Below are positions 1 through 64,000 of a DNA stretch of 64,000 nucleotides, one piece after another. Below the pieces are notes generated by a model, which saw only the letters and a program-made list of their open reading frames with translations, did not search any database and was not told the DNA's origin. The position numbers and the translations under genes are program-made. How positions within the stretch are numbered: the first letter of the stretch is position 1; each line of letters begins with the position of its first letter. The DNA comes from Massilia litorea (GTDB lineage Bacteria; Pseudomonadota; Gammaproteobacteria; Burkholderiales; Burkholderiaceae_D): assembly GCF_015101885.1 (NCBI RefSeq), contig NZ_CP062941.1:62001-126000 (forward strand), written 5' to 3'.

Positions 1-416
1 CCGCCGACTTGCACCTTGTCGCCCTCCTGCAGATGCGGCAGCGAGCGCGCCAGCGCATAGAAATCGTTGACCACCAGCAGCGTGTCGAGCCCGACTTCGC
101 GGCGCACGGCCTCGATCGAGAATTGCCAGTGGTGGTTGGTCATGCGGATCTGGTCGCCATCGACCGGATTGGCGATCGCCACCGCCGCATGGGCTACCTT
201 GCCGCAGGCGGCCACCTCGGGCGAAGCGAGATAGGCGCGCATGGCGTCGGCAAAGCTCGCATGGTCGCCGCAGGCAAGTACCTGCACCGCCTCGAACTGC
301 CCCGGCGCACGCTCGAGCGCGAATCGTGCATTGGTGCCGCCGACGTCGGCCAGCAGGCGTGCGCTATCGAAGGGAGCGGCGGAGGAAGCAAGGTCGGCAG
401 GCAGAGAAGCAGTCAT
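1..416 (-). CDS. glk: glucokinase, N-terminal part (gene runs off the window)
   Basis: Glucokinase phosphorylates glucose to glucose-6-phosphate with ATP in the cytoplasm, feeding glycolysis and the Entner-Doudoroff route. Reading the minus strand from an ATG at 416 gives 138 residues. The phosphate-binding signature [14 protein letters not shown] lies at about residues 21-34 and is typical of the Glk family (not the ROK repressors). Further on come ACGDHASF and a VVNDFYALA stretch, where the family has its conserved VNDF segment. The reading frame is open to the window edge, so the C-terminal half, including the sugar-binding part, is missing only because the window ends. The next gene upstream on the same strand is the DedA-rhodanese gene, about 140 bp away. 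A transcription link between them is possible but not shown. Confidence 0.88.
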
Positions 417-558
417 TGCGGGACATAAGGCTGGGGATGTCCAAGCTTACTGGATTTCTTTGCTGACTTACAAGAAGATTTTGTAGTTTAGGTACAGGAT
501 TGAGCAGAGAGTGACCGGATTACCGCACCAGCATAAGTAGTACGACTACGTTAGTCCC

Positions 559-1503
559 TCAAGCCGCGGCCGGGCGCGACTCTGGCGCCTGCGCCTGATG
601 CGCATGCCAGGCATCGAGCCCGCCATGCAGCGGACGCGCCCGGTGAAAGCCGTTGGCCAGGAATTCCTTGGCCACCTGGGCCGCCGTGACGTCGTTCGGG
701 CAGCTGCAATAGACGACGATATGCCGGTCCTTGTCGAGGCTGGCCATCAACTGGCCGGGTTCGCAACTGTTGTATAGCAGCGCGCCCGGGATCGCCGCTT
801 CGAGTTCCTGGGCGGTGCTGCTGCGCGCATCGATGATGAGCGGATCGTGCCCGCCCTCCATCAGCGCCTGCAGTTCAGCGATGGCGATGCGCGGGATGGC
901 GAGCGAGGCGCGGTGCCGGCGCCGCTCCATATGTTTATAGACGATGAACAGCGCCAGCAGGCCGCCCAGCACCATCAGCGCCGCGCTGCCCATGGTTTCC
1001 AGTGCCGCCAGCACGCCGTCGACGCTGTCGTGGAAGACCGCCCCGAGGGCGATGCCGGTCCCGCCCCAGAGCAGCGCGCCGCTCGCGGAAAAGCCGAGGA
1101 AGGCGCGGGTGCCGGTGCCCAGCGCACCCGACATCGGCGCGGCGATCGTATTGAAGCCGGGCACGAATTTCGAAACGAGCAGGGATTTCGGGCCGTAGCG
1201 CCGGAAGCGGTCTTCGGTCTGGTTGACGCAGGAATCGGGAGAAAGGGAAATCCGGCACAGCAAGCGCAGCACGCGCTTGCCGTAATACCGTCCGGCGCGG
1301 AACCAGAAATAATCGCAGATCAGGCAGGCGAGCAACACGGCGGCCAGGCACAACTGCCAGCTGGCGCCGCCGTCGACCGCCATCGCACCGGCCAGCACCA
1401 GCACCGGGAAAGCGGGGATCGGCAGGCCGAACTGCTCCAGCAGCACCGTGCCGAAGACGAGGAAGACGCCGTAGTGCTGGATCAGGAGCGAGAGCTGGGA
1501 CAT
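559..1503 (-). CDS. DedA family membrane protein fused to a C-terminal rhodanese domain
   Basis: This 314-residue protein has two parts. Residues 1 to about 195 are a DedA/SNARE-associated membrane domain with several hydrophobic segments, the charged motif GRYYGKR and the family block FRRYGPKSLLVSKFVPGFN. DedA proteins act in the inner membrane, and some members are linked to phospholipid flipping and membrane homeostasis. Residues about 205-314 are a rhodanese-like domain with the active-site loop VVYCSCPNDVTAA, so the catalytic Cys is present. Sulfurtransferase activity or sensing at the membrane face is an inference. The frame is open further upstream, but the ATG at 1503 directly precedes the first hydrophobic segment (MSQLSLLIQHYGVFLVFG), so I chose it. 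There is no strong ribosome binding site. Confidence 0.85.
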   Translation of the reverse strand: MSQLSLLIQHYGVFLVFGTVLLEQFGLPIPAFPVLVLAGAMAVDGGASWQLCLAAVLLACLICDYFWFRAGRYYGKRVLRLLCRISLSPDSCVNQTEDRFRRYGPKSLLVSKFVPGFNTIAAPMSGALGTGTRAFLGFSASGALLWGGTGIALGAVFHDSVDGVLAALETMGSAALMVLGGLLALFIVYKHMERRRHRASLAIPRIAIAELQALMEGGHDPLIIDARSSTAQELEAAIPGALLYNSCEPGQLMASLDKDRHIVVYCSCPNDVTAAQVAKEFLANGFHRARPLHGGLDAWHAHQAQAPESRPAAA

Positions 1504-1567
1504 CCGGTCATGGTAGCCCAAATCGGCGGTCAAGGTTGGCAACGGCCGCCTTCGAGGCTACCCATCG

Positions 1568-1601
1568 TTCCGCGTGGGCACGGAGTGTCCACCCTACGCC
1601 A
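1568..1601. repeat. solitary GTAGGGTGGGC-type palindromic repeat
   Basis: On the minus strand the sequence reads GTAGGGTGGACAC, then TCC, then GTGCCCACGCGG, a hairpin with one mismatch. It is a single copy of the repeat found in pairs at 8414-8523, 16012-16127 and 17763-17906. The TAG stop codon of the ABC ATPase gene (1594-1596) lies inside the repeat's GTAGGG end. Confidence 0.75.
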
Positions 1602-3297
1602 GACGCGGAATCGCCCCCAGCAGCGAGCGCGTGTACGGATGCTGCGGATTGCGGTACAGCTCGTCCGAATCCGCCATCTCGACCACGCTGCCATGGTGCA
1701 TCACCATCACCCGGTCGGCGATATAGCGCACCACCGATAAATCGTGCGAGATGAAGATATAGCTCAGCTTGTACTCGTCCTGCAGGTCCTGCAGCAAATT
1801 CAGCACCTGCGCCTGGACCGAGACGTCGAGGGCCGATACCGATTCGTCGCAGACAAGGATTTCCGGCTTCATCGTCAGGCAGCGGGCAATGGCGATGCGC
1901 TGGCGCTGGCCGCCGGAAAACTCGTGCGGATAGCGGTGGAAGGCTTGCGCCGGCAAGCCGACCCGCTCCAGCAAGGCATGCACGGTGTTGGTGCGCTCGC
2001 GGTCGTCCTCGCCGATACCGTGGATGCGCATCGGTTCCAGCAGGATCTGGCCGACCGTAAAGCGGGGATTCAGGGACGCGTACGGATTCTGGAAGATGAT
2101 CTGGATACGCCGTTTATAGGCCGCATACTCGCGGTCCGACAGCGCGAACAGGTCGCGCCCGTCGAACCGGGCACTGCCGCCGGTGGCGCGATGCAGGCGC
2201 AGCAGGGTCAAGCCGACCGTGGTCTTGCCGGAACCGGATTCGCCGACCACGCCCAGGGTTTTACCGCGCGGGAGCGTGAACGACACGTCTTTCACGGCGT
2301 GGAAGACCCGCTTGCCGAACAGGCCTTCGCGCAGCGTAAAGCTTTTGGCGAGATTGTCCACCACCAGCAGGTTCTCGTCGTCCGCCGCATAGCCGCGCGC
2401 ACGCTGCGGCAGCGCGGCCAGGGGATCGCTGCGTCCGCTTAAATAATCGTCGATCACGGGCAGGCGCACCGGACGGCTGTCGAGTGTCGGCCGGCAATGC
2501 AGCAGGGCGCGCGTATAGGCGTCGCGCGGGGCGCCGAACACTTGCGTCGCACTGCCCTCTTCCCGCACTTCGCCATGGCGCATCACGATCACGCGGTCGG
2601 CAATTTCTCCGACCAGTCCGAGGTCGTGGGTGATGAACAGGACCGACATGCGGTGCTTCTTCTGCAGGGCCGCGATCAGTTCCATGATCTGCTTCTGGAT
2701 CGTCACGTCGAGCGCCGTCGTCGGCTCGTCGGCGATCAGCAGCTTCGGTTCGCAGGCAATGGCCATCGCGATCATCACGCGCTGCTGCTGCCCGCCCGAC
2801 ATCTGGCTCGGATAAGCGTCGATCTTGTTGGCCGGGTCGGGAATGCCGACTTCTTCCAGCAGTTCCAGGGTGCGGGCGCGCGCTTCCCTCTTGCTCATGC
2901 CCATATGCCGGCGCAGCACTTCGCCGATCTGGAAGCCCACCGTGAACACCGGATTGAGCGAGGACATCGGCTCCTGGAAGATCATCGCGATGTCCTTGCC
3001 GCAGAGCTTGCGGCGCTCGGCGATGGGCAGGTGCAAGAGCTCGCGCCCATTGAACAGCACGCTGGAACCGGGTTCGATGAGCGTCGTCTCCGGCGGCAGC
3101 AAACCCATCACGGCCAGCGAGCTGACCGACTTGCCGCTGCCCGATTCGCCGACCAGGGCGACGGTGGCATTCTGCGGCACGTCGAACGAGATGCCCTTGA
3201 TCGCCTCGGTCGTGTTCTTCTTGTCGACGCGAAAGGAAATGCGCAGGTCGCGCACCTGGAGAAGCATGCTGTTATTCAAATTCGGATTCGGACTCAT
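1594..3297 (-). CDS. peptide ABC transporter, fused double ATP-binding subunit (Dpp/Opp/YejF type)
   Basis: This 567-residue protein energises peptide import and contains two complete nucleotide-binding domains in one chain, as in YejF. The first domain has Walker A GESGSGKS, signature SGGQQQR and Walker [13 protein letters not shown]. The second has [15 protein letters not shown] and [12 protein letters not shown]. Each ends with the oligopeptide-transporter C-terminal extension seen in OppD/OppF (for example [16 protein letters not shown]). The start ATG at 3297 overlaps the TGA of the upstream permease as ATGA, so the subunits are translationally coupled. The longer open frame upstream lies inside the permease gene and was rejected. 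The TAG stop is contributed by a palindromic repeat. The exact substrate (dipeptide, oligopeptide or microcin-like) cannot be told from sequence. Confidence 0.93.
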
Positions 3298-4307
3298 TTG
3301 ATTTTCGGATCGAGCGCATCGCGCAGCGCATCGGTGAACAGGGAAAACGCCGTCACCAGCAGTGCCATGGCCCCGGCCGCGGCGGCCAGCTGCCACCATT
3401 TACCGAGGATCAGTTCGTTCTGCGCTTCGTTCAGCATGCTGCCCCAGGACACGGTGCCGACCGGCACGCCAAAACCCAGGAAGGACAGGATGACCTCGGC
3501 CTTGATGAAGCCGACGACCAGGATCGACAGCTGCACCAGCGCCACGTGCGAGACGTTCGGGAAAATGTGCGAGAACATCTTGCGCCAGCTAGAGGCGCCG
3601 ATGGCGTCGGCCGCCATCACGTATTCGCGCGCCTTGTGCTTGATGTATTCGGCGCGGATCAGGCGATACGGTCCGGTCCAGCCGGTCAGGCCGAGGATCA
3701 GCACGATCGTCAGCACGCCCTTCTGCTGCAGCACCGCGGCCACCGTCAGGATCATCAGGATCGACGGAATCGACGTAAAGATACTGTAGAACCAGTTAAA
3801 GACGTCGTCGACCACGCCGCCGAAAAATCCGGACAGGGCGCCGAACAGCGTCCCCAGCGCGACCGCGACAAAGGCGGCGACGAGCCCTACCACGATCGAG
3901 GTTTCGCCGCCCTTGATGGTCTTCTTGACGATGTCATGGCCCCACTTGTCGGCCCCGAACGGCAGGGTCAGCGCTTTCGCGCGCGGCGGGTGGCCGGCGT
4001 GCACCTCGGCCTTGAGGACCTCGAGTTCAGCCGCCAGCGGATCGAAGGCATTCGGCGGCGTCGGCGCCTGCGGGCGCGCCAATGCGGCGCCGGCGGCGTC
4101 GGGGCCGACAAACGATGGCGGCGCGTAATTGACCGCCACCTCGTCTTCCCAATCGCCGGCGACCAGTCCGCTCGAGGACAGCAGCAACAGCAGGATGAAA
4201 GCGCCGACCACGCCCAGTGCCGCCATCGCCAGGCGGTCGGCGCGCAGGCGCCGCCAGGCAAGCGTCCACAGGCCGGGAGAAATTTCGTGATGCATCATTG
4301 CGTTCAT
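3294..4307 (-). CDS. peptide ABC transporter permease (DppC/OppC/YejE family)
   Basis: This 337-residue inner-membrane permease forms the import channel with the preceding gene product. It has an N-terminal hydrophobic segment (about residues 27-50), a polar periplasmic insert rich in Pro and Ala, then a BPD_transp_1 domain with several membrane segments. The coupling motif that docks on the ATPase is visible as REYVMAADAIGASSWRKMFSHIFPN, the EAA-type loop. It ends in [12 protein letters not shown], the usual ending of DppC-type subunits. The ATG at 4307 overlaps the stop of the upstream permease gene as ATGA; Met4 or Met5 could also serve as start. The periplasmic insert is longer than in typical DppC, which fits the YejE-like subgroup. 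Confidence 0.92.
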   Translation of the reverse strand: MNAMMHHEISPGLWTLAWRRLRADRLAMAALGVVGAFILLLLLSSSGLVAGDWEDEVAVNYAPPSFVGPDAAGAALARPQAPTPPNAFDPLAAELEVLKAEVHAGHPPRAKALTLPFGADKWGHDIVKKTIKGGETSIVVGLVAAFVAVALGTLFGALSGFFGGVVDDVFNWFYSIFTSIPSILMILTVAAVLQQKGVLTIVLILGLTGWTGPYRLIRAEYIKHKAREYVMAADAIGASSWRKMFSHIFPNVSHVALVQLSILVVGFIKAEVILSFLGFGVPVGTVSWGSMLNEAQNELILGKWWQLAAAAGAMALLVTAFSLFTDALRDALDPKIK

Positions 4308-5242
4308 TTCAATTGCACGCGCGGGTCGACCGCGCCATACAGCAGGTCGGCCAGCAGGTTGAACATCATGGTCGCGGCCGCCACATAGACGGTGATGGCC
4401 TTGATGACCGGAAAATCGCTGCGCTCCACGGCCAGGATGACTTCGCGCCCAATGCCGGGAATGCCGAAGAAGCGCTCGAGGAGAAAAGCGCCGATCAGCA
4501 GCGCCGGCAGGTTCGCCATGACGTGGGTGATGATCGGGATCGCTGCATTGCGCAACACGTGGACCCAGACGATGCGGCGCTCGGACAAGCCTTTTGCACG
4601 CGCGGTGCGCACGTAATCCTGGTGCACCTCGTCGAGTACGAAGCTGCGGTACAGGCGCAGGGTCGGCGCGATCGAGACGGCGAGGCCGATGATGATCGGC
4701 AGCAGCGCATAGCGCAGCAGGTTCTCGCCCAGGCTCTCGCCCCAGCCCTGCACCGGGAACAGGCCCAGCTTGTAAGCGAAGAAGTACTGGAACACGATGA
4801 TGTAGACCAGGATCGAGATCGACATGCCGACCGTGCAGGCGACCATCACCGCGCGATCGGTGAGCGAGCCGCGTACGAAAGCAATGGCGAGCGCCAGCGC
4901 GATGCCGAAAAAGGTTTCCAGGATGGTCAGCGGCACCAGCACCGTCAGCGAGGGGCCGAGGCGGCTGGCGATGATGTGGGCAACCGGTTCGCCCGTGCTC
5001 CAGGCATTCCCGAAATCGAAGGTCGCGATCTGCTTCAGGAAGATCCCGAGCTGCACGTAATACGGCTGGTCGATGCCGAGCTGGGCGCGGATGTTGGCGA
5101 TCGCCGCCTCATCGGCCATCTTGCCGGCGAGAAGATAGGACGGATCCCCGCCCACCCAGTTAAACAGCAGGAACACGAGCACGATGACGCCCGCCATCGT
5201 CGGCAGCATCTGCCACAGCCGCCGCACAATATAAGCCAGCAT
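4304..5242 (-). CDS. peptide ABC transporter permease (DppB/OppB/YejB family)
   Basis: This 312-residue inner-membrane permease is the first gene of the three-gene transporter operon. The N-terminus MLAYIVRRLWQMLPTMAGV is the classic DppB first membrane segment. The EAA loop is DYVRTARAKGLSERRIVWVHVLRNA and the protein ends in DPRVQLK, as expected of the family. At 312 residues it is within the usual range. No periplasmic substrate-binding protein gene stands next to it: upstream lies a noncoding region and then a TonB-dependent receptor on the other strand. The binding protein must therefore be encoded elsewhere or shared with another importer. Confidence 0.93.
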   Translation of the reverse strand: MLAYIVRRLWQMLPTMAGVIVLVFLLFNWVGGDPSYLLAGKMADEAAIANIRAQLGIDQPYYVQLGIFLKQIATFDFGNAWSTGEPVAHIIASRLGPSLTVLVPLTILETFFGIALALAIAFVRGSLTDRAVMVACTVGMSISILVYIIVFQYFFAYKLGLFPVQGWGESLGENLLRYALLPIIIGLAVSIAPTLRLYRSFVLDEVHQDYVRTARAKGLSERRIVWVHVLRNAAIPIITHVMANLPALLIGAFLLERFFGIPGIGREVILAVERSDFPVIKAITVYVAAATMMFNLLADLLYGAVDPRVQLK

Positions 5243-5629
5243 GGAAATCCCTCAGCGGCCGCCGGCGCCCTGCACTCGCTCGGCCATATCCAAAAGGCGT
5301 AACGATAGCGTAAATCGGATGCGCCGGGCGGGTCCGTCATGCTGCGCCGCACAAACCTCACCAAATATCTCGGGAGCACGCCTGTCAAGCCCCGCACGAT
5401 TGACGAACTCGACTGTTGTTTCCGTGTCGTGCATACCGTGCGCGTCCTTGACCGTGCTGTATTTACATGTTTTTATGCAAGTGGTCGGGAATGAATGGAC
5501 TAGTTTTCGGCCTTATAACGATACGCATGGCATATGTATGAGCGTTCAGTAGGATTGACATGCTTGTCAATTTCTTAATGCAAACTGCATATATCCTGCG
5601 AAATTTTCTGTAGCTATTTTGGAGTAGAG
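5243..5629. other. divergent intergenic region between peptide permease and first TBDR gene
   Basis: This 387-bp stretch is AT-richer than its surroundings in its right half and contains no convincing gene. It should carry divergent promoters for the ABC operon and the TBDR gene at 5630. A 16-bp palindrome at 5555-5570 is the only clear structured site seen. Confidence 0.6.
5555..5570. promoter_or_regulatory. 16-bp palindrome TTGACA-TGCT-TGTCAA upstream of TBDR gene
   Basis: The arms TTGACA and TGTCAA are perfectly inverted around TGCT, 60-75 bp before the start codon at 5630. The left arm is also a perfect -35 hexamer, but no good -10 follows at 16-18 bp. It could be an operator overlapping a promoter. 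The arm spacing differs from an FNR box. Confidence 0.4.
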
Positions 5630-8413
5630 ATGTTGAAAAGAACAATGATGTCGCAAGCCGTTTCCATGGCCCTCGCCGCCGCCTTCGCCCTGCCTGCCTT
5701 TGCGCAGACCTCCGGCACACCGGAAGTACCGGTCGCCCGTGTGGAAGTGACCGGCTCGAGCATCAAGCGCGCCAGCGCAGAAACCGCATCCCCGGTGCAG
5801 GTCGTCACCCGCGATGACCTGGCCAAGTCCGGCAAGGGCACGGTTGCGGAATACCTGCAGACCCTGACCGCTGACGGCGCGGGCTCGCTGCCGACCGGTT
5901 TCGGCAACGGCTTTGCGGCCGGTTCGACCGCGATCTCGCTGCGCGGCCTGGGCGCGACCTCGACCCTGGTGCTGCTCAACGGCCGCCGCATGGCGCCGTT
6001 CGCGCGCGCCGACGACGGCCAGAAAAGCTTCACCGACCTCTCCACCGTACCCATGGAAGCCGTCGAGCGCATCGAGATCCTGAAGGACGGCGCCTCCTCG
6101 ACCTACGGCGCCGACGCCATCGCCGGCGTCGTCAACATCATCCTGCGCAAGGACTTCACCGGCATGGTGCTCAAGGGCGAAGTCGGCCAGTCGCGCTACC
6201 ACGACGGCGAGATGGCCAAGGCCTCGCTGACCTGGGGCATGGGCAAGCTCGACCAGGAAGGCTACAACGTCCTGGTCAATATCGAGGGCTATGCCAACAA
6301 GGAGCTCATGAACAAGGACCGCGCCGACCGCAAGTGGATCGGCGCCGGCGACCTGCGCCGCTGGGGCTATCCGCAGAACACGCAGTTCGCGGGCGGCTTC
6401 ATCACCCCTGGCGCGTCGAGCCCCACCCCGACCGGCGCGCTGCGCGACCCGGTCACCGGCAACTTCGTGTCGCTGCCGGGCTGCGCGGCCCTGTCGACGA
6501 CGACCGCCCAGGATCCGGCCGGCGGCTGCCTCTGGTACCACGACCAGTTCCGTTCGATGCAGCCGAAGATCGACGGCTTCAACCTCTACACCCGCGCCGC
6601 CAAGCGCCTCTCGGGCGGCCACGAACTGTACGCCGAAGCCGGCTATTCGCGCCGCGATACCGAATTCACGCTGATTCCGCCATCGGTGTCGCCGACGGTC
6701 GCATTCCCGCCGAACGCCCAGTTCCCGACCGGCGTCATCAACTACGGCACCGGCGCCAACGCCATCGTGCTGGCGGCGAACCACCCGCAGAACCCGTATG
6801 GCGTGCCGGTACGCCTGCGCTACTCGGCCTTCGACGTCGGCCCGTCGACCCGTTCGGCCGACAACGCCTTCATGCGCGCCGTCATCGGCGTCAAGGGCGA
6901 AGTGGCGGGCTGGGACTACGACACCGCCTATGTCCACTCGCGCTCGGAGCTCGACCTCAACTACAGCAACATGCTGAACATGCCGGCGCTGGCCGCCGCG
7001 CTCGGCAACCCGGCAAGCAACCTGTTCCCTTACTACATCGGCGCCCAGGCCGGCCGCAACCCGGCCTCGCTGTACCAGGCGATCGCGCGCAATGCGACCT
7101 CGCACTCGACCACGCGCCTCGACATCCTCGACTTCAAGGCTTCGCGCGAACTGATGCAGCTGCCGGGTGGCGCCATGGGCCTGGCTTTCGGCGCCGAATA
7201 CCGCCGCGAGAAGCTCGACAACCCTTCCCTGTCGGGCACCGAAAACGGTTCGATCAACGCCTCCTACGTGGCCGCGCGCGGCGACCAGGACATCAAGGCG
7301 GTCTTCGTCGAGGTGGTGGCGCCGGTCATCAAGGGCGTCGAAGTGAACGGCGCGGTGCGCTATGACCGCTACGAGAACTTCTCGTCGACCACGCCGAAAG
7401 TCGGCGTGAAGTGGACCCCGATCCAGACCTTCGCCCTGCGCGGCACCTATTCGGAAGGCTTCCGCGCGCCGGGACCTGCGGAATCGGGCGTCGAAAGCCA
7501 GAGCACCGGCACCGCCACTGCACGCGATCCGATCCGTTGCCCGGGCGGCGTCCCGGCCGCCGGCGGCGCGACCCTGGCCGATTGCTCGGTTGCAGTCGGC
7601 GCGGTCAAGATCGGCAACCCGAACCTGAAGCCGGAAACCTCGAAAGGCGTGACCCTGGGCATGGTCTGGGATCCGCTGGCCAACACCAGCTTCGCGCTCG
7701 ACGCCTGGAAGATCAAGCGCAGCGACGAAATCAACCCGCTGCCGTACAACGAAGCAGCCGCCCTGCCGGACGCGATCCGCAGCGACAACAACCTGGTGGT
7801 GAACGGCGTCGTGCAGCCGAACACCGGCAGCCTGCTGCTCTCGCGCGCTCCTTACCGCAATTCGAGCTTCACCGAAGTCAAGGGTGTCGACCTGGACCTC
7901 AAGCAGCGCTTCCGCATGGGCGATTACGGCCGTGCCACGCTTGGCCTGACCTGGACCCACATCGCTTCGTGGGAACGCGCCGAGTCGGCTACCAAGCATT
8001 ACCAGTACGCCGGTACCCACGGCAACTGCGACACCTCGAACTGCGCGGGTACGCCGAAGAACAAGGTCAGCATGGTTGCCTCCTGGGACCGTGACGCGCT
8101 CAACCTGACGGCAACGGCCAACTACCGCAGCAGCATGCAGAACGTGGCCTTCGCGGGCGACCTGTGCGCTTCGAAGTTTGCCAACGGCAGCGATGCGCCG
8201 TATGGCTGCAAACTGGCCTCGTTCACCACGCTCGACCTGTCGGCGCGCTATAACCTGAACCGCAACCTGCAGCTGTTCGCGTCGATCAACAACGTGCTCG
8301 ACAAGGTGGCACCGCTCGATCCGCTGACCTACGGCGGCCTGAGCTACAACCCGATGGACGCCAGCGGCGCCATCGGCCGCTACTTCAAGCTGGGCGCGCG
8401 TTATCAGTTCTAA
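5630..8413 (+). CDS. TonB-dependent outer-membrane receptor (TBDR-1)
   Basis: This 927-residue receptor imports an unknown ligand across the outer membrane using TonB energy. It has a signal peptide of about 25 residues ending in AFAQ, followed by the TonB-box-like segment RVEVTGSSIKR. The plug domain spans about residues 45-170 and includes the conserved blocks ISLRGLG, LVLLNGRR, ILKDGASSTYG and DAIAGVVNIIL. The rest is a 22-stranded barrel ending in Phe (ARYQF), the BAM recognition end. Barrel loops carry a Cys pair in GNCDTSNCAGTP that is also found in TBDR-2. A ribosome site GGAG precedes the ATG at 5630. The gene lies next to peptide-importer and glucokinase genes, which hints at peptide or carbohydrate scavenging but does not define the substrate. 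Confidence 0.93.
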   Translation: MLKRTMMSQAVSMALAAAFALPAFAQTSGTPEVPVARVEVTGSSIKRASAETASPVQVVTRDDLAKSGKGTVAEYLQTLTADGAGSLPTGFGNGFAAGSTAISLRGLGATSTLVLLNGRRMAPFARADDGQKSFTDLSTVPMEAVERIEILKDGASSTYGADAIAGVVNIILRKDFTGMVLKGEVGQSRYHDGEMAKASLTWGMGKLDQEGYNVLVNIEGYANKELMNKDRADRKWIGAGDLRRWGYPQNTQFAGGFITPGASSPTPTGALRDPVTGNFVSLPGCAALSTTTAQDPAGGCLWYHDQFRSMQPKIDGFNLYTRAAKRLSGGHELYAEAGYSRRDTEFTLIPPSVSPTVAFPPNAQFPTGVINYGTGANAIVLAANHPQNPYGVPVRLRYSAFDVGPSTRSADNAFMRAVIGVKGEVAGWDYDTAYVHSRSELDLNYSNMLNMPALAAALGNPASNLFPYYIGAQAGRNPASLYQAIARNATSHSTTRLDILDFKASRELMQLPGGAMGLAFGAEYRREKLDNPSLSGTENGSINASYVAARGDQDIKAVFVEVVAPVIKGVEVNGAVRYDRYENFSSTTPKVGVKWTPIQTFALRGTYSEGFRAPGPAESGVESQSTGTATARDPIRCPGGVPAAGGATLADCSVAVGAVKIGNPNLKPETSKGVTLGMVWDPLANTSFALDAWKIKRSDEINPLPYNEAAALPDAIRSDNNLVVNGVVQPNTGSLLLSRAPYRNSSFTEVKGVDLDLKQRFRMGDYGRATLGLTWTHIASWERAESATKHYQYAGTHGNCDTSNCAGTPKNKVSMVASWDRDALNLTATANYRSSMQNVAFAGDLCASKFANGSDAPYGCKLASFTTLDLSARYNLNRNLQLFASINNVLDKVAPLDPLTYGGLSYNPMDASGAIGRYFKLGARYQF

Positions 8414-8525
8414 ATGGTAGGGTGGGCGGCTTTGCCGCCCACGCGGCGATCGATAACGGCTCCGCTATCGCGCCGGACGATCTCGCTGCCAACCATCACC
8501 GCGTGGGCGGGAGACCGCCCACCCG
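8414..8525. repeat. paired palindromic repeat (BIME-like), copy A
   Basis: The left half reads GTAGGGTGGGCGG, CTTT, GCCGCCCACGCGG and the right half CCGCGTGGGCGG, GAGA, CCGCCCACCCGAC. Each half is a hairpin and the two halves are inverted copies flanking about 50 bp of unique sequence. It begins within three bases of the TBDR-1 stop codon. Confidence 0.8.
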
Positions 8526-8528
8526 ACG

Positions 8529-8550
8529 CCCGGCCTCGGCCGGGTTTTTT
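8529..8550 (+). terminator. rho-independent terminator after TBDR-1
   Basis: The stem CCCGGCC / GGCCGGG is followed by six T. It sits just after the palindromic repeat and touches the stop codon of the convergent aroG gene. Confidence 0.75.
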
Positions 8551-9608
8551 CATTCCCCGCGCAAACGGCGCTGGCGCACCGACTCCGCCAGGCCCTCCAG
8601 CACGCCCACACTCGTTTCCCAGTCGATGCAGCCGTCGGTGACCGACTGGCCATACGCCAGCTCCTTGCCCGGCACCAGGTCCTGGCGGCCGGCCAGCAGG
8701 TGCGATTCTATCATCACGCCGACGATGCGCTCGTCGCCCGCCGCGATCTGGCGCCCGATGTCGGCGCACACCGGCACCTGGTTCTCCGGCTTCTTCGAGC
8801 TGTTCGCGTGCGAGGCGTCGATCATCAGGCGCGAGGCCAGGCCGAGGGCGGCGATCTGCTTGCAGGCGTCGTCGACGCTGGCGGCGTCGTAGTTCGGCGT
8901 CTTGCCGCCGCGCAGGATGATGTGGCAATCCTCGTTGCCGGCCGTCGAGACGATCGCCGAGTGCCCGCCCTTGGTCACGGAAAGGAAGTGGTGCGGCGTC
9001 GAGGCGGCCCTGATCGCCTCCACGGCGATCTTGATGTTGCCGTCGGTACCGTTCTTGAAACCGACCGGGCAGGACAGCCCGGAAGCGAGCTCGCGGTGCA
9101 CCTGCGACTCGGTAGTTCGCGCGCCGATGGCGCCCCAGCTGATCAGATCGGCGATGTACTGCGGGCTGATCACGTCGAGGAATTCGGTACCGGCAGGCAG
9201 TCCCATCTCGTTGACGTCGCGCAGCAGCTCACGCGCCATGCGCAAGCCGTCATTGATGCGGAAGCTGTTGTCCATGTAGGGGTCGTTGATCATGCCCTTC
9301 CAGCCTACCGTCGTGCGCGGCTTTTCGAAATACACCCGCATCACGATCTCGAGCTCGCCGATAAAGCGGTGGCGCTGTTCGACCAGGCGCCGTGCGTATT
9401 CGAGCGCGGCCTTCGGATCGTGGATCGAGCAGGGTCCGATCACCACCATCAGGCGGTCGTCCTGGCCATGCAGGATGCGGTGCAGCGCCACCCGCGCCGC
9501 GGATGCCGTTTCCTCGGCCATTGGTGTCACCGGAAACTCGCGGATCAGGTGCGAAGGTGGCGTCAGTTCCTTCATTTCGCGGATGCGTAAATCGTCGGTA
9601 CGAGGCAT
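8550..9608 (-). CDS. aroG: 3-deoxy-7-phosphoheptulonate (DAHP) synthase, class I
   Basis: This enzyme condenses phosphoenolpyruvate and erythrose-4-phosphate to DAHP, the first step of the shikimate pathway to Phe, Tyr and Trp. The protein has 352 residues, like E. coli AroG/AroF/AroH. Recognisable blocks are VVIGPCSIHDPKAALEYA, VYFEKPRTTVGWKG, GARTTESQVHRELASGLSCPVGFKNGTDG and LMIDASHANSSK, which together supply substrate and metal-binding residues (the Cys of GPCS, and the His of DASHANS). The ATG at 9608 has a GGAG ribosome site about 7 bases upstream, while the longer open frame upstream runs through the leader region and was rejected. Expression is very likely controlled by the leader peptide and terminator described at 9643-9831. 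Which aromatic amino acid inhibits the enzyme cannot be read directly. Confidence 0.96.
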   Translation of the reverse strand: MPRTDDLRIREMKELTPPSHLIREFPVTPMAEETASAARVALHRILHGQDDRLMVVIGPCSIHDPKAALEYARRLVEQRHRFIGELEIVMRVYFEKPRTTVGWKGMINDPYMDNSFRINDGLRMARELLRDVNEMGLPAGTEFLDVISPQYIADLISWGAIGARTTESQVHRELASGLSCPVGFKNGTDGNIKIAVEAIRAASTPHHFLSVTKGGHSAIVSTAGNEDCHIILRGGKTPNYDAASVDDACKQIAALGLASRLMIDASHANSSKKPENQVPVCADIGRQIAAGDERIVGVMIESHLLAGRQDLVPGKELAYGQSVTDGCIDWETSVGVLEGLAESVRQRRLRGE

Positions 9609-9642
9609 GCGGTACTCCGTTTCGTTGGTCTGGGCTGCAAAT

Positions 9643-9668
9643 AAAAAAACCGCCATCTCTGGCGGTTT
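9643..9668 (-). terminator. attenuator terminator in the aroG leader
   Basis: On the minus strand the hairpin AAACCGCC, AGAGAT, GGCGGTTT is followed by a run of T, all upstream of the aroG start at 9608. A perfect 8-bp stem with a T-run inside a 5' leader is the hallmark of transcription attenuation. A second GGCGGT at 9716-9721, at the end of the leader ORF, can pair with the ACCGCC arm (9661-9666) and prevent the terminator from forming. Confidence 0.85.
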
Positions 9669-9708
9669 CTGGTTGTTCGGTCTGTTCTGCTGTCGCGTGA
9701 ACCTGCCG

Positions 9709-9777
9709 CTATTCCACCGCCTGAGGGCCGGAAAAGCTAAACCAAAAATAGCAGGTAAAGAAGACAGGGTTGCGCAT
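9709..9777 (-). CDS. aromatic-amino-acid leader peptide of aroG (22 codons)
   Basis: This short ORF starts at an ATG at 9777 and ends with TAG at 9709-9711. Its core reads VFFTCYFWFSF: Phe at positions 6, 7, 11, 13 and 15, Tyr at 10 and Trp at 12, so seven of ten consecutive residues are aromatic. Such composition is typical of leader peptides such as those of pheA and the trp operon. Ribosomes slowed at these codons by shortage of charged tRNA would leave the GGCGGT at 9716-9721 free to form the antiterminator, and aroG would be read. A ribosome reaching the TAG would cover that segment and let the terminator form. The Shine-Dalgarno element is weak (GGA six bases before the ATG). The peptide itself is not expected to have any other function. 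Confidence 0.85.
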   Translation of the reverse strand: MRNPVFFTCYFWFSFSGPQAVE

Positions 9778-9801
9778 GAGGGATCCGAAAAGCTTGAAAC
9801 G

Positions 9802-9831
9802 ACTATAACCCTTGGCTGGGAAGCTTGGCAA
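9802..9831 (-). promoter_or_regulatory. sigma-70-type promoter of the aroG leader transcript
   Basis: On the minus strand TTGCCA (9826-9831) and TATAGT (9802-9807) are separated by 18 bases. The expected start of transcription, near 9795, lies about 18 bases before the leader-peptide ATG, a distance usual for attenuated leaders. Confidence 0.6.
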
Positions 9832-10099
9832 GGGTTTTGTCGCAGTGCGTCATTTGCTGCATAAATCATCAGTGATGAGCAAGCGGTTGCGCAGAACGGA
9901 CAGGTTTTTGAACGCTCCAGAAACGTTTGAGAGATATCAGATGGTGTGTTGTCTTCAATGCAAAAGTCGGACCAAGCCCCCGTCCGGCCTGCACACACCT
10001 TTGCTTCGGATCAGTTTCTTTGAATCCAAACCATGAGGCGACGTAAGGTGCGGCTACAGTCAGGACAGGGATTTCCATACGATCCCTTGGAGTCGAGAC
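9832..10099. other. divergent intergenic region between the aroG promoter and TBDR-2
   Basis: No gene is supported in these 268 bases. Together with the aroG promoter it separates two divergent transcripts. The right end holds a GGAG ribosome site for TBDR-2 (about 10088-10092). No clear promoter hexamers for TBDR-2 were identified. Confidence 0.5.
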
Positions 10100-12967
10100 A
10101 TGACCGAGACCTTGTTATCCAGATCCGTGCGCCGCCTGTTCGCAGGTGGCGGCGCCATCGGCCCGATTTTGCTGGTCCAGCTGCTGGTCCAGCCGCAAGC
10201 CCATGCGCAGGAAGCGGCCGAGCGGCCGGTCGCGCGCGTCGTCGTCACCGGCAGTAACATCCGCCGTGCGGAAGCCGAAACCGCTTCGTCGGTGCTGACC
10301 GTCAACCGGGCCGACATCGAGCGCTCCGGCAAAAGCACCGTGTCCGAACTGCTGCAGACCCTGGCGGTGGACAACCAGGGCTCGGTGCCGAGCAGCTTCG
10401 GCAACGGCTTCGCGGCCGGCGCCTCGGGCATTTCGCTGCGCGGCCTCGGCACGGCCTCGACCCTGGTGCTGCTCAACGGCCGGCGCATGGCGCCCTACGG
10501 CCTGGCCGACGACGGCCAGAAGGTATTCTCAGACCTGAACGTGATCCCGACCGACGCCGTCGACCGCATCGAGATCCTGAAGGACGGCGCCTCCGCCATC
10601 TACGGCTCGGACGCGATCGCCGGCGTCGTCAACATCATCCTGCGCCGCGACTTCAAGGGCACCACGGTGCGCGGGTCCCTCGGCATGACCGGGGACTGGG
10701 ACGGCGAGAAGGAGAACTACGCGATTACCCACGGCTTCGGCGACCTCCAGGCCGACCGCTACAACGTGCTGCTCAATTTCGAGTACAAGCGCAACAACAA
10801 CATCTGGCTGCGCGAGCGCGACGACCGCCGCCACATCGGCCGCATCGACCTGCGGCGCTGGGGCTATTCGGCGCAGCAGGCGCTGGGCGGCACCGGCGCC
10901 ATCACGGGACCGAACGCCGCCGGCAGCGCGATCAACGGCAATGTGCGCAATCCGCTCACCAACAACTACTACAACCGTGGCAGCCTCGACCCGGCAGCCG
11001 GATTCACGCGCCCCCAACCGGGCGCCGCCTGCTCGAACTTCACCAATCAACCGCAGGGTGACCCCGGCGGTGGCTGCCTGATCGATTCGACCCTGCTGTA
11101 CAACCAGATCGTGCCGCAGCAGGAAAACTACAGCGTGTTCGGGCGCGGCACCTTCCGCCTGACGCCGGAGATCGAGGGCTATACCGAGCTGAACCTGTAC
11201 AAGAGCCTGACTGCAGCGTCGACCACCCCCTCGACCGTCAGCGCCAACGTCGGTTTCCCGGGCGGACCAGTCAGCAATGCCGATATCGCGCTCGGCGCCG
11301 GCCATCCGGACAACCCATATTTCGGCACCGCCGCCCGCCTGCGCTACCTGGCTGCCGACGTCGGACCGCGGGTCTCGAACATCGACTCCATCTTCGTGCG
11401 CGCGCTCGCCGGCATCAAGGGCAGCTTTGCCGGCTGGGAATACGATACCGCCCTGCTGTTCTCGCGCAACAGGGTCAGCAACGAGCGCTCCGGCTACCTG
11501 CAGCGCGACGTCGCCTATGCGCTGCTCAACCCGACTGCGGCGAATGTCGCCCTGGCGCAAGCCGGCAGCCCGGCCTATGCCGCGCTGCCGGCCGGTACCC
11601 TGTGGCGCATCGGCGAAAACGCGGGGCTGAACACTCCCGAGGTGTACGGCGCGCTGTCGCCAAGGATCGCGAACGACGCCCGCACGAAAATCATCCAGGG
11701 CGACTTCAAGGCCACGCGCGAAGTCGGGCAGTTGGCCGGCGGCGCGATCGGCGTTGCGGCCGGCGCCGAGTGGCGGCGCGAAGAAACCGAGCTGCAGCCG
11801 ACCGCCGGTACCGAACGCGGCAACATAATCGGCCTCGGCTACTCGGCCTACCGCGGCGCGCGCAATGTCTTCGCGCTGTACGGCGAGGCGCTGGCGCCGG
11901 TGCTGCCGGGCCTGGAAGTGACGGGCGCGCTGCGCTGGGACCATTTCACCGACGTCGGCAACTCGTACACGCCGAAGGCCGGCGTCAAGTGGCAGCCGGT
12001 GCCCCAGCTGGCCCTGCGCGGCACGTTTGCGCGCGGCTTCCGAGCCCCGAGCGCGGCCGAAAACGGGGTCGGCGGACTGGCCGCCTTCTCGACCGCGGCC
12101 GATCCCCTGCGCTGCGGCCTCGGCGTGGCGGCGGCCTGCAACCCGGCGTCGATCGCGATCATCACCTCGCCCAATCCGAACCTCTCGCCGGAACGCTCGA
12201 AGAGCTACAACCTCGGCGTCATCTGGGACCCCTTGCCGCGCACCAGCGTCTCGGTCGACTTCTGGAAGATCAAGCGCAAGAACGAGATCAACCAGGAACT
12301 GACCACCGCGGCGATCGCCGCCGGCCACGTTGCGCGCGACCCCAGCACTGCACAACAACCGGGCGACCCGGGGGCGATCACGGCCGTGCTGGCGAACTAC
12401 GTCAACTCGGCCCAGACCGAGGTGCGCGGCGTCGACGTCGACGCCCGCCACACGGTGCGCCTGCCCGGCGACTGGGGCAATATCCTGCTCGACGGTAAAT
12501 GGACGTATATCGACAAATGGCTGCGCACTGAACTCGACGGCAGCTCGCGCGACTTCGCCGGCACCCATGGCAACTGCGACGTCTCGAACTGCGTCGGCAC
12601 GCCGGACCACCGCGTGAACCTGCGCGCCGCCTGGGACCGCGGCGACTGGCGCGTGTCGCTGAACGCCAACTTCCGCGGCACGATCGAGAATACGCAGTTC
12701 AAGAACGATCCGCGCGGCTGCGCCAGCCACTTCGCCAACGGCGAGGATGCGCCGAGCGACTGCAGGCTGGCCTCGTTCACGACCTTCGACCTGGTCGCGC
12801 GCTGGAAACCGCTCCCCGGCCTCGAAGTGTTCGGCAGCATCGAGAACCTGTTCGACAAGATCGCCCCCCTCGATCCGCTGACCTATGGCGCCCAGGCCTA
12901 CAACCCGCTCGACTTCCAGGGCGCGGTGGGGCGTACCTTCACGCTGGGAGCGCGCTACACGTTCTGA
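10100..12967 (+). CDS. TonB-dependent outer-membrane receptor (TBDR-2)
   Basis: This 955-residue receptor is a paralogue of TBDR-1. It has a signal peptide of about 38 residues ending in AHAQ, the segment RVVVTGSNIRR, and a plug with SFGNGFAAGASGISLRGLG, LVLLNGRR and ILKDGASAIYG. The barrel ends in ARYTF. It shares with TBDR-1 the unusual FGNGFAAG plug stretch, the barrel loop GTHGNCD.SNC.GTP with its Cys pair, and the near-terminal LDPLTYG sequence, so the two probably arose by duplication and take related ligands. aroG lies between them on the opposite strand. The start ATG at 10100 has GGAG upstream. Confidence 0.93.
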   Translation: MTETLLSRSVRRLFAGGGAIGPILLVQLLVQPQAHAQEAAERPVARVVVTGSNIRRAEAETASSVLTVNRADIERSGKSTVSELLQTLAVDNQGSVPSSFGNGFAAGASGISLRGLGTASTLVLLNGRRMAPYGLADDGQKVFSDLNVIPTDAVDRIEILKDGASAIYGSDAIAGVVNIILRRDFKGTTVRGSLGMTGDWDGEKENYAITHGFGDLQADRYNVLLNFEYKRNNNIWLRERDDRRHIGRIDLRRWGYSAQQALGGTGAITGPNAAGSAINGNVRNPLTNNYYNRGSLDPAAGFTRPQPGAACSNFTNQPQGDPGGGCLIDSTLLYNQIVPQQENYSVFGRGTFRLTPEIEGYTELNLYKSLTAASTTPSTVSANVGFPGGPVSNADIALGAGHPDNPYFGTAARLRYLAADVGPRVSNIDSIFVRALAGIKGSFAGWEYDTALLFSRNRVSNERSGYLQRDVAYALLNPTAANVALAQAGSPAYAALPAGTLWRIGENAGLNTPEVYGALSPRIANDARTKIIQGDFKATREVGQLAGGAIGVAAGAEWRREETELQPTAGTERGNIIGLGYSAYRGARNVFALYGEALAPVLPGLEVTGALRWDHFTDVGNSYTPKAGVKWQPVPQLALRGTFARGFRAPSAAENGVGGLAAFSTAADPLRCGLGVAAACNPASIAIITSPNPNLSPERSKSYNLGVIWDPLPRTSVSVDFWKIKRKNEINQELTTAAIAAGHVARDPSTAQQPGDPGAITAVLANYVNSAQTEVRGVDVDARHTVRLPGDWGNILLDGKWTYIDKWLRTELDGSSRDFAGTHGNCDVSNCVGTPDHRVNLRAAWDRGDWRVSLNANFRGTIENTQFKNDPRGCASHFANGEDAPSDCRLASFTTFDLVARWKPLPGLEVFGSIENLFDKIAPLDPLTYGAQAYNPLDFQGAVGRTFTLGARYTF

Positions 12968-13312
12968 TCCGAGGAAGTGGAGGCAGGGAGGCAGAGGCAG
13001 ACCCGGCGCCGGCCGGTGCGCACGCACTGGCCGACGCTGGCTTGGGTGGGCTCCTTGCCATGTCGCATGCAAGCGCGGCGCCGGATGTGGCGCACATCCA
13101 ACGGCTTTCCCCGGCAAGCAATGCTTTTGGCGCCAAGAGCACACGAACTCCCACGCCATTTGAGCGCGATCACTCAAATCGACAGGCACGGTGCAAGACT
13201 CAGTCCCAATCACCCCCGCCTGACCACAGTTGTCCATGCTTGCGGTCAATTTACCTACAGATAAGCATTGAGGTGGCGCAATGAGGGGCCGACAATCTTC
13301 CAGGAGCCGGAA
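12968..13312. other. intergenic region between TBDR-2 and TBDR-3
   Basis: These 345 bases contain no supported gene. A GGCGCCGGCC-rich stretch just after the TBDR-2 stop could form structure but lacks a T-run. A small palindrome TTGGCGCCAA is at 13127-13136. A short open frame joined to the TBDR-3 start was not accepted because a better start follows. Confidence 0.5.
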
Positions 13313-15970
13313 ATGAACGAAACCATCTTGTCCCGCCAGCTGCGCCGCCTGTTTGGCAATGCCGTGGCGGGCCTTGGCCTGCTGGCCTGCCTGCCAGCCG
13401 GCGCGCAGGACACAAGCGCCCAGCCGATGCAGCGCGTCGAAGTGACGGGCTCGTCGATCAAGCGGCTGGCGACCGAAAGCTCGTTGCCGATCACGACCAT
13501 CCGCGCCGCCGACTTCGTCAAGCAGGGCCTGACGACGGCCCAGGACGTGCTCAACACGATCCCGATGAACCAGACCTCGACGGTGAGTTCGTCGGCGGTC
13601 GGCGCCGGCACCGGCGGGCGCGCCGTGGCCGACCTGCGCGGCCTCGGCGGCGACAAGACGCTGGTGTTGCTCAATGGCCGGCGCCTGGCGAACCACCCGT
13701 ATTTCGCCGACACCGTCGACCTGAACATCATCCCGCTCTCGGCGCTCGAACGGGTCGAGGTGCTGCGCGACGGCGCCTCCGCGATCTACGGCACCGATGC
13801 GATCGGCGGCGTCATCAACTTCATCACCAAGCGCTCGGTCGAGGGCGGCGCGGTCACGCTCGAAGGCTACGAGCCGCTGCGCCGCGGGGGCGGCGACGAA
13901 CAGCGCGTCAACGCCTCGGGCGGCTGGGGCGACCTCGAGCGCGACGGCTACAGCATGTTCGGCGTGCTCGACTACCACCAGCAGAGCGCGCTGCGCTCCA
14001 CCGACCGCAGCTTCTCGCGCACCGGCGTGCGGCCCGAGCGCGGCATGAACGAAATCAGCCGTACGCCTTTCCCGGCCAATTTCTTTTCAAGCCTCGGCAT
14101 CGCCGGCAACCCGTCTTTCGCCACCGGCTGCCGGCCGCCGGACACCCTGCCCGCCACCGACGACCCGGTCTGCGAATTCGACTACACCCAGTTCGTCGAC
14201 AACGTCCCCAAGACGCGCCAGTACAGCGCGATGGGCAAGTTCAACCGCAAGCTCGGCGCCGACCACATCGGCAGCCTGGAAGTGCTGTGGGGCCGCAGCA
14301 CCAACGAGTCGCGCGTCGCGCCGCCGCCGCTGTCGAACATCGGCGTCACCATGACGGCGGCGAGCCCCTACTATCCCGGCGCCGGCATCACGCCGGCCTT
14401 CCCTGGCCTGACCGGCGAGGACCTCGACATCAGCTGGCGCCCGGTCGAGACCGGCGGACGCCTGAACTACGACAGCAGCAGCACGGTGCGCCTGCTGGCC
14501 AGCCTCGAGGGCACCCTGGCCGGCTGGGATTACAATGCCGGACTATCGCATTCGATGGGCCGGGCGCGCAGCGCCTTCCGCGGCGGCTACGTGATCGACC
14601 AGGCCATCATCAACGGGGTCGGGGCCGGCATCCTGAATCCCTTCGGTCCGCAAAGCCCGGAGGGCGCCGCCTACCTGCAGAACTCGCTGCTGCTGGGTGA
14701 ATACCTGCATGCGCGCATCCTCAGCAGCGCCGTCGACGCACGCGCCAGCCGCGAACTGATGACCCTGCCCGCTGGGCCCCTGGGCTTTGCCGTCGGCGCC
14801 GAATTCCGGCGCGACAGTGCCAAGTATTTCGTCAACCGGCCACTGGCCAGCCAGGCCTCGAGCTCGGGCTACGCCGACGCCCAGGACCAGAGGGGCCAGC
14901 GCCGCATCTACGCCGTCTTCACTGAGCTCAACGTGCCAGTGATCAAGGACCTCGAGCTGAACTTCGCCGGCCGCTACGACCATTACAGCGACGTCGGCGG
15001 CAGCTTCAATCCGAAAGTCTCCGTGCGCTACCAGCCGGTACCCCAGGTGCTGGTGCGCGGCTCGTTCAACAAGGGCTTCCGGGCGCCGACGCTGTTCGAC
15101 CTGTTCGGTCCGCAATCGACCACCAACAGCTCCGACACCTATGACGATCCGCGCCTGTGTCCGGGCGGCGTGGCCATTCCCGGCGCCAACCCGAACATCG
15201 TCTGCGGCCAGCAGCAGAACATACGCGGCGGCGGCAACCCCGACCTGTCTCCGGAACGTTCGCGCACCTTCAGCGCTGGCATCGTGGTCGAGCCGATCCC
15301 CTCGCTGACGCTGTCGGCCGACTACTGGCAAATCAAGCTCAAGGACCAGATCAATTCGCTGGCCGAGCAAACGATCTTCGGCGACCCGGTGAAATACCAG
15401 AACCTGTTCGTCTACGACCCGAGCGGCACCCGGCTCAACTACGTGCTCGACCTCACCGACAACCTCGGCGAAGTGCGTACCCGCGGCCTCGACCTGTCCG
15501 TGCTGTACCGGCTGCCGCGCAACGATTTCGGCAACATCAGCCTTTCGATCGATGGCACCTATGTCAACAAATACGAGTACCAGAACGAGCGCGGCGGCCC
15601 GTTCACGCAGAACGCCGGACGCTATGCCGACGCCAGCCCGGTGTTCCGGTGGCGCCACAACCTGCTGCTGACCTTGGTACGCGGCGACTACAGCTTCAAC
15701 CTGACGAACCGCTACCTGTCGCACTACGAAGACCAGAACACGTCCGTTGCGCCCGAGTTCGCCAACAAGGTCCGGCATTACTCGACCTGGTCGCTGTCGA
15801 CCACCTTCACCGGCAACAAGATGTTCGAACTGACCGCCGGTATCAAGAACCTGTTCGACAAGGAGCCGCCGTTTACGAACCAGGTCACGAACTTCCAGCT
15901 GGGCTACGATCCGCGCTATACGGATCCGATCGGGAGGACGGTGTATGCGCGGTTGACGTACAAGTTCTGA
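13313..15970 (+). CDS. TonB-dependent outer-membrane receptor (TBDR-3)
   Basis: This 885-residue receptor has a signal peptide of about 31 residues ending in GAQ, then MQRVEVTGSSIKRL, and a plug with VADLRGLGGDKTLVLLNGRR, LRDGASAIYGTDAIGGVINFITKR. The barrel ends in LTYKF with the family block FNKGFRAPTLFDLFGP, where receptors rearrange near the end. It resembles TBDR-6 more than its neighbours in the plug. I chose the ATG at 13313 because AGGAG lies six bases upstream and the protein then begins with a proper signal sequence (MNETILSRQLRRLFG). An in-frame ATG 45 bases earlier would add a non-signal-like extension. The ligand is unknown. Confidence 0.92.
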   Translation: MNETILSRQLRRLFGNAVAGLGLLACLPAGAQDTSAQPMQRVEVTGSSIKRLATESSLPITTIRAADFVKQGLTTAQDVLNTIPMNQTSTVSSSAVGAGTGGRAVADLRGLGGDKTLVLLNGRRLANHPYFADTVDLNIIPLSALERVEVLRDGASAIYGTDAIGGVINFITKRSVEGGAVTLEGYEPLRRGGGDEQRVNASGGWGDLERDGYSMFGVLDYHQQSALRSTDRSFSRTGVRPERGMNEISRTPFPANFFSSLGIAGNPSFATGCRPPDTLPATDDPVCEFDYTQFVDNVPKTRQYSAMGKFNRKLGADHIGSLEVLWGRSTNESRVAPPPLSNIGVTMTAASPYYPGAGITPAFPGLTGEDLDISWRPVETGGRLNYDSSSTVRLLASLEGTLAGWDYNAGLSHSMGRARSAFRGGYVIDQAIINGVGAGILNPFGPQSPEGAAYLQNSLLLGEYLHARILSSAVDARASRELMTLPAGPLGFAVGAEFRRDSAKYFVNRPLASQASSSGYADAQDQRGQRRIYAVFTELNVPVIKDLELNFAGRYDHYSDVGGSFNPKVSVRYQPVPQVLVRGSFNKGFRAPTLFDLFGPQSTTNSSDTYDDPRLCPGGVAIPGANPNIVCGQQQNIRGGGNPDLSPERSRTFSAGIVVEPIPSLTLSADYWQIKLKDQINSLAEQTIFGDPVKYQNLFVYDPSGTRLNYVLDLTDNLGEVRTRGLDLSVLYRLPRNDFGNISLSIDGTYVNKYEYQNERGGPFTQNAGRYADASPVFRWRHNLLLTLVRGDYSFNLTNRYLSHYEDQNTSVAPEFANKVRHYSTWSLSTTFTGNKMFELTAGIKNLFDKEPPFTNQVTNFQLGYDPRYTDPIGRTVYARLTYKF

Positions 15971-16011
15971 GGGGTGGCGGGTAATCCTGCAACTTCAAAC
16001 GGAGGGACGCA

Positions 16012-16127
16012 GGGTGGGCCTCGGCGGCCCCGCGGTTTGCCGCCCACGCGTTCAACCGGCTGATGATATTTCGGGAAGAAGCCAGCGTTCGTTGAACGCG
16101 TGGGCGGGGGACCCGCCCACCCTACAG
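16012..16127. repeat. paired palindromic repeat (BIME-like), copy B
   Basis: It starts CAGGGTGGGC and ends GGGACCCGCCCACCCTAC, with GCCGCCCACGCGTTCAAC and GTTGAACGCGTGGGCGG as inverted inner borders. The family matches copies A and C. It lies between the convergent TBDR-3 and tldD genes. Confidence 0.78.
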
Positions 16128-16147
16128 CTTAAATCCAATTCATCGCC

Positions 16148-16175
16148 AAAAAAAATGCCCGGCAAGCCGGGCATT
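16148..16175 (-). terminator. rho-independent terminator of the yhdP-nit-tldD transcript
   Basis: On the minus strand the stem AATGCCCGGC / GCCGGGCATT is followed by eight T, 25 bases after the tldD stop codon. Confidence 0.8.
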
Positions 16176-16199
16176 CGTTCATCGCAACAGCAGCGAATT

Positions 16200-17660
16200 T
16201 TATGCCGTACCGCCAACGGTCACGCCATCGATCCGCAGCGTCGGCTGTCCCACGCCGACCGGCACGCTCTGGCCTTCCTTGCCGCACACGCCGACGCCCG
16301 AGTCGAGCGCCATGTCGTTGCCGATCATCGAGATGCGGTTCATGACTTCCGGGCCGTTGCCGATCAGGGTTGCGCCCTTGACCGGATAGGTGATCTTGCC
16401 GTCTTCGATCATGTAGGCTTCGCTGGCCGAGAACACGAACTTGCCGTTCGTGATGTCGACCTGGCCGCCGCCGAAGTTGACCGCGTACAGGCCGTTCTTG
16501 ACCGAGGCCAGGATTTCGGCCGGGTCCTTGTCGCCCGCCAGCATGTAGGTGTTCGTCATGCGCGGCATCGGCAGGTGGGCGAAGGACTCGCGGCGGGCGT
16601 TGCCGGTGATCGGCATCTTCATCAGGCGCGCGTTCATCGTGTCCTGGATATAGCCCTTCAGGATGCCGTCCTCGATCAGCGTCGTGCACTGGGTCGGATT
16701 GCCTTCGTCGTCCATGTTGAGCGAACCGCGGCGGTCCTTCAGGGTACCGTCGTCGACCACGGTCACGCCCTTGGCAGCCACGCGCTGGCCGATCATGCCG
16801 GCATACGAGGACGAACCCTTGCGATTAAAATCGCCTTCCAGGCCGTGGCCGACGGCTTCGTGCAGCAGCACGCCGGGCCAGCCCGGTCCGAGCACGATCG
16901 TCATCGGGCCGGCCGGGGCCGGGCGCGCATCGAGGTTGACCAGCGCCGATTTCACCGCCTCGGTCGCATAGCGGTCGAGGATCTCGTCGTCGAAATAGCC
17001 GTAGTCGAAACGGCCGCCGCCGCCCGAGGAACCGGTCTCGCGCCGGCCGTTCTGCTCGGCGATCACGGTGACGGACACGCGCACCAGCGGCCGGATGTCG
17101 GCGGCCAGCACGCCGTCGCTGCGCACCACCAGCACTACGTCGTATTCGCCGGCCAGGCCTGCCATCACCTGCACCACGCGCGGATCCTTGGCGCGTGCCA
17201 TTTTCTCGACGCGCTCGAGCAGGCGCACCTTGGCGGTGGCGTCGAGCGAGGCGAGCGGATCGCGCGGCAGGTAGAGCGAACGGCCGCCGGTCGGCGTCGT
17301 GCTGGCCGCAACCTTCACGCGGCCGGCGCCGGCGCGCGCGATGGTGCGCGTCGCGGCCGCCGCGTCGAGCAGCGCGGATTCGGAGATCTCGTCGGAATAG
17401 GCAAAGGCCGTCTTCTCGCCCGAGATGGCGCGCACGCCCACGCCCTGGTCGATCGAGAAGCTGCCGGTCTTGACGATGCCCTCTTCCAGGCTCCAGCCTT
17501 CGCTCTTGGTGAACTGGAAATACAGGTCGGCGTAATCGACCTTGTGGGTGAACATCGTGCCCAGCGTGCGCAGCAACTTGCCTTCGTCGAGGCCAAATGG
17601 CGTCAGCAGCACATCGCGTGCGACAGCCAGGGAGGAAAGATTCGGTTCGAATGGGGTCAT
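16200..17660 (-). CDS. tldD: metalloprotease TldD
   Basis: TldD pairs with TldE/PmbA to form a cytosolic zinc protease that trims unfolded or modified peptides (in E. coli it matures microcin B17 and processes CcdA). The 486-residue length fits E. coli TldD (481). The zinc motif HEAVGH is at residues 267-272 in [15 protein letters not shown], where His267, Glu268 and His272 are the expected ligands and catalytic base. C-terminal glycine-rich segments such as [20 protein letters not shown] are also typical. The ATG at 17660 was chosen because it gives the family N-terminus; an open frame continues upstream without homology. It is the last gene of the yhdP-nit-tldD set, separated from nit by a palindromic repeat. 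The partner pmbA/tldE is not in the window. Confidence 0.94.
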
Positions 17661-17762
17661 TTTGCGTCTTGTCTCGGTCTCGTGAGGATTCGGGCATTGT
17701 GCCATATCCGCCTGGATCGTACCGGTGCGGACGCGGGTGTCTGGCCAAGCAAGCAGCGTAAC

Positions 17763-17906
17763 GTAGGGTGGGCACTCGTGCCCACGCGGGCGCACTTGTG
17801 CGCCGTGGTATCGCGACAAAACATCGTAAACGCAGCAATCGCCATGTTGGATACGTTGCGGCATTCAACTGCACGTACGCGTGGGCACAAGTGCCCACCC
17901 TACGTT
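17763..17906. repeat. paired palindromic repeat (BIME-like), copy C
   Basis: The left half is GTAGGGTGGGCAC, TC, GTGCCCACGCGG. The right half is CGCGTGGGCACAAGTGCCCACCCTAC. The halves are inverted and flank about 90 bp. It lies between nit and tldD inside an apparent operon. Confidence 0.82.
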
Positions 17907-17927
17907 ACCTCGGCGTTCCAGGCGAGA

Positions 17928-18725
17928 TCACATTTTTCGGTGCCGTAGCGCCGGCAGGCTCTCGCGCACCGATGCCAGGAACGCCGGATCGAGCTCGCCC
18001 GACACCACGCCCTCCCCTTCGCGCAACACGTCCTTCACTTCGCCCCAGGGATCGACCAGCATGCTGTGGCCGAAAGTGCGGCGGCCGTTGGCATGGGTGC
18101 CGCCCTGGGCCGAAGCGAGCACATAGCACTGGTTTTCGATGGCGCGGGCGCGCAGCAGGACTTCCCAGTGGGCGCTGCCGGTGGTGTGGGTAAAAGCGGC
18201 CGGGACCACGATCAGCGCGCATTCGCCCATGGCGCGGTAGAGCTCGGGGAAACGCAGGTCGTAGCAGACCGACAGGCCGACCCGGCCGAACGGCGCCTCG
18301 AAGCTGCCGACCGCTTCGCCCGGCACGATGGTGCGCGCTTCGTCATAGGATTCGCCGCCCTTGTTGAAGCCGAACAGGTGGATCTTGTCGTAGCGGCCGA
18401 TCGATGCACCCTGCGGGTCGTAGACCAGCGTCGTGTTGAGCACCTTGCCGTCTTCCTGCGAGCGCAGCGGCAGGGTGCCGCCGATCAGCCAGATGCCGTG
18501 CTCGCGCGCCAGCGCCGCCATGCAGTCCTGGATCGGGCCGGCGCCTTCCGGCTCGGCATGGCGCACTTTATCGGTATCGGTCATGCCCATGATGGGCCAG
18601 TATTCGGGCAGGGTCACCAGGGTCGCACCCGCGGCGGCCGCTTCGCCGACGAGGCGGCGCGCGGTGGCGAGGTTGTGGGCGACGTCGGGGCTGGACACCA
18701 TCTGGACTGCGGCAACGCGGGTCAT
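17928..18725 (-). CDS. carbon-nitrogen hydrolase, Nit1/NitFhit-type (probable deaminated-glutathione amidase)
   Basis: This 265-residue nitrilase-superfamily enzyme hydrolyses an amide. The closest known role is removal of deaminated glutathione, a by-product of transaminases (metabolite repair). The catalytic triad is visible: Glu41 in TLPEYWP, Lys114 in GRYDKIHLF and Cys154 in LSVCYDLRFPELYR, the last block being diagnostic of the Nit branch. The gene begins four bases after the yhdP stop codon, so the two are co-transcribed. In other betaproteobacteria the same yhdP-nit-tldD order is seen, which supports the call. The exact substrate is inferred from family only. Confidence 0.9.
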   Translation of the reverse strand: MTRVAAVQMVSSPDVAHNLATARRLVGEAAAAGATLVTLPEYWPIMGMTDTDKVRHAEPEGAGPIQDCMAALAREHGIWLIGGTLPLRSQEDGKVLNTTLVYDPQGASIGRYDKIHLFGFNKGGESYDEARTIVPGEAVGSFEAPFGRVGLSVCYDLRFPELYRAMGECALIVVPAAFTHTTGSAHWEVLLRARAIENQCYVLASAQGGTHANGRRTFGHSMLVDPWGEVKDVLREGEGVVSGELDPAFLASVRESLPALRHRKM

Positions 18726-18729
18726 CTCG

Positions 18730-21700
18730 TTATTCCTTCGCTTTGGCGGCCGCGGCGGGCGGCGGGTTGTCGAGTTTGATAATGGTAGGCGATTTCCACG
18801 GTCCCGTGACCCGCATCTGGTAAGTCAGCGCCTTCATCACCGGCGCACGCAGGAAGAGCTGCGCCAGGTAGGAGCCGAGGCCGATCACCGGATTGACGGC
18901 GAGGCCGTACACCAGCGGCCCGGTACCGAGGTTGAATTCGGGGATCACGACCACGCGCAGGTCGGTCGATTCGTTGGCGATGTCCGCCGTGCCTTCCATC
19001 ATCACCGTGGCGGCGACGCCGTGCATTTTCAGGTTGTCGGTTTTCACGACGCCGCGCGTGATCATGGCGTTGGCGCTGATGCCGTCAAAGGCCAGGCCTT
19101 CCGAGAACACGTCGTGGAAGTCGAGTTTCAGCAGCCGCGGCAGCATTTGCAGGCTGAGCACGCCGAGCAGCTTGGCCGCGCCCGGGTCCTGTTTCAGGAA
19201 CTGGCCGCCGCCGACGTTCATCTCGATCTGGCCCGACAGCGTCGGGATGTCGAGCGCATACGGCAGGCCGCTCCAGGACAGGTCGCCGGACAGCTTGCCC
19301 TTGCCGCGGCGCAGGGTTTCGGGGAAGCCGAGCCGATCCAGCAGACGCCCGGCATCGAGGATGTCGAGGGTGAAATTCATGCCGGTATTGCTCTTGCCGT
19401 CTTTCGTCAGCCAGCGCCCGGTCGCTTTCAGCTGGCCGTCGGGATTGGTCAGCGACAGGCGGTCGATGCGCCATTCCTTGCCGGCCAGCGCCTGCACGTT
19501 GCTCGCCTGCAGATCCAGGCGCCCGAACTGTTTATTGAAGAGCTCGAAGTGTTCGGCCACGATGTCGAGCGCTGGGATCGTGGCGCTGGCGCCGCGGTTC
19601 GATTCGAGCAGCGCCTTGACTTCGGCCGCCTGCGATTCCGGGATCACGAGCGAGGCCAGGCGCGCCGTAACCTTGCCCACGCCCTGCCCCTGCCCTTCGC
19701 TCCAGGTGAGATACCCGGTCGCCTGGCGCGAATGGATGTTCGCCTGCCAGGCGTTGCCCCGGTGCGTGGCGCCGACCACGACGTCGGCCATGCGGCGCTC
19801 GCCGACGAACAGCTCCGAGGCGCGCGCCGCGATCGTGGTCGGTATCACGTATTGGGAAAAATTCGGACCGGCGGCGGCGCCCGCGACAGCCTCGCCCTCG
19901 CCCGCAATCTCGCGCGCCGTGGCCAGCCAGTTGTCGACATTCAGGGACTTCATGTCGACGTTGATCATCATGCCGTCGTCCGGTTCCGGGGCCGGCAGGT
20001 TGACGCCGATACCGCCGCGCTCGACCGTCCAGGCGCCGTGCGGCGCGCGGCTGCGCACATAGCGCGCGGCGACCGCTTCGCCCAGGGACAGGCGCAGTTC
20101 GTCGCGTCCGCTGCCGTCCGCCGCCGTCGGCGCGCCGGTGAGGGCGAAGCGTAGCGGCAGCGCGTCGGCCTCGGACTTGTTCAGCGGCGCCGGCAAATCC
20201 ATGCCGAGTCCGGCCAGGCTCGAATCGAGCGTGACGCTGAGCTGGTGGTCGCGGAAGGCGACCAGGCCGCCGTAGCGCGTACTGCCCGACAGGCGCTGCG
20301 CCAGGCGCGCCATCGCCGGCGCCGGCGCGGTACGGCGCATGCCCTCGGCCGACAGGGTGCCGGCCAGGCGGATCGCGATCGCACCGTCGCGCTGGGTGCC
20401 GCCGGTGAGCGCCAGCGGCCCGCCAAGGAAGTTGGCGCCGACCCCGTTCAGGTTGACGCCGTGTTCGCTGAACTCGACCTTGCCGACGGCAGCCTGCATG
20501 GGCGGCAGGTCCGGGAAGAGCTGCACGTCGTTCTCCTGCAGCTGCAGGGCGCCCTGCACCCTGGTGTCGTGCAGGTTCGCCAGCGGCATCTGCAGCTTCA
20601 GTCCGAGGCGGGCATTGCCGCTGCCGCGGGTGTCTTCAGTGAAATGGCCGATCCAGCCCAGCACCGGGCTGGCCGCGACATAACGCAGGAAGTCCTGCAG
20701 GGCGCCGGCGGCATTGCCGTCGATGTCGAGCTGCATCTCGTGCGAGCCGAGGTTCGGGATCACTGCCTTGACGTTGGAGAGGTTCAGGTCCTGGGTGCGC
20801 AGCGTGTCGCCGATGATTTCCATGCGCGCGCGGTCGAAGACGATGCTGCCGTTGATGGCCTCGGCAACCGGCCACGTCGGCTTGTTCTCAGGCGTGCGGT
20901 GGAAGGGCGCGTATTCGAGCACGCCCCCGGCGATGCGTCCGGCGACGCGGAACTCGCCGCGCGCGCGCGCCGCCGCGTTCTCGGCGCGGAAGGGGAACTC
21001 GGCCAGGTCGCCGCGCAGGCGCAGGCGCACGTCGTTGAGCATGCCGCCCTGCAGCGCCGTGCTCAGCCAGTCGCGCAGGTGTTCGGGCGTCGCCAGCGGC
21101 AGGAAACGCCCGACCTGGGCGATCTGGAAGCCGTCCAGCGTGCCTTCGACATCGGCCACGCCCGGACCGTGACCCGGACCCAGCGGCAGCAGGTGGCGCC
21201 CCGACAGGTTGCCGCGCAGGCTGCCTTGCGCGAACTCGAGCTTGTCGACCTCGACCAGCAGCTGCTCCTGCGGCTGGTAGGTCCAGCGCGCGCCCAGCGC
21301 CAGCTTATCGAAAGGCATGGCCGGATCGGCGAACCAGGCCGGCATGTGCAGCACCAGCTCCCTGGAATCGAGGACGATGCTGCCACCCTTGTCGGTCGCG
21401 TCGATCGAACCCGACAGGTTGTCGAAGCCGGGCAAGGCCGGCAGCGCCGGCTGCGCGGTATCGGCGGCTGCACCCGGGGCGGCCGGCACCGCGGCGCGCG
21501 CCGCCTGCGGCCGCAGGCTGAGACCAGCCACCTGCCCCTTGATCCGATAGCCGGCCAGATGGGGATACTGGCCGTCCCAGGAGGCCGAGAAATCGAGTAG
21601 GCGTCCGCGCGGTGCGAAGTCGGCCAGCGCGCGCCGCTGCAGGTTCGACAGCGGCAGCTGCGCCGCCATCTCGGCCAGGGCCGCCAGGTCGACCTGGCGC

Positions 21701-22887
21701 GCCTCGACCGTGACGCGCTGCGGCTTGCCGGCCGCTGCCGGAGCGAAAGTTTCGGTCAGGGTGGCCGGCGGCAGGCTGCGACCGTCGTGCGTGACCACCA
21801 TGAAATTGTCCAGGCTGACCGTGTGGCCGTTGGCGCCGAACGTCGGCTTGCCGTCTTCCTTGCCGGGCAGCAGGGTCTCCTGCGCCGACAGGCGTCCCGA
21901 AACCCGCGCCAGCCGCAGCGGCGGCAGCTCGGGTTTGACGCGCGCGGCCACGCCGGACAGGGCAAGGTCGGCAGTGAAGCCGGCCAGGCGCGCATTGTCG
22001 AGCGTGATCCAGGCGCGCAGCGAGCCGCGGCCCTGGGTCAGCGAAAACGGATAGTCGAGGTAACGGCGCCAGGCGGCCAGGTCAGCTTCGCGCAGGTCGG
22101 CGTAGAGCTCGCCGCGCCAACGCGCGACGTCCGACGCCCGCCCGCCAAAGCGCGGATGGGTGAAGCGTGCGCGCACGTCGAGCGGCTGGGCCAGTTCGGT
22201 CGGCGGCGTCGCCTTCAGGGCAAACTTGTGCGTGGTCCAATGGTTCTGCAACACGACGCCGACCTCGCGCAGGCTCAGGGGCGGCGCCCCACGCTGGCCG
22301 TCGGTCCAGTCGATGCGGCCTTCGCGGATCAGGATCTCGCGCTGGCGAAACACCCAGTCGCCGCCGGGTCCGCCCTTGTCCTCTTTCGGATCGATGCGGA
22401 TGCCGGCGACCTGGATTACGCCGTCAGGCCCGCGCCGCACGTCCAGCTGGGGCCGGATCAGTTCGAGCGTTTCGAAGCGCGGCTCGGCCGCGAACACGCT
22501 CCACCAGGAAAAGGTGGCCGCCACCGAAGGCAGCGCGAGCACCTGGCGGCCGGCGGCGTCCGTCAGCGTGACGTCGCCCAGGAACAGCGAGGGATGCACC
22601 CCGCTCCAGGTGGCGTAGATGCGGGCGATCGCGACTTTGTTGCCGAGCGCGTGGCTGGCGGCGCGCTCGATGTCGCCCTTGTACAGGTCGATGTTGGGGA
22701 GGATCGCGTAGCGCAGGACCAGGAACAGGATGCCCAGGCCGAAATAGACGAGCAGCGCCAGCTTGACGGCGAATCCAAGCACATGATGCGACGCCAGGTT
22801 GGCATAGCGGTAGGCGGCACGCAACCGCCGCCAGCGTTCGGCCAGCGGCACGGGCGCGGGAGGGGCCTGCGGTTCCGGATTGTGCAT
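18730..22887 (-). CDS. yhdP: YhdP family AsmA-like envelope protein
   Basis: This 1385-residue protein belongs to the YhdP/TIGR02099 family. In E. coli YhdP is an inner-membrane-anchored, periplasm-spanning bridge of the AsmA-like group that moves phospholipid to the outer membrane. There is one N-terminal membrane segment (about residues 38-62, LGFAVKLALLVYFGLGILFLVLRYAIL), then a very long beta-rich region with repeated amphipathic strands and the AsmA-like C-terminal part (SGDLSWSGLPYALDIPTLSGQIEMNVG and VYGLAVNPVIGLGSYLAQLFLR). The length is slightly above E. coli YhdP (about 1266). The gene is first in the yhdP-nit-tldD operon and is divergent from glnE. No cysteine-rich or catalytic motif was seen. 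Confidence 0.92.
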   Translation of the reverse strand: MHNPEPQAPPAPVPLAERWRRLRAAYRYANLASHHVLGFAVKLALLVYFGLGILFLVLRYAILPNIDLYKGDIERAASHALGNKVAIARIYATWSGVHPSLFLGDVTLTDAAGRQVLALPSVAATFSWWSVFAAEPRFETLELIRPQLDVRRGPDGVIQVAGIRIDPKEDKGGPGGDWVFRQREILIREGRIDWTDGQRGAPPLSLREVGVVLQNHWTTHKFALKATPPTELAQPLDVRARFTHPRFGGRASDVARWRGELYADLREADLAAWRRYLDYPFSLTQGRGSLRAWITLDNARLAGFTADLALSGVAARVKPELPPLRLARVSGRLSAQETLLPGKEDGKPTFGANGHTVSLDNFMVVTHDGRSLPPATLTETFAPAAAGKPQRVTVEARQVDLAALAEMAAQLPLSNLQRRALADFAPRGRLLDFSASWDGQYPHLAGYRIKGQVAGLSLRPQAARAAVPAAPGAAADTAQPALPALPGFDNLSGSIDATDKGGSIVLDSRELVLHMPAWFADPAMPFDKLALGARWTYQPQEQLLVEVDKLEFAQGSLRGNLSGRHLLPLGPGHGPGVADVEGTLDGFQIAQVGRFLPLATPEHLRDWLSTALQGGMLNDVRLRLRGDLAEFPFRAENAAARARGEFRVAGRIAGGVLEYAPFHRTPENKPTWPVAEAINGSIVFDRARMEIIGDTLRTQDLNLSNVKAVIPNLGSHEMQLDIDGNAAGALQDFLRYVAASPVLGWIGHFTEDTRGSGNARLGLKLQMPLANLHDTRVQGALQLQENDVQLFPDLPPMQAAVGKVEFSEHGVNLNGVGANFLGGPLALTGGTQRDGAIAIRLAGTLSAEGMRRTAPAPAMARLAQRLSGSTRYGGLVAFRDHQLSVTLDSSLAGLGMDLPAPLNKSEADALPLRFALTGAPTAADGSGRDELRLSLGEAVAARYVRSRAPHGAWTVERGGIGVNLPAPEPDDGMMINVDMKSLNVDNWLATAREIAGEGEAVAGAAAGPNFSQYVIPTTIAARASELFVGERRMADVVVGATHRGNAWQANIHSRQATGYLTWSEGQGQGVGKVTARLASLVIPESQAAEVKALLESNRGASATIPALDIVAEHFELFNKQFGRLDLQASNVQALAGKEWRIDRLSLTNPDGQLKATGRWLTKDGKSNTGMNFTLDILDAGRLLDRLGFPETLRRGKGKLSGDLSWSGLPYALDIPTLSGQIEMNVGGGQFLKQDPGAAKLLGVLSLQMLPRLLKLDFHDVFSEGLAFDGISANAMITRGVVKTDNLKMHGVAATVMMEGTADIANESTDLRVVVIPEFNLGTGPLVYGLAVNPVIGLGSYLAQLFLRAPVMKALTYQMRVTGPWKSPTIIKLDNPPPAAAAKAKE

Positions 22888-23053
22888 CAGGGTGCTAATA
22901 ATAAGGCTCGCCGAAAATTAGTTCTTTAATAAGAGAGCGCTTGCTTGAATTGCGGCGTCTACCTTACCATCGTGCTGACCGGGGCAGCACGGCGGGCAAT
23001 TCTACCGCAAGCTGCCTGTCGGAACGCTTTTACTCTCGTGCCGGACACCCTCC

Positions 23054-25768
23054 ATGCCCCATCCTTCCCCCGCCTGCGCCTCGCGCTTCTACCAACGCTG
23101 GATCGCCGCCGCCGCCGGGCGTGAAGAGCGCGTCGCACAGCTGGCTCAATTATCGCTGGCTTGCCCGGATTTCGGCGCGTTATTGGAGCACGAGCTGGCA
23201 GCCGGCATTCCCTTGCCGCGCGCCATGCGGCGCCTGCGCAACCTGCTGCTGGCGGCCCTGATCCGGCGCGAGCTGGAAGGCGCATCGAACATGGACGAAG
23301 TCGTCAGCGCCATGACCCATCTCGCCGACTTCGCGATCCGCACCCACCTGGCCGACCTGATGGCCGAACTGGTGGCCGCCCACGGCATGCCGATCGGCGC
23401 CGAATCGGGCCGCCCGCAGGAGATGATCGTGCTCTCCATGGGCAAGGGCGGCGGCGGAGAACTGAACGTCTCCTCCGACATCGACCTGATCTTCGTCTAT
23501 CCCGAGGATGGCGAAACGGCCGCCGGCCCCGGCCAGCGCGAGCTGTCGAACCATGAATTCTTCGTGCGCCTGGGGCGGCGCCTGATCGGCGCGCTGTCGG
23601 AAGTCATCGAGGACGGCTTTACCTTCCGCGTCGACATGGCGCTGCGCCCGAACGGCAATTCCGGGCCGCTGGCCGCCAGCCTGAACATGGTCGAGGAATA
23701 CCTGATCGTGCAGGGGCGCGAATGGGAACGCTATGCCTGGGTCAAGGCGCGCGCCGTGACCGGGACGGCGGAGGACATTGCCGCACTCGAGGCGATCGTG
23801 CGGCCCTTCGTGTTCCGGCGCTACCTCGACTTCGGCGTGATCGACGCGATCCGCAACATGCACGCCCAGATCCGCGCCGAGGTCAAACGCCAGGAGCGCC
23901 TGCACCCGGACCGCAGCAACAACGTCAAGCTCGGGCGCGGCGGCATCCGCGAGATCGAATTCCTCGCGCAAGTGTTCCAGCTGATCCGCGGCGGGCGCGA
24001 TCCGGCCCTGCGCGAGCGCTCGACCCGCCTGACCCTGCGCCTGCTGGCCGAGCGCGAACTGATGACGCAGGAAACCGTCGAGCGCCTGCTGGAAGCGTAT
24101 ACCTTCCTGCGCAACCTCGAACACCGGCTGCAATACCTGGACGACGCCCAGACCCATACCCTGCCCGCGAACGAGGGCGACCGCGAGATCGTCGCCCGCA
24201 TGATGGGCCTGCCCGACGTGCCGACCCTGCTCGCCCAGCTGGAACAACGGCGTGCCTTCGTCGCCGCCCAGTTCGACGACATGTTCGCCGACAAGAGCGC
24301 CCCCGCCGGCGAGGAGCGCGCGGAACTGGAAGCGATCGCGGCCGACCCGGAAGCGATCGCCGCGATCGAAGCCCACCTCGGCGCGCTCGGCTATGACGAT
24401 CCCGCAGGGGCCGCGCGGCGCCTGGCCGCGACCTGGGGCGCGCCCCGTCTGCAGAGCCTGCCCGACGCGAGCCGTGCGCGCCTGCTGGCCCTGGTCAACC
24501 TGGCGCTGCCGCTGGTGGCGACCGTCGTCGTGGAAGCCGGCGTCGGCAGCCATGGCGCGACCCTCGGGCGCCTGCTCGATTTTCTCGAGGCCATTGCCCG
24601 GCGCTCGGCCTACCTGTCGCTGCTGACCGAATACCCGCACACCCTCGAGCGCGTGATCCGCATGATGCATGCGAGCGGCTGGGCCGCGACCTTCCTGACC
24701 CTGCACCCGATCCTGCTCGACGAACTGCTGGACGACCGCGGCGGCATCGACGAGCCGGCCCAGCTGTCGGCCAGCCTCGACGCGAAACTCGGCGAAGCAG
24801 AAGGCGACACCGAACGCCAGCTCGACATCCTGCGCGATGCCCACCACGCCCAGCTGTTCCGGCTGCTGGCCCTGGACCTGGCCGGAGAATTGTCGGTCGA
24901 GCGCCTGGCCGACCACCTGTCGGCGCTGGCCGACGTGGTCGTTGCCGCCACCGTGCGCTGGGCCTGGAAGACGGTGGCCACCCGCCACCGCGAGGATCCG
25001 CGCTTCGCCGTCATCGCCTACGGCAAGCTCGGCGGCAAGGAACTGGGCTATGTCTCGGACCTGGACGTCATCTTCCTGTTCGACGACGACGACGACATGG
25101 CGCCGTCGAATTACGCCAAGCTGGGGCAGCGCTTCATCACCTGGATGACGGCCCACACCCCGGCCGGCATCCTGTTCGACATCGACACCGCGCTGCGTCC
25201 GGACGGGGCCAGCGGCATGCTGGTCAGTTCGCTGGCCGCCTTCGAGCGCTACCAGCACAATGCGGCCTGGGTCTGGGAACACCAGGCATTGACGCGCGCA
25301 CGCTTTTGCGCCGGCGATGCCGCCATCGGCGCGCGCTTCGAGGAGATCCGGGAGGCCGTGCTGCGGCGCGACCGCAGCGCCCAGGAGGCCGAGCTGAAGG
25401 CCGAAGTGCTCAAGATGCGCCAGCGCATGCACGACGCGATGCCGAACCGCACTTCCCTGTTCGACCTGAAGCAGGATGCGGGCGGCATGATCGACATCGA
25501 ATTCATCGTCCAGTACCTGGTGCTGCGCTATGCCTCGGCGCATCCGCAACTCACGGCGAATGTCGGCAACATCGCATTGCTGCACCGCAGCGGAGAACTG
25601 GGCCTGATCGATCCGGCGCTGGCCGCCGGCGCCGCCGACGCCTACCGGGCGATGCGCAAGCTGCAGCACCAGTTGCGGCTGCAGGGCGACGAGGCGCGCG
25701 TGCCCCATGCGCAGGTTCTCACGCACAGCGCCAACGTCAAAAAGCTCTGGATCAGCCTGCTGGGCTGA
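23054..25768 (+). CDS. glnE: bifunctional glutamine synthetase adenylyltransferase/deadenylyltransferase
   Basis: GlnE attaches AMP to, or removes it from, a Tyr of glutamine synthetase in response to PII and glutamine, tuning ammonia assimilation. The protein has 904 residues with two nucleotidyltransferase halves. The N-terminal half carries the metal motif in GGGGELNVSSDIDLIFVY (about residues 136-153) and performs deadenylylation. The C-terminal half carries GGKELGYVSDLDVIFLFDDDDD (about residues 660-680) and performs adenylylation. Each half is followed by its helical GlnD/PII-uridylyltransferase-like region (for example NVKLGRGGIREIEF and FDLKQDAGGMIDIEF). Its target glnA is encoded at 54878-56293 in the same window. 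The start ATG at 23054 directly begins the family N-terminus. It is divergent from yhdP. Confidence 0.96.
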   Translation: MPHPSPACASRFYQRWIAAAAGREERVAQLAQLSLACPDFGALLEHELAAGIPLPRAMRRLRNLLLAALIRRELEGASNMDEVVSAMTHLADFAIRTHLADLMAELVAAHGMPIGAESGRPQEMIVLSMGKGGGGELNVSSDIDLIFVYPEDGETAAGPGQRELSNHEFFVRLGRRLIGALSEVIEDGFTFRVDMALRPNGNSGPLAASLNMVEEYLIVQGREWERYAWVKARAVTGTAEDIAALEAIVRPFVFRRYLDFGVIDAIRNMHAQIRAEVKRQERLHPDRSNNVKLGRGGIREIEFLAQVFQLIRGGRDPALRERSTRLTLRLLAERELMTQETVERLLEAYTFLRNLEHRLQYLDDAQTHTLPANEGDREIVARMMGLPDVPTLLAQLEQRRAFVAAQFDDMFADKSAPAGEERAELEAIAADPEAIAAIEAHLGALGYDDPAGAARRLAATWGAPRLQSLPDASRARLLALVNLALPLVATVVVEAGVGSHGATLGRLLDFLEAIARRSAYLSLLTEYPHTLERVIRMMHASGWAATFLTLHPILLDELLDDRGGIDEPAQLSASLDAKLGEAEGDTERQLDILRDAHHAQLFRLLALDLAGELSVERLADHLSALADVVVAATVRWAWKTVATRHREDPRFAVIAYGKLGGKELGYVSDLDVIFLFDDDDDMAPSNYAKLGQRFITWMTAHTPAGILFDIDTALRPDGASGMLVSSLAAFERYQHNAAWVWEHQALTRARFCAGDAAIGARFEEIREAVLRRDRSAQEAELKAEVLKMRQRMHDAMPNRTSLFDLKQDAGGMIDIEFIVQYLVLRYASAHPQLTANVGNIALLHRSGELGLIDPALAAGAADAYRAMRKLQHQLRLQGDEARVPHAQVLTHSANVKKLWISLLG

Positions 25769-26138
25769 AACAGTTTCCCCCTCCTGCCGCCCGCACCGCG
25801 ATGGTGCGCCGCACCAGCATTTTTGCACTGCCACCAAGCGCTCGCGACCTGCTTCGATGCAGGGCGCGAGCTGCGCCGTGGGCGGCCGTATTTATGCACA
25901 TTTTCTTATAAAAGAAAACAAAGTTTTCAGGAGCAACTGTTGTGTTGCGTTTAAGACTAATCGGCTCTGCAGAGTATTGACATTGATCAAAGGAAAGTGT
26001 CCTATATACAAGTCTTGCAGACAATACATACAGCCTGCGCACGGCACGTCATCCGTGACGTGGCGGGCCGGATTGTTGAAATTGCAGTCTCGAACAGAGC
26101 AGACGAAATAACTGAAAACCCATTTTCTTGGAGTGTCC
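25769..26138. other. intergenic region between glnE and TBDR-4
   Basis: This 370-bp region is clearly AT-richer than its flanks from about 25890 onward and holds no supported gene. It contains an FNR-like box at 25977-25990 and a TATATA at 26003-26008 that may form part of the TBDR-4 promoter. Confidence 0.55.
25977..25990 (+). promoter_or_regulatory. FNR/Anr-like box upstream of TBDR-4
   Basis: TTGACATTGATCAA fits the FNR consensus TTGAY-N4-RTCAA at every fixed position. It lies about 150 bases before the TBDR-4 start, and the left arm doubles as a TTGACA hexamer. A real link to oxygen control is an inference. Confidence 0.4.
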
Positions 26139-29033
26139 ATGCATCAACGTACAAAAATCGCGGTGGCCGTTACCCTGGCTGTAAGCGCGATGTCCGCCTT
26201 TGCCCAAACGGCGACTACCGAAACCTCACTGCAGCGCGTCGAAGTGACCGGTTCCCGTATTCGCGCTGTTGACCTGGCGACGGCACAACCAATCCAGGTC
26301 ATGAGCCAGGAGCAGATCCAGAAGAGCGGCCTCGTCACCGTCGGCGACATCCTGAACACCCTGTCCTCGTCGGGTAGCCCGGACTTCTCGCGCGGCGCGG
26401 TGCTGACCTCCAACCGCGAAATGGGCGGCCAGTTCCTGAACATGCGTAACCTGGGTTCCGAGCGTCTGCTGGTGCTGGTGGACGGCAAACGCTGGAGCCA
26501 GTCGGTTGACGGCTTCACCGACATGTCGACCATCCCGTCGTCGATGATCGACCGCATGGAAATCCTGAAGGACGGCGCCTCGGCCATTTACGGCTCGGAC
26601 GCGATCGCCGGCGTGGTCAACATCATCCTGAAGAAAAACATGGAAGGTGGCCAGTTCAGCGGCTACATGGGCCAGAACAAGGAAGGCGACGGCAAGACCA
26701 AGGACTGGAGCCTGTCGTACGGCGTCGCTGGCGACAAGGGTTCGTTGATGTTCGGCCTGTCGCACGCGGAGCAAGGCGTTGTGTGGGCACGCGACCGCGC
26801 GCTGACCAGCTTCACCTACGGCCCGAACCACTACTTCGACGGCCTGGGCACCAGCCCATGGGGCCGCGTTACCCCGATCACGGCAGCCGGCACCTCGAAC
26901 ACCTCGGCCGCAGCCGGCGGTTTCAACCGCATGATCAACCACACCGGCACCTACGACGGCGTGGGCACCAGCTCGGATTCGCGCAATCCGGCCAACTACC
27001 ACGCTTTCTCCAGCGCCAAGGAAGCGGACCTGTACAACTCGACCCAGGACATGATGTTCCAGGCGCCGAGCCGCCTGACCTCGATCTTCACCAAAGGCAC
27101 GCTGAACCTGCCGATGGACATGCGCTTCACCACCACCGCCATGTACGCCGAGCGCGGCTCGACGACCCAGGTCGCCGGCTACCCGCTGACCAGCACCTCC
27201 CAGGTCGCGAACAAGGTCTTCCTGGACAAGGACAGCTACTACAATCCGTACGGCAACCAAGTAGCCGGCGCCGGCCTCGGCCAGGACGTGTTCTTTGCCC
27301 GCCGCGTCATCGAACTGCCGCGCATCACCCAGAACAAGAACCGCACCCTGCACGTCGACGCAGCCCTGCAAGGCAACCTGAACCTGGGTCCAAGCACCTG
27401 GGACTGGAGCCTGGGTTACAACCACAGCGCGGTCAGCGGCAACACCACCAGCAGCGGCAACATCGACCTGGTCAACCTGAAGAAGGCCGTCGGCCCATCC
27501 TTCCTGGGTACCGACGGTGTCGTGCACTGCGGCACCAGCATGACCAACATCGTCACCGGTTGCGTACCGTTCAACGTCCTGGGCGGCCCATCGGCGTCGA
27601 CCCCGGAAGCGCTGGCTTACATCAACCACAAAGGCGGCGGTACCTACAACAGCACCGTCAACAGCGCAACGGCCGACATCAGCGGCGAAATCTTCAAGCT
27701 GCCAGCAGGCGGCCTGGGCTTCGCAGCCGGTATCGAACGCCGCGAAGTACGCGGTTCGGACAATCCTGACTCGCTCGAGCAGCTGGCACTGACGACCAAC
27801 CTGGCTGGTTTCAGCACGGTCGGCAAGTACACGGTCAAGGAAGCGTATGCCGAATTGAACGTTCCTATCCTGAAGAATGTCTTCCTGGCACAGAGCCTGG
27901 GCCTGAACCTGGCAACCCGCTATTCGGACTACAGCAACTTCGGCGACACCACCAACAGCAAGGTCAGCCTGACCTGGAAGCCAATCAACGACCTGCTGGT
28001 CCGCGGCACCTGGGCTGAAGGCTTCCGTGCTCCGGCACTGGGCGACACCTTCGGCGGCGGCTCGCAGTCGTTCGACACCTACCTGGACATCTGCGATACC
28101 GCCTTCGGCCGTGCCTCGCGCGACGCAGCCGTCGCAGCACGCTGCATCGCCAGCGGCGCCCCAGCCAACTTCCGCCAGAAGAACCAGGCTGGCGGCAACG
28201 TCGGTGCAGCTGGTGCACAGACCCCGGTGGCGTTCAACACCGGCGTCGGCAACAACAGCCTGACCCCGGAAACGGCAACCACCAAGACCGCAGGCTTCGT
28301 GTACAACCCATCGTACGTGAACGGCCTGTCGATCGCTGTGGACTACTTCGACATCGAAGTCAAGAACCGTGTGTCGGCCATCGGCGTCGCTTACACCCTG
28401 AACCAGTGCTACGTGAGCGGTGTGCAAGAGTTCTGCAACAACTTCTCGCGTGACGCAACCGGCCAGATCACCCAGCTGAACCGTGGCAACAAGAACATGG
28501 GTTCGATGTCGACCAAGGGTATCGACCTGGAGCTGAACTACCGCCTGGCGCGCAATGCGTACGGCCAGTTCGCGATCCGCAGCCAGACCACCTATGTGGA
28601 CGAGTTCAACCTGCAGAGCACGAACGAGTCGGAAGTGCTGAACTACGCCGGCGAGTACCCGTACTACCGCGTGAAGTCGAACGTCAACCTGGACTGGTCG
28701 CTGGGCAACTGGTCGGCCACCCTGGGCGCCCGTTACTTCAGCCCGGTCAAGACCACCGGCTGGGATTGCGATCCTGCCGCGCCGATCGAGTGCAACAACC
28801 CGACTGGCCAGTCCGCTGGCTTCGACGGCTACAACAAGCTCGGTTCGCAGGTCTATACCGACCTGAGCGTCGGTTACAAGACCGCATGGAACGGCAAGAT
28901 CATGGTTGGTATCAACAACATCCTGGGCCGCAAGCCACGTTCGAACTACGATGCCGGCTCGTCGGCAGCGAAAGTCGACGCGGACGTCCCGCTGGACCGC
29001 TTCTTCTGGGTCCGTTACAACCAGTCGTTCTAA
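26139..29033 (+). CDS. TonB-dependent outer-membrane receptor (TBDR-4)
   Basis: This 964-residue receptor has a short signal peptide (about 22 residues, ending in SAFAQ), then LQRVEVTGSRIRAVDLATAQP. The plug has GLVTVGDILNTL, MRNLGSERLLVLVDGKR and ILKDGASAIYGSDAIAGVVNIILKK. The barrel ends in RYNQSF. It shares long blocks with the next gene, TBDR-5 (GTYDGVGT, GGPSASTPEALAY, TWAEGFRAPALGDTFGGG), so the pair is a tandem duplication. Codon use here favours CCA and GCA more than in neighbouring genes, which may reflect strong expression or later acquisition. The ATG at 26139 has GGAG five bases upstream; a GTG two codons earlier overlaps that site and was rejected. The ligand is unknown. Confidence 0.93.
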   Translation: MHQRTKIAVAVTLAVSAMSAFAQTATTETSLQRVEVTGSRIRAVDLATAQPIQVMSQEQIQKSGLVTVGDILNTLSSSGSPDFSRGAVLTSNREMGGQFLNMRNLGSERLLVLVDGKRWSQSVDGFTDMSTIPSSMIDRMEILKDGASAIYGSDAIAGVVNIILKKNMEGGQFSGYMGQNKEGDGKTKDWSLSYGVAGDKGSLMFGLSHAEQGVVWARDRALTSFTYGPNHYFDGLGTSPWGRVTPITAAGTSNTSAAAGGFNRMINHTGTYDGVGTSSDSRNPANYHAFSSAKEADLYNSTQDMMFQAPSRLTSIFTKGTLNLPMDMRFTTTAMYAERGSTTQVAGYPLTSTSQVANKVFLDKDSYYNPYGNQVAGAGLGQDVFFARRVIELPRITQNKNRTLHVDAALQGNLNLGPSTWDWSLGYNHSAVSGNTTSSGNIDLVNLKKAVGPSFLGTDGVVHCGTSMTNIVTGCVPFNVLGGPSASTPEALAYINHKGGGTYNSTVNSATADISGEIFKLPAGGLGFAAGIERREVRGSDNPDSLEQLALTTNLAGFSTVGKYTVKEAYAELNVPILKNVFLAQSLGLNLATRYSDYSNFGDTTNSKVSLTWKPINDLLVRGTWAEGFRAPALGDTFGGGSQSFDTYLDICDTAFGRASRDAAVAARCIASGAPANFRQKNQAGGNVGAAGAQTPVAFNTGVGNNSLTPETATTKTAGFVYNPSYVNGLSIAVDYFDIEVKNRVSAIGVAYTLNQCYVSGVQEFCNNFSRDATGQITQLNRGNKNMGSMSTKGIDLELNYRLARNAYGQFAIRSQTTYVDEFNLQSTNESEVLNYAGEYPYYRVKSNVNLDWSLGNWSATLGARYFSPVKTTGWDCDPAAPIECNNPTGQSAGFDGYNKLGSQVYTDLSVGYKTAWNGKIMVGINNILGRKPRSNYDAGSSAAKVDADVPLDRFFWVRYNQSF

Positions 29034-29071
29034 GCCACGCCTGAACGGCCCGCTCCGGCGGGCTGTCATCG

Positions 29072-29096
29072 AATGCCCGCTTCGGCGGGCATTTTT
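29072..29096 (+). terminator. rho-independent terminator after TBDR-4
   Basis: The hairpin AATGCCCGC, TTCG, GCGGGCATT is followed by T residues. It has the stable TTCG loop and the same core stem as the terminator after TBDR-5. Confidence 0.85.
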
Positions 29097-29348
29097 CGTT
29101 AACGCTTTGCCTACGCGGCGTCAAGGGTGCACAAAAGAAATTCTCACGTATTTACACAATTTTGCAACATTTCAAAAGTAAAAAGTTCACTCCATTGACA
29201 AGCTCATGCGTGAGATGGTTCCATGATGCCCGCTTGATGCAACTCCAGTTGCGTCGAAGAATGCCTGAACGCCTGAATGACGTATTTACATAAAAAAATA
29301 CTAAATCTGGATCAGAGTGAGTGATTTTTTACTGAGGAGTGTCGTTTC
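29097..29348. promoter_or_regulatory. TBDR-5 upstream region with an inverted repeat
   Basis: No gene is supported in this AT-rich stretch. TTGACA at 29195-29200 is a possible -35. The inverted repeat GATGCAACT, CC, AGTTGCGTC at 29236-29255 has one mismatch between arms and may be an operator. A GAGGAG ribosome site at 29334-29339 precedes TBDR-5. Confidence 0.4.
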
Positions 29349-32258
29349 ATGATCGAAACAATCTTGTCCCGGTCGATCCGCGTGATCTGCCTGAGCGGCC
29401 TGGCCGTTGGCATGCAGTCTGCGTTTGCCCAGGACGCAGCGCCGGCGTCGGCATCGATGCAACGCGTCGAAGTCACCGGTTCGCGTATTCGCCAGGTCGA
29501 CCTGGAAACGGCCCAGCCGGTCCAGGTGATGACCCAGCAGCAGATCCAGGCAACCGGCCTGGTCACCGTCGGCGACATCCTGAACAACCTGTCGTCGGCC
29601 GGCTCGCCGGACTTCAGCAAGGGCGGCTCGCTGACCTCGAACCGTGAAAACGGCGGCCAGTACATCAACCTGCGCAACCTGGGCTCGAACCGCCTGCTGG
29701 TGCTGGTCAACGGCAAGCGCTGGACCCAGACCGTCGACGGCTTCACCGACATGTCGACCGTTCCTGCCTCGATGATCGAACGCATCGAAGTGCTGAAGGA
29801 CGGCGCCTCGTCGATCTACGGCTCGGACGCGATCGCCGGCGTGGTCAACATCATCCTGAAGAAGTCGATGGAAGGCGGCCAGCTGAGCCTGTACACCGGC
29901 GCCAACCAGCATCATGGCGACGGCAAGAACAAGGACTTCTCGCTCTCTTACGGCGCCGGCAACGACAAAGCCTCGCTCATGTTCGGCCTGTCGCACACCG
30001 AGCAGGGCGTGGTCTGGCCATCGTCGCGTGAAATCACCTCCACCTCCTACGGTCCGGCACACCCGACCGCAGGCCTGGGTGGCGGCCCATGGGGCCGTAT
30101 CACCGCCGTCGACGCGTTCGGCGGTTCCCTCACCGATCCGGCCAAGGGCGGCTTCAACAAGACCCTGAACCACACCGGCACCTACGACGGCGTGGGCACC
30201 GGCGCCAATTCGCGCGACCCGAACAGCTACCACAACTACGTGGGCGCCAGCGCGGACAAGTACAATTCGACGCAAGACATGATGTTCGTCATGCCGAACA
30301 AGCTCGATACGCTGTTCGTCAAGGGCGAAGTCAACCTGCCGCTGGACATGAAGTTCAGCAGCACCGCGATGTACTCGCAGCGCAAATCGACCGCGCAGAT
30401 TGCCGGTTACCCGCTGCAGTCGACCACCCAGTCGACCTTCCCGGTCTACATCGACCAGGACAGCTACTTCAACCCGTACGGCAACCAGGTGGCCGGCGCC
30501 GGTAATGGCCAGGACCTGTTCTTCGCCCGCCGCACGATCGAAGTGCCACGCGTGACCGAAAACGAAAACCGCACCCTGCACGTCGACGGCACCCTCGAAG
30601 GCAACTTCAACGTGCGCGACATGGCATGGAACTGGAGCGCCGGCTGGAACCACAGCAAGGTCACCGGTTCGACCCTGGGCACCGGCAACCTGAACCTGCC
30701 GAACCTGAAGCGCGCCCTCGGCCCATCGTTCTTGAATGCCTCCGGCGTCGTCCAGTGCGGCACCCCGGGCGCGCCGATCGGCCTGACCGAGTGCACCCCG
30801 TTCGACATCCTGGGCGGCCCATCGGCCTCGACCCCGGAAGCGCTGGCCTACGTCATGTCGACCGGCCAGGCGACCTATGGCAGCTCGGTCACCAGCTTCA
30901 CCGCCGACATCGGCGGCGAAGTCTTCAAGCTGCCGGCCGGCGCAATCGGCTTCGCGGCCGGCGTCGAGCGCCGTGAAGTGAAGGGCTACGACCGTCCGGG
31001 CCAGTTCGAGCAATCGGGCTACTCGACCGACCTGGCGGGCAACCCGACCGTCGGCCGCTACACCGTCAAGGAAGCCTACGCCGAACTGAACGTGCCGGTC
31101 CTGAAGGGCCAGCCGTTCGCAGAACTGCTGAGCTTCAACCTGGCGTCGCGCTACTCGGACTACAGCAACTTCGGCAACACCACCAACAGCAAGATCAGCT
31201 TCATGTACAAGCCGGTCAAGGACCTGCTGACCCGTGGTACCTGGGCTGAAGGCTTCCGTGCACCTGCCCTGGGCGACACCTTCGGTGGCGGCCAGCAGTC
31301 GTTCGACACCTTCCTCGATCCGTGCGACACCCGCTTCGGCGAAGCCGCGCGCGATCCGGCCGTCCAGGCGCGCTGCGTTGCCATGGGCACCAACGCGACC
31401 TATCGCCAGCTCGACCAGTCGGGTACCCCGATCAGCAGCACCGGTGGCACCCAAGGCCTGACCGCCTTCAACTCGGGCGCAGGCAACACCTTCCTGCAGC
31501 CTGAAACCGCGGTTACCAAGACCCTTGGCTTCGTCTACAGCCCGTCGTTCCTGCCAGGTTTCTCCGGCTCGCTCGACTGGTACAACATCAAGGTCAAGAA
31601 CCGTATCACCGGCATTTCCGCCGAATACGTGGCCAACGAGTGCTATATCAACGGTTCGGCTGACTTCTGCAGCGTGATCAAGCGTGACCCGGCCACCGGC
31701 CAGGTCAATGCCCTGTCGCACGGCAACGCCAACCTGGGCGAAATGGAAACCGAAGGCTTCGACATCGCCCTGTCCTACCGCCTGCCGCGTACCCAGTACG
31801 GCCAGTTCTCGGTCCGTAACGAGACCTCGTACGTCGACACCTTCCGTACCCGTACCGGTGCCGACAGCCAGTGGAACAACTACGCCGGCGAGTACCTGTA
31901 CAACCGCGTGAAGTCGAACACCACCCTGGACTGGAACCTGGGCAACTGGAGCGCGACCTGGGGCATGCGTTACTACAGCCCGGTCAAGGACCAGTGCTGG
32001 GACGTGGACGTCGAGTGCAACCTGCCGAACGCCCAAACCACCTGGGGTACCGGTGCCAACAAGCTCGGTTCGCTGGTGTACCACGACCTGAGCGTCGGCT
32101 ACAAGACCTCGTGGAACGGCCGCATTCTGGTGGGCGTGAACAACGTCTTCGGCAAAGAGCCGCGCATCACGTACAACACCCAGGCCTCGGCTGCCTCGGT
32201 GGATGCGGACCAGCCAATCGACCGCTTCTTCTACGTCCGTTACAACCAGTCGTTCTGA
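29349..32258 (+). CDS. TonB-dependent outer-membrane receptor (TBDR-5)
   Basis: This 969-residue receptor is the downstream copy of the TBDR-4/TBDR-5 tandem pair. The signal peptide is about 27 residues (ending in AFAQ), followed by MQRVEVTGSRIRQVDLETAQP. The plug has GLVTVGDILNNL, LRNLGSNRLLVLVNGKR and VLKDGASSIYGSDAIAGVVNIILKK. The barrel ends in RYNQSF as in TBDR-4. Cysteine pairs in the barrel (DPCDTRFG...ARC and NECYINGSADFC) sit at equivalent places in TBDR-4, which suggests conserved disulfides in extracellular loops. Each copy has its own upstream region and terminator, so the two are separate transcription units. The substrate is unknown. Confidence 0.93.
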   Translation: MIETILSRSIRVICLSGLAVGMQSAFAQDAAPASASMQRVEVTGSRIRQVDLETAQPVQVMTQQQIQATGLVTVGDILNNLSSAGSPDFSKGGSLTSNRENGGQYINLRNLGSNRLLVLVNGKRWTQTVDGFTDMSTVPASMIERIEVLKDGASSIYGSDAIAGVVNIILKKSMEGGQLSLYTGANQHHGDGKNKDFSLSYGAGNDKASLMFGLSHTEQGVVWPSSREITSTSYGPAHPTAGLGGGPWGRITAVDAFGGSLTDPAKGGFNKTLNHTGTYDGVGTGANSRDPNSYHNYVGASADKYNSTQDMMFVMPNKLDTLFVKGEVNLPLDMKFSSTAMYSQRKSTAQIAGYPLQSTTQSTFPVYIDQDSYFNPYGNQVAGAGNGQDLFFARRTIEVPRVTENENRTLHVDGTLEGNFNVRDMAWNWSAGWNHSKVTGSTLGTGNLNLPNLKRALGPSFLNASGVVQCGTPGAPIGLTECTPFDILGGPSASTPEALAYVMSTGQATYGSSVTSFTADIGGEVFKLPAGAIGFAAGVERREVKGYDRPGQFEQSGYSTDLAGNPTVGRYTVKEAYAELNVPVLKGQPFAELLSFNLASRYSDYSNFGNTTNSKISFMYKPVKDLLTRGTWAEGFRAPALGDTFGGGQQSFDTFLDPCDTRFGEAARDPAVQARCVAMGTNATYRQLDQSGTPISSTGGTQGLTAFNSGAGNTFLQPETAVTKTLGFVYSPSFLPGFSGSLDWYNIKVKNRITGISAEYVANECYINGSADFCSVIKRDPATGQVNALSHGNANLGEMETEGFDIALSYRLPRTQYGQFSVRNETSYVDTFRTRTGADSQWNNYAGEYLYNRVKSNTTLDWNLGNWSATWGMRYYSPVKDQCWDVDVECNLPNAQTTWGTGANKLGSLVYHDLSVGYKTSWNGRILVGVNNVFGKEPRITYNTQASAASVDADQPIDRFFYVRYNQSF

Positions 32259-32298
32259 TGCACGCCTGATCGCAGATGCCGGCCATGCCGGCATGCGG

Positions 32299-32322
32299 TG
32301 CCCGCTTCGGCGGGCATTTTTT
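32299..32322 (+). terminator. rho-independent terminator after TBDR-5
   Basis: The hairpin TGCCCGC, TTCG, GCGGGCA is followed by six T. It is nearly identical to the TBDR-4 terminator, so it was duplicated with the gene. Confidence 0.88.
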
Positions 32323-32583
32323 ATTGTATTTCCGCTTTTCCCGCGTCCCCGCGCCGCCTGCCGCGGCCCTCCAAGCCAATGTGTTTCCTTACAACATTGT
32401 GACTCCGTAACGACACATATTCACAATAGTTGTTTTCTTATAACGCGCGCTCGTTGACACCGAAGTTGCCAAATGATGTTATGGCAAAGGTGAAAAGAAG
32501 GAACTTCTTTTCACAGAGAACCCATCAGGATGTACCGGACTTCCGCTCGGATTTCCGGGGCCCAATCTATTAAATAGGACATC
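32323..32583. promoter_or_regulatory. TBDR-6 upstream region with an inverted repeat
   Basis: No gene is supported. TTGACA at 32454-32459 may be a -35. The inverted repeat TTGCCA (32466-32471) and TGGCAA (32482-32487), ten bases apart, could be an operator just downstream. An AGGA ribosome site lies about ten bases before the TBDR-6 ATG. Confidence 0.4.
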
Positions 32584-35400
32584 ATGTTTAAAGAAAAAGT
32601 TATGGCGCAATCGCTGCGCCTGATGTTTTCCAGCGGTGTCGCGCTCGGCCTGGGCGTCGCCGCCCTGCCGGCAATGGCGCAAGAGCAACCGGAACAACCA
32701 GCCATGCAGCGCGTCGAGGTGACGGGTTCCTCGATCAAGCGCATCGCCGCCGAAGGAGCGTTGCCGGTCACGACCGTCACCGCCGAAGCCATCCGCGCAT
32801 CTGGCGTTACCTCGATGGCCGACCTGGTGCAGCGCATGTCGACGGTGCAGGGCTCGACCGGCGAATCGGCTTCGGTCGGCGGCCAGACCTTCGGCTTCTC
32901 GGGCATCTCGATCCACAATGTCGGTGAAACCCGTACCCTCGTCCTGCTCAACGGCAAACGCCTCGCGCAGTTCGGCGGCCAGACCCTCACCGGCTTCGCC
33001 GCCGGCTTCGACCTGAACTCGATCCCGCTGTCGGCCATCGACCGTGTCGAACTGCTGACCGACGGCGCTTCCGCGCTGTACGGCGCCGACGCCATCGCCG
33101 GCGTCGTCAACTTCATCACCAAGCGCGACCGTACCGATGCCGACATCACGGTCGGCTACTCGCATCCCAAGGACGGCGCCCGTGAACGCCGCTTCAGTCT
33201 GACCAAGGGCTTCGGTTCGCTCGACGAGGACGGCTGGAACGTGATGCTGACCTTCGGCCACGACGAGCGCACCAAGCTCACTTCGGGCAGCCGTTCGTTC
33301 GCCAACACCGGCGAGCGTACCTTCTCGGCCAACGGCAAGCAGTATCGCATCCAGCAATTCTCGGCCAGCCCGATCCCGGCCAACGTCCTGAACGACCGCG
33401 GCGAGCTGATCAGCCCGGCACTGCGCACCAGCGGCAGCTGCCCGACCAAGACCTTCCGCGTTACCCAGCCCTACACCATCGACGGCGAGAACTTCGTCGA
33501 CGACTACTGCGGCTACGACTTCGTCAAGGATCTGGAGATTTTCCCGGAACGCAAGCGCGACAGCCTGATGCTGTCCGGAACGACCAAGGCCTTCGGCCAG
33601 GAACTGTATGCCGACGTGCTGCTCTCGCAAACCAAGCAAAGCTCGCGCATCGCGCCGGTGCCGGGGCAGGTCTCGATCGATGCCGGTACGGCCCTGCACA
33701 ACCAGTACCTGGTGCCGCTCGGCATTACCGGCGACACCGTCGCCTTCTACCGCCTGTTCGACCTGGGCCAGCGTACGTCGAACGACATCGCCCAGTTCGC
33801 CAGCGCCGTGTTCGGCTCGCGCGGCAGCTTCGCCGGCTGGGATTACGATGCGTCGTACAACTTCTCAAAGAGCAAGGTGCGCGGCGACATCTCCGGTTAT
33901 CCGGGCGCCCTTGCCGTCAGCAACCTGACCAGCAGCGGCCTGCTCGATCCCTTCGTCGGACCGGGCCAGCAAAGCGCTGCCGCGCAACAGGCGATCAGCG
34001 CGACTGCCTATAACGGCTATTGGGATGGCGGTGTGTCCGAGCTGAATTCGGTCGCGCTGACCGGCTCGCGCTCGCTGATGCAACTGGCGGGCGGCGCCAT
34101 GATGCTGGGCGTCGGCGTCAACTTCAACCGCGAGGAGTTCTCCTCGAAGCCGAGCCTGTTCGCCCAGGGCGCACTGGCCGATCCGGTGGCCGGCACCCTG
34201 TGCGGCGGCGCCGCAGGCCTCGAGTGCGACCAGCGTTTCGGCGATGCCGCCAGCTCCCTGCCGTACACCGCGAAGCGCAATTCGAAAGGCGTGTTCGCCG
34301 AATTGGTGATGCCTGTCATCAAGAACCTGGAACTGGGTGCCGCGGCACGCTACGACCACTACTCGGACTTCGGCAGCGCCCTCACCGGCAAGGCCAGCTT
34401 CAAGTGGTCGCCAACGACGAACTTCCTGGTGCGCGGTTCGGTCGGCAACGGCTTCCACGCACCGACGGTCCCGCAGGTCAATGCCGCGCTCCAGAGCTTT
34501 GGCGTGACCAGCGAGAACTACACCTGCTCGCCGGAACTGCAGCAGGTGGCAGCGGCTAACGGCGCGCTCTGCCGTCCAGGCAGCGCCCAGTACGACCAGC
34601 TGGCCGGCGGCAACCAGACCCTGAAGCCTGAAAAATCGCGCCAGGCCACCCTGGGCTTCCGCTACGAGCCGTTCCGCGCGCTCAGCCTCGGCGCCGACAT
34701 CTGGACGGTTGCGATCCGTGATACCTTCGGCCAGCTGAGCGAGCAGGTGGTCTTTGCGAACCCGCTGCAGTTCCCGAACTCGTGGGGCTCGCAGGTGGAC
34801 ATCGCCACCGGCCGCAACTACCTGGCCTTCAAGGCGGATAACCAGAACCTGGGCAAGTCCTACGCCACGGGTATCGACTGGGACATCACCGGCCGCTACC
34901 GTACCCCTTGGGGCGCGCTGACCTCGCAGCTGAACATCTCGCAGATGCTGCGCGAGAAGGGCCAGCTGGAACAAAACGGAGAGTACTTCTCGGCGATCGC
35001 CAACTTCGCCGAGTTGGGCACCGTGACCTTCCGCAACCGCGGCACCTGGCGCAATACCCTGAAGACCGGCAACTTCTCGACCACCCTGAGCGCGAACTTC
35101 AAGTCGGGCTACCGCGACCAGGAAACCCTGGTCGATGTACTTGACGCCGGCGGCAACGTCACCGGCCAGGAAGAAGTGCGCTACAAGGTCAAGTCCTTCG
35201 CCACCTTCGACCTGCAGACCGTCTGGACCCCGAACGCGACCTGGTCGGTCACCGCCGGCGTCCTGAACCTGGCCGACAAGGAACCACCTTTCGTTCCCTC
35301 GACCTCGGGCGCGAACCGCGGCCAGCAGTTCGGCTACGACGACCGCTACTACGATGCACGCGGCCGTACCGCGTACATCAACGCGTCCTACCGGTTCTGA
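32584..35400 (+). CDS. TonB-dependent outer-membrane receptor (TBDR-6)
   Basis: This 938-residue receptor has a signal peptide of about 32 residues ending in AMAQ, then MQRVEVTGSSIKRIAAEGALPVTT, which closely parallels TBDR-3. The plug includes ISIHNVGETRTLVLLNGKR and LLTDGASALYGADAIAGVVNFITKR. The barrel ends in ASYRF with NLADKEPPFVPST near the C-terminus, again like TBDR-3 (NLFDKEPPF). It is followed by its own terminator and then by map. No partner gene for a specific substrate is nearby, so the ligand cannot be named. Confidence 0.93.
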   Translation: MFKEKVMAQSLRLMFSSGVALGLGVAALPAMAQEQPEQPAMQRVEVTGSSIKRIAAEGALPVTTVTAEAIRASGVTSMADLVQRMSTVQGSTGESASVGGQTFGFSGISIHNVGETRTLVLLNGKRLAQFGGQTLTGFAAGFDLNSIPLSAIDRVELLTDGASALYGADAIAGVVNFITKRDRTDADITVGYSHPKDGARERRFSLTKGFGSLDEDGWNVMLTFGHDERTKLTSGSRSFANTGERTFSANGKQYRIQQFSASPIPANVLNDRGELISPALRTSGSCPTKTFRVTQPYTIDGENFVDDYCGYDFVKDLEIFPERKRDSLMLSGTTKAFGQELYADVLLSQTKQSSRIAPVPGQVSIDAGTALHNQYLVPLGITGDTVAFYRLFDLGQRTSNDIAQFASAVFGSRGSFAGWDYDASYNFSKSKVRGDISGYPGALAVSNLTSSGLLDPFVGPGQQSAAAQQAISATAYNGYWDGGVSELNSVALTGSRSLMQLAGGAMMLGVGVNFNREEFSSKPSLFAQGALADPVAGTLCGGAAGLECDQRFGDAASSLPYTAKRNSKGVFAELVMPVIKNLELGAAARYDHYSDFGSALTGKASFKWSPTTNFLVRGSVGNGFHAPTVPQVNAALQSFGVTSENYTCSPELQQVAAANGALCRPGSAQYDQLAGGNQTLKPEKSRQATLGFRYEPFRALSLGADIWTVAIRDTFGQLSEQVVFANPLQFPNSWGSQVDIATGRNYLAFKADNQNLGKSYATGIDWDITGRYRTPWGALTSQLNISQMLREKGQLEQNGEYFSAIANFAELGTVTFRNRGTWRNTLKTGNFSTTLSANFKSGYRDQETLVDVLDAGGNVTGQEEVRYKVKSFATFDLQTVWTPNATWSVTAGVLNLADKEPPFVPSTSGANRGQQFGYDDRYYDARGRTAYINASYRF

Positions 35401-35422
35401 CGCGTCACCCGTCGCACCCACA

Positions 35423-35451
35423 TCCGCCGGCCTGCCCGGCGGATTTTTTTT
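35423..35451 (+). terminator. rho-independent terminator after TBDR-6
   Basis: The stem TCCGCCGG / CCGGCGGA with loop CCTGC is followed by eight T, 22 bases after the stop codon. Confidence 0.85.
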
Positions 35452-35552
35452 GTCCGCGCACGCCCGGTGCAGCCCTGCAACACCCTGAGGTATCATAGCG
35501 GATTGACCGCACCGCGCCCGCAGGGCCGGCACACCTGGCTTTCAAGGCAAAC

Positions 35553-36317
35553 ATGGCAATCAAACTCAAGAACGACAAGGACATCGCGAAGATGCGCGTC
35601 GCCGGCCGCATGGCCGCCGAAGTCCTGGAAATGATCAATGAATACGTCGTTCCCGGCGTCTCCACCGAAGAACTCGACCGCCGCTGCAACGAGTACATCC
35701 GCAAGGTACAGAAGGCAACGCCGGCCAACGTCGGCTACCACGGCTTCCCGAAGACCCTGTGCACCTCGGTGAATGGCGTGGTCTGCCACGGCATCCCGAG
35801 CGAAAAGGAAATTTTGAAGGACGGCGACATCGTCAACATCGACGTCACCGTGATCAAGGACGGCTGGCACGGCGACACCAGCCGCATGTACTACGCCGGC
35901 ACGCCCAGCCTCGAGGCGAAGCGCCTGGTCGACACCACCTATGAATGCATGATGGCGGGCATCCGCACGGTGCGTCCCGGTTCGCGCCTGGGCGACGTCG
36001 GCCACGCGATCCAGAAAATCGCCGAGGCCGCCGGTTATTCGGTGGTACGCGACTACTGCGGCCACGGCATCGGCCGCGTCTACCACGAAGACCCGCAGGT
36101 GCTGCACTACGGCCGCCCGAACACGGGCCTGCTGCTGAAGGAAGGCATGACGTTTACGGTCGAGCCGATGATCAATGCCGGCGACGACGAAGTGGCCCAG
36201 CTCGACGACGGCTGGACCGTGGTGACGCGCGACGGCTCGCTCTCGGCCCAGTGGGAACACATGATCGCGGTCACCGCCAATGGCTTCGAGATCCTGACAC
36301 CCTGGCCAAAGGCCTGA
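35553..36317 (+). CDS. map: methionine aminopeptidase, type I
   Basis: This enzyme removes the N-terminal methionine from new proteins in the cytosol. The 254-residue protein shows all five metal ligands of the pita-bread fold: Asp97, Asp108, His171, Glu204 and Glu235, in the blocks DIVNIDVTVIKDGWHGDTS, GHGIGR, FTVEPMI and QWEHMIAV. His79 in VCHGIP matches the substrate-positioning His. The length is within the type I range (E. coli 264). The ATG at 35553 has a modest AAGG upstream. It is a single-gene unit ended by a bidirectional terminator. Whether another map copy exists next to rpsB, as is common, cannot be seen here. Confidence 0.96.
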   Translation: MAIKLKNDKDIAKMRVAGRMAAEVLEMINEYVVPGVSTEELDRRCNEYIRKVQKATPANVGYHGFPKTLCTSVNGVVCHGIPSEKEILKDGDIVNIDVTVIKDGWHGDTSRMYYAGTPSLEAKRLVDTTYECMMAGIRTVRPGSRLGDVGHAIQKIAEAAGYSVVRDYCGHGIGRVYHEDPQVLHYGRPNTGLLLKEGMTFTVEPMINAGDDEVAQLDDGWTVVTRDGSLSAQWEHMIAVTANGFEILTPWPKA

Positions 36318-36335
36318 GCGCAGGCGATGGACGAA

Positions 36336-36363
36336 AAAAAACCCGCCGGTCGGCGGGTTTTTC
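36336..36363. terminator. bidirectional terminator between map and gap
   Basis: The stem CCCGCCG / CGGCGGG is flanked by A-run and T-run, so it can end both the plus-strand map transcript and the minus-strand tkt-gap transcript. Confidence 0.85.
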
Positions 36364-36380
36364 ATTGCTGCTTGCGAGAA

Positions 36381-37391
36381 TTATTTGGCGTTCATCAGCG
36401 CGACGGTGGTGTCGAGCATGCGGTTCGAGAAGCCCCACTCGTTGTCGTACCACGACGAGACTTTCACCAGGCGGCCCGAGACCTTGGTCAGGGTCGAATC
36501 GAAGTTCGACGAGGCCGGGTTGTGGTTGAAGTCGATCGAGACCAGCGGCTCGGTCTGGTAGGTCAGGATGCCTTTCAGGGCGCCTTCCGAGGCGCTCTTC
36601 AGGATCGAATTGACCTCGTCCACCGTGGTGTCGCGCTTGGCGATGAAGGACAGGTCGACCAGCGAGACGTTGATGGTCGGCACGCGGATCGCGAAGCCGT
36701 CCAGCTTGCCGTTCAGTTCAGGCAGCACCAGGCCGACCGCGGCGGCCGCGCCGGTCTTGGTCGGGATCATGCTCATGGTGGCCGAACGGGCGCGGCGCAG
36801 GTCTTCGTGCATCACGTCCGACAGCACCTGGTCGTTGGTGTAGGCGTGCACGGTGGTCATCAGGCCGGTTTCCAGGCCGATGGCGTCGTTCAGCGGCTTG
36901 ACCAGCGGGGCCAGGCAGTTGGTGGTGCAGGAAGCGTTCGAAATGACGGTGTCGGTCGACTTCAGCACGTCCTGGTTGACGCCGAAGACGATGGTGGCGT
37001 CCACATCCTTGCCGCCCGGTGCCGAGATGATGACCTTCTTGGCGCCGCCCTTCAGGTGGGCCGATGCCTTTTCCTTGGTGGTGAAGAAGCCCGTGCATTC
37101 CAGCACCACGTCCACGCCCAGCTCGCCCCATGGGATTTCGGCCGGGTTACGCTGCGCGAACACGCGGATCGGATCGCCGTTGACGATCATGTTGTCGCCT
37201 TCGACCGTGACGGTGCCCGGGAACTTGCCGTGGGCGGTGTCATAGCGGGTCAGGTGGGCGTTCGACTCGGCATTGCCGAGGTCGTTGATCGCCACGATCT
37301 GGATGTCTTGCTTTTTGCCGCCTTCGTAGAAAGCGCGCAGGATGTTGCGGCCGATGCGGCCGTAGCCGTTGATTGCAACTTTGATCGTCAT
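36381..37391 (-). CDS. gap: glyceraldehyde-3-phosphate dehydrogenase, type I
   Basis: This enzyme oxidises glyceraldehyde-3-phosphate to 1,3-bisphosphoglycerate with NAD in glycolysis, or the reverse in gluconeogenesis. The 336-residue protein has the Rossmann start [18 protein letters not shown], catalytic Cys155 in [12 protein letters not shown] and His182 in [10 protein letters not shown]. Asp37 in AINDLG points to NAD rather than NADP. Later blocks [15 protein letters not shown] are standard. A good AGGAG ribosome site precedes the ATG at 37391. It lies 80 bp downstream of tkt on the same strand, so a tkt-gap operon is likely, an arrangement common in betaproteobacteria. Confidence 0.97.
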
Positions 37392-37471
37392 TGCTTAGCT
37401 CCTGATTAGAAAAAAACTCTTTTCGACCTCGAATACGAAACGGGCCACCCGCAGGCAGCCCGTGAAAAACA

Positions 37472-39469
37472 TTAGGCAGCGATGACCGCTTTCGCCTTGG
37501 CCACGACGTTCTCGACCGTGAAGCCGAAGTGCTTGAACAGCACCGGCGCCGGAGCCGACTCGCCGAAGGTGTCGATACCGACGACCGCGCCTTCCAGGCC
37601 CACATACTTGTACCAGAAATCGGTCACGCCGGCTTCGATGGCGACACGTGGCGTGCCGCGCGTCAAGACACTTGCTTTATAGCTTGCATCCTGGCGGTCG
37701 AACACGTCGGTCGACGGCATCGAGACCACGCGTGCGGCAATGCCCTCGCCTGCCAGCGCTTCGGCCGCCTTCACGGCCAGCTCGACTTCCGAACCGGTGG
37801 CGATCAGGATGACTTTGGCGTCAGCGGCGTCGCGCAGCACATAGCCGCCCTTGGCGACGTTGGCGACCTGGGCGCTGTCGCGCTCCATGAACGGCAGGTT
37901 CTGGCGCGAGAAGATCAGGGTCGACGGGCCGTCGCGGCGCTGGACTGCCGCGCCCCAGGCCACTTGCGATTCGACCGTGTCGCACGGGCGCCAGTTGTCC
38001 AGGCCCGGGATCAGGCGCAGCGACGAGACGTGCTCGACCGACTGGTGGGTCGGACCGTCTTCGCCCAGGCCGATCGAGTCGTGGGTGAACACGAACAGCG
38101 AGCGGATCTTCATCAGGGACGCCATGCGCAGCGCGTTGCGGCTGTAGTCCGAGAAGGTCAGGAAGGTCGCGCCGAACGGGATGAAGCCGCCATGCAGGGC
38201 GACGCCGTTCTGGATCGCGGCCATGCCGAATTCGCGCACGCCGTAGTTGATATGGTTGCCCGGAATGCCCGAACGCACGGCGACGATCTCTTTCCAGTTC
38301 GTCAGGTTGGAGCCGGTCAGGTCGGCCGAACCGCCCAGGAATTCAGGCAGGATCGGGGCCAGCGCCTGGATCGCGTTCTGCGAAGCCTTGCGGGTGGCGA
38401 TGGTTTCCTTCTTGTCGATGCAGGTGGCGATGGCCGCTTCCAGGACTTCGTTGAAGTTACCCGGCAGCTCGCCTTTCATGCGGCGCTCGTATTCGGCGGC
38501 CAACTCAGGGTGCTGGGCGCGGTATTCCGCGAACATCGTGTTCCAGCCGTTTTCCAGCTCGGCGCCGCGTGCCTTGGCGTCCCATGCCTGGTAGATTTCG
38601 CCAGGAATGTCGAACGGGACCGGGTCCCAGACCAGGTGCTGGCGCACGGCCGCGATTTCCTTGTCGCCCAGCGGGGCGCCGTGGACTTTATCGCCGCCTT
38701 CCAGGTTCGGGGCGCCTTTGCCGATGATGGTCTTGCAGCAGATCAGGGTCGGACGGTCCGAGGTCTTGGCTGCCGCGATGGCGGCGCTGACGGCTTCCAC
38801 GTTGTGGCCGTCGACCTTCGGGATCACGTTCCAGCCATAGGCTTCAAAACGCTTCTGGGTGTCGTCCGTGAACCAGCCTTCGACGCGGCCGTCGATCGAG
38901 ATGCCGTTGTCGTCGTACAGCCAGATCAGCTTGTTCAGGCGCAGGGTGCCGGCCAGCGAGGCGACTTCATGCGAAATGCCTTCCATCAGGCAGCCGTCGC
39001 CCAGGAAGGCATAGGTGTAGTGATCGACGACGTCGAAGCCCGGACGGTTGAATTCGTACGACAGCAGCCACTCGGCCAGCGCCATGCCGACGGCGTTGGC
39101 GATACCCTGGCCCAGCGGACCGGTGGTCGTTTCCACGCCCGGGGTGATGCCCACTTCCGGATGGCCCGGGGTCTTCGAGTGCAGCTGGCGGAAGTCGCGG
39201 ATGTCGTCCATCGACACGTCGTAGCCGGCCAGGTGCAGCAGCGCGTAATGCAGCATCGAGCCGTGGCCGTTCGACAGCAGGAAGCGGTCGCGGTTGCTCC
39301 AGTGCGGATTGGCCGGGTTGTGGCGGTAATGCTTGTCCCACAGGGCGACGGCGATTTCTGCCATGCCCATCGGCATGCCCGGGTGGCCGGAGTTGGCTTT
39401 CTGGACAGCGTCCATTGCCAGCGCGCGGATTGCGTTGGCCATCAGGGAGGTGGTTTGCATAGATGTCAT
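37472..39469 (-). CDS. tkt: transketolase
   Basis: This thiamine-diphosphate enzyme moves two-carbon units between sugar phosphates in the pentose phosphate pathway. The 665-residue length matches E. coli TktA (663). Seen are the N-terminal [21 protein letters not shown], the ThDP motif [20 protein letters not shown] with its GDG...N-type end, the catalytic Glu-containing [14 protein letters not shown] and the C-terminal domain ending KAKAVIAA. I used the ATG at 39469 (MTSMQTTS); the ATG three codons later is equally possible. The upstream 158-bp foldback element starts 85 bp away. Confidence 0.96.
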
Positions 39470-39553
39470 GATCGGTAAGTCTGGGAATGGGAGGCGGCAG
39501 ACCTTGAAAAGGCCGTAACCCGATATTCTACCAGAGCTGCCGCTGCCTAACTT

Positions 39554-39711
39554 AGAACCTATCCCGGTAGGGATGAGTCGTTGCTGACGCGCCTGGAAAG
39601 CGGGTGCTGCGTTGCTCGTCGTTGCATGGCTTGCCATGCGGCCTCCTCGCGCCTTGCCCCCGCTTCCCATGCATCGTCACCAACTTCCCCCTCCCTACCA
39701 GGATAGGTTCT
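39554..39711. mobile_element. 158-bp foldback (MITE-like) element between tkt and rsmE
   Basis: The ends are 20-bp inverted repeats with one mismatch: AGAACCTATCCCGGTAGGGA on the left and the inverse of AGAACCTATCCTGGTAGGGA on the right. The symmetry continues inward: GTTGCTGACG and AAGCGGG on the left arm match GTTGGTGACG and AAGCGGG on the inverted right arm. The exact centre is GCATGGC-TT-GCCATGC at 39624-39639. The whole element is therefore one long imperfect palindrome without coding capacity. No target-site duplication was identified with confidence. It sits in the divergent promoter region and ends 51 bp before the rsmE start. Confidence 0.7.
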
Positions 39712-39762
39712 GAAAGGCATTCATTTACAATGCGCCCTTCCCTTGACTTTCGCAGGATCTCC

Positions 39763-40488
39763 ATGCCCCGTTTCTACTGTCCCCAGCCGCTCGCCACGGG
39801 CGCCGTCGTCGACCTGCCGGAAGCGGTCGCCCATCACTTGCACGTGGTGCGGATGCAGCCGGGCGATGCACTGACGCTGTTCGACGGCCGCGGCGGCCAG
39901 TACCGGGCCAGCCTTGCCGAGATCGGCAAGAAACGCGCAAGCGCCCTGGTCGAGGAACATCAGGCGCTGGAGGCCGAACTCCCGTACGCCCTGACGCTGG
40001 CGCAAGGCTTGCCGGAAGGGTCGAAGATGGACTGGATCATCGAAAAGGCGGTCGAACTCGGCATCGCGGCGATCCAGCCGCTGGCGGCCCAGCGCAGCGT
40101 GGTGCGCCTGTCGGGCGAGCGGCTCGACAAGCGCCAGGCGCACTGGCAGGGCGTGATCGTGGCGGCTTCCGAGCAGTGCGGGCGCAACCGGCTGGCGCAG
40201 CTGGCGCCGCTGGCGGATTTCGAGCGTTTCATCGGCCAGCCGGAGGCCCAACCCCGCATCCTGTTCTCGCCACGCGCCACACAGTCGCTCGCCGGATGGG
40301 CGCGCGCCGCCGGGCCGCAGGCGGTGACGCTGCTGGTTGGGCCGGAAGGCGGTTTCAGCGATGAAGAAGAACAGGCGGCGATCGGCGCCGGCGCCCTCGC
40401 CCTCTCGCTCGGACCGCGCGTGCTGCGCACCGAGACGGCGGGACTGGCGGCGGTCGCCGCCCTGAACGCGCTGTGGGGCCAGTTCTGA
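39763..40488 (+). CDS. rsmE: 16S rRNA (uracil-1498-N3)-methyltransferase
   Basis: RsmE methylates U1498 of 16S rRNA in the assembled 30S subunit using S-adenosylmethionine. The 241-residue protein has the N-terminal PUA-like part (MPRFYCPQPLATG...HHLHVVRMQPGD) and the SPOUT knot with LVGPEGGFSDEEE and LGPRVLRTETAGLAA, the SAM-binding signature. The length fits E. coli RsmE (243). AGGA five bases before the ATG at 39763 decides this start; in-frame ATGs upstream lie within or next to the foldback element and lack homology. It is convergent with TBDR-7, with a shared terminator. Confidence 0.95.
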   Translation: MPRFYCPQPLATGAVVDLPEAVAHHLHVVRMQPGDALTLFDGRGGQYRASLAEIGKKRASALVEEHQALEAELPYALTLAQGLPEGSKMDWIIEKAVELGIAAIQPLAAQRSVVRLSGERLDKRQAHWQGVIVAASEQCGRNRLAQLAPLADFERFIGQPEAQPRILFSPRATQSLAGWARAAGPQAVTLLVGPEGGFSDEEEQAAIGAGALALSLGPRVLRTETAGLAAVAALNALWGQF

Positions 40489-40512
40489 GCCTGCCCGGCC
40501 GGCGCCGCCCAT

Positions 40513-40544
40513 AAAAAAAACCGCAGCCGAGGCTGCGGTTTTTT
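40513..40544. terminator. bidirectional terminator between rsmE and TBDR-7
   Basis: The stem ACCGCAGCC / GGCTGCGGT is flanked by A-run and T-run and can work in both directions for the two convergent genes. Confidence 0.88.
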
Positions 40545-40582
40545 GTTGCAGCCGTAAAGGCCGCAAGCCCTACACCGTTCGA

Positions 40583-43500
40583 TTACTTGAACTTGTAGTT
40601 GTACTCGGCGGTGAACTTGGCCGAACGTGGCGCGGTTGCGCTGATCAGGCCTTCGTACAGGTTGTAGCGCGACTGGTTGGTGTTGTAGCGCTCGTACACC
40701 TTCTGTGCGGTCTGGCTGTTGAAGACGTTGAACACGTCCACTTTCAGCGACAGGCCGGCGACGGCTGCCGGACGGTACACCACGTTCATGTCGAAGGTCT
40801 TTTCCCAAGGCAGACGGCCAACGCTGCCGCGCGGCGACGGCGTGTTGGTCGAACCGGTCGCGCCGAAGCAGTAGTGCGATGCCGACTGGTAGTTCAGGCC
40901 AGGAGGGAAGCCAACCGTGTTCGGGTTGGTACCCACGCACGAACGTGGACGGCCCGATGCCAGGGTAGCGGCGCCACCGATCACCCATTCGGGCGTGATG
41001 TCATAGAAACCGAAAGCCTTGATCTGGTGCTTGCGATCGTTCGGCAGCAGGCCGTCGGCGTAAGACATCAGCTCACGGTAGTCCCAGGTCTGGGTAGCTG
41101 CCACGTCGCCCTGCGCCGAACTCGTATCCGACAGCGTCTGGCCCTCGGTGTTGCCCTTGTTGCGCGACAGGGTGTAGTTCACCTTGGCGTACCAGCCGTT
41201 GCGGTATGGGTGCTCGGCGAACAGATCCAGCGCTGCGTAGGTACGCGTTGCCTTGTCGAAGCCCAGCTCTTCCTTGGTCAGGTGGACCTTGGTGTAGGTG
41301 CCGTTGCCTGCGTAGTCGACCAGGAAGTCGTTGTCTTCGCCCGGGTTGAACGTGGCGCAACCGAAGCCCGCGTAGTTGGTGGCGTCGATGCCGTTACGCG
41401 CGGCGTAGGCATCGAACGGACGTGGATCGCACAGGTCGTCGATGGTCGAACGCAGCTTGCGGTAGGTAACCTTGGCGCCGAAGTTCAGGCTCGGGTTGAA
41501 CGAACGTTCCAGACCGAGGGTGATTTCGTCCTGGTAGGCCGGCTTCATGTTCTGGGCCGCGACCGTCTTTGGATCCTTGGCCTGGCCGAATTCGTTGTTC
41601 GACGACAGCACGCCGGTCAGCTCGGTCGTACCGGTCGGCTGGCCGTTTGCATCTACACCGGTGTACGAGAAGTTCTGGGTGGTATACAGCGAGCCGTTCG
41701 CGCCGCGCAGGGCAACCACGGTCGGGATCTGGATGGTGTAGCGGCCGATGCTACCGAACACCTTGAACGATGCGTCACCGTTCACGTCCCACGACACGTT
41801 CGCGCGTGGTGCGTACTGGTTCTTCATCTCGATGTACTTGGTGCCATCTTGGTTCGCGTTGTAGAAACCTTCGCGACGCACGCCGACGGTCACCAGCACG
41901 TCCTTGGTTGCCTGCCAGCGGTCTTCGATGTACTGCGCGTCCTGGCCTGCAAAGGCGTTCGACACGGTCGAGTAGATCGTCTTCTGGACGTAGTAACCCT
42001 GGTTCGCCAGGCCTGGCTTGCCCAGCAGGATACCGACGTCGTCGGCCGGCTTGGTCGGATCGGTATGGAGGTAGGTCAGCAACGCACCGCCCGCATAGGC
42101 CTCGCCGGCGCCCAGCGATGCCATCTTGTTGTTGTCCAGACCAGCGCGCAGGGTATGGTTGCCCAGCTTGTACTCGAGGTCCAGGCGCTTCGAGGTCACG
42201 TCGTCCGACGAGCCGTTCTTCGGCAGCGTGCCGGTGATCGACTGGCCGCTCGTATAGGCCAGGCCAGGGTACTGGTTTTCCGGCGCTGCGGTTACTTGCG
42301 GCAAGGCCGGGTTGTAGCCGGCAGGCGTGTAGAAGTGGCGGGCCTGCATCTTGCCGTACAGCGCGTTGACGGTCAGGTTGTCGGTGATGTTGCCGACGTA
42401 GCGCAGACTCTGCAGTTCGCCGCCATTCGCGTTGAACGGACCGAATTCCTCACGGGTCGAGGTATTGACGGTCGCGCCGACGGCACGGGTCGCGTAGTTG
42501 TACGAGCGGTACTGGGTCTCGGTCTTCGGCAGATCGCCGATCAGCGTCAGCTCCAGGCGGTGGTCGTCGTTGATGTTCCAGTCGACCTTGCCGTAATAGC
42601 GCTTGGTCTTGGTCTCGTAGTCGCGCCAGCCGTTGCTTGCCAGCGTGGTCGAGGTACGCGACTGGTAGACGCCATTGCTTTCCAGCTGGGTCTGCTCCAG
42701 GGCGAAGAAGCCGAACAGGGTGTCGGGGATCAGCGGGCCGCCGGCATACACCGAGTACTGCTTCTGGTCGACCTTGTTGTCTTCGCGGCGCAGGCGCAGC
42801 GTGTTGTCCGTTGCCGGGAAGGTGCCGATGTTCGGGTAGTAATAGTCGCGGTAGCTGGCGCGGGTCGACGATGGGGTGATCGAGACCAGGGCACCTGCTT
42901 CCCAGGTGTTGGTGCCGGATTTGGTGGTGATGTTCACCACGCCGCCGGTCGAGCGGCCGAATTCGACGCCGTAGCCGCCGGTCAGGATCTGCGCCTGGGC
43001 GATTGCGCCGAACGGCAGTTCCATCGCGCCCAGCTGGGTCAGCGGGTTGGTGACAGGGAAACCGTTGATGTTGTACGCGTTTTCCGATGCGCCGCCGCCG
43101 GCGAAGCTCGCGCCTGCTGCATAGGTCGGGTCGCCACGGGTGGTGTTCGGCGCCAGCTGGACGATCGATTCGACGTTGCGGCCGATCGGCAGCTTCTCGA
43201 GTTCGCGCGCGGTGAAGGTCGCGCCGTTGACCGAGCTCGACACGTCGATGCGGCTGCGGCGGCCGCTCACGCGGACCGTTTGCGCGCCGCCGGCGATGGC
43301 GGCAGCGCTCTCGAAGCTCGCTTCGACGCCCTGGCCGGCAAGGACTTCCAGCTGGCTGGTGCCGACGGTGGCGCCGCCCTTGGTCAGGGTCGCGCTGTAG
43401 GTGCCGATCGGGAGGCTGGTGATGCGGAAGTTGCCGTTCGCATCCAGTGCCACCGAACGCGTCGCGTTAGTGCCGTTGTTCTTGAGGACCACGGTGTCGC

Positions 43501-43639
43501 CGGAACCGGCAGCGACCTTACCAAAAACCGTACCCGAGGCGTTGGATTGCGCCATTGCGGTCGGCATTACGGCTACGGTAATAGCACTGGCTGCGAAGGC
43601 AACCTGTAAGGCGCGAACCAAGACTGTATTTCTCAACAT
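40583..43639 (-). CDS. Oar-like TonB-dependent receptor with N-terminal carboxypeptidase-regulatory-like domain (TBDR-7)
   Basis: This 1018-residue outer-membrane receptor belongs to the Oar-like branch. After a signal peptide of about 30 residues (ending in AMAQ), residues about 32-115 form an Ig-like carboxypeptidase-regulatory domain (ASGTVFGKVAAGSGDTVVLKNN...GNFRITSLPIGTYSATL). The plug then shows VRVSGRRSRIDVSSS, IVQLAPNTTRGDPTY, YNINGFPVTNP and VEFGRSTGGVVNITTKSGTN. The barrel ends in EYNYKF. Oar-type proteins are linked in other bacteria to large ligands such as proteins or secreted peptides; the ligand here is unknown. The AGGA ribosome site precedes the ATG. TBDR-8 just upstream is a close paralogue. 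Confidence 0.93.
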   Translation of the reverse strand: MLRNTVLVRALQVAFAASAITVAVMPTAMAQSNASGTVFGKVAAGSGDTVVLKNNGTNATRSVALDANGNFRITSLPIGTYSATLTKGGATVGTSQLEVLAGQGVEASFESAAAIAGGAQTVRVSGRRSRIDVSSSVNGATFTARELEKLPIGRNVESIVQLAPNTTRGDPTYAAGASFAGGGASENAYNINGFPVTNPLTQLGAMELPFGAIAQAQILTGGYGVEFGRSTGGVVNITTKSGTNTWEAGALVSITPSSTRASYRDYYYPNIGTFPATDNTLRLRREDNKVDQKQYSVYAGGPLIPDTLFGFFALEQTQLESNGVYQSRTSTTLASNGWRDYETKTKRYYGKVDWNINDDHRLELTLIGDLPKTETQYRSYNYATRAVGATVNTSTREEFGPFNANGGELQSLRYVGNITDNLTVNALYGKMQARHFYTPAGYNPALPQVTAAPENQYPGLAYTSGQSITGTLPKNGSSDDVTSKRLDLEYKLGNHTLRAGLDNNKMASLGAGEAYAGGALLTYLHTDPTKPADDVGILLGKPGLANQGYYVQKTIYSTVSNAFAGQDAQYIEDRWQATKDVLVTVGVRREGFYNANQDGTKYIEMKNQYAPRANVSWDVNGDASFKVFGSIGRYTIQIPTVVALRGANGSLYTTQNFSYTGVDANGQPTGTTELTGVLSSNNEFGQAKDPKTVAAQNMKPAYQDEITLGLERSFNPSLNFGAKVTYRKLRSTIDDLCDPRPFDAYAARNGIDATNYAGFGCATFNPGEDNDFLVDYAGNGTYTKVHLTKEELGFDKATRTYAALDLFAEHPYRNGWYAKVNYTLSRNKGNTEGQTLSDTSSAQGDVAATQTWDYRELMSYADGLLPNDRKHQIKAFGFYDITPEWVIGGAATLASGRPRSCVGTNPNTVGFPPGLNYQSASHYCFGATGSTNTPSPRGSVGRLPWEKTFDMNVVYRPAAVAGLSLKVDVFNVFNSQTAQKVYERYNTNQSRYNLYEGLISATAPRSAKFTAEYNYKFK

Positions 43640-43909
43640 GCTCTATTCCTATTTAGTTTTTAGATTTACTGGCGTTCATGTCTCCGCAAAGGAAGCCTCT
43701 GCAGCAGCGCAGCTACTCTCCCTGCCATGATGGCCGCGAGACTCAAGTTCCACTCACGCGAGAACCAGTGTTACTGAGCTTACAAATAGAAACATGTGGG
43801 CTGAGATTGTGTCAACAGTGCAAGATGCGGTTGTGCATATTTGCAACAGAAAAATTTCACTTAAACAGATTTTTGAAGGATGTACATACTACGTTTTTAG
43901 GATCGATAG

Positions 43910-43923
43910 CGTGTATGTACACG
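43910..43923. promoter_or_regulatory. palindrome CGTGTA-TG-TACACG upstream of TBDR-7
   Basis: Perfect 6-base inverted arms around TG lie in AT-rich DNA about 270 bases before the TBDR-7 start. This is a possible operator. No regulator can be named. Confidence 0.3.
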
Positions 43924-44264
43924 TATTTACGGCTTGTTGGAAGCCTTCTCTTTTTCGCTGCAGCGCAGCAATTGACCCGAAATGTTAAATTTCCTCTTTG
44001 CTTGCTCCATCGCTCGACCAGATTCAACCATGCGCAAGCTTGCCGCAAATCGCGAAGAATTAACTCGGCAATAATCTGCAATACCATGATGAAAACGCGC
44101 GAAAATAATTTCCTCAATCAGGACATAATAATCAGCCAATTCGGCGGGCGAGAATCAGACATTATCCTGCTCGGGGAAAACTTATGGATATCAAAGCGAT
44201 GATTTGAATATGCACCGTAACAGGCGGCCGGTTGCGCTTGTTTTCCGCGCGGCGAACAGCGCAA

Positions 44265-44295
44265 TAAAAAAAGCCGGTCCTCGTGGTTGACCGGC
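44265..44295 (-). terminator. second rho-independent terminator downstream of TBDR-8
   Basis: On the minus strand the stem GCCGGTC / GACCGGC with a 9-base loop is followed by eight T. It lies about 85 bases beyond the first TBDR-8 terminator, with no gene between. It may be a back-up stop or the end of an unrecognised small RNA. Confidence 0.65.
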
Positions 44296-44377
44296 ATTCG
44301 ACAAGCAAGCGTGATCATTTTCCGTTGCAGGAAACGTCCGCACGCGAGCCGGCCTCTGGATGGCAGCGCGCGCCCAT

Positions 44378-44406
44378 AAAAAAACCGCAGGCCGAAGCCT
44401 GCGGTT
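44378..44406 (-). terminator. rho-independent terminator after TBDR-8
   Basis: On the minus strand the stem AACCGCAGGC / GCCTGCGGTT with a 4-base loop is followed by seven T, about 50 bases after the TBDR-8 stop. Confidence 0.85.
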
Positions 44407-44458
44407 GCTCACTGCTCTTGGCGCTAGACCAGCCGCCTTGCGGCGGCCGTTCCCCTCA

Positions 44459-47400
44459 TCAGAAGCGGTAGTTGTACTCGACGCCGAGTCGGACACTACG
44501 TGGTGCCGTGTAGCTGATCACGCGGCCGTAGGTCGGGCTGACATCTTCCGTGCTGCCGACATTGTAGGTCTCGTCGATCGTCTGCACGGTCTGCTTGTTG
44601 GCCACGTTGAACATGTCCAGTTTCACAGCCAGGCCTTTCAGCATCGCCGGACGATACGCCACGCTCAGGTCCAGGCGGATATCCCATGGGAGCTTGCCGC
44701 TGGTACCGCGTGGTGCAGGACCGCCGTTGCAGTAGAAGAACACCGAACCGTAGTCAGCCTCAGGCGGAACGTTTGGATTCCAGCCGAAGCAGTTCTTCGG
44801 ACGGCCGGATGCAGCCAGGAAGTTACCGCCCAGGGTGATTTCCGGAGTCAGGTCGTAGTAGCCGAATGCCTTGACCTGGTGCTCGCGGTGGTTCGGCAGC
44901 AAGCCGTACGCATTGACCATCAGCTCTGGATTGTCCCAGGTCGACGTCGCTGCGACGTCGGTCTGTGCGTTGTCCGACTTGGTCTGGCCTTCCGTATTGC
45001 CACGGCTGCGCGACCAGGTGTAGTTCACGCGGCCATACCAGCCGTTGCGGTACGGGTGCTCGGCGAACAGGTCGACGGCGGTGTAGGTACGCTTCGGTTC
45101 GTCGAAGCCCAGGTCGGCCTTGCTCAGCTTGACCGTGGTGTAGCCGGTGCCGGTGCCGGCGTAGTCGACCAGGAAGGTCGAGTCTTCGCCCGGATTGAAC
45201 GAAGCGCAGCCGAAACCACCCCAGTTGTCGGTGTTGATCTTGTTACGCTCGGCGTAAGCCTCGAACGGACGCGGATCGCACAGGTCGTCGATCGTGGCCT
45301 TCAGGACACGATGGGTCAGGCGTGCACCCACGTTCAGGTCCGGCGTCAGGGAGCGTTCGATACCCAGGGTCAGCTCGTCCTGGTAGGTCGCCTTGATGTC
45401 GCGAGCACTGACGGTGTTCGCGTCTTTTGGCTGGCCCAGTTCGTTGTTGACCGAGTACACGCCCGAAATTGGGTTCAGGCCGGTCGGCTGACCGTACTGG
45501 TCGGTGCCGGTGTAGGTGAATGCCTGACGGGTCAGGGTCGAACGGCTGGCGCCGCGCACTGCCAGGTGGGTCGGGATCTGCAGCGCGTAGCGGCCTGCCG
45601 AACCATAGACCTTCATCGACGAGTCGCCGTAGACGTCCCAGCTTGCCGCGACGCGTGGCGAGATCAGGTCCTTGGCTTTGAGGAAGGTCTCGCCGTCGCC
45701 GTTGATGTTCTTGAAGCTCTCGTTACGCAGGCCGAGGGTCACCAGGAGATCCTTGTTGACCTGCCATTTGTCTTCGATGTACTGGGCTTCCTGCTCGGAG
45801 CCGGCGCTGGTCAGCGAATCGAAGATACGACGCGAAACGTAGTAGCCCTGAGTTCCCAGGCCGCCGCCGCTTGCCGTCGAGGCGCGGGTCGGACCGAATG
45901 CGAGCGGGGTGTTCGGATTCGCCGTTTTTGCATAGACCCAGATACCGCCGCCGCCGTACACCTGGCCGATGGATTCCGAATCGAGCTTGTTGCTGTCGAC
46001 ACCGGCGCGCAGGAAGTGGTCACCCAGCTTGTATTCGACGTCGAAACGACGCGACTTGACCTTGCTTTCCGAGCTGCCGCTGGAGACGGCACCCGACAGC
46101 ACCTGCGGGCTGAAGTAGTTCAGGCCGGGAGCACGGGCATTGCTCGGTGCAGTGATCTGGAAAATGTCGGCAGGAATGTTGCCAACTGGGTCGTATTTCG
46201 CCGAAGCCGGCGTCTTCATCTGGCCGACCAGCGCGGTCACGGTCAGGTTGTCGGTCAGGTTACCGGTATAGCGCAGGATCTTGATATTGCCGCCGACACC
46301 AGGGCCGAAGTCTTCGCTGTTCTTGTAGTGCTGCGAGGCGGTCTGGGCGCCGATCGTACCGCCTTTGACGCCGCTGGTCGGGTAGGTATAGCCGTACAAC
46401 TGGCGGTCTTCCTCGCCTTTGTCACCGATGAAAGTGGCTTCCAGGCGATGCGCGTCGGTAATGTTCGCGTCGAGCTTGACCAGGTAACGGTCGGTCTTGT
46501 CCTGCGTGCGTTCGAAGCCGGTCGAGGCCAGGGCGCTCGAGGTGCGGATACCGATCACGCGGTCCAGGTCGTCGGTGCGGCGCTCGACGGCAGCGAACAT
46601 GAACAGCTTGTCCTTGATCAGTGGGCCGCCGACGTAGGCGCCGTACAGCTTTTCGTCGCGCTCGAGGTTGTTACGCTGGACGTACAGGGTGCCATCGGTG
46701 GCCGAGTTAATTGCCGCGCCGGTGTTCGGATAGTAGATATCCTTCGGTTTCGAGCGCAGGCCATTCGGGGTAATCGAGGCGCTCACGCCTGCTTCCCAGG
46801 TGTTGGTGCCGCTCTTGGTGGTGATGTTGACCACACCGCCGACGGAACGGCCGAATTCCGCGCCGAAGCCGCCGGTCAGGATCTGTGCCTGGGCGATGGC
46901 GCCGAATGGCAATTCCGATGCGCCGAGCTGGGTCACCGGGTTGGTGACAGGGAAACCATTGATGTAGTAGGAGTTTTCAGAAGCACCGCCGCCGCCGAAC
47001 GAAGCACCAGCCGAGTAACGCGAGTCGGCGCGGGTGGTGTTCGGTGCCAGCTGGATGATCGCTTCGACGTTCTGGGTCGTCGGCAGCTTGGCCAGTTCCT
47101 TGGCGGTGAAGACTGCACCGTTGTTGGTGTTCGAAACGTCGATCCGGTTGCGGCGACCCGTCACGCGAACCGTCTGCGCGCCTCCCGTCACAGCACCAGC
47201 CGCAGGCGCGAACGAAGCATCGACACCCTGGCCGACGATGACGTCGATTTCGGTGGTGTTGACCACGGCGCCGTTACGCACCTGTTCAACACGGTAATGA
47301 CCTGGCGGCATTGCCGTAGCCGTATAGCGGCCACTTGCATCCGGCGTCACCGAACGCCGCACGCCCGTTTCAGTGTTGATCAGGTTGACGGTGGAACCCG

Positions 47401-47536
47401 ATGCTGCCTCGACGGTACCGAAGATGGTACCTGCGGCATTCGACTGGGCCATGACCGGGTTGGTCACTGCCATCGATACTGCGGTTGCGCCGAGCGCAAG
47501 CTGCAGTGCACGGACCAAAACAGTTTTCTTCAACAT
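44459..47536 (-). CDS. Oar-like TonB-dependent receptor with N-terminal carboxypeptidase-regulatory-like domain (TBDR-8)
   Basis: This 1025-residue receptor has the same architecture as TBDR-7. A signal peptide of about 30 residues (ending in VMAQ) leads into the regulatory-like domain (AGTIFGTVEAASGSTVNLIN...ASGRYTATAMPPGHYRV). The plug has VRVTGRRNRIDVSNT, IIQLAPNTTRADSRY, YYINGFPVTNP and EFGRSVGGVVNITTKSGTN. The barrel ends in EYNYRF. Shared stretches such as LCDPRPFEAYAERN, FGCASFNPGED and DLFAEHPYRNGWYG show recent common origin with TBDR-7, while the outward-facing parts differ more. AGGA lies eight bases before the ATG. Own promoter and terminators make it a separate transcription unit. 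Confidence 0.93.
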   Translation of the reverse strand: MLKKTVLVRALQLALGATAVSMAVTNPVMAQSNAAGTIFGTVEAASGSTVNLINTETGVRRSVTPDASGRYTATAMPPGHYRVEQVRNGAVVNTTEIDVIVGQGVDASFAPAAGAVTGGAQTVRVTGRRNRIDVSNTNNGAVFTAKELAKLPTTQNVEAIIQLAPNTTRADSRYSAGASFGGGGASENSYYINGFPVTNPVTQLGASELPFGAIAQAQILTGGFGAEFGRSVGGVVNITTKSGTNTWEAGVSASITPNGLRSKPKDIYYPNTGAAINSATDGTLYVQRNNLERDEKLYGAYVGGPLIKDKLFMFAAVERRTDDLDRVIGIRTSSALASTGFERTQDKTDRYLVKLDANITDAHRLEATFIGDKGEEDRQLYGYTYPTSGVKGGTIGAQTASQHYKNSEDFGPGVGGNIKILRYTGNLTDNLTVTALVGQMKTPASAKYDPVGNIPADIFQITAPSNARAPGLNYFSPQVLSGAVSSGSSESKVKSRRFDVEYKLGDHFLRAGVDSNKLDSESIGQVYGGGGIWVYAKTANPNTPLAFGPTRASTASGGGLGTQGYYVSRRIFDSLTSAGSEQEAQYIEDKWQVNKDLLVTLGLRNESFKNINGDGETFLKAKDLISPRVAASWDVYGDSSMKVYGSAGRYALQIPTHLAVRGASRSTLTRQAFTYTGTDQYGQPTGLNPISGVYSVNNELGQPKDANTVSARDIKATYQDELTLGIERSLTPDLNVGARLTHRVLKATIDDLCDPRPFEAYAERNKINTDNWGGFGCASFNPGEDSTFLVDYAGTGTGYTTVKLSKADLGFDEPKRTYTAVDLFAEHPYRNGWYGRVNYTWSRSRGNTEGQTKSDNAQTDVAATSTWDNPELMVNAYGLLPNHREHQVKAFGYYDLTPEITLGGNFLAASGRPKNCFGWNPNVPPEADYGSVFFYCNGGPAPRGTSGKLPWDIRLDLSVAYRPAMLKGLAVKLDMFNVANKQTVQTIDETYNVGSTEDVSPTYGRVISYTAPRSVRLGVEYNYRF

Positions 47537-48076
47537 GTGTGATTTCCTAAATTGATAGCGTCTCTATTGATCGGCTTGTTTAACAGTTCTTTAACCCTAC
47601 AAACTGCCTTACCTCACTACTTCTTCTTTTTACTTGGCCAAGAGATTAATCAGCCTCAAATTTCGATTGGATACGTTCAAACGTTATCTGATCGCAACAT
47701 AAAACCATAGCAAAAGAACTACTGTCAACGAACAACTATTTGTGACGTGCATATAAACAACAGTCGTCTCTCCCTGGAGTAAAGTTACCAACACGTTCTC
47801 CTCAAACTGATGCGGTGCAACGAAAAATGCACCGTAAAATTCCTCCCATGCACCAGACGGGTGCGTCGTTTAACTACGGTTATATTTACGCGATCGTGCA
47901 AGGGCAGCAGCCGGACATTCGCGCATTTATATTGCATCGCAATAAAAAATCGCATGCGGGAGCTGCCGTGCGCCGGCCTCGACCTACAGCGCAGCGCCGC
48001 TGCCGGGTTAAAATACGTGTTTGCCCACCGCCCTCCCGCGGCCCGGCACAGCGCTACCGCCCCATCTGGACTCTCC
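47537..48076. other. divergent intergenic region between TBDR-8 and the COG2509 gene
   Basis: These 540 bases hold no gene I can support. An open frame runs into the flavoprotein gene from 47810, but its translation is not protein-like and lacks a ribosome site. The half next to TBDR-8 is AT-rich and holds its likely promoter at 47699-47728. Confidence 0.55.
47699..47728 (-). promoter_or_regulatory. candidate sigma-70 promoter of TBDR-8
   Basis: On the minus strand TTGACA (47723-47728) and TTTTAT (47699-47704) are 18 bases apart. The leader to the TBDR-8 start would be about 155 bases. The -10 matches four of six consensus positions. Confidence 0.45.
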
Positions 48077-49714
48077 ATGCTGCGAATTAACGAACTCAAG
48101 CTTCCCCTCGACCACCCCGACCACGCCCTGCGCGATGCCATCCTCAAGCGCCTCGGCATCGACGCCACCGAGCTGGTCGACTTCAATGTCTTCAAGCGCA
48201 GCTACGATGCGCGCAAAAAAGCGGCGATCGTGCTGATCTACGCGATCGACGTCGAAGTGAAGAACGAAGCGGCCGTGCTGGCGCGCATGAAGGGCGACCA
48301 GTACATCGTCCCCTCCCCCGATACCGGCTACAAGTTCGTCGACGCCGCGCGTCCGCCGGCCGGCACGCCGCGCCCGGTCGTGGTCGGCACCGGTCCCTGC
48401 GGCCTGTTCGTCGCCCTGATCCTGGCGCAGATGGGCCTGAACCCGCTGGTGCTCGAGCGCGGCAAGGTGGTGCGCGAGCGCACCGTCGACACCTTCGGCT
48501 TCTGGCGCAAGCGCAAACTGAATACCGAGTCGAACGTCCAGTTCGGCGAAGGCGGCGCCGGCACCTTCTCGGACGGCAAGCTCTACAGCCAGATCAAGGA
48601 TCCGAAGCACTACGGGCGCAAGGTGCTGACCGAATTCGTGAAGTCCGGCGCGCCGGAAGAGATCATGTATGTCAGCAAGCCGCACATCGGCACTTTCCGC
48701 CTGGTGAAGATGGTCGAGCAGATGCGCGCCGAGATCCTGTCGCTGGGCGGCGAAATCCGCTTCGAGACCCGCGTCGACGACATCCGCATCAGCGAGACGA
48801 ACGGCGTGCGCCAGGTGCGCGGCGTGGTGCTGGCCAGCGGCGAAGAAATCGCCACCAACCACCTGGTGATGGCGGTCGGCCACAGCGCGCGCGACACCTT
48901 CGAAATGCTGTACAAGCGCGGCGTCTACGTCGAAGCGAAGCCGTTCTCGATCGGCTTCCGGGTCGAGCACCCGCAGTCCTTGATCGACGTCTGCCGCTTC
49001 GGTCCGAACGCCGGCAACAAGATCCTCGGCGCCGCCGACTACAAGATCGTGCACCACGCCTCGAACGGGCGCTCGGTCTACAGCTTCTGCATGTGCCCGG
49101 GCGGCACCGTGGTCGCCGCCTCCTCGGAAGAAGGCCGGGTCGTCACCAACGGCATGAGCCAGTATTCGCGCAACGAGAGAAACGCCAACAGCGCCATCGT
49201 GGTCGGCATCACGCCGGAGGATTATCCAGGCCACCCGCTGGCCGGCATCGCCTTCCAGCGCGAACTCGAATCGCGCGCCTTCCTCCTCGGCGGCAGCACG
49301 TATGACGCGCCGGGCCAGCTGATGGGCGATTTCGTGCGCGGCGTGCCCTCCAAGGAATTCGGTTCCGTCATCCCGTCGTTCAAGCCGGCGGTGCACCTGA
49401 CCGACCTGGCGCCGTCGCTGCCGGACTACGCGATTCTCGCGCTGCGCGAAGCCTTCGTCGCATTCGACAAGCAGATCAAGGGCTATTACAAGGAAGACGC
49501 GGTGCTGACCGGCGTCGAGACCCGCACCTCCTCGCCGATCCGCATCAAGCGCCGCGACGACGACCTGCAAAGCATGAACACGCGCGGCCTGTTCCCGGCC
49601 GGCGAAGGCGCGGGCTACGCCGGCGGCATCATGTCGGCGGCCGTGGACGGCATCCGCGTGGCCGAGGCGGTGGCGATCGCCATGGGCGTGCCGGTCCCTG
49701 CACTGCAGGACTGA
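48077..49714 (+). CDS. FAD-dependent oxidoreductase of the COG2509 family
   Basis: This 545-residue protein is a member of an uncharacterised FAD-dependent dehydrogenase family found across bacteria. Residues about 1-85 form a small alpha/beta domain (MLRINELKLPLDHP...DFNVFKRSYDARKKAAIVLIYAIDV). The FAD-binding Rossmann motif follows at about residues 95-125 (PVVVGTGPCGLFVALILAQMGLNPLVLERG). Later come VQFGEGGAGTFSDGKLYSQI, which is a family hallmark, and the closing FAD block GLFPAGEGAGYAGGIMSAAVDG. The reaction is not known. The ATG at 48077 gives the family N-terminus. Its stop codon overlaps the rhtA start as TGATG, so the two genes are co-translated. Confidence 0.9.
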   Translation: MLRINELKLPLDHPDHALRDAILKRLGIDATELVDFNVFKRSYDARKKAAIVLIYAIDVEVKNEAAVLARMKGDQYIVPSPDTGYKFVDAARPPAGTPRPVVVGTGPCGLFVALILAQMGLNPLVLERGKVVRERTVDTFGFWRKRKLNTESNVQFGEGGAGTFSDGKLYSQIKDPKHYGRKVLTEFVKSGAPEEIMYVSKPHIGTFRLVKMVEQMRAEILSLGGEIRFETRVDDIRISETNGVRQVRGVVLASGEEIATNHLVMAVGHSARDTFEMLYKRGVYVEAKPFSIGFRVEHPQSLIDVCRFGPNAGNKILGAADYKIVHHASNGRSVYSFCMCPGGTVVAASSEEGRVVTNGMSQYSRNERNANSAIVVGITPEDYPGHPLAGIAFQRELESRAFLLGGSTYDAPGQLMGDFVRGVPSKEFGSVIPSFKPAVHLTDLAPSLPDYAILALREAFVAFDKQIKGYYKEDAVLTGVETRTSSPIRIKRRDDDLQSMNTRGLFPAGEGAGYAGGIMSAAVDGIRVAEAVAIAMGVPVPALQD

Positions 49715-50580
49715 TGCAGGCCACGCCCGCCAGCCCTCCTGCCCGCTCGTTCGCGCCCTTCCTGGCGATCGTCGGGTCGCTGATCTCCGTGAACGTGGGC
49801 GCGGCCTATGCCAAGGGCCTGTTCCCGCTGGTGGGCAGCGCCGGCATCACGGCCGTGCGGGTGGGACTGGCGAGCATCTTCCTGATGGCCTTCTGGCGGC
49901 CCTGGCGCGCGCCGCTGGCACGGCCCGATGCGATCAACGTCGGCATCTACGGGGTCATGCTGGGCATGATGAACCTGCTGATCTACGCGGCGTTTGCGCG
50001 CATTCCGATCGGGGTGGCGATCGCCATCGAAGTCATCGGCCCGCTGGCGGTGGTGGTGCTGTCCTCGCGCCACCTGCGCGACTTCTTCTGGGTCGCCTGC
50101 GCGGCATGTGGATTGTGGCTGCTGGCGCCCACCAGCGTGGGCGCGGTGGCGCTCGATCCGCTCGGCGTCGCCGCGGCCGTCGGCGCCGGCTTCTGCTGGG
50201 CCATGTACATCGTCTTCGGCAAGCGCGTCTCGACGCTCAAGGGCGGCCATGTGGTCGCCTGGGGCATGCTGGTGGCCGCGCTGTGCACGGTGCCGGTCGG
50301 GATCAGCCAGGCCGGCAGCGCGCTCTTCTCCCCGCAGGTGCTGGCGGGCGGCCTGGCGGTCGCCCTGCTCTCGTCGATCCTGCCCTACTCGCTGGAGATG
50401 ATGGCCCTGTCGCGCCTGCCGCGCCGGGTGTTCGGCATCCTGGTCAGCGCCGGCCCGGCGGTGGGCGCGCTCGCGGGCTTCTTCGTGCTCGGCGAAGTCC
50501 TGAGCACGACCCAGTGGCTGGCGATCGGGATGATCGTGGTGGCCACTGCCGGCAGCGCGGCCACTGCCGGGAAAAACTAA
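49714..50580 (+). CDS. rhtA: threonine/homoserine exporter, EamA family
   Basis: RhtA is an inner-membrane exporter of threonine and homoserine. The 288-residue protein has ten hydrophobic segments in two EamA halves. Characteristic stretches shared with E. coli RhtA are GLFPLVGSAGITAVRVGLA, IYGVMLGMMNLLIYAA, IPIGVAIAIEVIGPLAVVVLSSR, GAGFCWAMYIVFGKR and SSILPYSLEMMALSRLPRRVFGILVS. The start overlaps the preceding stop codon (TGATG), so translation is coupled to the flavoprotein gene. The gene is convergent with corA and the two stop codons overlap by four bases. The substrate is inferred from similarity. Confidence 0.9.
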   Translation: MQATPASPPARSFAPFLAIVGSLISVNVGAAYAKGLFPLVGSAGITAVRVGLASIFLMAFWRPWRAPLARPDAINVGIYGVMLGMMNLLIYAAFARIPIGVAIAIEVIGPLAVVVLSSRHLRDFFWVACAACGLWLLAPTSVGAVALDPLGVAAAVGAGFCWAMYIVFGKRVSTLKGGHVVAWGMLVAALCTVPVGISQAGSALFSPQVLAGGLAVALLSSILPYSLEMMALSRLPRRVFGILVSAGPAVGALAGFFVLGEVLSTTQWLAIGMIVVATAGSAATAGKN

Positions 50581-51545
50581 ATCCAGCCGGATTTCTTGAA
50601 GCGGTAGTAGAGGTAACCGCAGACCCCGAACATGATGCAGACCGCGGTCGGATACCCGTACTTCCATTTCAGCTCCGGCATGAATTCGAAATTCATGCCC
50701 CAGACGCCCGCAAAGGCCGTGAACACGGCGAAGATCGCGGCATAGGCGGCAAGCTTTTTGTTGATGTCGTTCTCTTCGATCGTGACCATCGACAGCGATA
50801 CCTGGATGGCGGTGGCGATGGTGTCGCGGATGGTGTCGAGCCGCCCCGAAATACGCAGCAAGTGGTCGTGGACGTCACGAAAATAATCCTGGGTATGCGC
50901 AGCCAGGTCCGGCACGCGCCCGCCATGCAGGTGGTCGACGGCGTCCATCAGCGGCATCACCGCGTGGCGCAGCACCAGGGAATTTCGCTTGAGGTCGTAG
51001 AGACGCTCGATGTTGTCGCGCTGGGCGCCCTGGCCGCCGAAGATGCGGTCCTCGATCGATTCGAGGTCGGACTCGAGCTTGTCGATGACGGGGAAATAGC
51101 GGTCGACGATGGCGTCCATCAACGCGTACAGCACGAAGCCGGAGCCCATTTTGAGCAGCTTCGGTTCGCGCTCGGCGCGGGCGCGCACGCCGAGGAAGCC
51201 CTGGGCCGAATCGCGCCGCACCGACAGCACGTAATTCGGGCCGGCGAAGATCGCGACCTCGCCCGAGCAGAGTTCGTCGCCGTTCAGGTTCACCGTATGC
51301 ACGACCGTAAACACCGAGTTGCCGTATTCCTCGAGCTTGGGGCGCTGGTGGCCGCGCGAGGCGTCTTCCACGGCCAGTTCGTGCAGGCCGAATTCTTCCT
51401 GCATCTTGGCCAGTTCGCCGGGCTCCGGATCGCGCAGTGCGACCCAGACGAAGCAGGCGGGTTGTTTCAGGTACTCGCTGATATCCTCGACTGGGATATC
51501 GGACAGTTTTTTGCCTTCCTGGTAGGCGACGCAGTTGATCAGCAT
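50577..51545 (-). CDS. corA: CorA family magnesium/cobalt transport protein
   Basis: CorA is a homopentameric inner-membrane channel for Mg2+ (also Co2+ and Ni2+). The 322-residue protein has a large N-terminal cytoplasmic domain and two C-terminal membrane helices with the signature GMN in FAGVWGMNFEFMPE (about residues 275-285). The C-terminus ends in basic residues (YYRFKKSGWI), as usual. The ATG at 51545 begins the family N-terminus MLINCVAY; an upstream in-frame ATG would add 20 unrelated residues. No Mg2+-sensing leader could be recognised in the short upstream gap next to ntrC. Confidence 0.94.
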   Translation of the reverse strand: MLINCVAYQEGKKLSDIPVEDISEYLKQPACFVWVALRDPEPGELAKMQEEFGLHELAVEDASRGHQRPKLEEYGNSVFTVVHTVNLNGDELCSGEVAIFAGPNYVLSVRRDSAQGFLGVRARAEREPKLLKMGSGFVLYALMDAIVDRYFPVIDKLESDLESIEDRIFGGQGAQRDNIERLYDLKRNSLVLRHAVMPLMDAVDHLHGGRVPDLAAHTQDYFRDVHDHLLRISGRLDTIRDTIATAIQVSLSMVTIEENDINKKLAAYAAIFAVFTAFAGVWGMNFEFMPELKWKYGYPTAVCIMFGVCGYLYYRFKKSGWI

Positions 51546-51613
51546 GGGTGCAATGGATGGGGCAACGGGGCTAAAGCTAATACCAGAGCTTACACCATTG
51601 CCCACCCGCCACC

Positions 51614-53080
<1,467 letters not shown>

Positions 53081-53139
53081 GTAGGTCGTACTTTCCGCAG
53101 TGAATTCATCATTGGACACGGCGGAAGCGCTTCGGCTGC

Positions 53140-54222
53140 TTATGGCAGCGGCAGCAGGATCCGGAAATCCGTCAGTCCAGGCCGGCTTTCGCACTCGATC
53201 ATGCCCAGGTGCTGCTGCACGAAAGTTTGCGCCAGCGTCAGCCCCAGCCCGCTCCCGCCATCCCTGCCCGACACCAGCGGGTAGAAAATTCGGTCGCGGA
53301 TCTCCGGTGCGATGCCCGGTCCATTGTCGATGATATGCAAGTCTAATGCCAGCCCGTAGCGGACCTTGGCCAGGGTCACCTGGCGCGCCACCCTGGTGCG
53401 CAAAACGATCTCGGCGTCGCCCGCCGCGATGCGGCCAGCCAGGGCCTGGGCGGCGTTGTGGACGATGTTCAGCACGGCCTGGATCAGCTGCTCCTTGTCG
53501 CCCCTGAACTCGGGAATCGAAGCGTCGTAGTCGCGCCGGATGGTCAGCCCGTTCGGGAATTCGGCCAGCACCAGCGAGCGCACCCGTTCGCACACTTCGT
53601 GGATGTTGACGTCGCCGACGATGTGCGGCTTGCGGTGCGGCGCCAGCAGGCGGTCGACCAGGGTCTGCAGGCGGTCGGCTTCCTTGATGACGACCTGCGT
53701 GTATTCCTTCAGCGCGGAGAGGTGCAGCGGCGGCAGTTCGAGTTCGAGCAGCTGCGCCGCACCGCGGATGCCGCCCAGCGGGTTCTTGATCTCGTGCGCC
53801 AGGTTGCGGATCAGTTCCTTGTTGGCCTGGCTCTGGTCGAGGAAGCGTTCCTCGCGGTCGAGTTTCAGCTGCTGCACGTTTTCGCGCAGCTCGATCAATA
53901 CTTCGCCGTTTTCCAGGGCGCTGGCGATCGAGTGCACGTGCAGGGTCTCGCGCCCCGGGCGCACCAGGGCCAGGTCCTGCCGCAGGTCGGCGTACTGGTG
54001 CAGCCGGGTCTGGTCGCACAGGGCGGCCAGTTCGTCGCCGTTCGAGAACAGGGCGCCGAGGGTCTGGCGCGACAGCGATTTCAATGAAGCGTCGAGCATG
54101 TTCTCGGCCGCCGGATTGGCATAGCGCACGCGGTCGCTGCCGTCGACCAGCAGCACGCTGGAAGCGAGCAGCTCCAGGCCGGCGAAGCGGGCCTGGGCGG
54201 CGGGACGGTCGGGGATGGTCAT
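53140..54222 (-). CDS. ntrB: nitrogen regulation sensor histidine kinase NtrB (NR-II)
   Basis: NtrB is a soluble histidine kinase/phosphatase that phosphorylates NtrC when nitrogen is scarce and is controlled by PII. The 360-residue protein has an N-terminal PAS domain (about residues 15-110, SSVLLVDGSDRVRYANPAAENML), the dimerisation H-box with His143 in NLAHEIKNPLGGIRGAAQLL and a HATPase domain with the N-box NIVHNAAQAL, DNGPGIAPEI and GGSGLGLTLAQ. There is no membrane segment, as expected. The ATG at 54222 overlaps the stop codon of the DUF4124 gene as ATGA, giving translational coupling. Confidence 0.95.
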   Translation of the reverse strand: MTIPDRPAAQARFAGLELLASSVLLVDGSDRVRYANPAAENMLDASLKSLSRQTLGALFSNGDELAALCDQTRLHQYADLRQDLALVRPGRETLHVHSIASALENGEVLIELRENVQQLKLDREERFLDQSQANKELIRNLAHEIKNPLGGIRGAAQLLELELPPLHLSALKEYTQVVIKEADRLQTLVDRLLAPHRKPHIVGDVNIHEVCERVRSLVLAEFPNGLTIRRDYDASIPEFRGDKEQLIQAVLNIVHNAAQALAGRIAAGDAEIVLRTRVARQVTLAKVRYGLALDLHIIDNGPGIAPEIRDRIFYPLVSGRDGGSGLGLTLAQTFVQQHLGMIECESRPGLTDFRILLPLP

Positions 54223-54731
54223 CGTATGTTGGCGATCTCGCGCCGCAGCGCTTCGATATTGCGTTCGGTGCGGCTGATGTCGTCGCGCATCTGCGCCACG
54301 CGTTCCTGGTATTTGGCGTAGTTACGCTCGTTGCCCTGGCGTTCGGGTTCGCCGTTGTTGAAGACCTTGCGCAAGTCCCCCAGCTTCTGTTCTTCCGCGC
54401 GCAGTTCCTCGGTCAGGATGCCGCGCCGGTCGTCGTCGCGGGCACGCTGCTGCGAGGTGTCGACGCGCGGAAAGTTCGAAGGGCTCGGCGTGGCAGCGGC
54501 CGGAGCCGGATTGCTCGCGCGGGCAGCGGCTGGCGGCGGGCCGCGGCGTTCGACCGGCGCCGGGATATAGCCGGGCAGGTCAAGCGCCTTGCAGCCTTTC
54601 TTGCCGGTGTCGGTAAATTCGACGCGGCCTTGCGCGTCGACGCATTTGTAGACCGTGGTCTGGGCTTCGGCGGCGCCATGGAACATCACGCCGGCCAACA
54701 CCAGGCCGGTCACACTGGTTGTCATTCGCAT
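54219..54731 (-). CDS. DUF4124 domain periplasmic protein
   Basis: This protein of about 170 residues begins with a signal peptide (about 23 residues, ending in GAAEAQ). It is followed by the DUF4124 domain TTVYKCVDAQGRVEFTDTGKKGCKALDL, which carries two Cys likely to form a disulfide. The middle is rich in Pro and Ala, and the C-terminal third is a predicted coiled coil (EELRAEEQKLGDLRKVF...YQERVAQMRDDISRTERNIEALRREI). The function is unknown. Its position between glnA and ntrB and its overlap with ntrB are common in betaproteobacteria. The start is uncertain: ATG at 54731 or 54725, neither with a clear ribosome site. Confidence 0.78.
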   Translation of the reverse strand: MRMTTSVTGLVLAGVMFHGAAEAQTTVYKCVDAQGRVEFTDTGKKGCKALDLPGYIPAPVERRGPPPAAARASNPAPAAATPSPSNFPRVDTSQQRARDDDRRGILTEELRAEEQKLGDLRKVFNNGEPERQGNERNYAKYQERVAQMRDDISRTERNIEALRREIANIR

Positions 54732-54793
54732 CAGTAGAGGCAGCACGCTTGAATGCGTGCATGGTGGAGTTGAGCCGAATATACCGCATCCAT

Positions 54794-54832
54794 AAAAAAA
54801 CGCGGGGAAAGCCAATGGCTCTCCCCGCGTTT
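54794..54832 (-). terminator. rho-independent terminator downstream of glnA
   Basis: On the minus strand the stem AAACGCGGGGA / TCCCCGCGTTT with an inner GCC/GGC pairing is followed by a run of seven T. It lies 46 bases after the glnA stop and before the DUF4124-ntrBC genes, so it probably dampens read-through and keeps glnA mRNA levels far above ntrBC. Confidence 0.85.
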
Positions 54833-54877
54833 GTTACCTGCGCTTACAGCTTATGATGCCGTAGCGCAACAGTCGGA

Positions 54878-56293
54878 TTACGACGAGTAGTACATGTCGA
54901 ACTCGGCCGGGTGCGGGGTCATGCGCAGGCGCTGGACTTCGTTCATCTTCAGTTCCAGGTAGGCGTCGATCATGCTGTCGCTGAACACGCCGCCGCGGGT
55001 CAGGAACTCGCGGTCCTTGTCCAGGGCTTCCAGCGCTTCTTCGAGCGAGGAGCAGACGGTCGGGATCAGCTTGTCTTCTTCCGGCGGCAGGTGGTACAGG
55101 TCCTTCGAGGCGGCTTCGCCCGGATGGATCTTGTTCTGGATGCCGTCCAGGCCCGCCATCAGCAGCGCGGCGAAGCACAGGTAGACGTTGGCCAGCGGGT
55201 CCGGGAAGCGCACTTCGATGCGGCGGCCCTTCGGGTTCGGGACGTGCGGAATGCGGATCGAGGCCGAACGGTTACGGGCCGAGTAGGCCAGTTTCACCGG
55301 CGCTTCGTAGCCAGGCACCAGGCGCTTGTACGAGTTGGTGCCCGGGTTGGTGATTGCGTTCAGGGCCTTGGCGTGCTTGATGATGCCGCCGATGTAGAAC
55401 AGCGCCGTTTCCGACAGGCCGGCATAGCCGTCGCCGGCAAACAGGTTCTTGCCGTCTTTCCAGATCGACTGGTGCACGTGCATGCCCGAGCCGTTGTCGC
55501 CGTTGATCGGCTTCGGCATGAAGGTGGCGGTCTTGCCGTAGCTGTGGGCGACGTTCCAGACCACGTATTTCAGGTTCTGGGTCCAGTCGGCACGCTCGAC
55601 CAGGGTCGAGAAGCGGGTGCCGATTTCGTTCTGGCCGGCGCCGGCCACTTCGTGGTGGTGCACTTCGACCGGGATGCCGAGCGATTCGAGGATCAGGCAC
55701 ATTTCCGAGCGCATGTCCTGGAAGCTGTCGACCGGAGGCACAGGGAAGTAGCCGCCCTTGACTGCTGGACGATGGCCGCTGTTGCCGCCTTCGGTTTTCG
55801 CGTCGGTCGACCACGAAGCTTCGTCCGAATCGATCTTCACGAAGCAACCCGACATGTCGACTTTCCAACGGATCGAATCGAAGATGAAGAATTCAGGCTC
55901 CGGACCGAAATAGGCGGTGTCGCCCAGGCCGGTCGACTTCAGGTAGGCTTCGGCGCGCTTGGCGATCGAGCGCGGGTCGCGGTCGTAACCCTTGCCGTCC
56001 GACGGTTCGATCACGTCGCACTGCATGAACAGGGTGGTCTCTTCCATGAACGGGTCGATGTTGGCGGTGTTCGGGTCCGGCATCAGGATCATGTCCGATG
56101 CTTCGATGCCCTTCCAGCCGGCGATCGATGAGCCGTCGAACGCGTGGCCCGACTCGAATTTGTCGAGGTCGAAGTGCGACACAGGAACGGTGACGTGCTG
56201 CTCTTTACCGCGGGTATCCGCAAAGCGGAAATCCACGAATTTGACTTCATTGTCCTTCACCAACTGCATCACATCTGCGGCGGTCTTTGCCAT
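54878..56293 (-). CDS. glnA: type I glutamine synthetase
   Basis: GlnA joins ammonia to glutamate with ATP; it is the main entry of nitrogen and forms a cytosolic dodecamer. The 471-residue protein has the family blocks [21 protein letters not shown], the ATP-binding [21 protein letters not shown], and the C-terminal adenylylation site Tyr400 in [11 protein letters not shown], the target of GlnE encoded at 23054-25768. Metal-binding Glu residues lie in [10 protein letters not shown] and [14 protein letters not shown]. An AGGAG ribosome site precedes the ATG at 56293. A sigma-54 promoter with NtrC boxes lies upstream, so it is nitrogen-regulated. The length and site are those of the adenylylated GSI-beta class. 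Confidence 0.98.
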
Positions 56294-56383
56294 GCGTTTC
56301 TCCTAAGTAAAATGGGGTGCCGTAGAACAGGCGAGATCGTTACCGACCAGTCAGCCAACCTCCGACATGCTCGCAGGAACTTA

Positions 56384-56399
56384 TGCAGGAACCATGCCA
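56384..56399 (-). promoter_or_regulatory. sigma-54 (RpoN) promoter of glnA
   Basis: On the minus strand TGGCATGGTTCCTGCA has the GG (-24) and GC (-12) doublets separated by exactly ten bases, as in TGGCAC-N5-TTGCA. It lies about 90 bases upstream of the glnA start codon. Confidence 0.8.
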
Positions 56400-56508
56400 G
56401 CCTGATTCGAATGACTAAATACGCAATCGTTCTTTGGAAAGCCGAGAGTTTAACCATAAAATCTTCAGCAACACGGGAATATCCAACGGTGCACCACAAT
56501 TGAACGTT

Positions 56509-56525
56509 TGCACCATGGTAGTGCA
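56509..56525. promoter_or_regulatory. NtrC-binding box (strong) upstream of glnA
   Basis: TGCACCATGGTAGTGCA matches the NtrC consensus TGCACCA-N3-TGGTGCA at 13 of 14 fixed positions. It lies about 110 bases upstream of the sigma-54 promoter, a normal enhancer distance. A half-site GGTGCACCA at about 56489-56497 may bind cooperatively. Confidence 0.8.
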
Positions 56526-56537
56526 CTTGCACATAAA

Positions 56538-56554
56538 TGCACTATTTTGAGGCG
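56538..56554. promoter_or_regulatory. NtrC-binding box (weaker) upstream of glnA
   Basis: TGCACTATTTTGAGGCG keeps 10 of 14 fixed positions of the NtrC consensus and lies 29 bases from the strong box, close to three helical turns. It is also within 60 bases of the divergent rhodanese gene. Confidence 0.5.
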
Positions 56555-56612
56555 TGACGCACTATTTCGGCAAGCCTGCGCCAGGCCGGTGCGATCAACG
56601 ACAAAGGACAAG

Positions 56613-57071
56613 ATGAAAACGACCAAAGAGATACTCGACGCCGCGCGCGAACGCGCCCCCGGCCAGCCCTATGCCGGTGCGGTAACGCCGGACGAGGCCT
56701 TCACCCTGCTGCAGGCGGCGCCGAACGTGAAGCTGGTGGACGTGCGCACCAATGCCGAGCGCGACTGGGTAGGCCGTGTCGTGGTGCCGGAAGGCCAGCA
56801 CCTGGCGGTCGAATGGGCGAGCTATCCGGGCGGCCAGCCGAATCCGCAGTTCGGCCAGCAACTCGAACGCGTGGCCGGCAAGGACGACGTCCTGCTCTTC
56901 CTGTGCCGCTCCGGCGTGCGCTCGCGCCACAGCGCGCGCGTGGCGACCGAACTCGGTTACGCCAACGCCTTCGACATCCTCGAGGGCTTCGAGGGCGACA
57001 AGGATGGGGAAGGACACCGCAAGACGGTGGGCGGATGGTGCAAGGCGGGACTGCCCTGGATCGGGGCGTAG
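56613..57071 (+). CDS. rhodanese-like sulfurtransferase domain protein
   Basis: This 152-residue single-domain rhodanese could move sulfur from a donor to a thiophilic acceptor in the cytosol. The active-site loop is LFLCRSGVRSRHSA, with Cys and two Arg as in active rhodaneses; the CH2 motif region reads VKLVDVRTNAERDWVG. The C-terminus is EGHRKTVGGWCKAGLPW, seen in other proteobacterial rhodaneses of this type. AAAGGA lies just before the ATG at 56613, which decides the start. The gene is divergent from glnA and shares its control region. The natural substrate is unknown. Confidence 0.9.
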   Translation: MKTTKEILDAARERAPGQPYAGAVTPDEAFTLLQAAPNVKLVDVRTNAERDWVGRVVVPEGQHLAVEWASYPGGQPNPQFGQQLERVAGKDDVLLFLCRSGVRSRHSARVATELGYANAFDILEGFEGDKDGEGHRKTVGGWCKAGLPWIGA

Positions 57072-57099
57072 ATCGTTCGCGACTGATCTGCGGCCTGTC

Positions 57100-57133
57100 G
57101 AACGCGTGGCCGGGGGAACCCGCCCACCCTACG
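57100..57133. repeat. solitary GTAGGGTGGGC-type palindromic repeat
   Basis: On the minus strand it starts GTAGGGTGGGCGGG and continues to a GGCCACGCGTTCG end, an imperfect hairpin of the same family as the copies near 1570, 8414, 16012 and 17763. It supplies the TAG stop codon of the CocE-type hydrolase at 57129-57131. Confidence 0.7.
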
Positions 57134-59096
57134 GCAGCACCATCACTTGCAAACCGGACGGGGTAGCGGGCGCGCGGTAGACGCGCTGGGTCGCCTTGAC
57201 GAAATCTTCCGGCTTCGCCTTCGGGATGTGGATAAACGTCTGCGGATTCAGGTCGACCAGCGGGAACCAGGAACTCTGCACCTGCACCATGATGCGGTGG
57301 CCGCGGCGGAAGGTGTGGTTCACCTGGCCGAGCTCATAGCTGAGCGCTTCCACCTTGTTCGGCGTGAACGGCTCAGGCTTCTCATAGCTGTTGCGGAACT
57401 TGCCGCGCAGCGGGTTGCCGCGCACCAGCTGCTGGAAGCCGCCCATTTCCACGCCCGGGGCTGCGATGTCGCCGCCCTTGTGTTCACCCGGCGCTTTCGG
57501 ATAGGCCGCCGGATACACGTCGATCAGTTTCACGACCCAATCGGCGTCGGTGCCGCTGGTCGAGACGAACAGCTTCGGCACCACCGGCCCGGCGATCGTC
57601 ACGTCGTCTTCCAGCACGGCGCTCTGGTAGACCAGCACGTCCGGACGCGTAGCGGCGAAGCGCTGGTCCGAGACCATGTATTCCTGCGGTACACCGGTTG
57701 CCGGGTAGCCGATATAGGGCACCGGTTTGCGCGGGTCGGCCACGTATTCGTCGAAAGCGCCGGCGACCGCCGGCTGGGTCCATCCGAGCTTGCCGTCGGC
57801 GCCGAAGTAGAGGGTGCGCGCTTTGGCCTGTACCGGCGGCCAGGCCGAATAACGGCGCCACACATTGCTGCCGGTCTCGAAGGCGGTGACCTCGGCGAGC
57901 GCCGCGGCCGGTTTCACGCCCTTCAGGTGCTGCTCGAAGAAGGGGAACTGCAGCTCCTTGCGGAAGTATTCCGAGGTCTTGCTGTCGAAATTCACGTGCC
58001 CCAGGCGCGCACCTTCTCCGCGTGCCCAGCCCCCGTGCACCCATGGCCCCATCACCAGGCTGTTCACGATGCCCGGGTTCTGCTTTTCGATGGCGCCATA
58101 GGTCGTGAACGGGCCCTGCGGATCTTCGGCGTCGAACCAGCCGCCGACCGCCAGCACGGCCGCCTTGACGTTCTTCAGGTGCGGTGCAATCGCCCGCGCC
58201 TTCCAGTACGCGTCATAGGTATCGTGTTCGACGTTCGGCAGGAACAGTGCGCGCTGCTGTTCGCTCATGCTGGCGGCGATGTTCGACAGGCTCAGGCGCT
58301 CCAGGAAGAAGTCGTAGGCGCTGGTCGTACCGTATTCGAATCCAGCCCAGCTCTTCGGCAGCGGGGTCGGATTCGGCGCCTCGGTAAAGGCGGCATAAAA
58401 ATCGAAGTTCGCGGCCAGCATGAAGGCGCCGCCGTGGTAGGAGTCGTCGCCCAGGTAGAGGTCGGCGATCGGCGCCTGCGGCGAGGCGGCCCGGATCGCG
58501 GGGTGCGAATCGATGATGCTGGCCGCCGTATAGAAGCCCGGATAGCTGATGCCGTAGATGCCGACTTTGCCGTTGTTGTTCGGGACGTTTTTCAGCAGCC
58601 AGGCCACGGTGTCGTGCATGTCCTGGCTCTCGATGCCCTCGCCCGCGGCCCGTTTCGCCTGCGCGTGCGGCGTCATCTCCTGCCACTTCCCTTCCGACAT
58701 GTAGCGTCCGCGTACGTCCTGCTTCACGAAGATATAGCCGGCATCCTCGAACTCGGGCGAGGGACCGATCGAACCCGGCATCCAGTCGACGCCATAGCGC
58801 AGCTCTCCCTCGGCCTGGACGCCGGCGCTGTAGGGCGTGCGCTGCATCAGGAAGGGGTAGCTGCGTGCACCGTCCTTCGGCACGTAGACGGTCGTGAACA
58901 GCTTGACGCCGTCGCGCATCGGGATCCGGTATTCGTACTTGGTATAGGTTTCGCGCAGGTTGCGCCTGGCGGCGGGCGCGTCGGCGGCGCTCTCGCTGGA
59001 GGCCAGCGTGGCGGCCAACATCGGACCAGGACCGAAGGCAAGCGCCATCGACAGCGCGAGCAGGGAAAGCGGACGGGAAAGCGGGCGACGCATCAT
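57129..59096 (-). CDS. secreted CocE/NonD family acyl hydrolase (alpha-amino-acid ester hydrolase or X-Pro dipeptidyl-peptidase-like)
   Basis: This 655-residue enzyme cleaves an ester or amide bond. A signal peptide of about 29 residues (ending in MLAA) sends it out of the cytoplasm. The alpha/beta-hydrolase core has the nucleophile elbow GISYPGFY with Ser184, and the family block FVKQDVRGRYMSEGKW that contributes the oxyanion hole. The C-terminal jelly-roll domain (from about residue 430) contains DVLVYQSAVLEDDVTIAGP and the closing RIMVQVQSSWFPLVDLNPQ. The length suits alpha-amino-acid ester hydrolases such as those of Xanthomonas. Peptide or ester scavenging would suit the receptor-rich neighbourhood. 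The substrate is inferred. The stop codon lies in a palindromic repeat. Confidence 0.88.
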   Translation of the reverse strand: MMRRPLSRPLSLLALSMALAFGPGPMLAATLASSESAADAPAARRNLRETYTKYEYRIPMRDGVKLFTTVYVPKDGARSYPFLMQRTPYSAGVQAEGELRYGVDWMPGSIGPSPEFEDAGYIFVKQDVRGRYMSEGKWQEMTPHAQAKRAAGEGIESQDMHDTVAWLLKNVPNNNGKVGIYGISYPGFYTAASIIDSHPAIRAASPQAPIADLYLGDDSYHGGAFMLAANFDFYAAFTEAPNPTPLPKSWAGFEYGTTSAYDFFLERLSLSNIAASMSEQQRALFLPNVEHDTYDAYWKARAIAPHLKNVKAAVLAVGGWFDAEDPQGPFTTYGAIEKQNPGIVNSLVMGPWVHGGWARGEGARLGHVNFDSKTSEYFRKELQFPFFEQHLKGVKPAAALAEVTAFETGSNVWRRYSAWPPVQAKARTLYFGADGKLGWTQPAVAGAFDEYVADPRKPVPYIGYPATGVPQEYMVSDQRFAATRPDVLVYQSAVLEDDVTIAGPVVPKLFVSTSGTDADWVVKLIDVYPAAYPKAPGEHKGGDIAAPGVEMGGFQQLVRGNPLRGKFRNSYEKPEPFTPNKVEALSYELGQVNHTFRRGHRIMVQVQSSWFPLVDLNPQTFIHIPKAKPEDFVKATQRVYRAPATPSGLQVMVLP

Positions 59097-59150
59097 GAAT
59101 TCCTCTGAACAAAGACGGCCGCCAGTGTAATCGCATTCAGTGAGGAATTG

Positions 59151-60545
59151 TTATTCGGGCAATCCGCTTTCGTCATGGTGTGCCGCCTGCAGCCGCTGGC
59201 GCACGATGTTGATATGGCCGCGCAAGCCATACAGGCCGTCGGCATAGGCCAGCGGGATCGAGATGTGGTTGACCTGCTCCTCGATCTCGTCGAGGCGGTG
59301 CAGCAAATCGTGGCGGACAATCTCGCGCTGCGCTTCGACCACGCCCTCCCAGGCCTGCTCCACCGCACGCAACTCGCCGTACCAGCGGTAGACGCGCGAA
59401 CGCACCCGCCACACGTACAGCGGCGGCACGATCTTCGACAAGGGAATCACCAGCGCCGCCAGCGCCACCACCACGACCCACAGCCGGTCGAACAAATTCG
59501 CCAGCCAGAAGCTCATGTAGCGCTGCAGCAGCGGCGGGCCGTCCCGGTAGTATTTCGCCGCCTCGCTTGCTACCGGAATCTCGGTGAACTTCGGTGACGG
59601 GAACTGGCCCTGCTGCTGGAACCACCCTGCCCCGCCGTGGATCTCGCCGGCCGCCTTCACGAACAAATCGATCAGCGCCGGATGCAGGTCCGCGCGCGCG
59701 ACCAGGGTCGCCGTCGGCGCGATCAGATGGTAGTCCTGCGAAGGGATGTCGCGCCCGAGGTCGACGATGCCGCGCGGCAGGGTCACGTGCGTGAGGAAAG
59801 GCAGGCGCCGGGTATAGGCTTCGGCCTGGCTGAAATTGAAGAGGCGGATGCCCGGGGTTTGCAGCAGCATCTGGATCAGCGGCGCTTCCGGGGCCGAACT
59901 GAAGACCAGGCCGTCGATGCGCCCGGCCAGCAGTTCGACGGTGGCCGGCGTGTTCTCGAGCGCGCCGATGCGGAGCTCTTTCGGCTCGACCCCATTGACA
60001 CTCAAGATCTGCCGGAACAGGTTGGGCACGCCCGTGCCTTCCGGCCCCAGGTTGATGCGCAGTCCGCGCAGGCCGGTGAGGCTTTTCGTCTTGACGCCCT
60101 CGCGTACGAACAGCCACACCGGTTCGGTGAACAGGCTGCCGAGCGACACGAGGCCGAGCTCCTTTACTTTTTTATCGGCCTGCTCTTCGCTGGTCGAGCC
60201 GCTCTGGACGAAGGCGATGTCGGCCTGGCCGCTGCGCAGGCGCTCGAGATTCTCGCGCGAGCCGAGCGTCGGCTGGAGGGTGACGCGGATGTCGTCCTTT
60301 TTCAGTTCCTTCGCGTACTGCTTGCCGAAGGCTTCGTAGGCGCTGTTTTCCTGGCCGGTGGCCAGGCGCACCTGGCGCGGCGGGGCCGGGTCCACTACCC
60401 AATAGGCGACGACACAGGCAGCGATGACGAGGACGATCGTCGGCCCTGCGGCGACCAGCAGGTCGCGCAGGGAGACGAGGCTGAAACTGCGGATTCTGGA
60501 GACGGCGCGCCGGCTGGCCCGGCGCGCCCGTTCACCCGGGTTCAA
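59151..60545 (-). CDS. membrane-anchored TAXI-family solute-binding protein
   Basis: This protein of about 464 residues has an N-terminal membrane segment (LLVAAGPTIVLVIAACVVAYWVV), a periplasmic TAXI domain (about residues 55-325, RQVRLATGQENSAYEAFGKQYAKEL to the segment around YYRDGPPLLQRY) and a second membrane segment (LWVVVVALAALVIPLSKIV). A C-terminal region with coiled-coil character of about 90 residues follows (RAVEQAWEGVVEAQREIVRHDLLHRLDEIEEQVNHI). TAXI proteins usually bind ligands such as glutamate for TRAP transporters, but no TRAP permease gene is nearby. There is no ATG in the right place; a TTG at 60543-60545 overlaps the stop of the upstream penicillin-binding-protein gene (TTGA) and is the best start, though weak. 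Two membrane anchors suggest a sensing rather than a transport role (inference). Confidence 0.75.
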   Translation of the reverse strand: MNPGERARRASRRAVSRIRSFSLVSLRDLLVAAGPTIVLVIAACVVAYWVVDPAPPRQVRLATGQENSAYEAFGKQYAKELKKDDIRVTLQPTLGSRENLERLRSGQADIAFVQSGSTSEEQADKKVKELGLVSLGSLFTEPVWLFVREGVKTKSLTGLRGLRINLGPEGTGVPNLFRQILSVNGVEPKELRIGALENTPATVELLAGRIDGLVFSSAPEAPLIQMLLQTPGIRLFNFSQAEAYTRRLPFLTHVTLPRGIVDLGRDIPSQDYHLIAPTATLVARADLHPALIDLFVKAAGEIHGGAGWFQQQGQFPSPKFTEIPVASEAAKYYRDGPPLLQRYMSFWLANLFDRLWVVVVALAALVIPLSKIVPPLYVWRVRSRVYRWYGELRAVEQAWEGVVEAQREIVRHDLLHRLDEIEEQVNHISIPLAYADGLYGLRGHINIVRQRLQAAHHDESGLPE

Positions 60546-63500
60546 CGCACGCACTGGCGCGTGGCGCCCACGCTGCCTTGCGGCGGTTCGATCATCGGCA
60601 TCAGGCTTGGCGCCAAGGTCACCAGCAGCTGCGTCGGCAGCGCGCTGGTGAAGTCGTATTTTTCCGACTGCGGACCGTGGACATACGCCGTCATCGAACC
60701 GAAGAAGCGCTCGCCGATGTTGAAGACAAAAGTCGCCGAGCGGTTCACGTAGCGCGACTCGATCAGGCGCCCGCCGCGTGCATAGACGTCGAAGCGCTGG
60801 TCGCCGGTACCGGTCTTGCCGCCCACCGCGACCACGTTGCCGTCCGAGGTGGTGAACGCCGTCTTGACGCGCTTGGCCGTCCCTTCGGAGACCACGCCGC
60901 GGATGGCATTGACCGCCGCGCGCGCCACTTCCGGCGCCAGCACGACTTCGTTCTCCACTTTCGGCGCGCGCTTCACGAGGGTCTCGTAAGGTGTGCCCTT
61001 GGCGAAGTGCAGCGAATCGATGCGCTCGACGGGTTTGCGCACGCCGCCATTGATGAGGATGCCCATCATTTCGGCCAGCGCGGCCGGACGGTCGGCCGAG
61101 GCGCCCAGCGTCGTCGCATAGGACGGCACCAGCGAGTCGAACGGATAGCCCATCTTCTTCCACTGCGCGTGGATCTTGAGGAAGGACTCGACTTCCAGCA
61201 GGCCCGCGATGCGCTTGTCCTGGGCGTTCTTGCGGTTCGTCTTGAACAGCCAGGAATACACTTCCTGGCGCTCCTTGGTGCTGGCCTTGACCGCTTCGCT
61301 CCAGCCGGCTTTTGGATGCGTGCGCAGGTAGCCGACCAGCCACAGTTCCAGCGGATGAACCGAAGCGACATAGCCGCGGTCGGCCAGCGACATGTTGGCC
61401 GGGGCGTACTGGTCATACATCTTGGCGATGCGTTCCTCGTCGACCTCGTTGGTCGGCAGCGAGGCGTCGATGAAGGCGCCGAACTGCTGCAGGCTCGCGT
61501 TCGGGGCGATCGTGCGGTGCACGGCGGCCAGCTTCGAGGCCATCGGGCGCACGCCCTGGATCAGCAGCGCGGTCGCTTCGTCGCCGGTCTTGCCCTTGTA
61601 CTTGTTCCAGAATTTCGCCAGGAAGGTTTTACCCTCGGCGTCGGCGAAGCGGGCCAGGTACTCGGCGCGGCGCGGATCGTCGGCGTCGGCCAGCAGCGCG
61701 GCCGAGGAACCCGGCAGCTGGAACATGTAATAGCGCGCCACGTCGCGCATCAGGCGCACGAACACGAGGTTCGTCGACTGCTGCAGCGCTTCCTGCACCG
61801 TCATGATCTTGCTGTTATCGAGCTTGCTGAAGTTGCCGAAGTAATGCAGGCCGCCGCCGGTGAAGAAGCCTTCGCCCGGGTTGCCCGAATACTTGCGCGC
61901 CATCGCGGCCGCCAGCATCGGCGTGAGGCCGCGGTCGGCATTCGCCGGCAGCGCCAGGAAGTAGTCGACCGCCCAGCGGCTCAGGTGGTCTTTCGGATCG
62001 ATGCGGACCTCGCGCAGCGCCTTGGGATCGAGCGGTTCGTAGCGCTTGTGCAGCTGGTCGACGATGTCGAGATAGCTCACCAGGGTGCGCAGCTTGGCGG
62101 TCGAGCCGAGGTCGAGCTTGGCCTGCTCGTTGATGTCGAGCGGCTGGTCGTAGTTGTCGGTCTGGACGCGCAGGTAGTTGACGTTGTCGCCGCGCTCCAT
62201 CAGCGTGAAGCTGTAGACCACCTGCGAGGGGTCGCCGTTGCCGAGCATACCCTTGCCGGTCAGGCCGGCCTCCGCCGCCGCTTCCGGCGTGGTCAGGCGG
62301 CGCAGCGCAGCGGTGACGGCCTGCTGGGCCTCCGAGTCGAGCGTCGAGACGACCGACATGTCGAGGCGGTCCAGGTTGTACAGGCGCGGTTCGCCCAGCA
62401 GGTAGCCGAGGTGGTTGCGCACCGCGTTCGAGGCCTTGCGCGAGACGAAGGCATTGGCCGCGGGGGCTTCGACGCCGGAGCCGAGCGCCGGTTTCAGTTT
62501 CACGGCCAGCGCGGCGTCGCGCAGTTGCGGCGTGATCACGCCGGCCTGCGCCAGCACGCGCAGGTGGCTGTTGGTCAGCGTTTCGAGGTCGGCTTCGCCG
62601 GCGCCCAGGTAATAGGCCGGGCGGCGCTGCGCGATCATCAGCGACAGCGCTTCCTTGTAGACGAGGACAGCCTCCGGCGTGTCCATGCGGCCCTTGAGGG
62701 TCTCGCCGACTTTCTTGAAGTCGCGCCCGTACCAGACCCACATGCCGTCGCCGAGGCCGTTGACTTCGCCGTAGCCGAGCTTGGCCGACAGCGGCACCGT
62801 GTTCAGGTAGTCGAGCACGATCTGGCGGCGCGCGGAAGTCGTATCCTCGCCGTCCTGGTAGGCGCGCAGCGTGGCCGAGGCCATCTGGACGAATTTATCG
62901 TGCAGCGAGGCGGTACGCCCTTCCGGCGAGTGGCGGTATTTTTCGATCTGGGTCGCCAGCGTCGAGCCGCCGGCCACGCGGCCGCCGCCGCTGATGCCGA
63001 TGGCGGAGAGCGACTTGTCGAACACGGCTTTCGAGAAGCGGTCCCATTCGACGGCCGGGTTACGTTTCGGGTAGGCCGGGTCGAGCAGTTCGCGGTTCTC
63101 GATGAACAGCAGGCTTTGCACCAGCAGCTGCGGCGTGTCGTCGAAGCGCTCGTAGAAACGCTCGGGGAAGCGGGAAGCGAACAGCGGCTGGCTGCGGCAG
63201 TCGAGGATCTCGAGGCCGGTGCGGGTCTTTTCGCGGTAGGTGGCGAAGATGCCGCGGTCGGCCAGTTCCACCATCTTGGGCGACATGCGCGCCTGGGCGT
63301 CGATCACGTAGTCGCGCGTCTGCAGCTTGGCGAGGAAGCCCGGCAGGTGCGAATAGCCGAGGCGCGCATCGTAGGGGCTCTCGGCCGGGAAGCGGATCGC
63401 GTTGCTGGGACCCTTTTCCATCCGGTAGTGCACGTCCTTCATCATGCCGGCGAAGACTTTCGCCTGCAGCGTCGAGGTACGCGTTTCGTAGACCGCATAG

Positions 63501-63790
63501 GCCGAGCCGGCCGCCACGACCACGAGCAGGACGCCGAACAGGACCAGCTTGCCCCGGCCGCGGCCCTTCGGCGGCTCGCCTTCGCGTTCGGGTTCAGGGC
63601 TGTTGCCGTCTCCAGGGGAGGTGTCCGCGGGCGCGCCGGTCTCGGTCACCAGCGAAAGGTGGGGAACGGTATCGGACAAGGGTTCTTCCTGCGCGGCCGC
63701 ATCGATTGCGGGCGCGGCATTGCCGGCCGCTTGACCGCGCAGTGCGCGAAATACGTTACGAGGCCGTTTGAAACGGCGGGTGCTTTCCAT
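60542..63790 (-). CDS. bifunctional penicillin-binding protein (transglycosylase GT51 plus transpeptidase)
   Basis: This 1082-residue class A-type penicillin-binding protein polymerises and cross-links peptidoglycan in the periplasm. A cytoplasmic Pro/Glu-rich tail (residues 1-78) precedes one membrane anchor (about 81-100). The GT51 domain has the catalytic Glu231 in LFIENRELLDP and GGSTLATQ at 274-281. The transpeptidase domain has the Ser563-Lys566 motif STAK, an S-x-N motif (Ser672, Asn674, QQSTNLVFVRL) and KTGTGD at 992-997, so all active-site motifs are present. The length is well above PBP1a/1b, with an insertion between the S-x-N and KTG motifs (about residues 700-880) rich in charged helices. 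The gene is followed by the TAXI gene with overlapping start. It does not look like mrcA or mrcB. Confidence 0.88.
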   Translation of the reverse strand: MESTRRFKRPRNVFRALRGQAAGNAAPAIDAAAQEEPLSDTVPHLSLVTETGAPADTSPGDGNSPEPEREGEPPKGRGRGKLVLFGVLLVVVAAGSAYAVYETRTSTLQAKVFAGMMKDVHYRMEKGPSNAIRFPAESPYDARLGYSHLPGFLAKLQTRDYVIDAQARMSPKMVELADRGIFATYREKTRTGLEILDCRSQPLFASRFPERFYERFDDTPQLLVQSLLFIENRELLDPAYPKRNPAVEWDRFSKAVFDKSLSAIGISGGGRVAGGSTLATQIEKYRHSPEGRTASLHDKFVQMASATLRAYQDGEDTTSARRQIVLDYLNTVPLSAKLGYGEVNGLGDGMWVWYGRDFKKVGETLKGRMDTPEAVLVYKEALSLMIAQRRPAYYLGAGEADLETLTNSHLRVLAQAGVITPQLRDAALAVKLKPALGSGVEAPAANAFVSRKASNAVRNHLGYLLGEPRLYNLDRLDMSVVSTLDSEAQQAVTAALRRLTTPEAAAEAGLTGKGMLGNGDPSQVVYSFTLMERGDNVNYLRVQTDNYDQPLDINEQAKLDLGSTAKLRTLVSYLDIVDQLHKRYEPLDPKALREVRIDPKDHLSRWAVDYFLALPANADRGLTPMLAAAMARKYSGNPGEGFFTGGGLHYFGNFSKLDNSKIMTVQEALQQSTNLVFVRLMRDVARYYMFQLPGSSAALLADADDPRRAEYLARFADAEGKTFLAKFWNKYKGKTGDEATALLIQGVRPMASKLAAVHRTIAPNASLQQFGAFIDASLPTNEVDEERIAKMYDQYAPANMSLADRGYVASVHPLELWLVGYLRTHPKAGWSEAVKASTKERQEVYSWLFKTNRKNAQDKRIAGLLEVESFLKIHAQWKKMGYPFDSLVPSYATTLGASADRPAALAEMMGILINGGVRKPVERIDSLHFAKGTPYETLVKRAPKVENEVVLAPEVARAAVNAIRGVVSEGTAKRVKTAFTTSDGNVVAVGGKTGTGDQRFDVYARGGRLIESRYVNRSATFVFNIGERFFGSMTAYVHGPQSEKYDFTSALPTQLLVTLAPSLMPMIEPPQGSVGATRQCVR

Positions 63791-64000
63791 GATGGCTCAA
63801 CCGGTTTTGAATCGACATTCCTGCAATCCCGTCAACCTGCTCGCCATCCCTGCTGCCGGTTTGTTCGAGTGATCGCGGTGGTCATTGGTTCACGTTTGTG
63901 GTTCTTTTTTCAAGCGCCGTTCCAATGTCAATTGTGTCGACGCCCAAGACATCATTCCACCACATCAACAGGTTTTGCACGTAGCCCTCTTCAAGAAATT
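63791..64000. other. upstream region of the penicillin-binding-protein gene, window end
   Basis: These 210 bases contain no supported gene. They should carry the promoter of the minus-strand gene at 63790. No clear hexamers were identified. Confidence 0.5.

Follow-up and report, generated by a model that had tools for sequence, protein, structure and literature searches.

We find that the leader region of aroG in Massilia litorea, in which every feature lies on the minus strand, is very probably a ribosome-mediated transcription attenuator, as judged from its sequence and those of its relatives. The region combines a conserved short open reading frame (ORF) rich in codons for the pathway's products, an intrinsic terminator, a strand that can compete with this terminator as an antiterminator, and a pause hairpin over the control codons. 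On this evidence, we take the element to be a real and widely conserved aroG attenuator of the classical kind, with a mixed aromatic code. A preliminary description had read the region as a leader-peptide attenuator, and the core of that reading holds up through conservation and covariation. It had not included the covarying pause hairpin, the spread over 12 other families, or the leader's use of TTT, a rare Phe codon.

All positions refer to the window, the whole 64,000-nt stretch of DNA that was analyzed. The aroG gene (8550..9608, minus strand) encodes a class I DAHP synthase of 352 amino acids, identified by the NCBIfam model NF006723 AroG (583 bits against a cut-off of 568), with the Shine-Dalgarno (SD) sequence GGAG at 9618-9615. 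It is flanked by three TonB-dependent receptor genes on the plus strand (5630-8413, 10100-12967, and 13268-15970; Pfam PF00593 and PF07715). Between aroG and the convergent receptor gene, inspection by eye shows GC-rich inverted repeats at 8420-8550, together with a hairpin resembling a terminator; when the inverted-repeat pattern from 8420-8525 was searched for in the window with at most two mismatches, it gave a single match, at 57106, which is near chance.

Upstream of aroG, the promoter-like pair, leader ORF, terminator, and complementary GGCGGT and ACCGCC strands that had been described all lie at the positions given for them. The sigma-70-like promoter pair (9802..9831, minus strand) consists of a -35-like TTGCCA (9831-9826) and a -10-like TATAGT (9807-9802) separated by an 18-nt spacer. 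It is the sole promoter-like pair on either strand of 9000-10500, where 0.3 are expected, and transcription probably starts near 9795. Of 94 unique relatives, 73 have TATANT in the 70 nt before the leader ATG (68 of them as TATAGT), and in 50 of these 73 it begins 30-32 nt upstream of the ATG; in a control stretch lying 140-210 nt upstream, it occurs in none of the 94. The leader ATG is preceded by a weak SD-like GGA (9784..9786, minus strand), and an SD-like word is found there in 69 of 94 relatives by a loose test run without a control.

The leader ORF itself (9709..9777, minus strand; ATG 9777-9775, TAG 9711-9709) is conserved and encodes the 22-codon peptide MRNPVFFTCYFWFSFSGPQAVE. As had been described, seven codons within ten are aromatic, namely, five Phe (four of them TTT), one Tyr, and one Trp; these putative control codons, 6 to 15 of the leader (9733..9762, minus strand), are recognized by their conservation in relatives. 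Among the 506 ATG ORFs of 10-40 codons on both strands of the window, only this one reaches seven aromatic codons in ten, and the next best reaches five. The intrinsic terminator (regions 3:4; 9643..9670, minus strand) is formed by AAACCGCC and GGCGGTTT, with its stem at 9670-9645 and a T run to 9643. When folded alone, the leader is only mildly better than shuffled sequences (z = -2.0; 7 of 200 shuffles equally good), and our case rests on comparison with relatives.

For this comparison, we assembled a close set of 110 aroG loci from M. litorea, 29 of the 60 other genomes of the genus (best matches), and 80 named contigs. The contigs were the best 80 of 584 stretches encoding a relative, with titles mostly of Massilia, Janthinobacterium, Duganella, Herbaspirillum, and other Oxalobacteraceae, and the sample is biased to near relatives. 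Our scan required a short ORF with at least 5 aromatic codons in 10, followed by an intrinsic terminator, and a copy was scored where 5 nt or more of the terminator 3' arm recurred near the ORF end. Leader, terminator, and copy were found together at 107 of the 110 loci and in 97 of the 100 unique upstream sequences; the scan missed L082, L103, and L110, of which L103 carries a weaker leader. The same scan gave 0 hits in 801 dinucleotide shuffles, 0 with a copy and 1 with leader and terminator on 267 reverse strands, 0 at 20 second-type DAHP synthase genes, and 0 at 3 further close copies. One paralogue (L002) was left out of all leader counts.

The element extends beyond the close set. Among 150 genomes of the order, 119 had an AroG match, 18 of these with lower-identity types only; four of the 119 (G000, G012, G067, and G200) belong to the same family as M. 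litorea, and all four carry the leader. A further order set of 97 loci comprised one from this family (G160) and 96 from outside it, with one upstream region (L150) shortened by a contig end. In a first scan, leader and terminator were present at 22 of the 97, and the controls gave one hit each, in 97 reverse strands and in 485 shuffles. The terminator rule was revised after 10 ORF-only loci had been seen (loops of up to 20, stems of 6 or more with one mismatch allowed in long ones, 6 or more T within 8, and a distance of up to 90), and the controls were run under the same rule. This gave leader, terminator, and copy at 29 of the 97 loci, in 12 of 32 families; in the other 68 genomes, the scan did not find a leader. 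The copy is present at every leader-plus-terminator locus found in either set, where it also served to choose among candidates within one locus.

A covariance model of the family leaders recovers the aroG leader in the M. litorea genome with an E value of 6.5e-22, and the only other match among the 150 of 1671 first-look candidates that were scored lay on the opposite strand of this terminator (E 0.7). A model termed R1, applied to 250 genomes of the order, matches in 45 of them with E values of at most 0.01. For 29 matched loci of genomes other than M. litorea (L115-L143), the gene is aroG in 28 and the leader lies just upstream in 27, with L131 and L138 as the exceptions. In other orders of the class, for which 84 of 114 genomes had an AroG match, the element was found in 1 of 60 upstream regions from 57 genomes (two of the regions were shortened). 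This one region, L266, is aroG-like and has a similar leader, RFYRWYYF, followed by a terminator.

Which amino acids the leader would sense can be judged from its codons. The preliminary description held that all three aromatic products are sensed at once, and this is supported only in part: Phe and Tyr occur in 97 and 93 of the 97 unique family leaders (whole peptide), and Trp occurs in 38. The corresponding counts for the 29 leaders of other families are 29 for Phe, 27 for Tyr, and 19 for Trp. The 683 aromatic residues of the family leaders comprise 464 Phe, 178 Tyr, and 41 Trp. In an alignment of 46 distinct sequences (two others, L005 and L038, were dropped from 48 for their shifted register), two codons are Phe in all 46 rows and the codon between them is Tyr in 34, Trp in 11, and His in 1; the alignment was picked for Phe at the first codon, which is not counted as evidence. 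The codon preceding these is aromatic in 37 of the 46 rows and His in 9. By its codons, the aroG leader is thus a sensor of aromatic amino acids in which Phe and Tyr predominate; sensing of Trp is plausible for the M. litorea leader and not general among leaders.

These counts bear on a narrower version of the attenuator, which would sense Phe, or Phe and Tyr, with the Trp codon incidental. We give this version a little less than an even chance. It agrees with the preponderance of Phe and with the 59 of 97 family leaders that have no Trp codon. Against it, Trp alternates with Tyr at a single codon, where any aromatic residue seems acceptable, and is present in about two-thirds of the other-family leaders.

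The choice among synonymous Phe codons differs between leader and gene. At the 97 unique family loci, TTT makes up 348 of the 464 Phe codons in the leaders and 87 of the 640 in aroG itself, where TTC accounts for the other 553, and the TTT fraction is higher in the leader than in aroG at 95 of the 97 loci. TTT may be decoded more slowly and so raise the sensitivity of the leader, or it may keep the RNA weakly structured.

The pause hairpin (region 1) has an outer and an inner part, both on the minus strand. The outer stem pairs ACCTGC, within the leader ORF (9751..9756), with GCAGGT directly 3' of the stop codon (9701..9706); the control codons lie inside it, as does an inner hairpin that takes up the GGC of GGCGGT. 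The 5' arm of this inner hairpin, UUCC-G-GCC (9726..9733, within the ORF), is seen in the minimum free energy (MFE) fold and in the alignment, and it varies little and therefore provides little evidence from covariation. The outer stem can be followed across loci as a leader ACC-N-GC (or a near form) facing GC-N'-GGT just 3' of the stop codon. Of the 106 loci considered (L015, L050, L082, and L110 failed the anchor pattern), 78 fit this common register, and the N-N' pair is T-A in 36, G-C in 24, C-G in 11, and unpaired in 7, so that 71 of 78 are paired, with some species counted twice. The other 28 are off this register, many with stems such as GCTTAC/GTAAGC.

In the 46 distinct sequences, this fourth pair of the outer stem is U-A in 20, G-C in 16, C-G in 3, and other in 7, and 91.5% of the cells of the stem are paired. 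In 500 shuffles, the observed values were never reached for the paired fraction, the count of cells changed on both sides, or the covariation score, and sliding the register lowered the scores. By two other measures, the stem is unexceptional: 35 of 500 shuffles reach its number of pairs with both-sided change, and 367 of 500 its number of further pair types. The evidence for the pause stem thus comes mainly from a single pair that covaries strongly, with weaker support in addition. RNAalifold, applied to a mixed alignment of 43 sequences, recovered only the terminator and a partial hairpin, without both-sided changes. A strict terminator pattern excluded 16 of the 110 loci, and removal of similar rows from the remaining 94 left these 43. 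Since the mixed alignment holds two outer-stem registers, the sequences were split by register. A longest-stem search was dropped as a test, having chosen different stems at different loci.

The antiterminator is predicted to form between GGCGGT (region 2; 9716..9721, minus strand), which lies within the last leader codons and matches part of the terminator 3' arm, and ACCGCC (region 3; 9661..9666, minus strand), which can pair with either region 2 or region 4. Within the family, both strands are nearly invariant, and the covariation of this pairing therefore rests on the other families. At the 29 other-family loci, the base N of leader N-GGCG and N' of 5'-arm CGCC-N' form T-A in 14, C-G in 9, and T-G in 1 and are unpaired in 5. 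A Fisher test of T or C versus A or G over the 25 rows holding these bases, with relatedness ignored, gives p 4.6e-5. In addition, two near-identical leaders from a single family (L200 and L204) keep the antiterminator pair while the matching terminator pair is broken, a pattern to be expected if the antiterminator is important by itself. The proposed GGCGGT-ACCGCC pairing is thus borne out by folding and by covariation between families, and aromatic short ORFs are conserved in the relatives together with compensatory changes in the competing stems.

Folding also suggests how the two structures compete. For transcripts that run from 4 nt before GGCGGT to the terminator 5' arm, the antiterminator is the MFE structure in all 8 leaders folded. 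For complete transcripts, the terminator is favored over the antiterminator in all 8 (-27.6 versus -24.6 kcal/mol in M. litorea). Since the terminator is the more stable structure once the transcript is complete, readthrough would depend on timing, and the switch would have to be kinetic.

Two further explanations fare poorly against these results. It is very improbable that the region is a plain constitutive 5' UTR in which the terminator tunes a basal level and the U-rich ORF is there by chance: terminator-like patterns do arise by chance (3 were found, with 1.5 expected), but neither the recurrence of an aromatic leader with a terminator at nearly all unique close loci and in no shuffle, nor the exchange of Tyr and Trp at one position, nor the covariation of two alternative stems fits this view. 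An action of the leader peptide in trans, such as has been reported for the alphaproteobacterial trp leader peptide, with RNA switching secondary, is exceedingly improbable: the peptide is conserved (...YFYFS.SSP.AVE), but indels in L007, L066, L072, and L095 shift the frame, such that GGCGGT stays and the AVE end gives way to RRWSSGGYAQ or similar, and the codon after Thr-ACC has 10 residues (Cys, Gly, Phe, Arg, and six others), with its first base mostly following the outer stem, which is mostly paired. Frame shifts that keep GGCGGT and a variable codon after ACC both favor RNA pairing over a role of the peptide.

The component parts of the attenuator, their conservation, and the covariation of the 1:2 and 2:3 pairings are established at the level of compared sequences; the transcription start, stalling, readthrough, and uncharged aromatic tRNA as the signal are the proposed part of the mechanism. 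RNA polymerase would start near 9795, and a ribosome would begin the leader. With ample charged tRNA-Phe and tRNA-Tyr (here also tRNA-Trp), the ribosome would reach the stop codon and cover GGCGGT, the terminator at 9670-9645 would form, and aroG would remain untranscribed. When an aromatic tRNA is short, the ribosome would stall in codons 6-13, open the pause hairpin, and leave GGCGGT free to pair with ACCGCC before the terminator 3' arm exists, and transcription would continue into aroG. Judging from footprint size, a ribosome stalled at codon 15, the last Phe, would partly cover GGCGGT. Without translation, the pause hairpin would hold GGC, and termination would be the default.

Enterobacterial pheA and trp attenuators consist of a short ORF rich in the regulated amino acid, a pause hairpin, an antiterminator, and a terminator, and a survey of proteobacterial attenuators reportedly appeared in 2004. 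The aroG leader shares this general design. It differs in preceding the first step of the shikimate pathway, in its mixed aromatic codons, in its sequence, and in having the antiterminator core within the last leader codons. Rfam gave no match at or above threshold in 8500-10500 or in eight relatives. Over the aroG leader, Phe_leader (RF01859) scored 24.3 bits against a gathering threshold of 55 (E 0.34) and Trp_leader (RF00513) scored 24.9 bits against 41 (E 0.03); the best Phe_leader score in the eight relatives was 36.6 against 55, in L120.

The nearest known element that we met in the literature appears to be the uORFC-13-1 motif before aroF (Brewer et al. 2021, PMC8632094), which comprises 24 sequences, exclusively of Acholeplasma and environmental origin. 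By its published description, its short ORF holds one or more Phe codons, and like the aroG leader it combines this ORF with an intrinsic terminator ahead of a gene for DAHP synthase (PMC8632094). aroG did not come up in passages of one attenuator survey (PMC2965389); passages of another treat only the attenuators then in Rfam, namely, His, Leu, Thr, and Trp (PMC3766115), and E. coli aroG is listed among computed candidates only (PMC4448311). We found no description of the element in the open-access literature, covered mostly through titles and abstracts; subscription papers lie outside this scope, and priority is uncertain.

In gammaproteobacteria, aroF, aroG, and aroH are described as being under TyrR and TrpR control (PMC5343134), which acts on the same enzymes and end-product signals as the aroG leader but through protein regulators. 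The preliminary description had suggested a different logic in this lineage, and this agrees with the M. litorea genome, in which neither regulator family scores above its cut-off: the TrpR profile (Pfam PF01371) gave one match of 22.1 bits, below the cut-off of 27, and the profile of the TyrR DNA-binding domain (TIGR04381) gave none, while an E. coli control was positive for both. M. litorea also has a second DAHP synthase (C1:2109037-2110041, 51% identity), which is kept in most of 61 genomes of the genus; the scan did not find a leader in its upstream region (L258).

Taken jointly, these observations allow a broader reading, which we put forward tentatively as somewhat less probable than its negation: the leader may be an OR gate, in which a shortage of any of the Phe, Tyr, or Trp tRNAs stalls the ribosome within an interchangeable aromatic block sensitized by TTT, and may be an old, order-wide alternative to TyrR and TrpR in this order. 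The aroG leader could form the basis of a new RNA family and could serve the engineering of aromatic production in these bacteria. The differing Trp content of relatives at one codon offers a natural test of whether several amino acids can be read together by a single attenuator. Since the same arrangement recurs in many relatives, these bacteria probably gauge aromatic amino acids by the speed of the ribosome. If this is true, much of a large order would use ribosome speed, and not repressors of the E. coli type, to control the entry step of aromatic biosynthesis.
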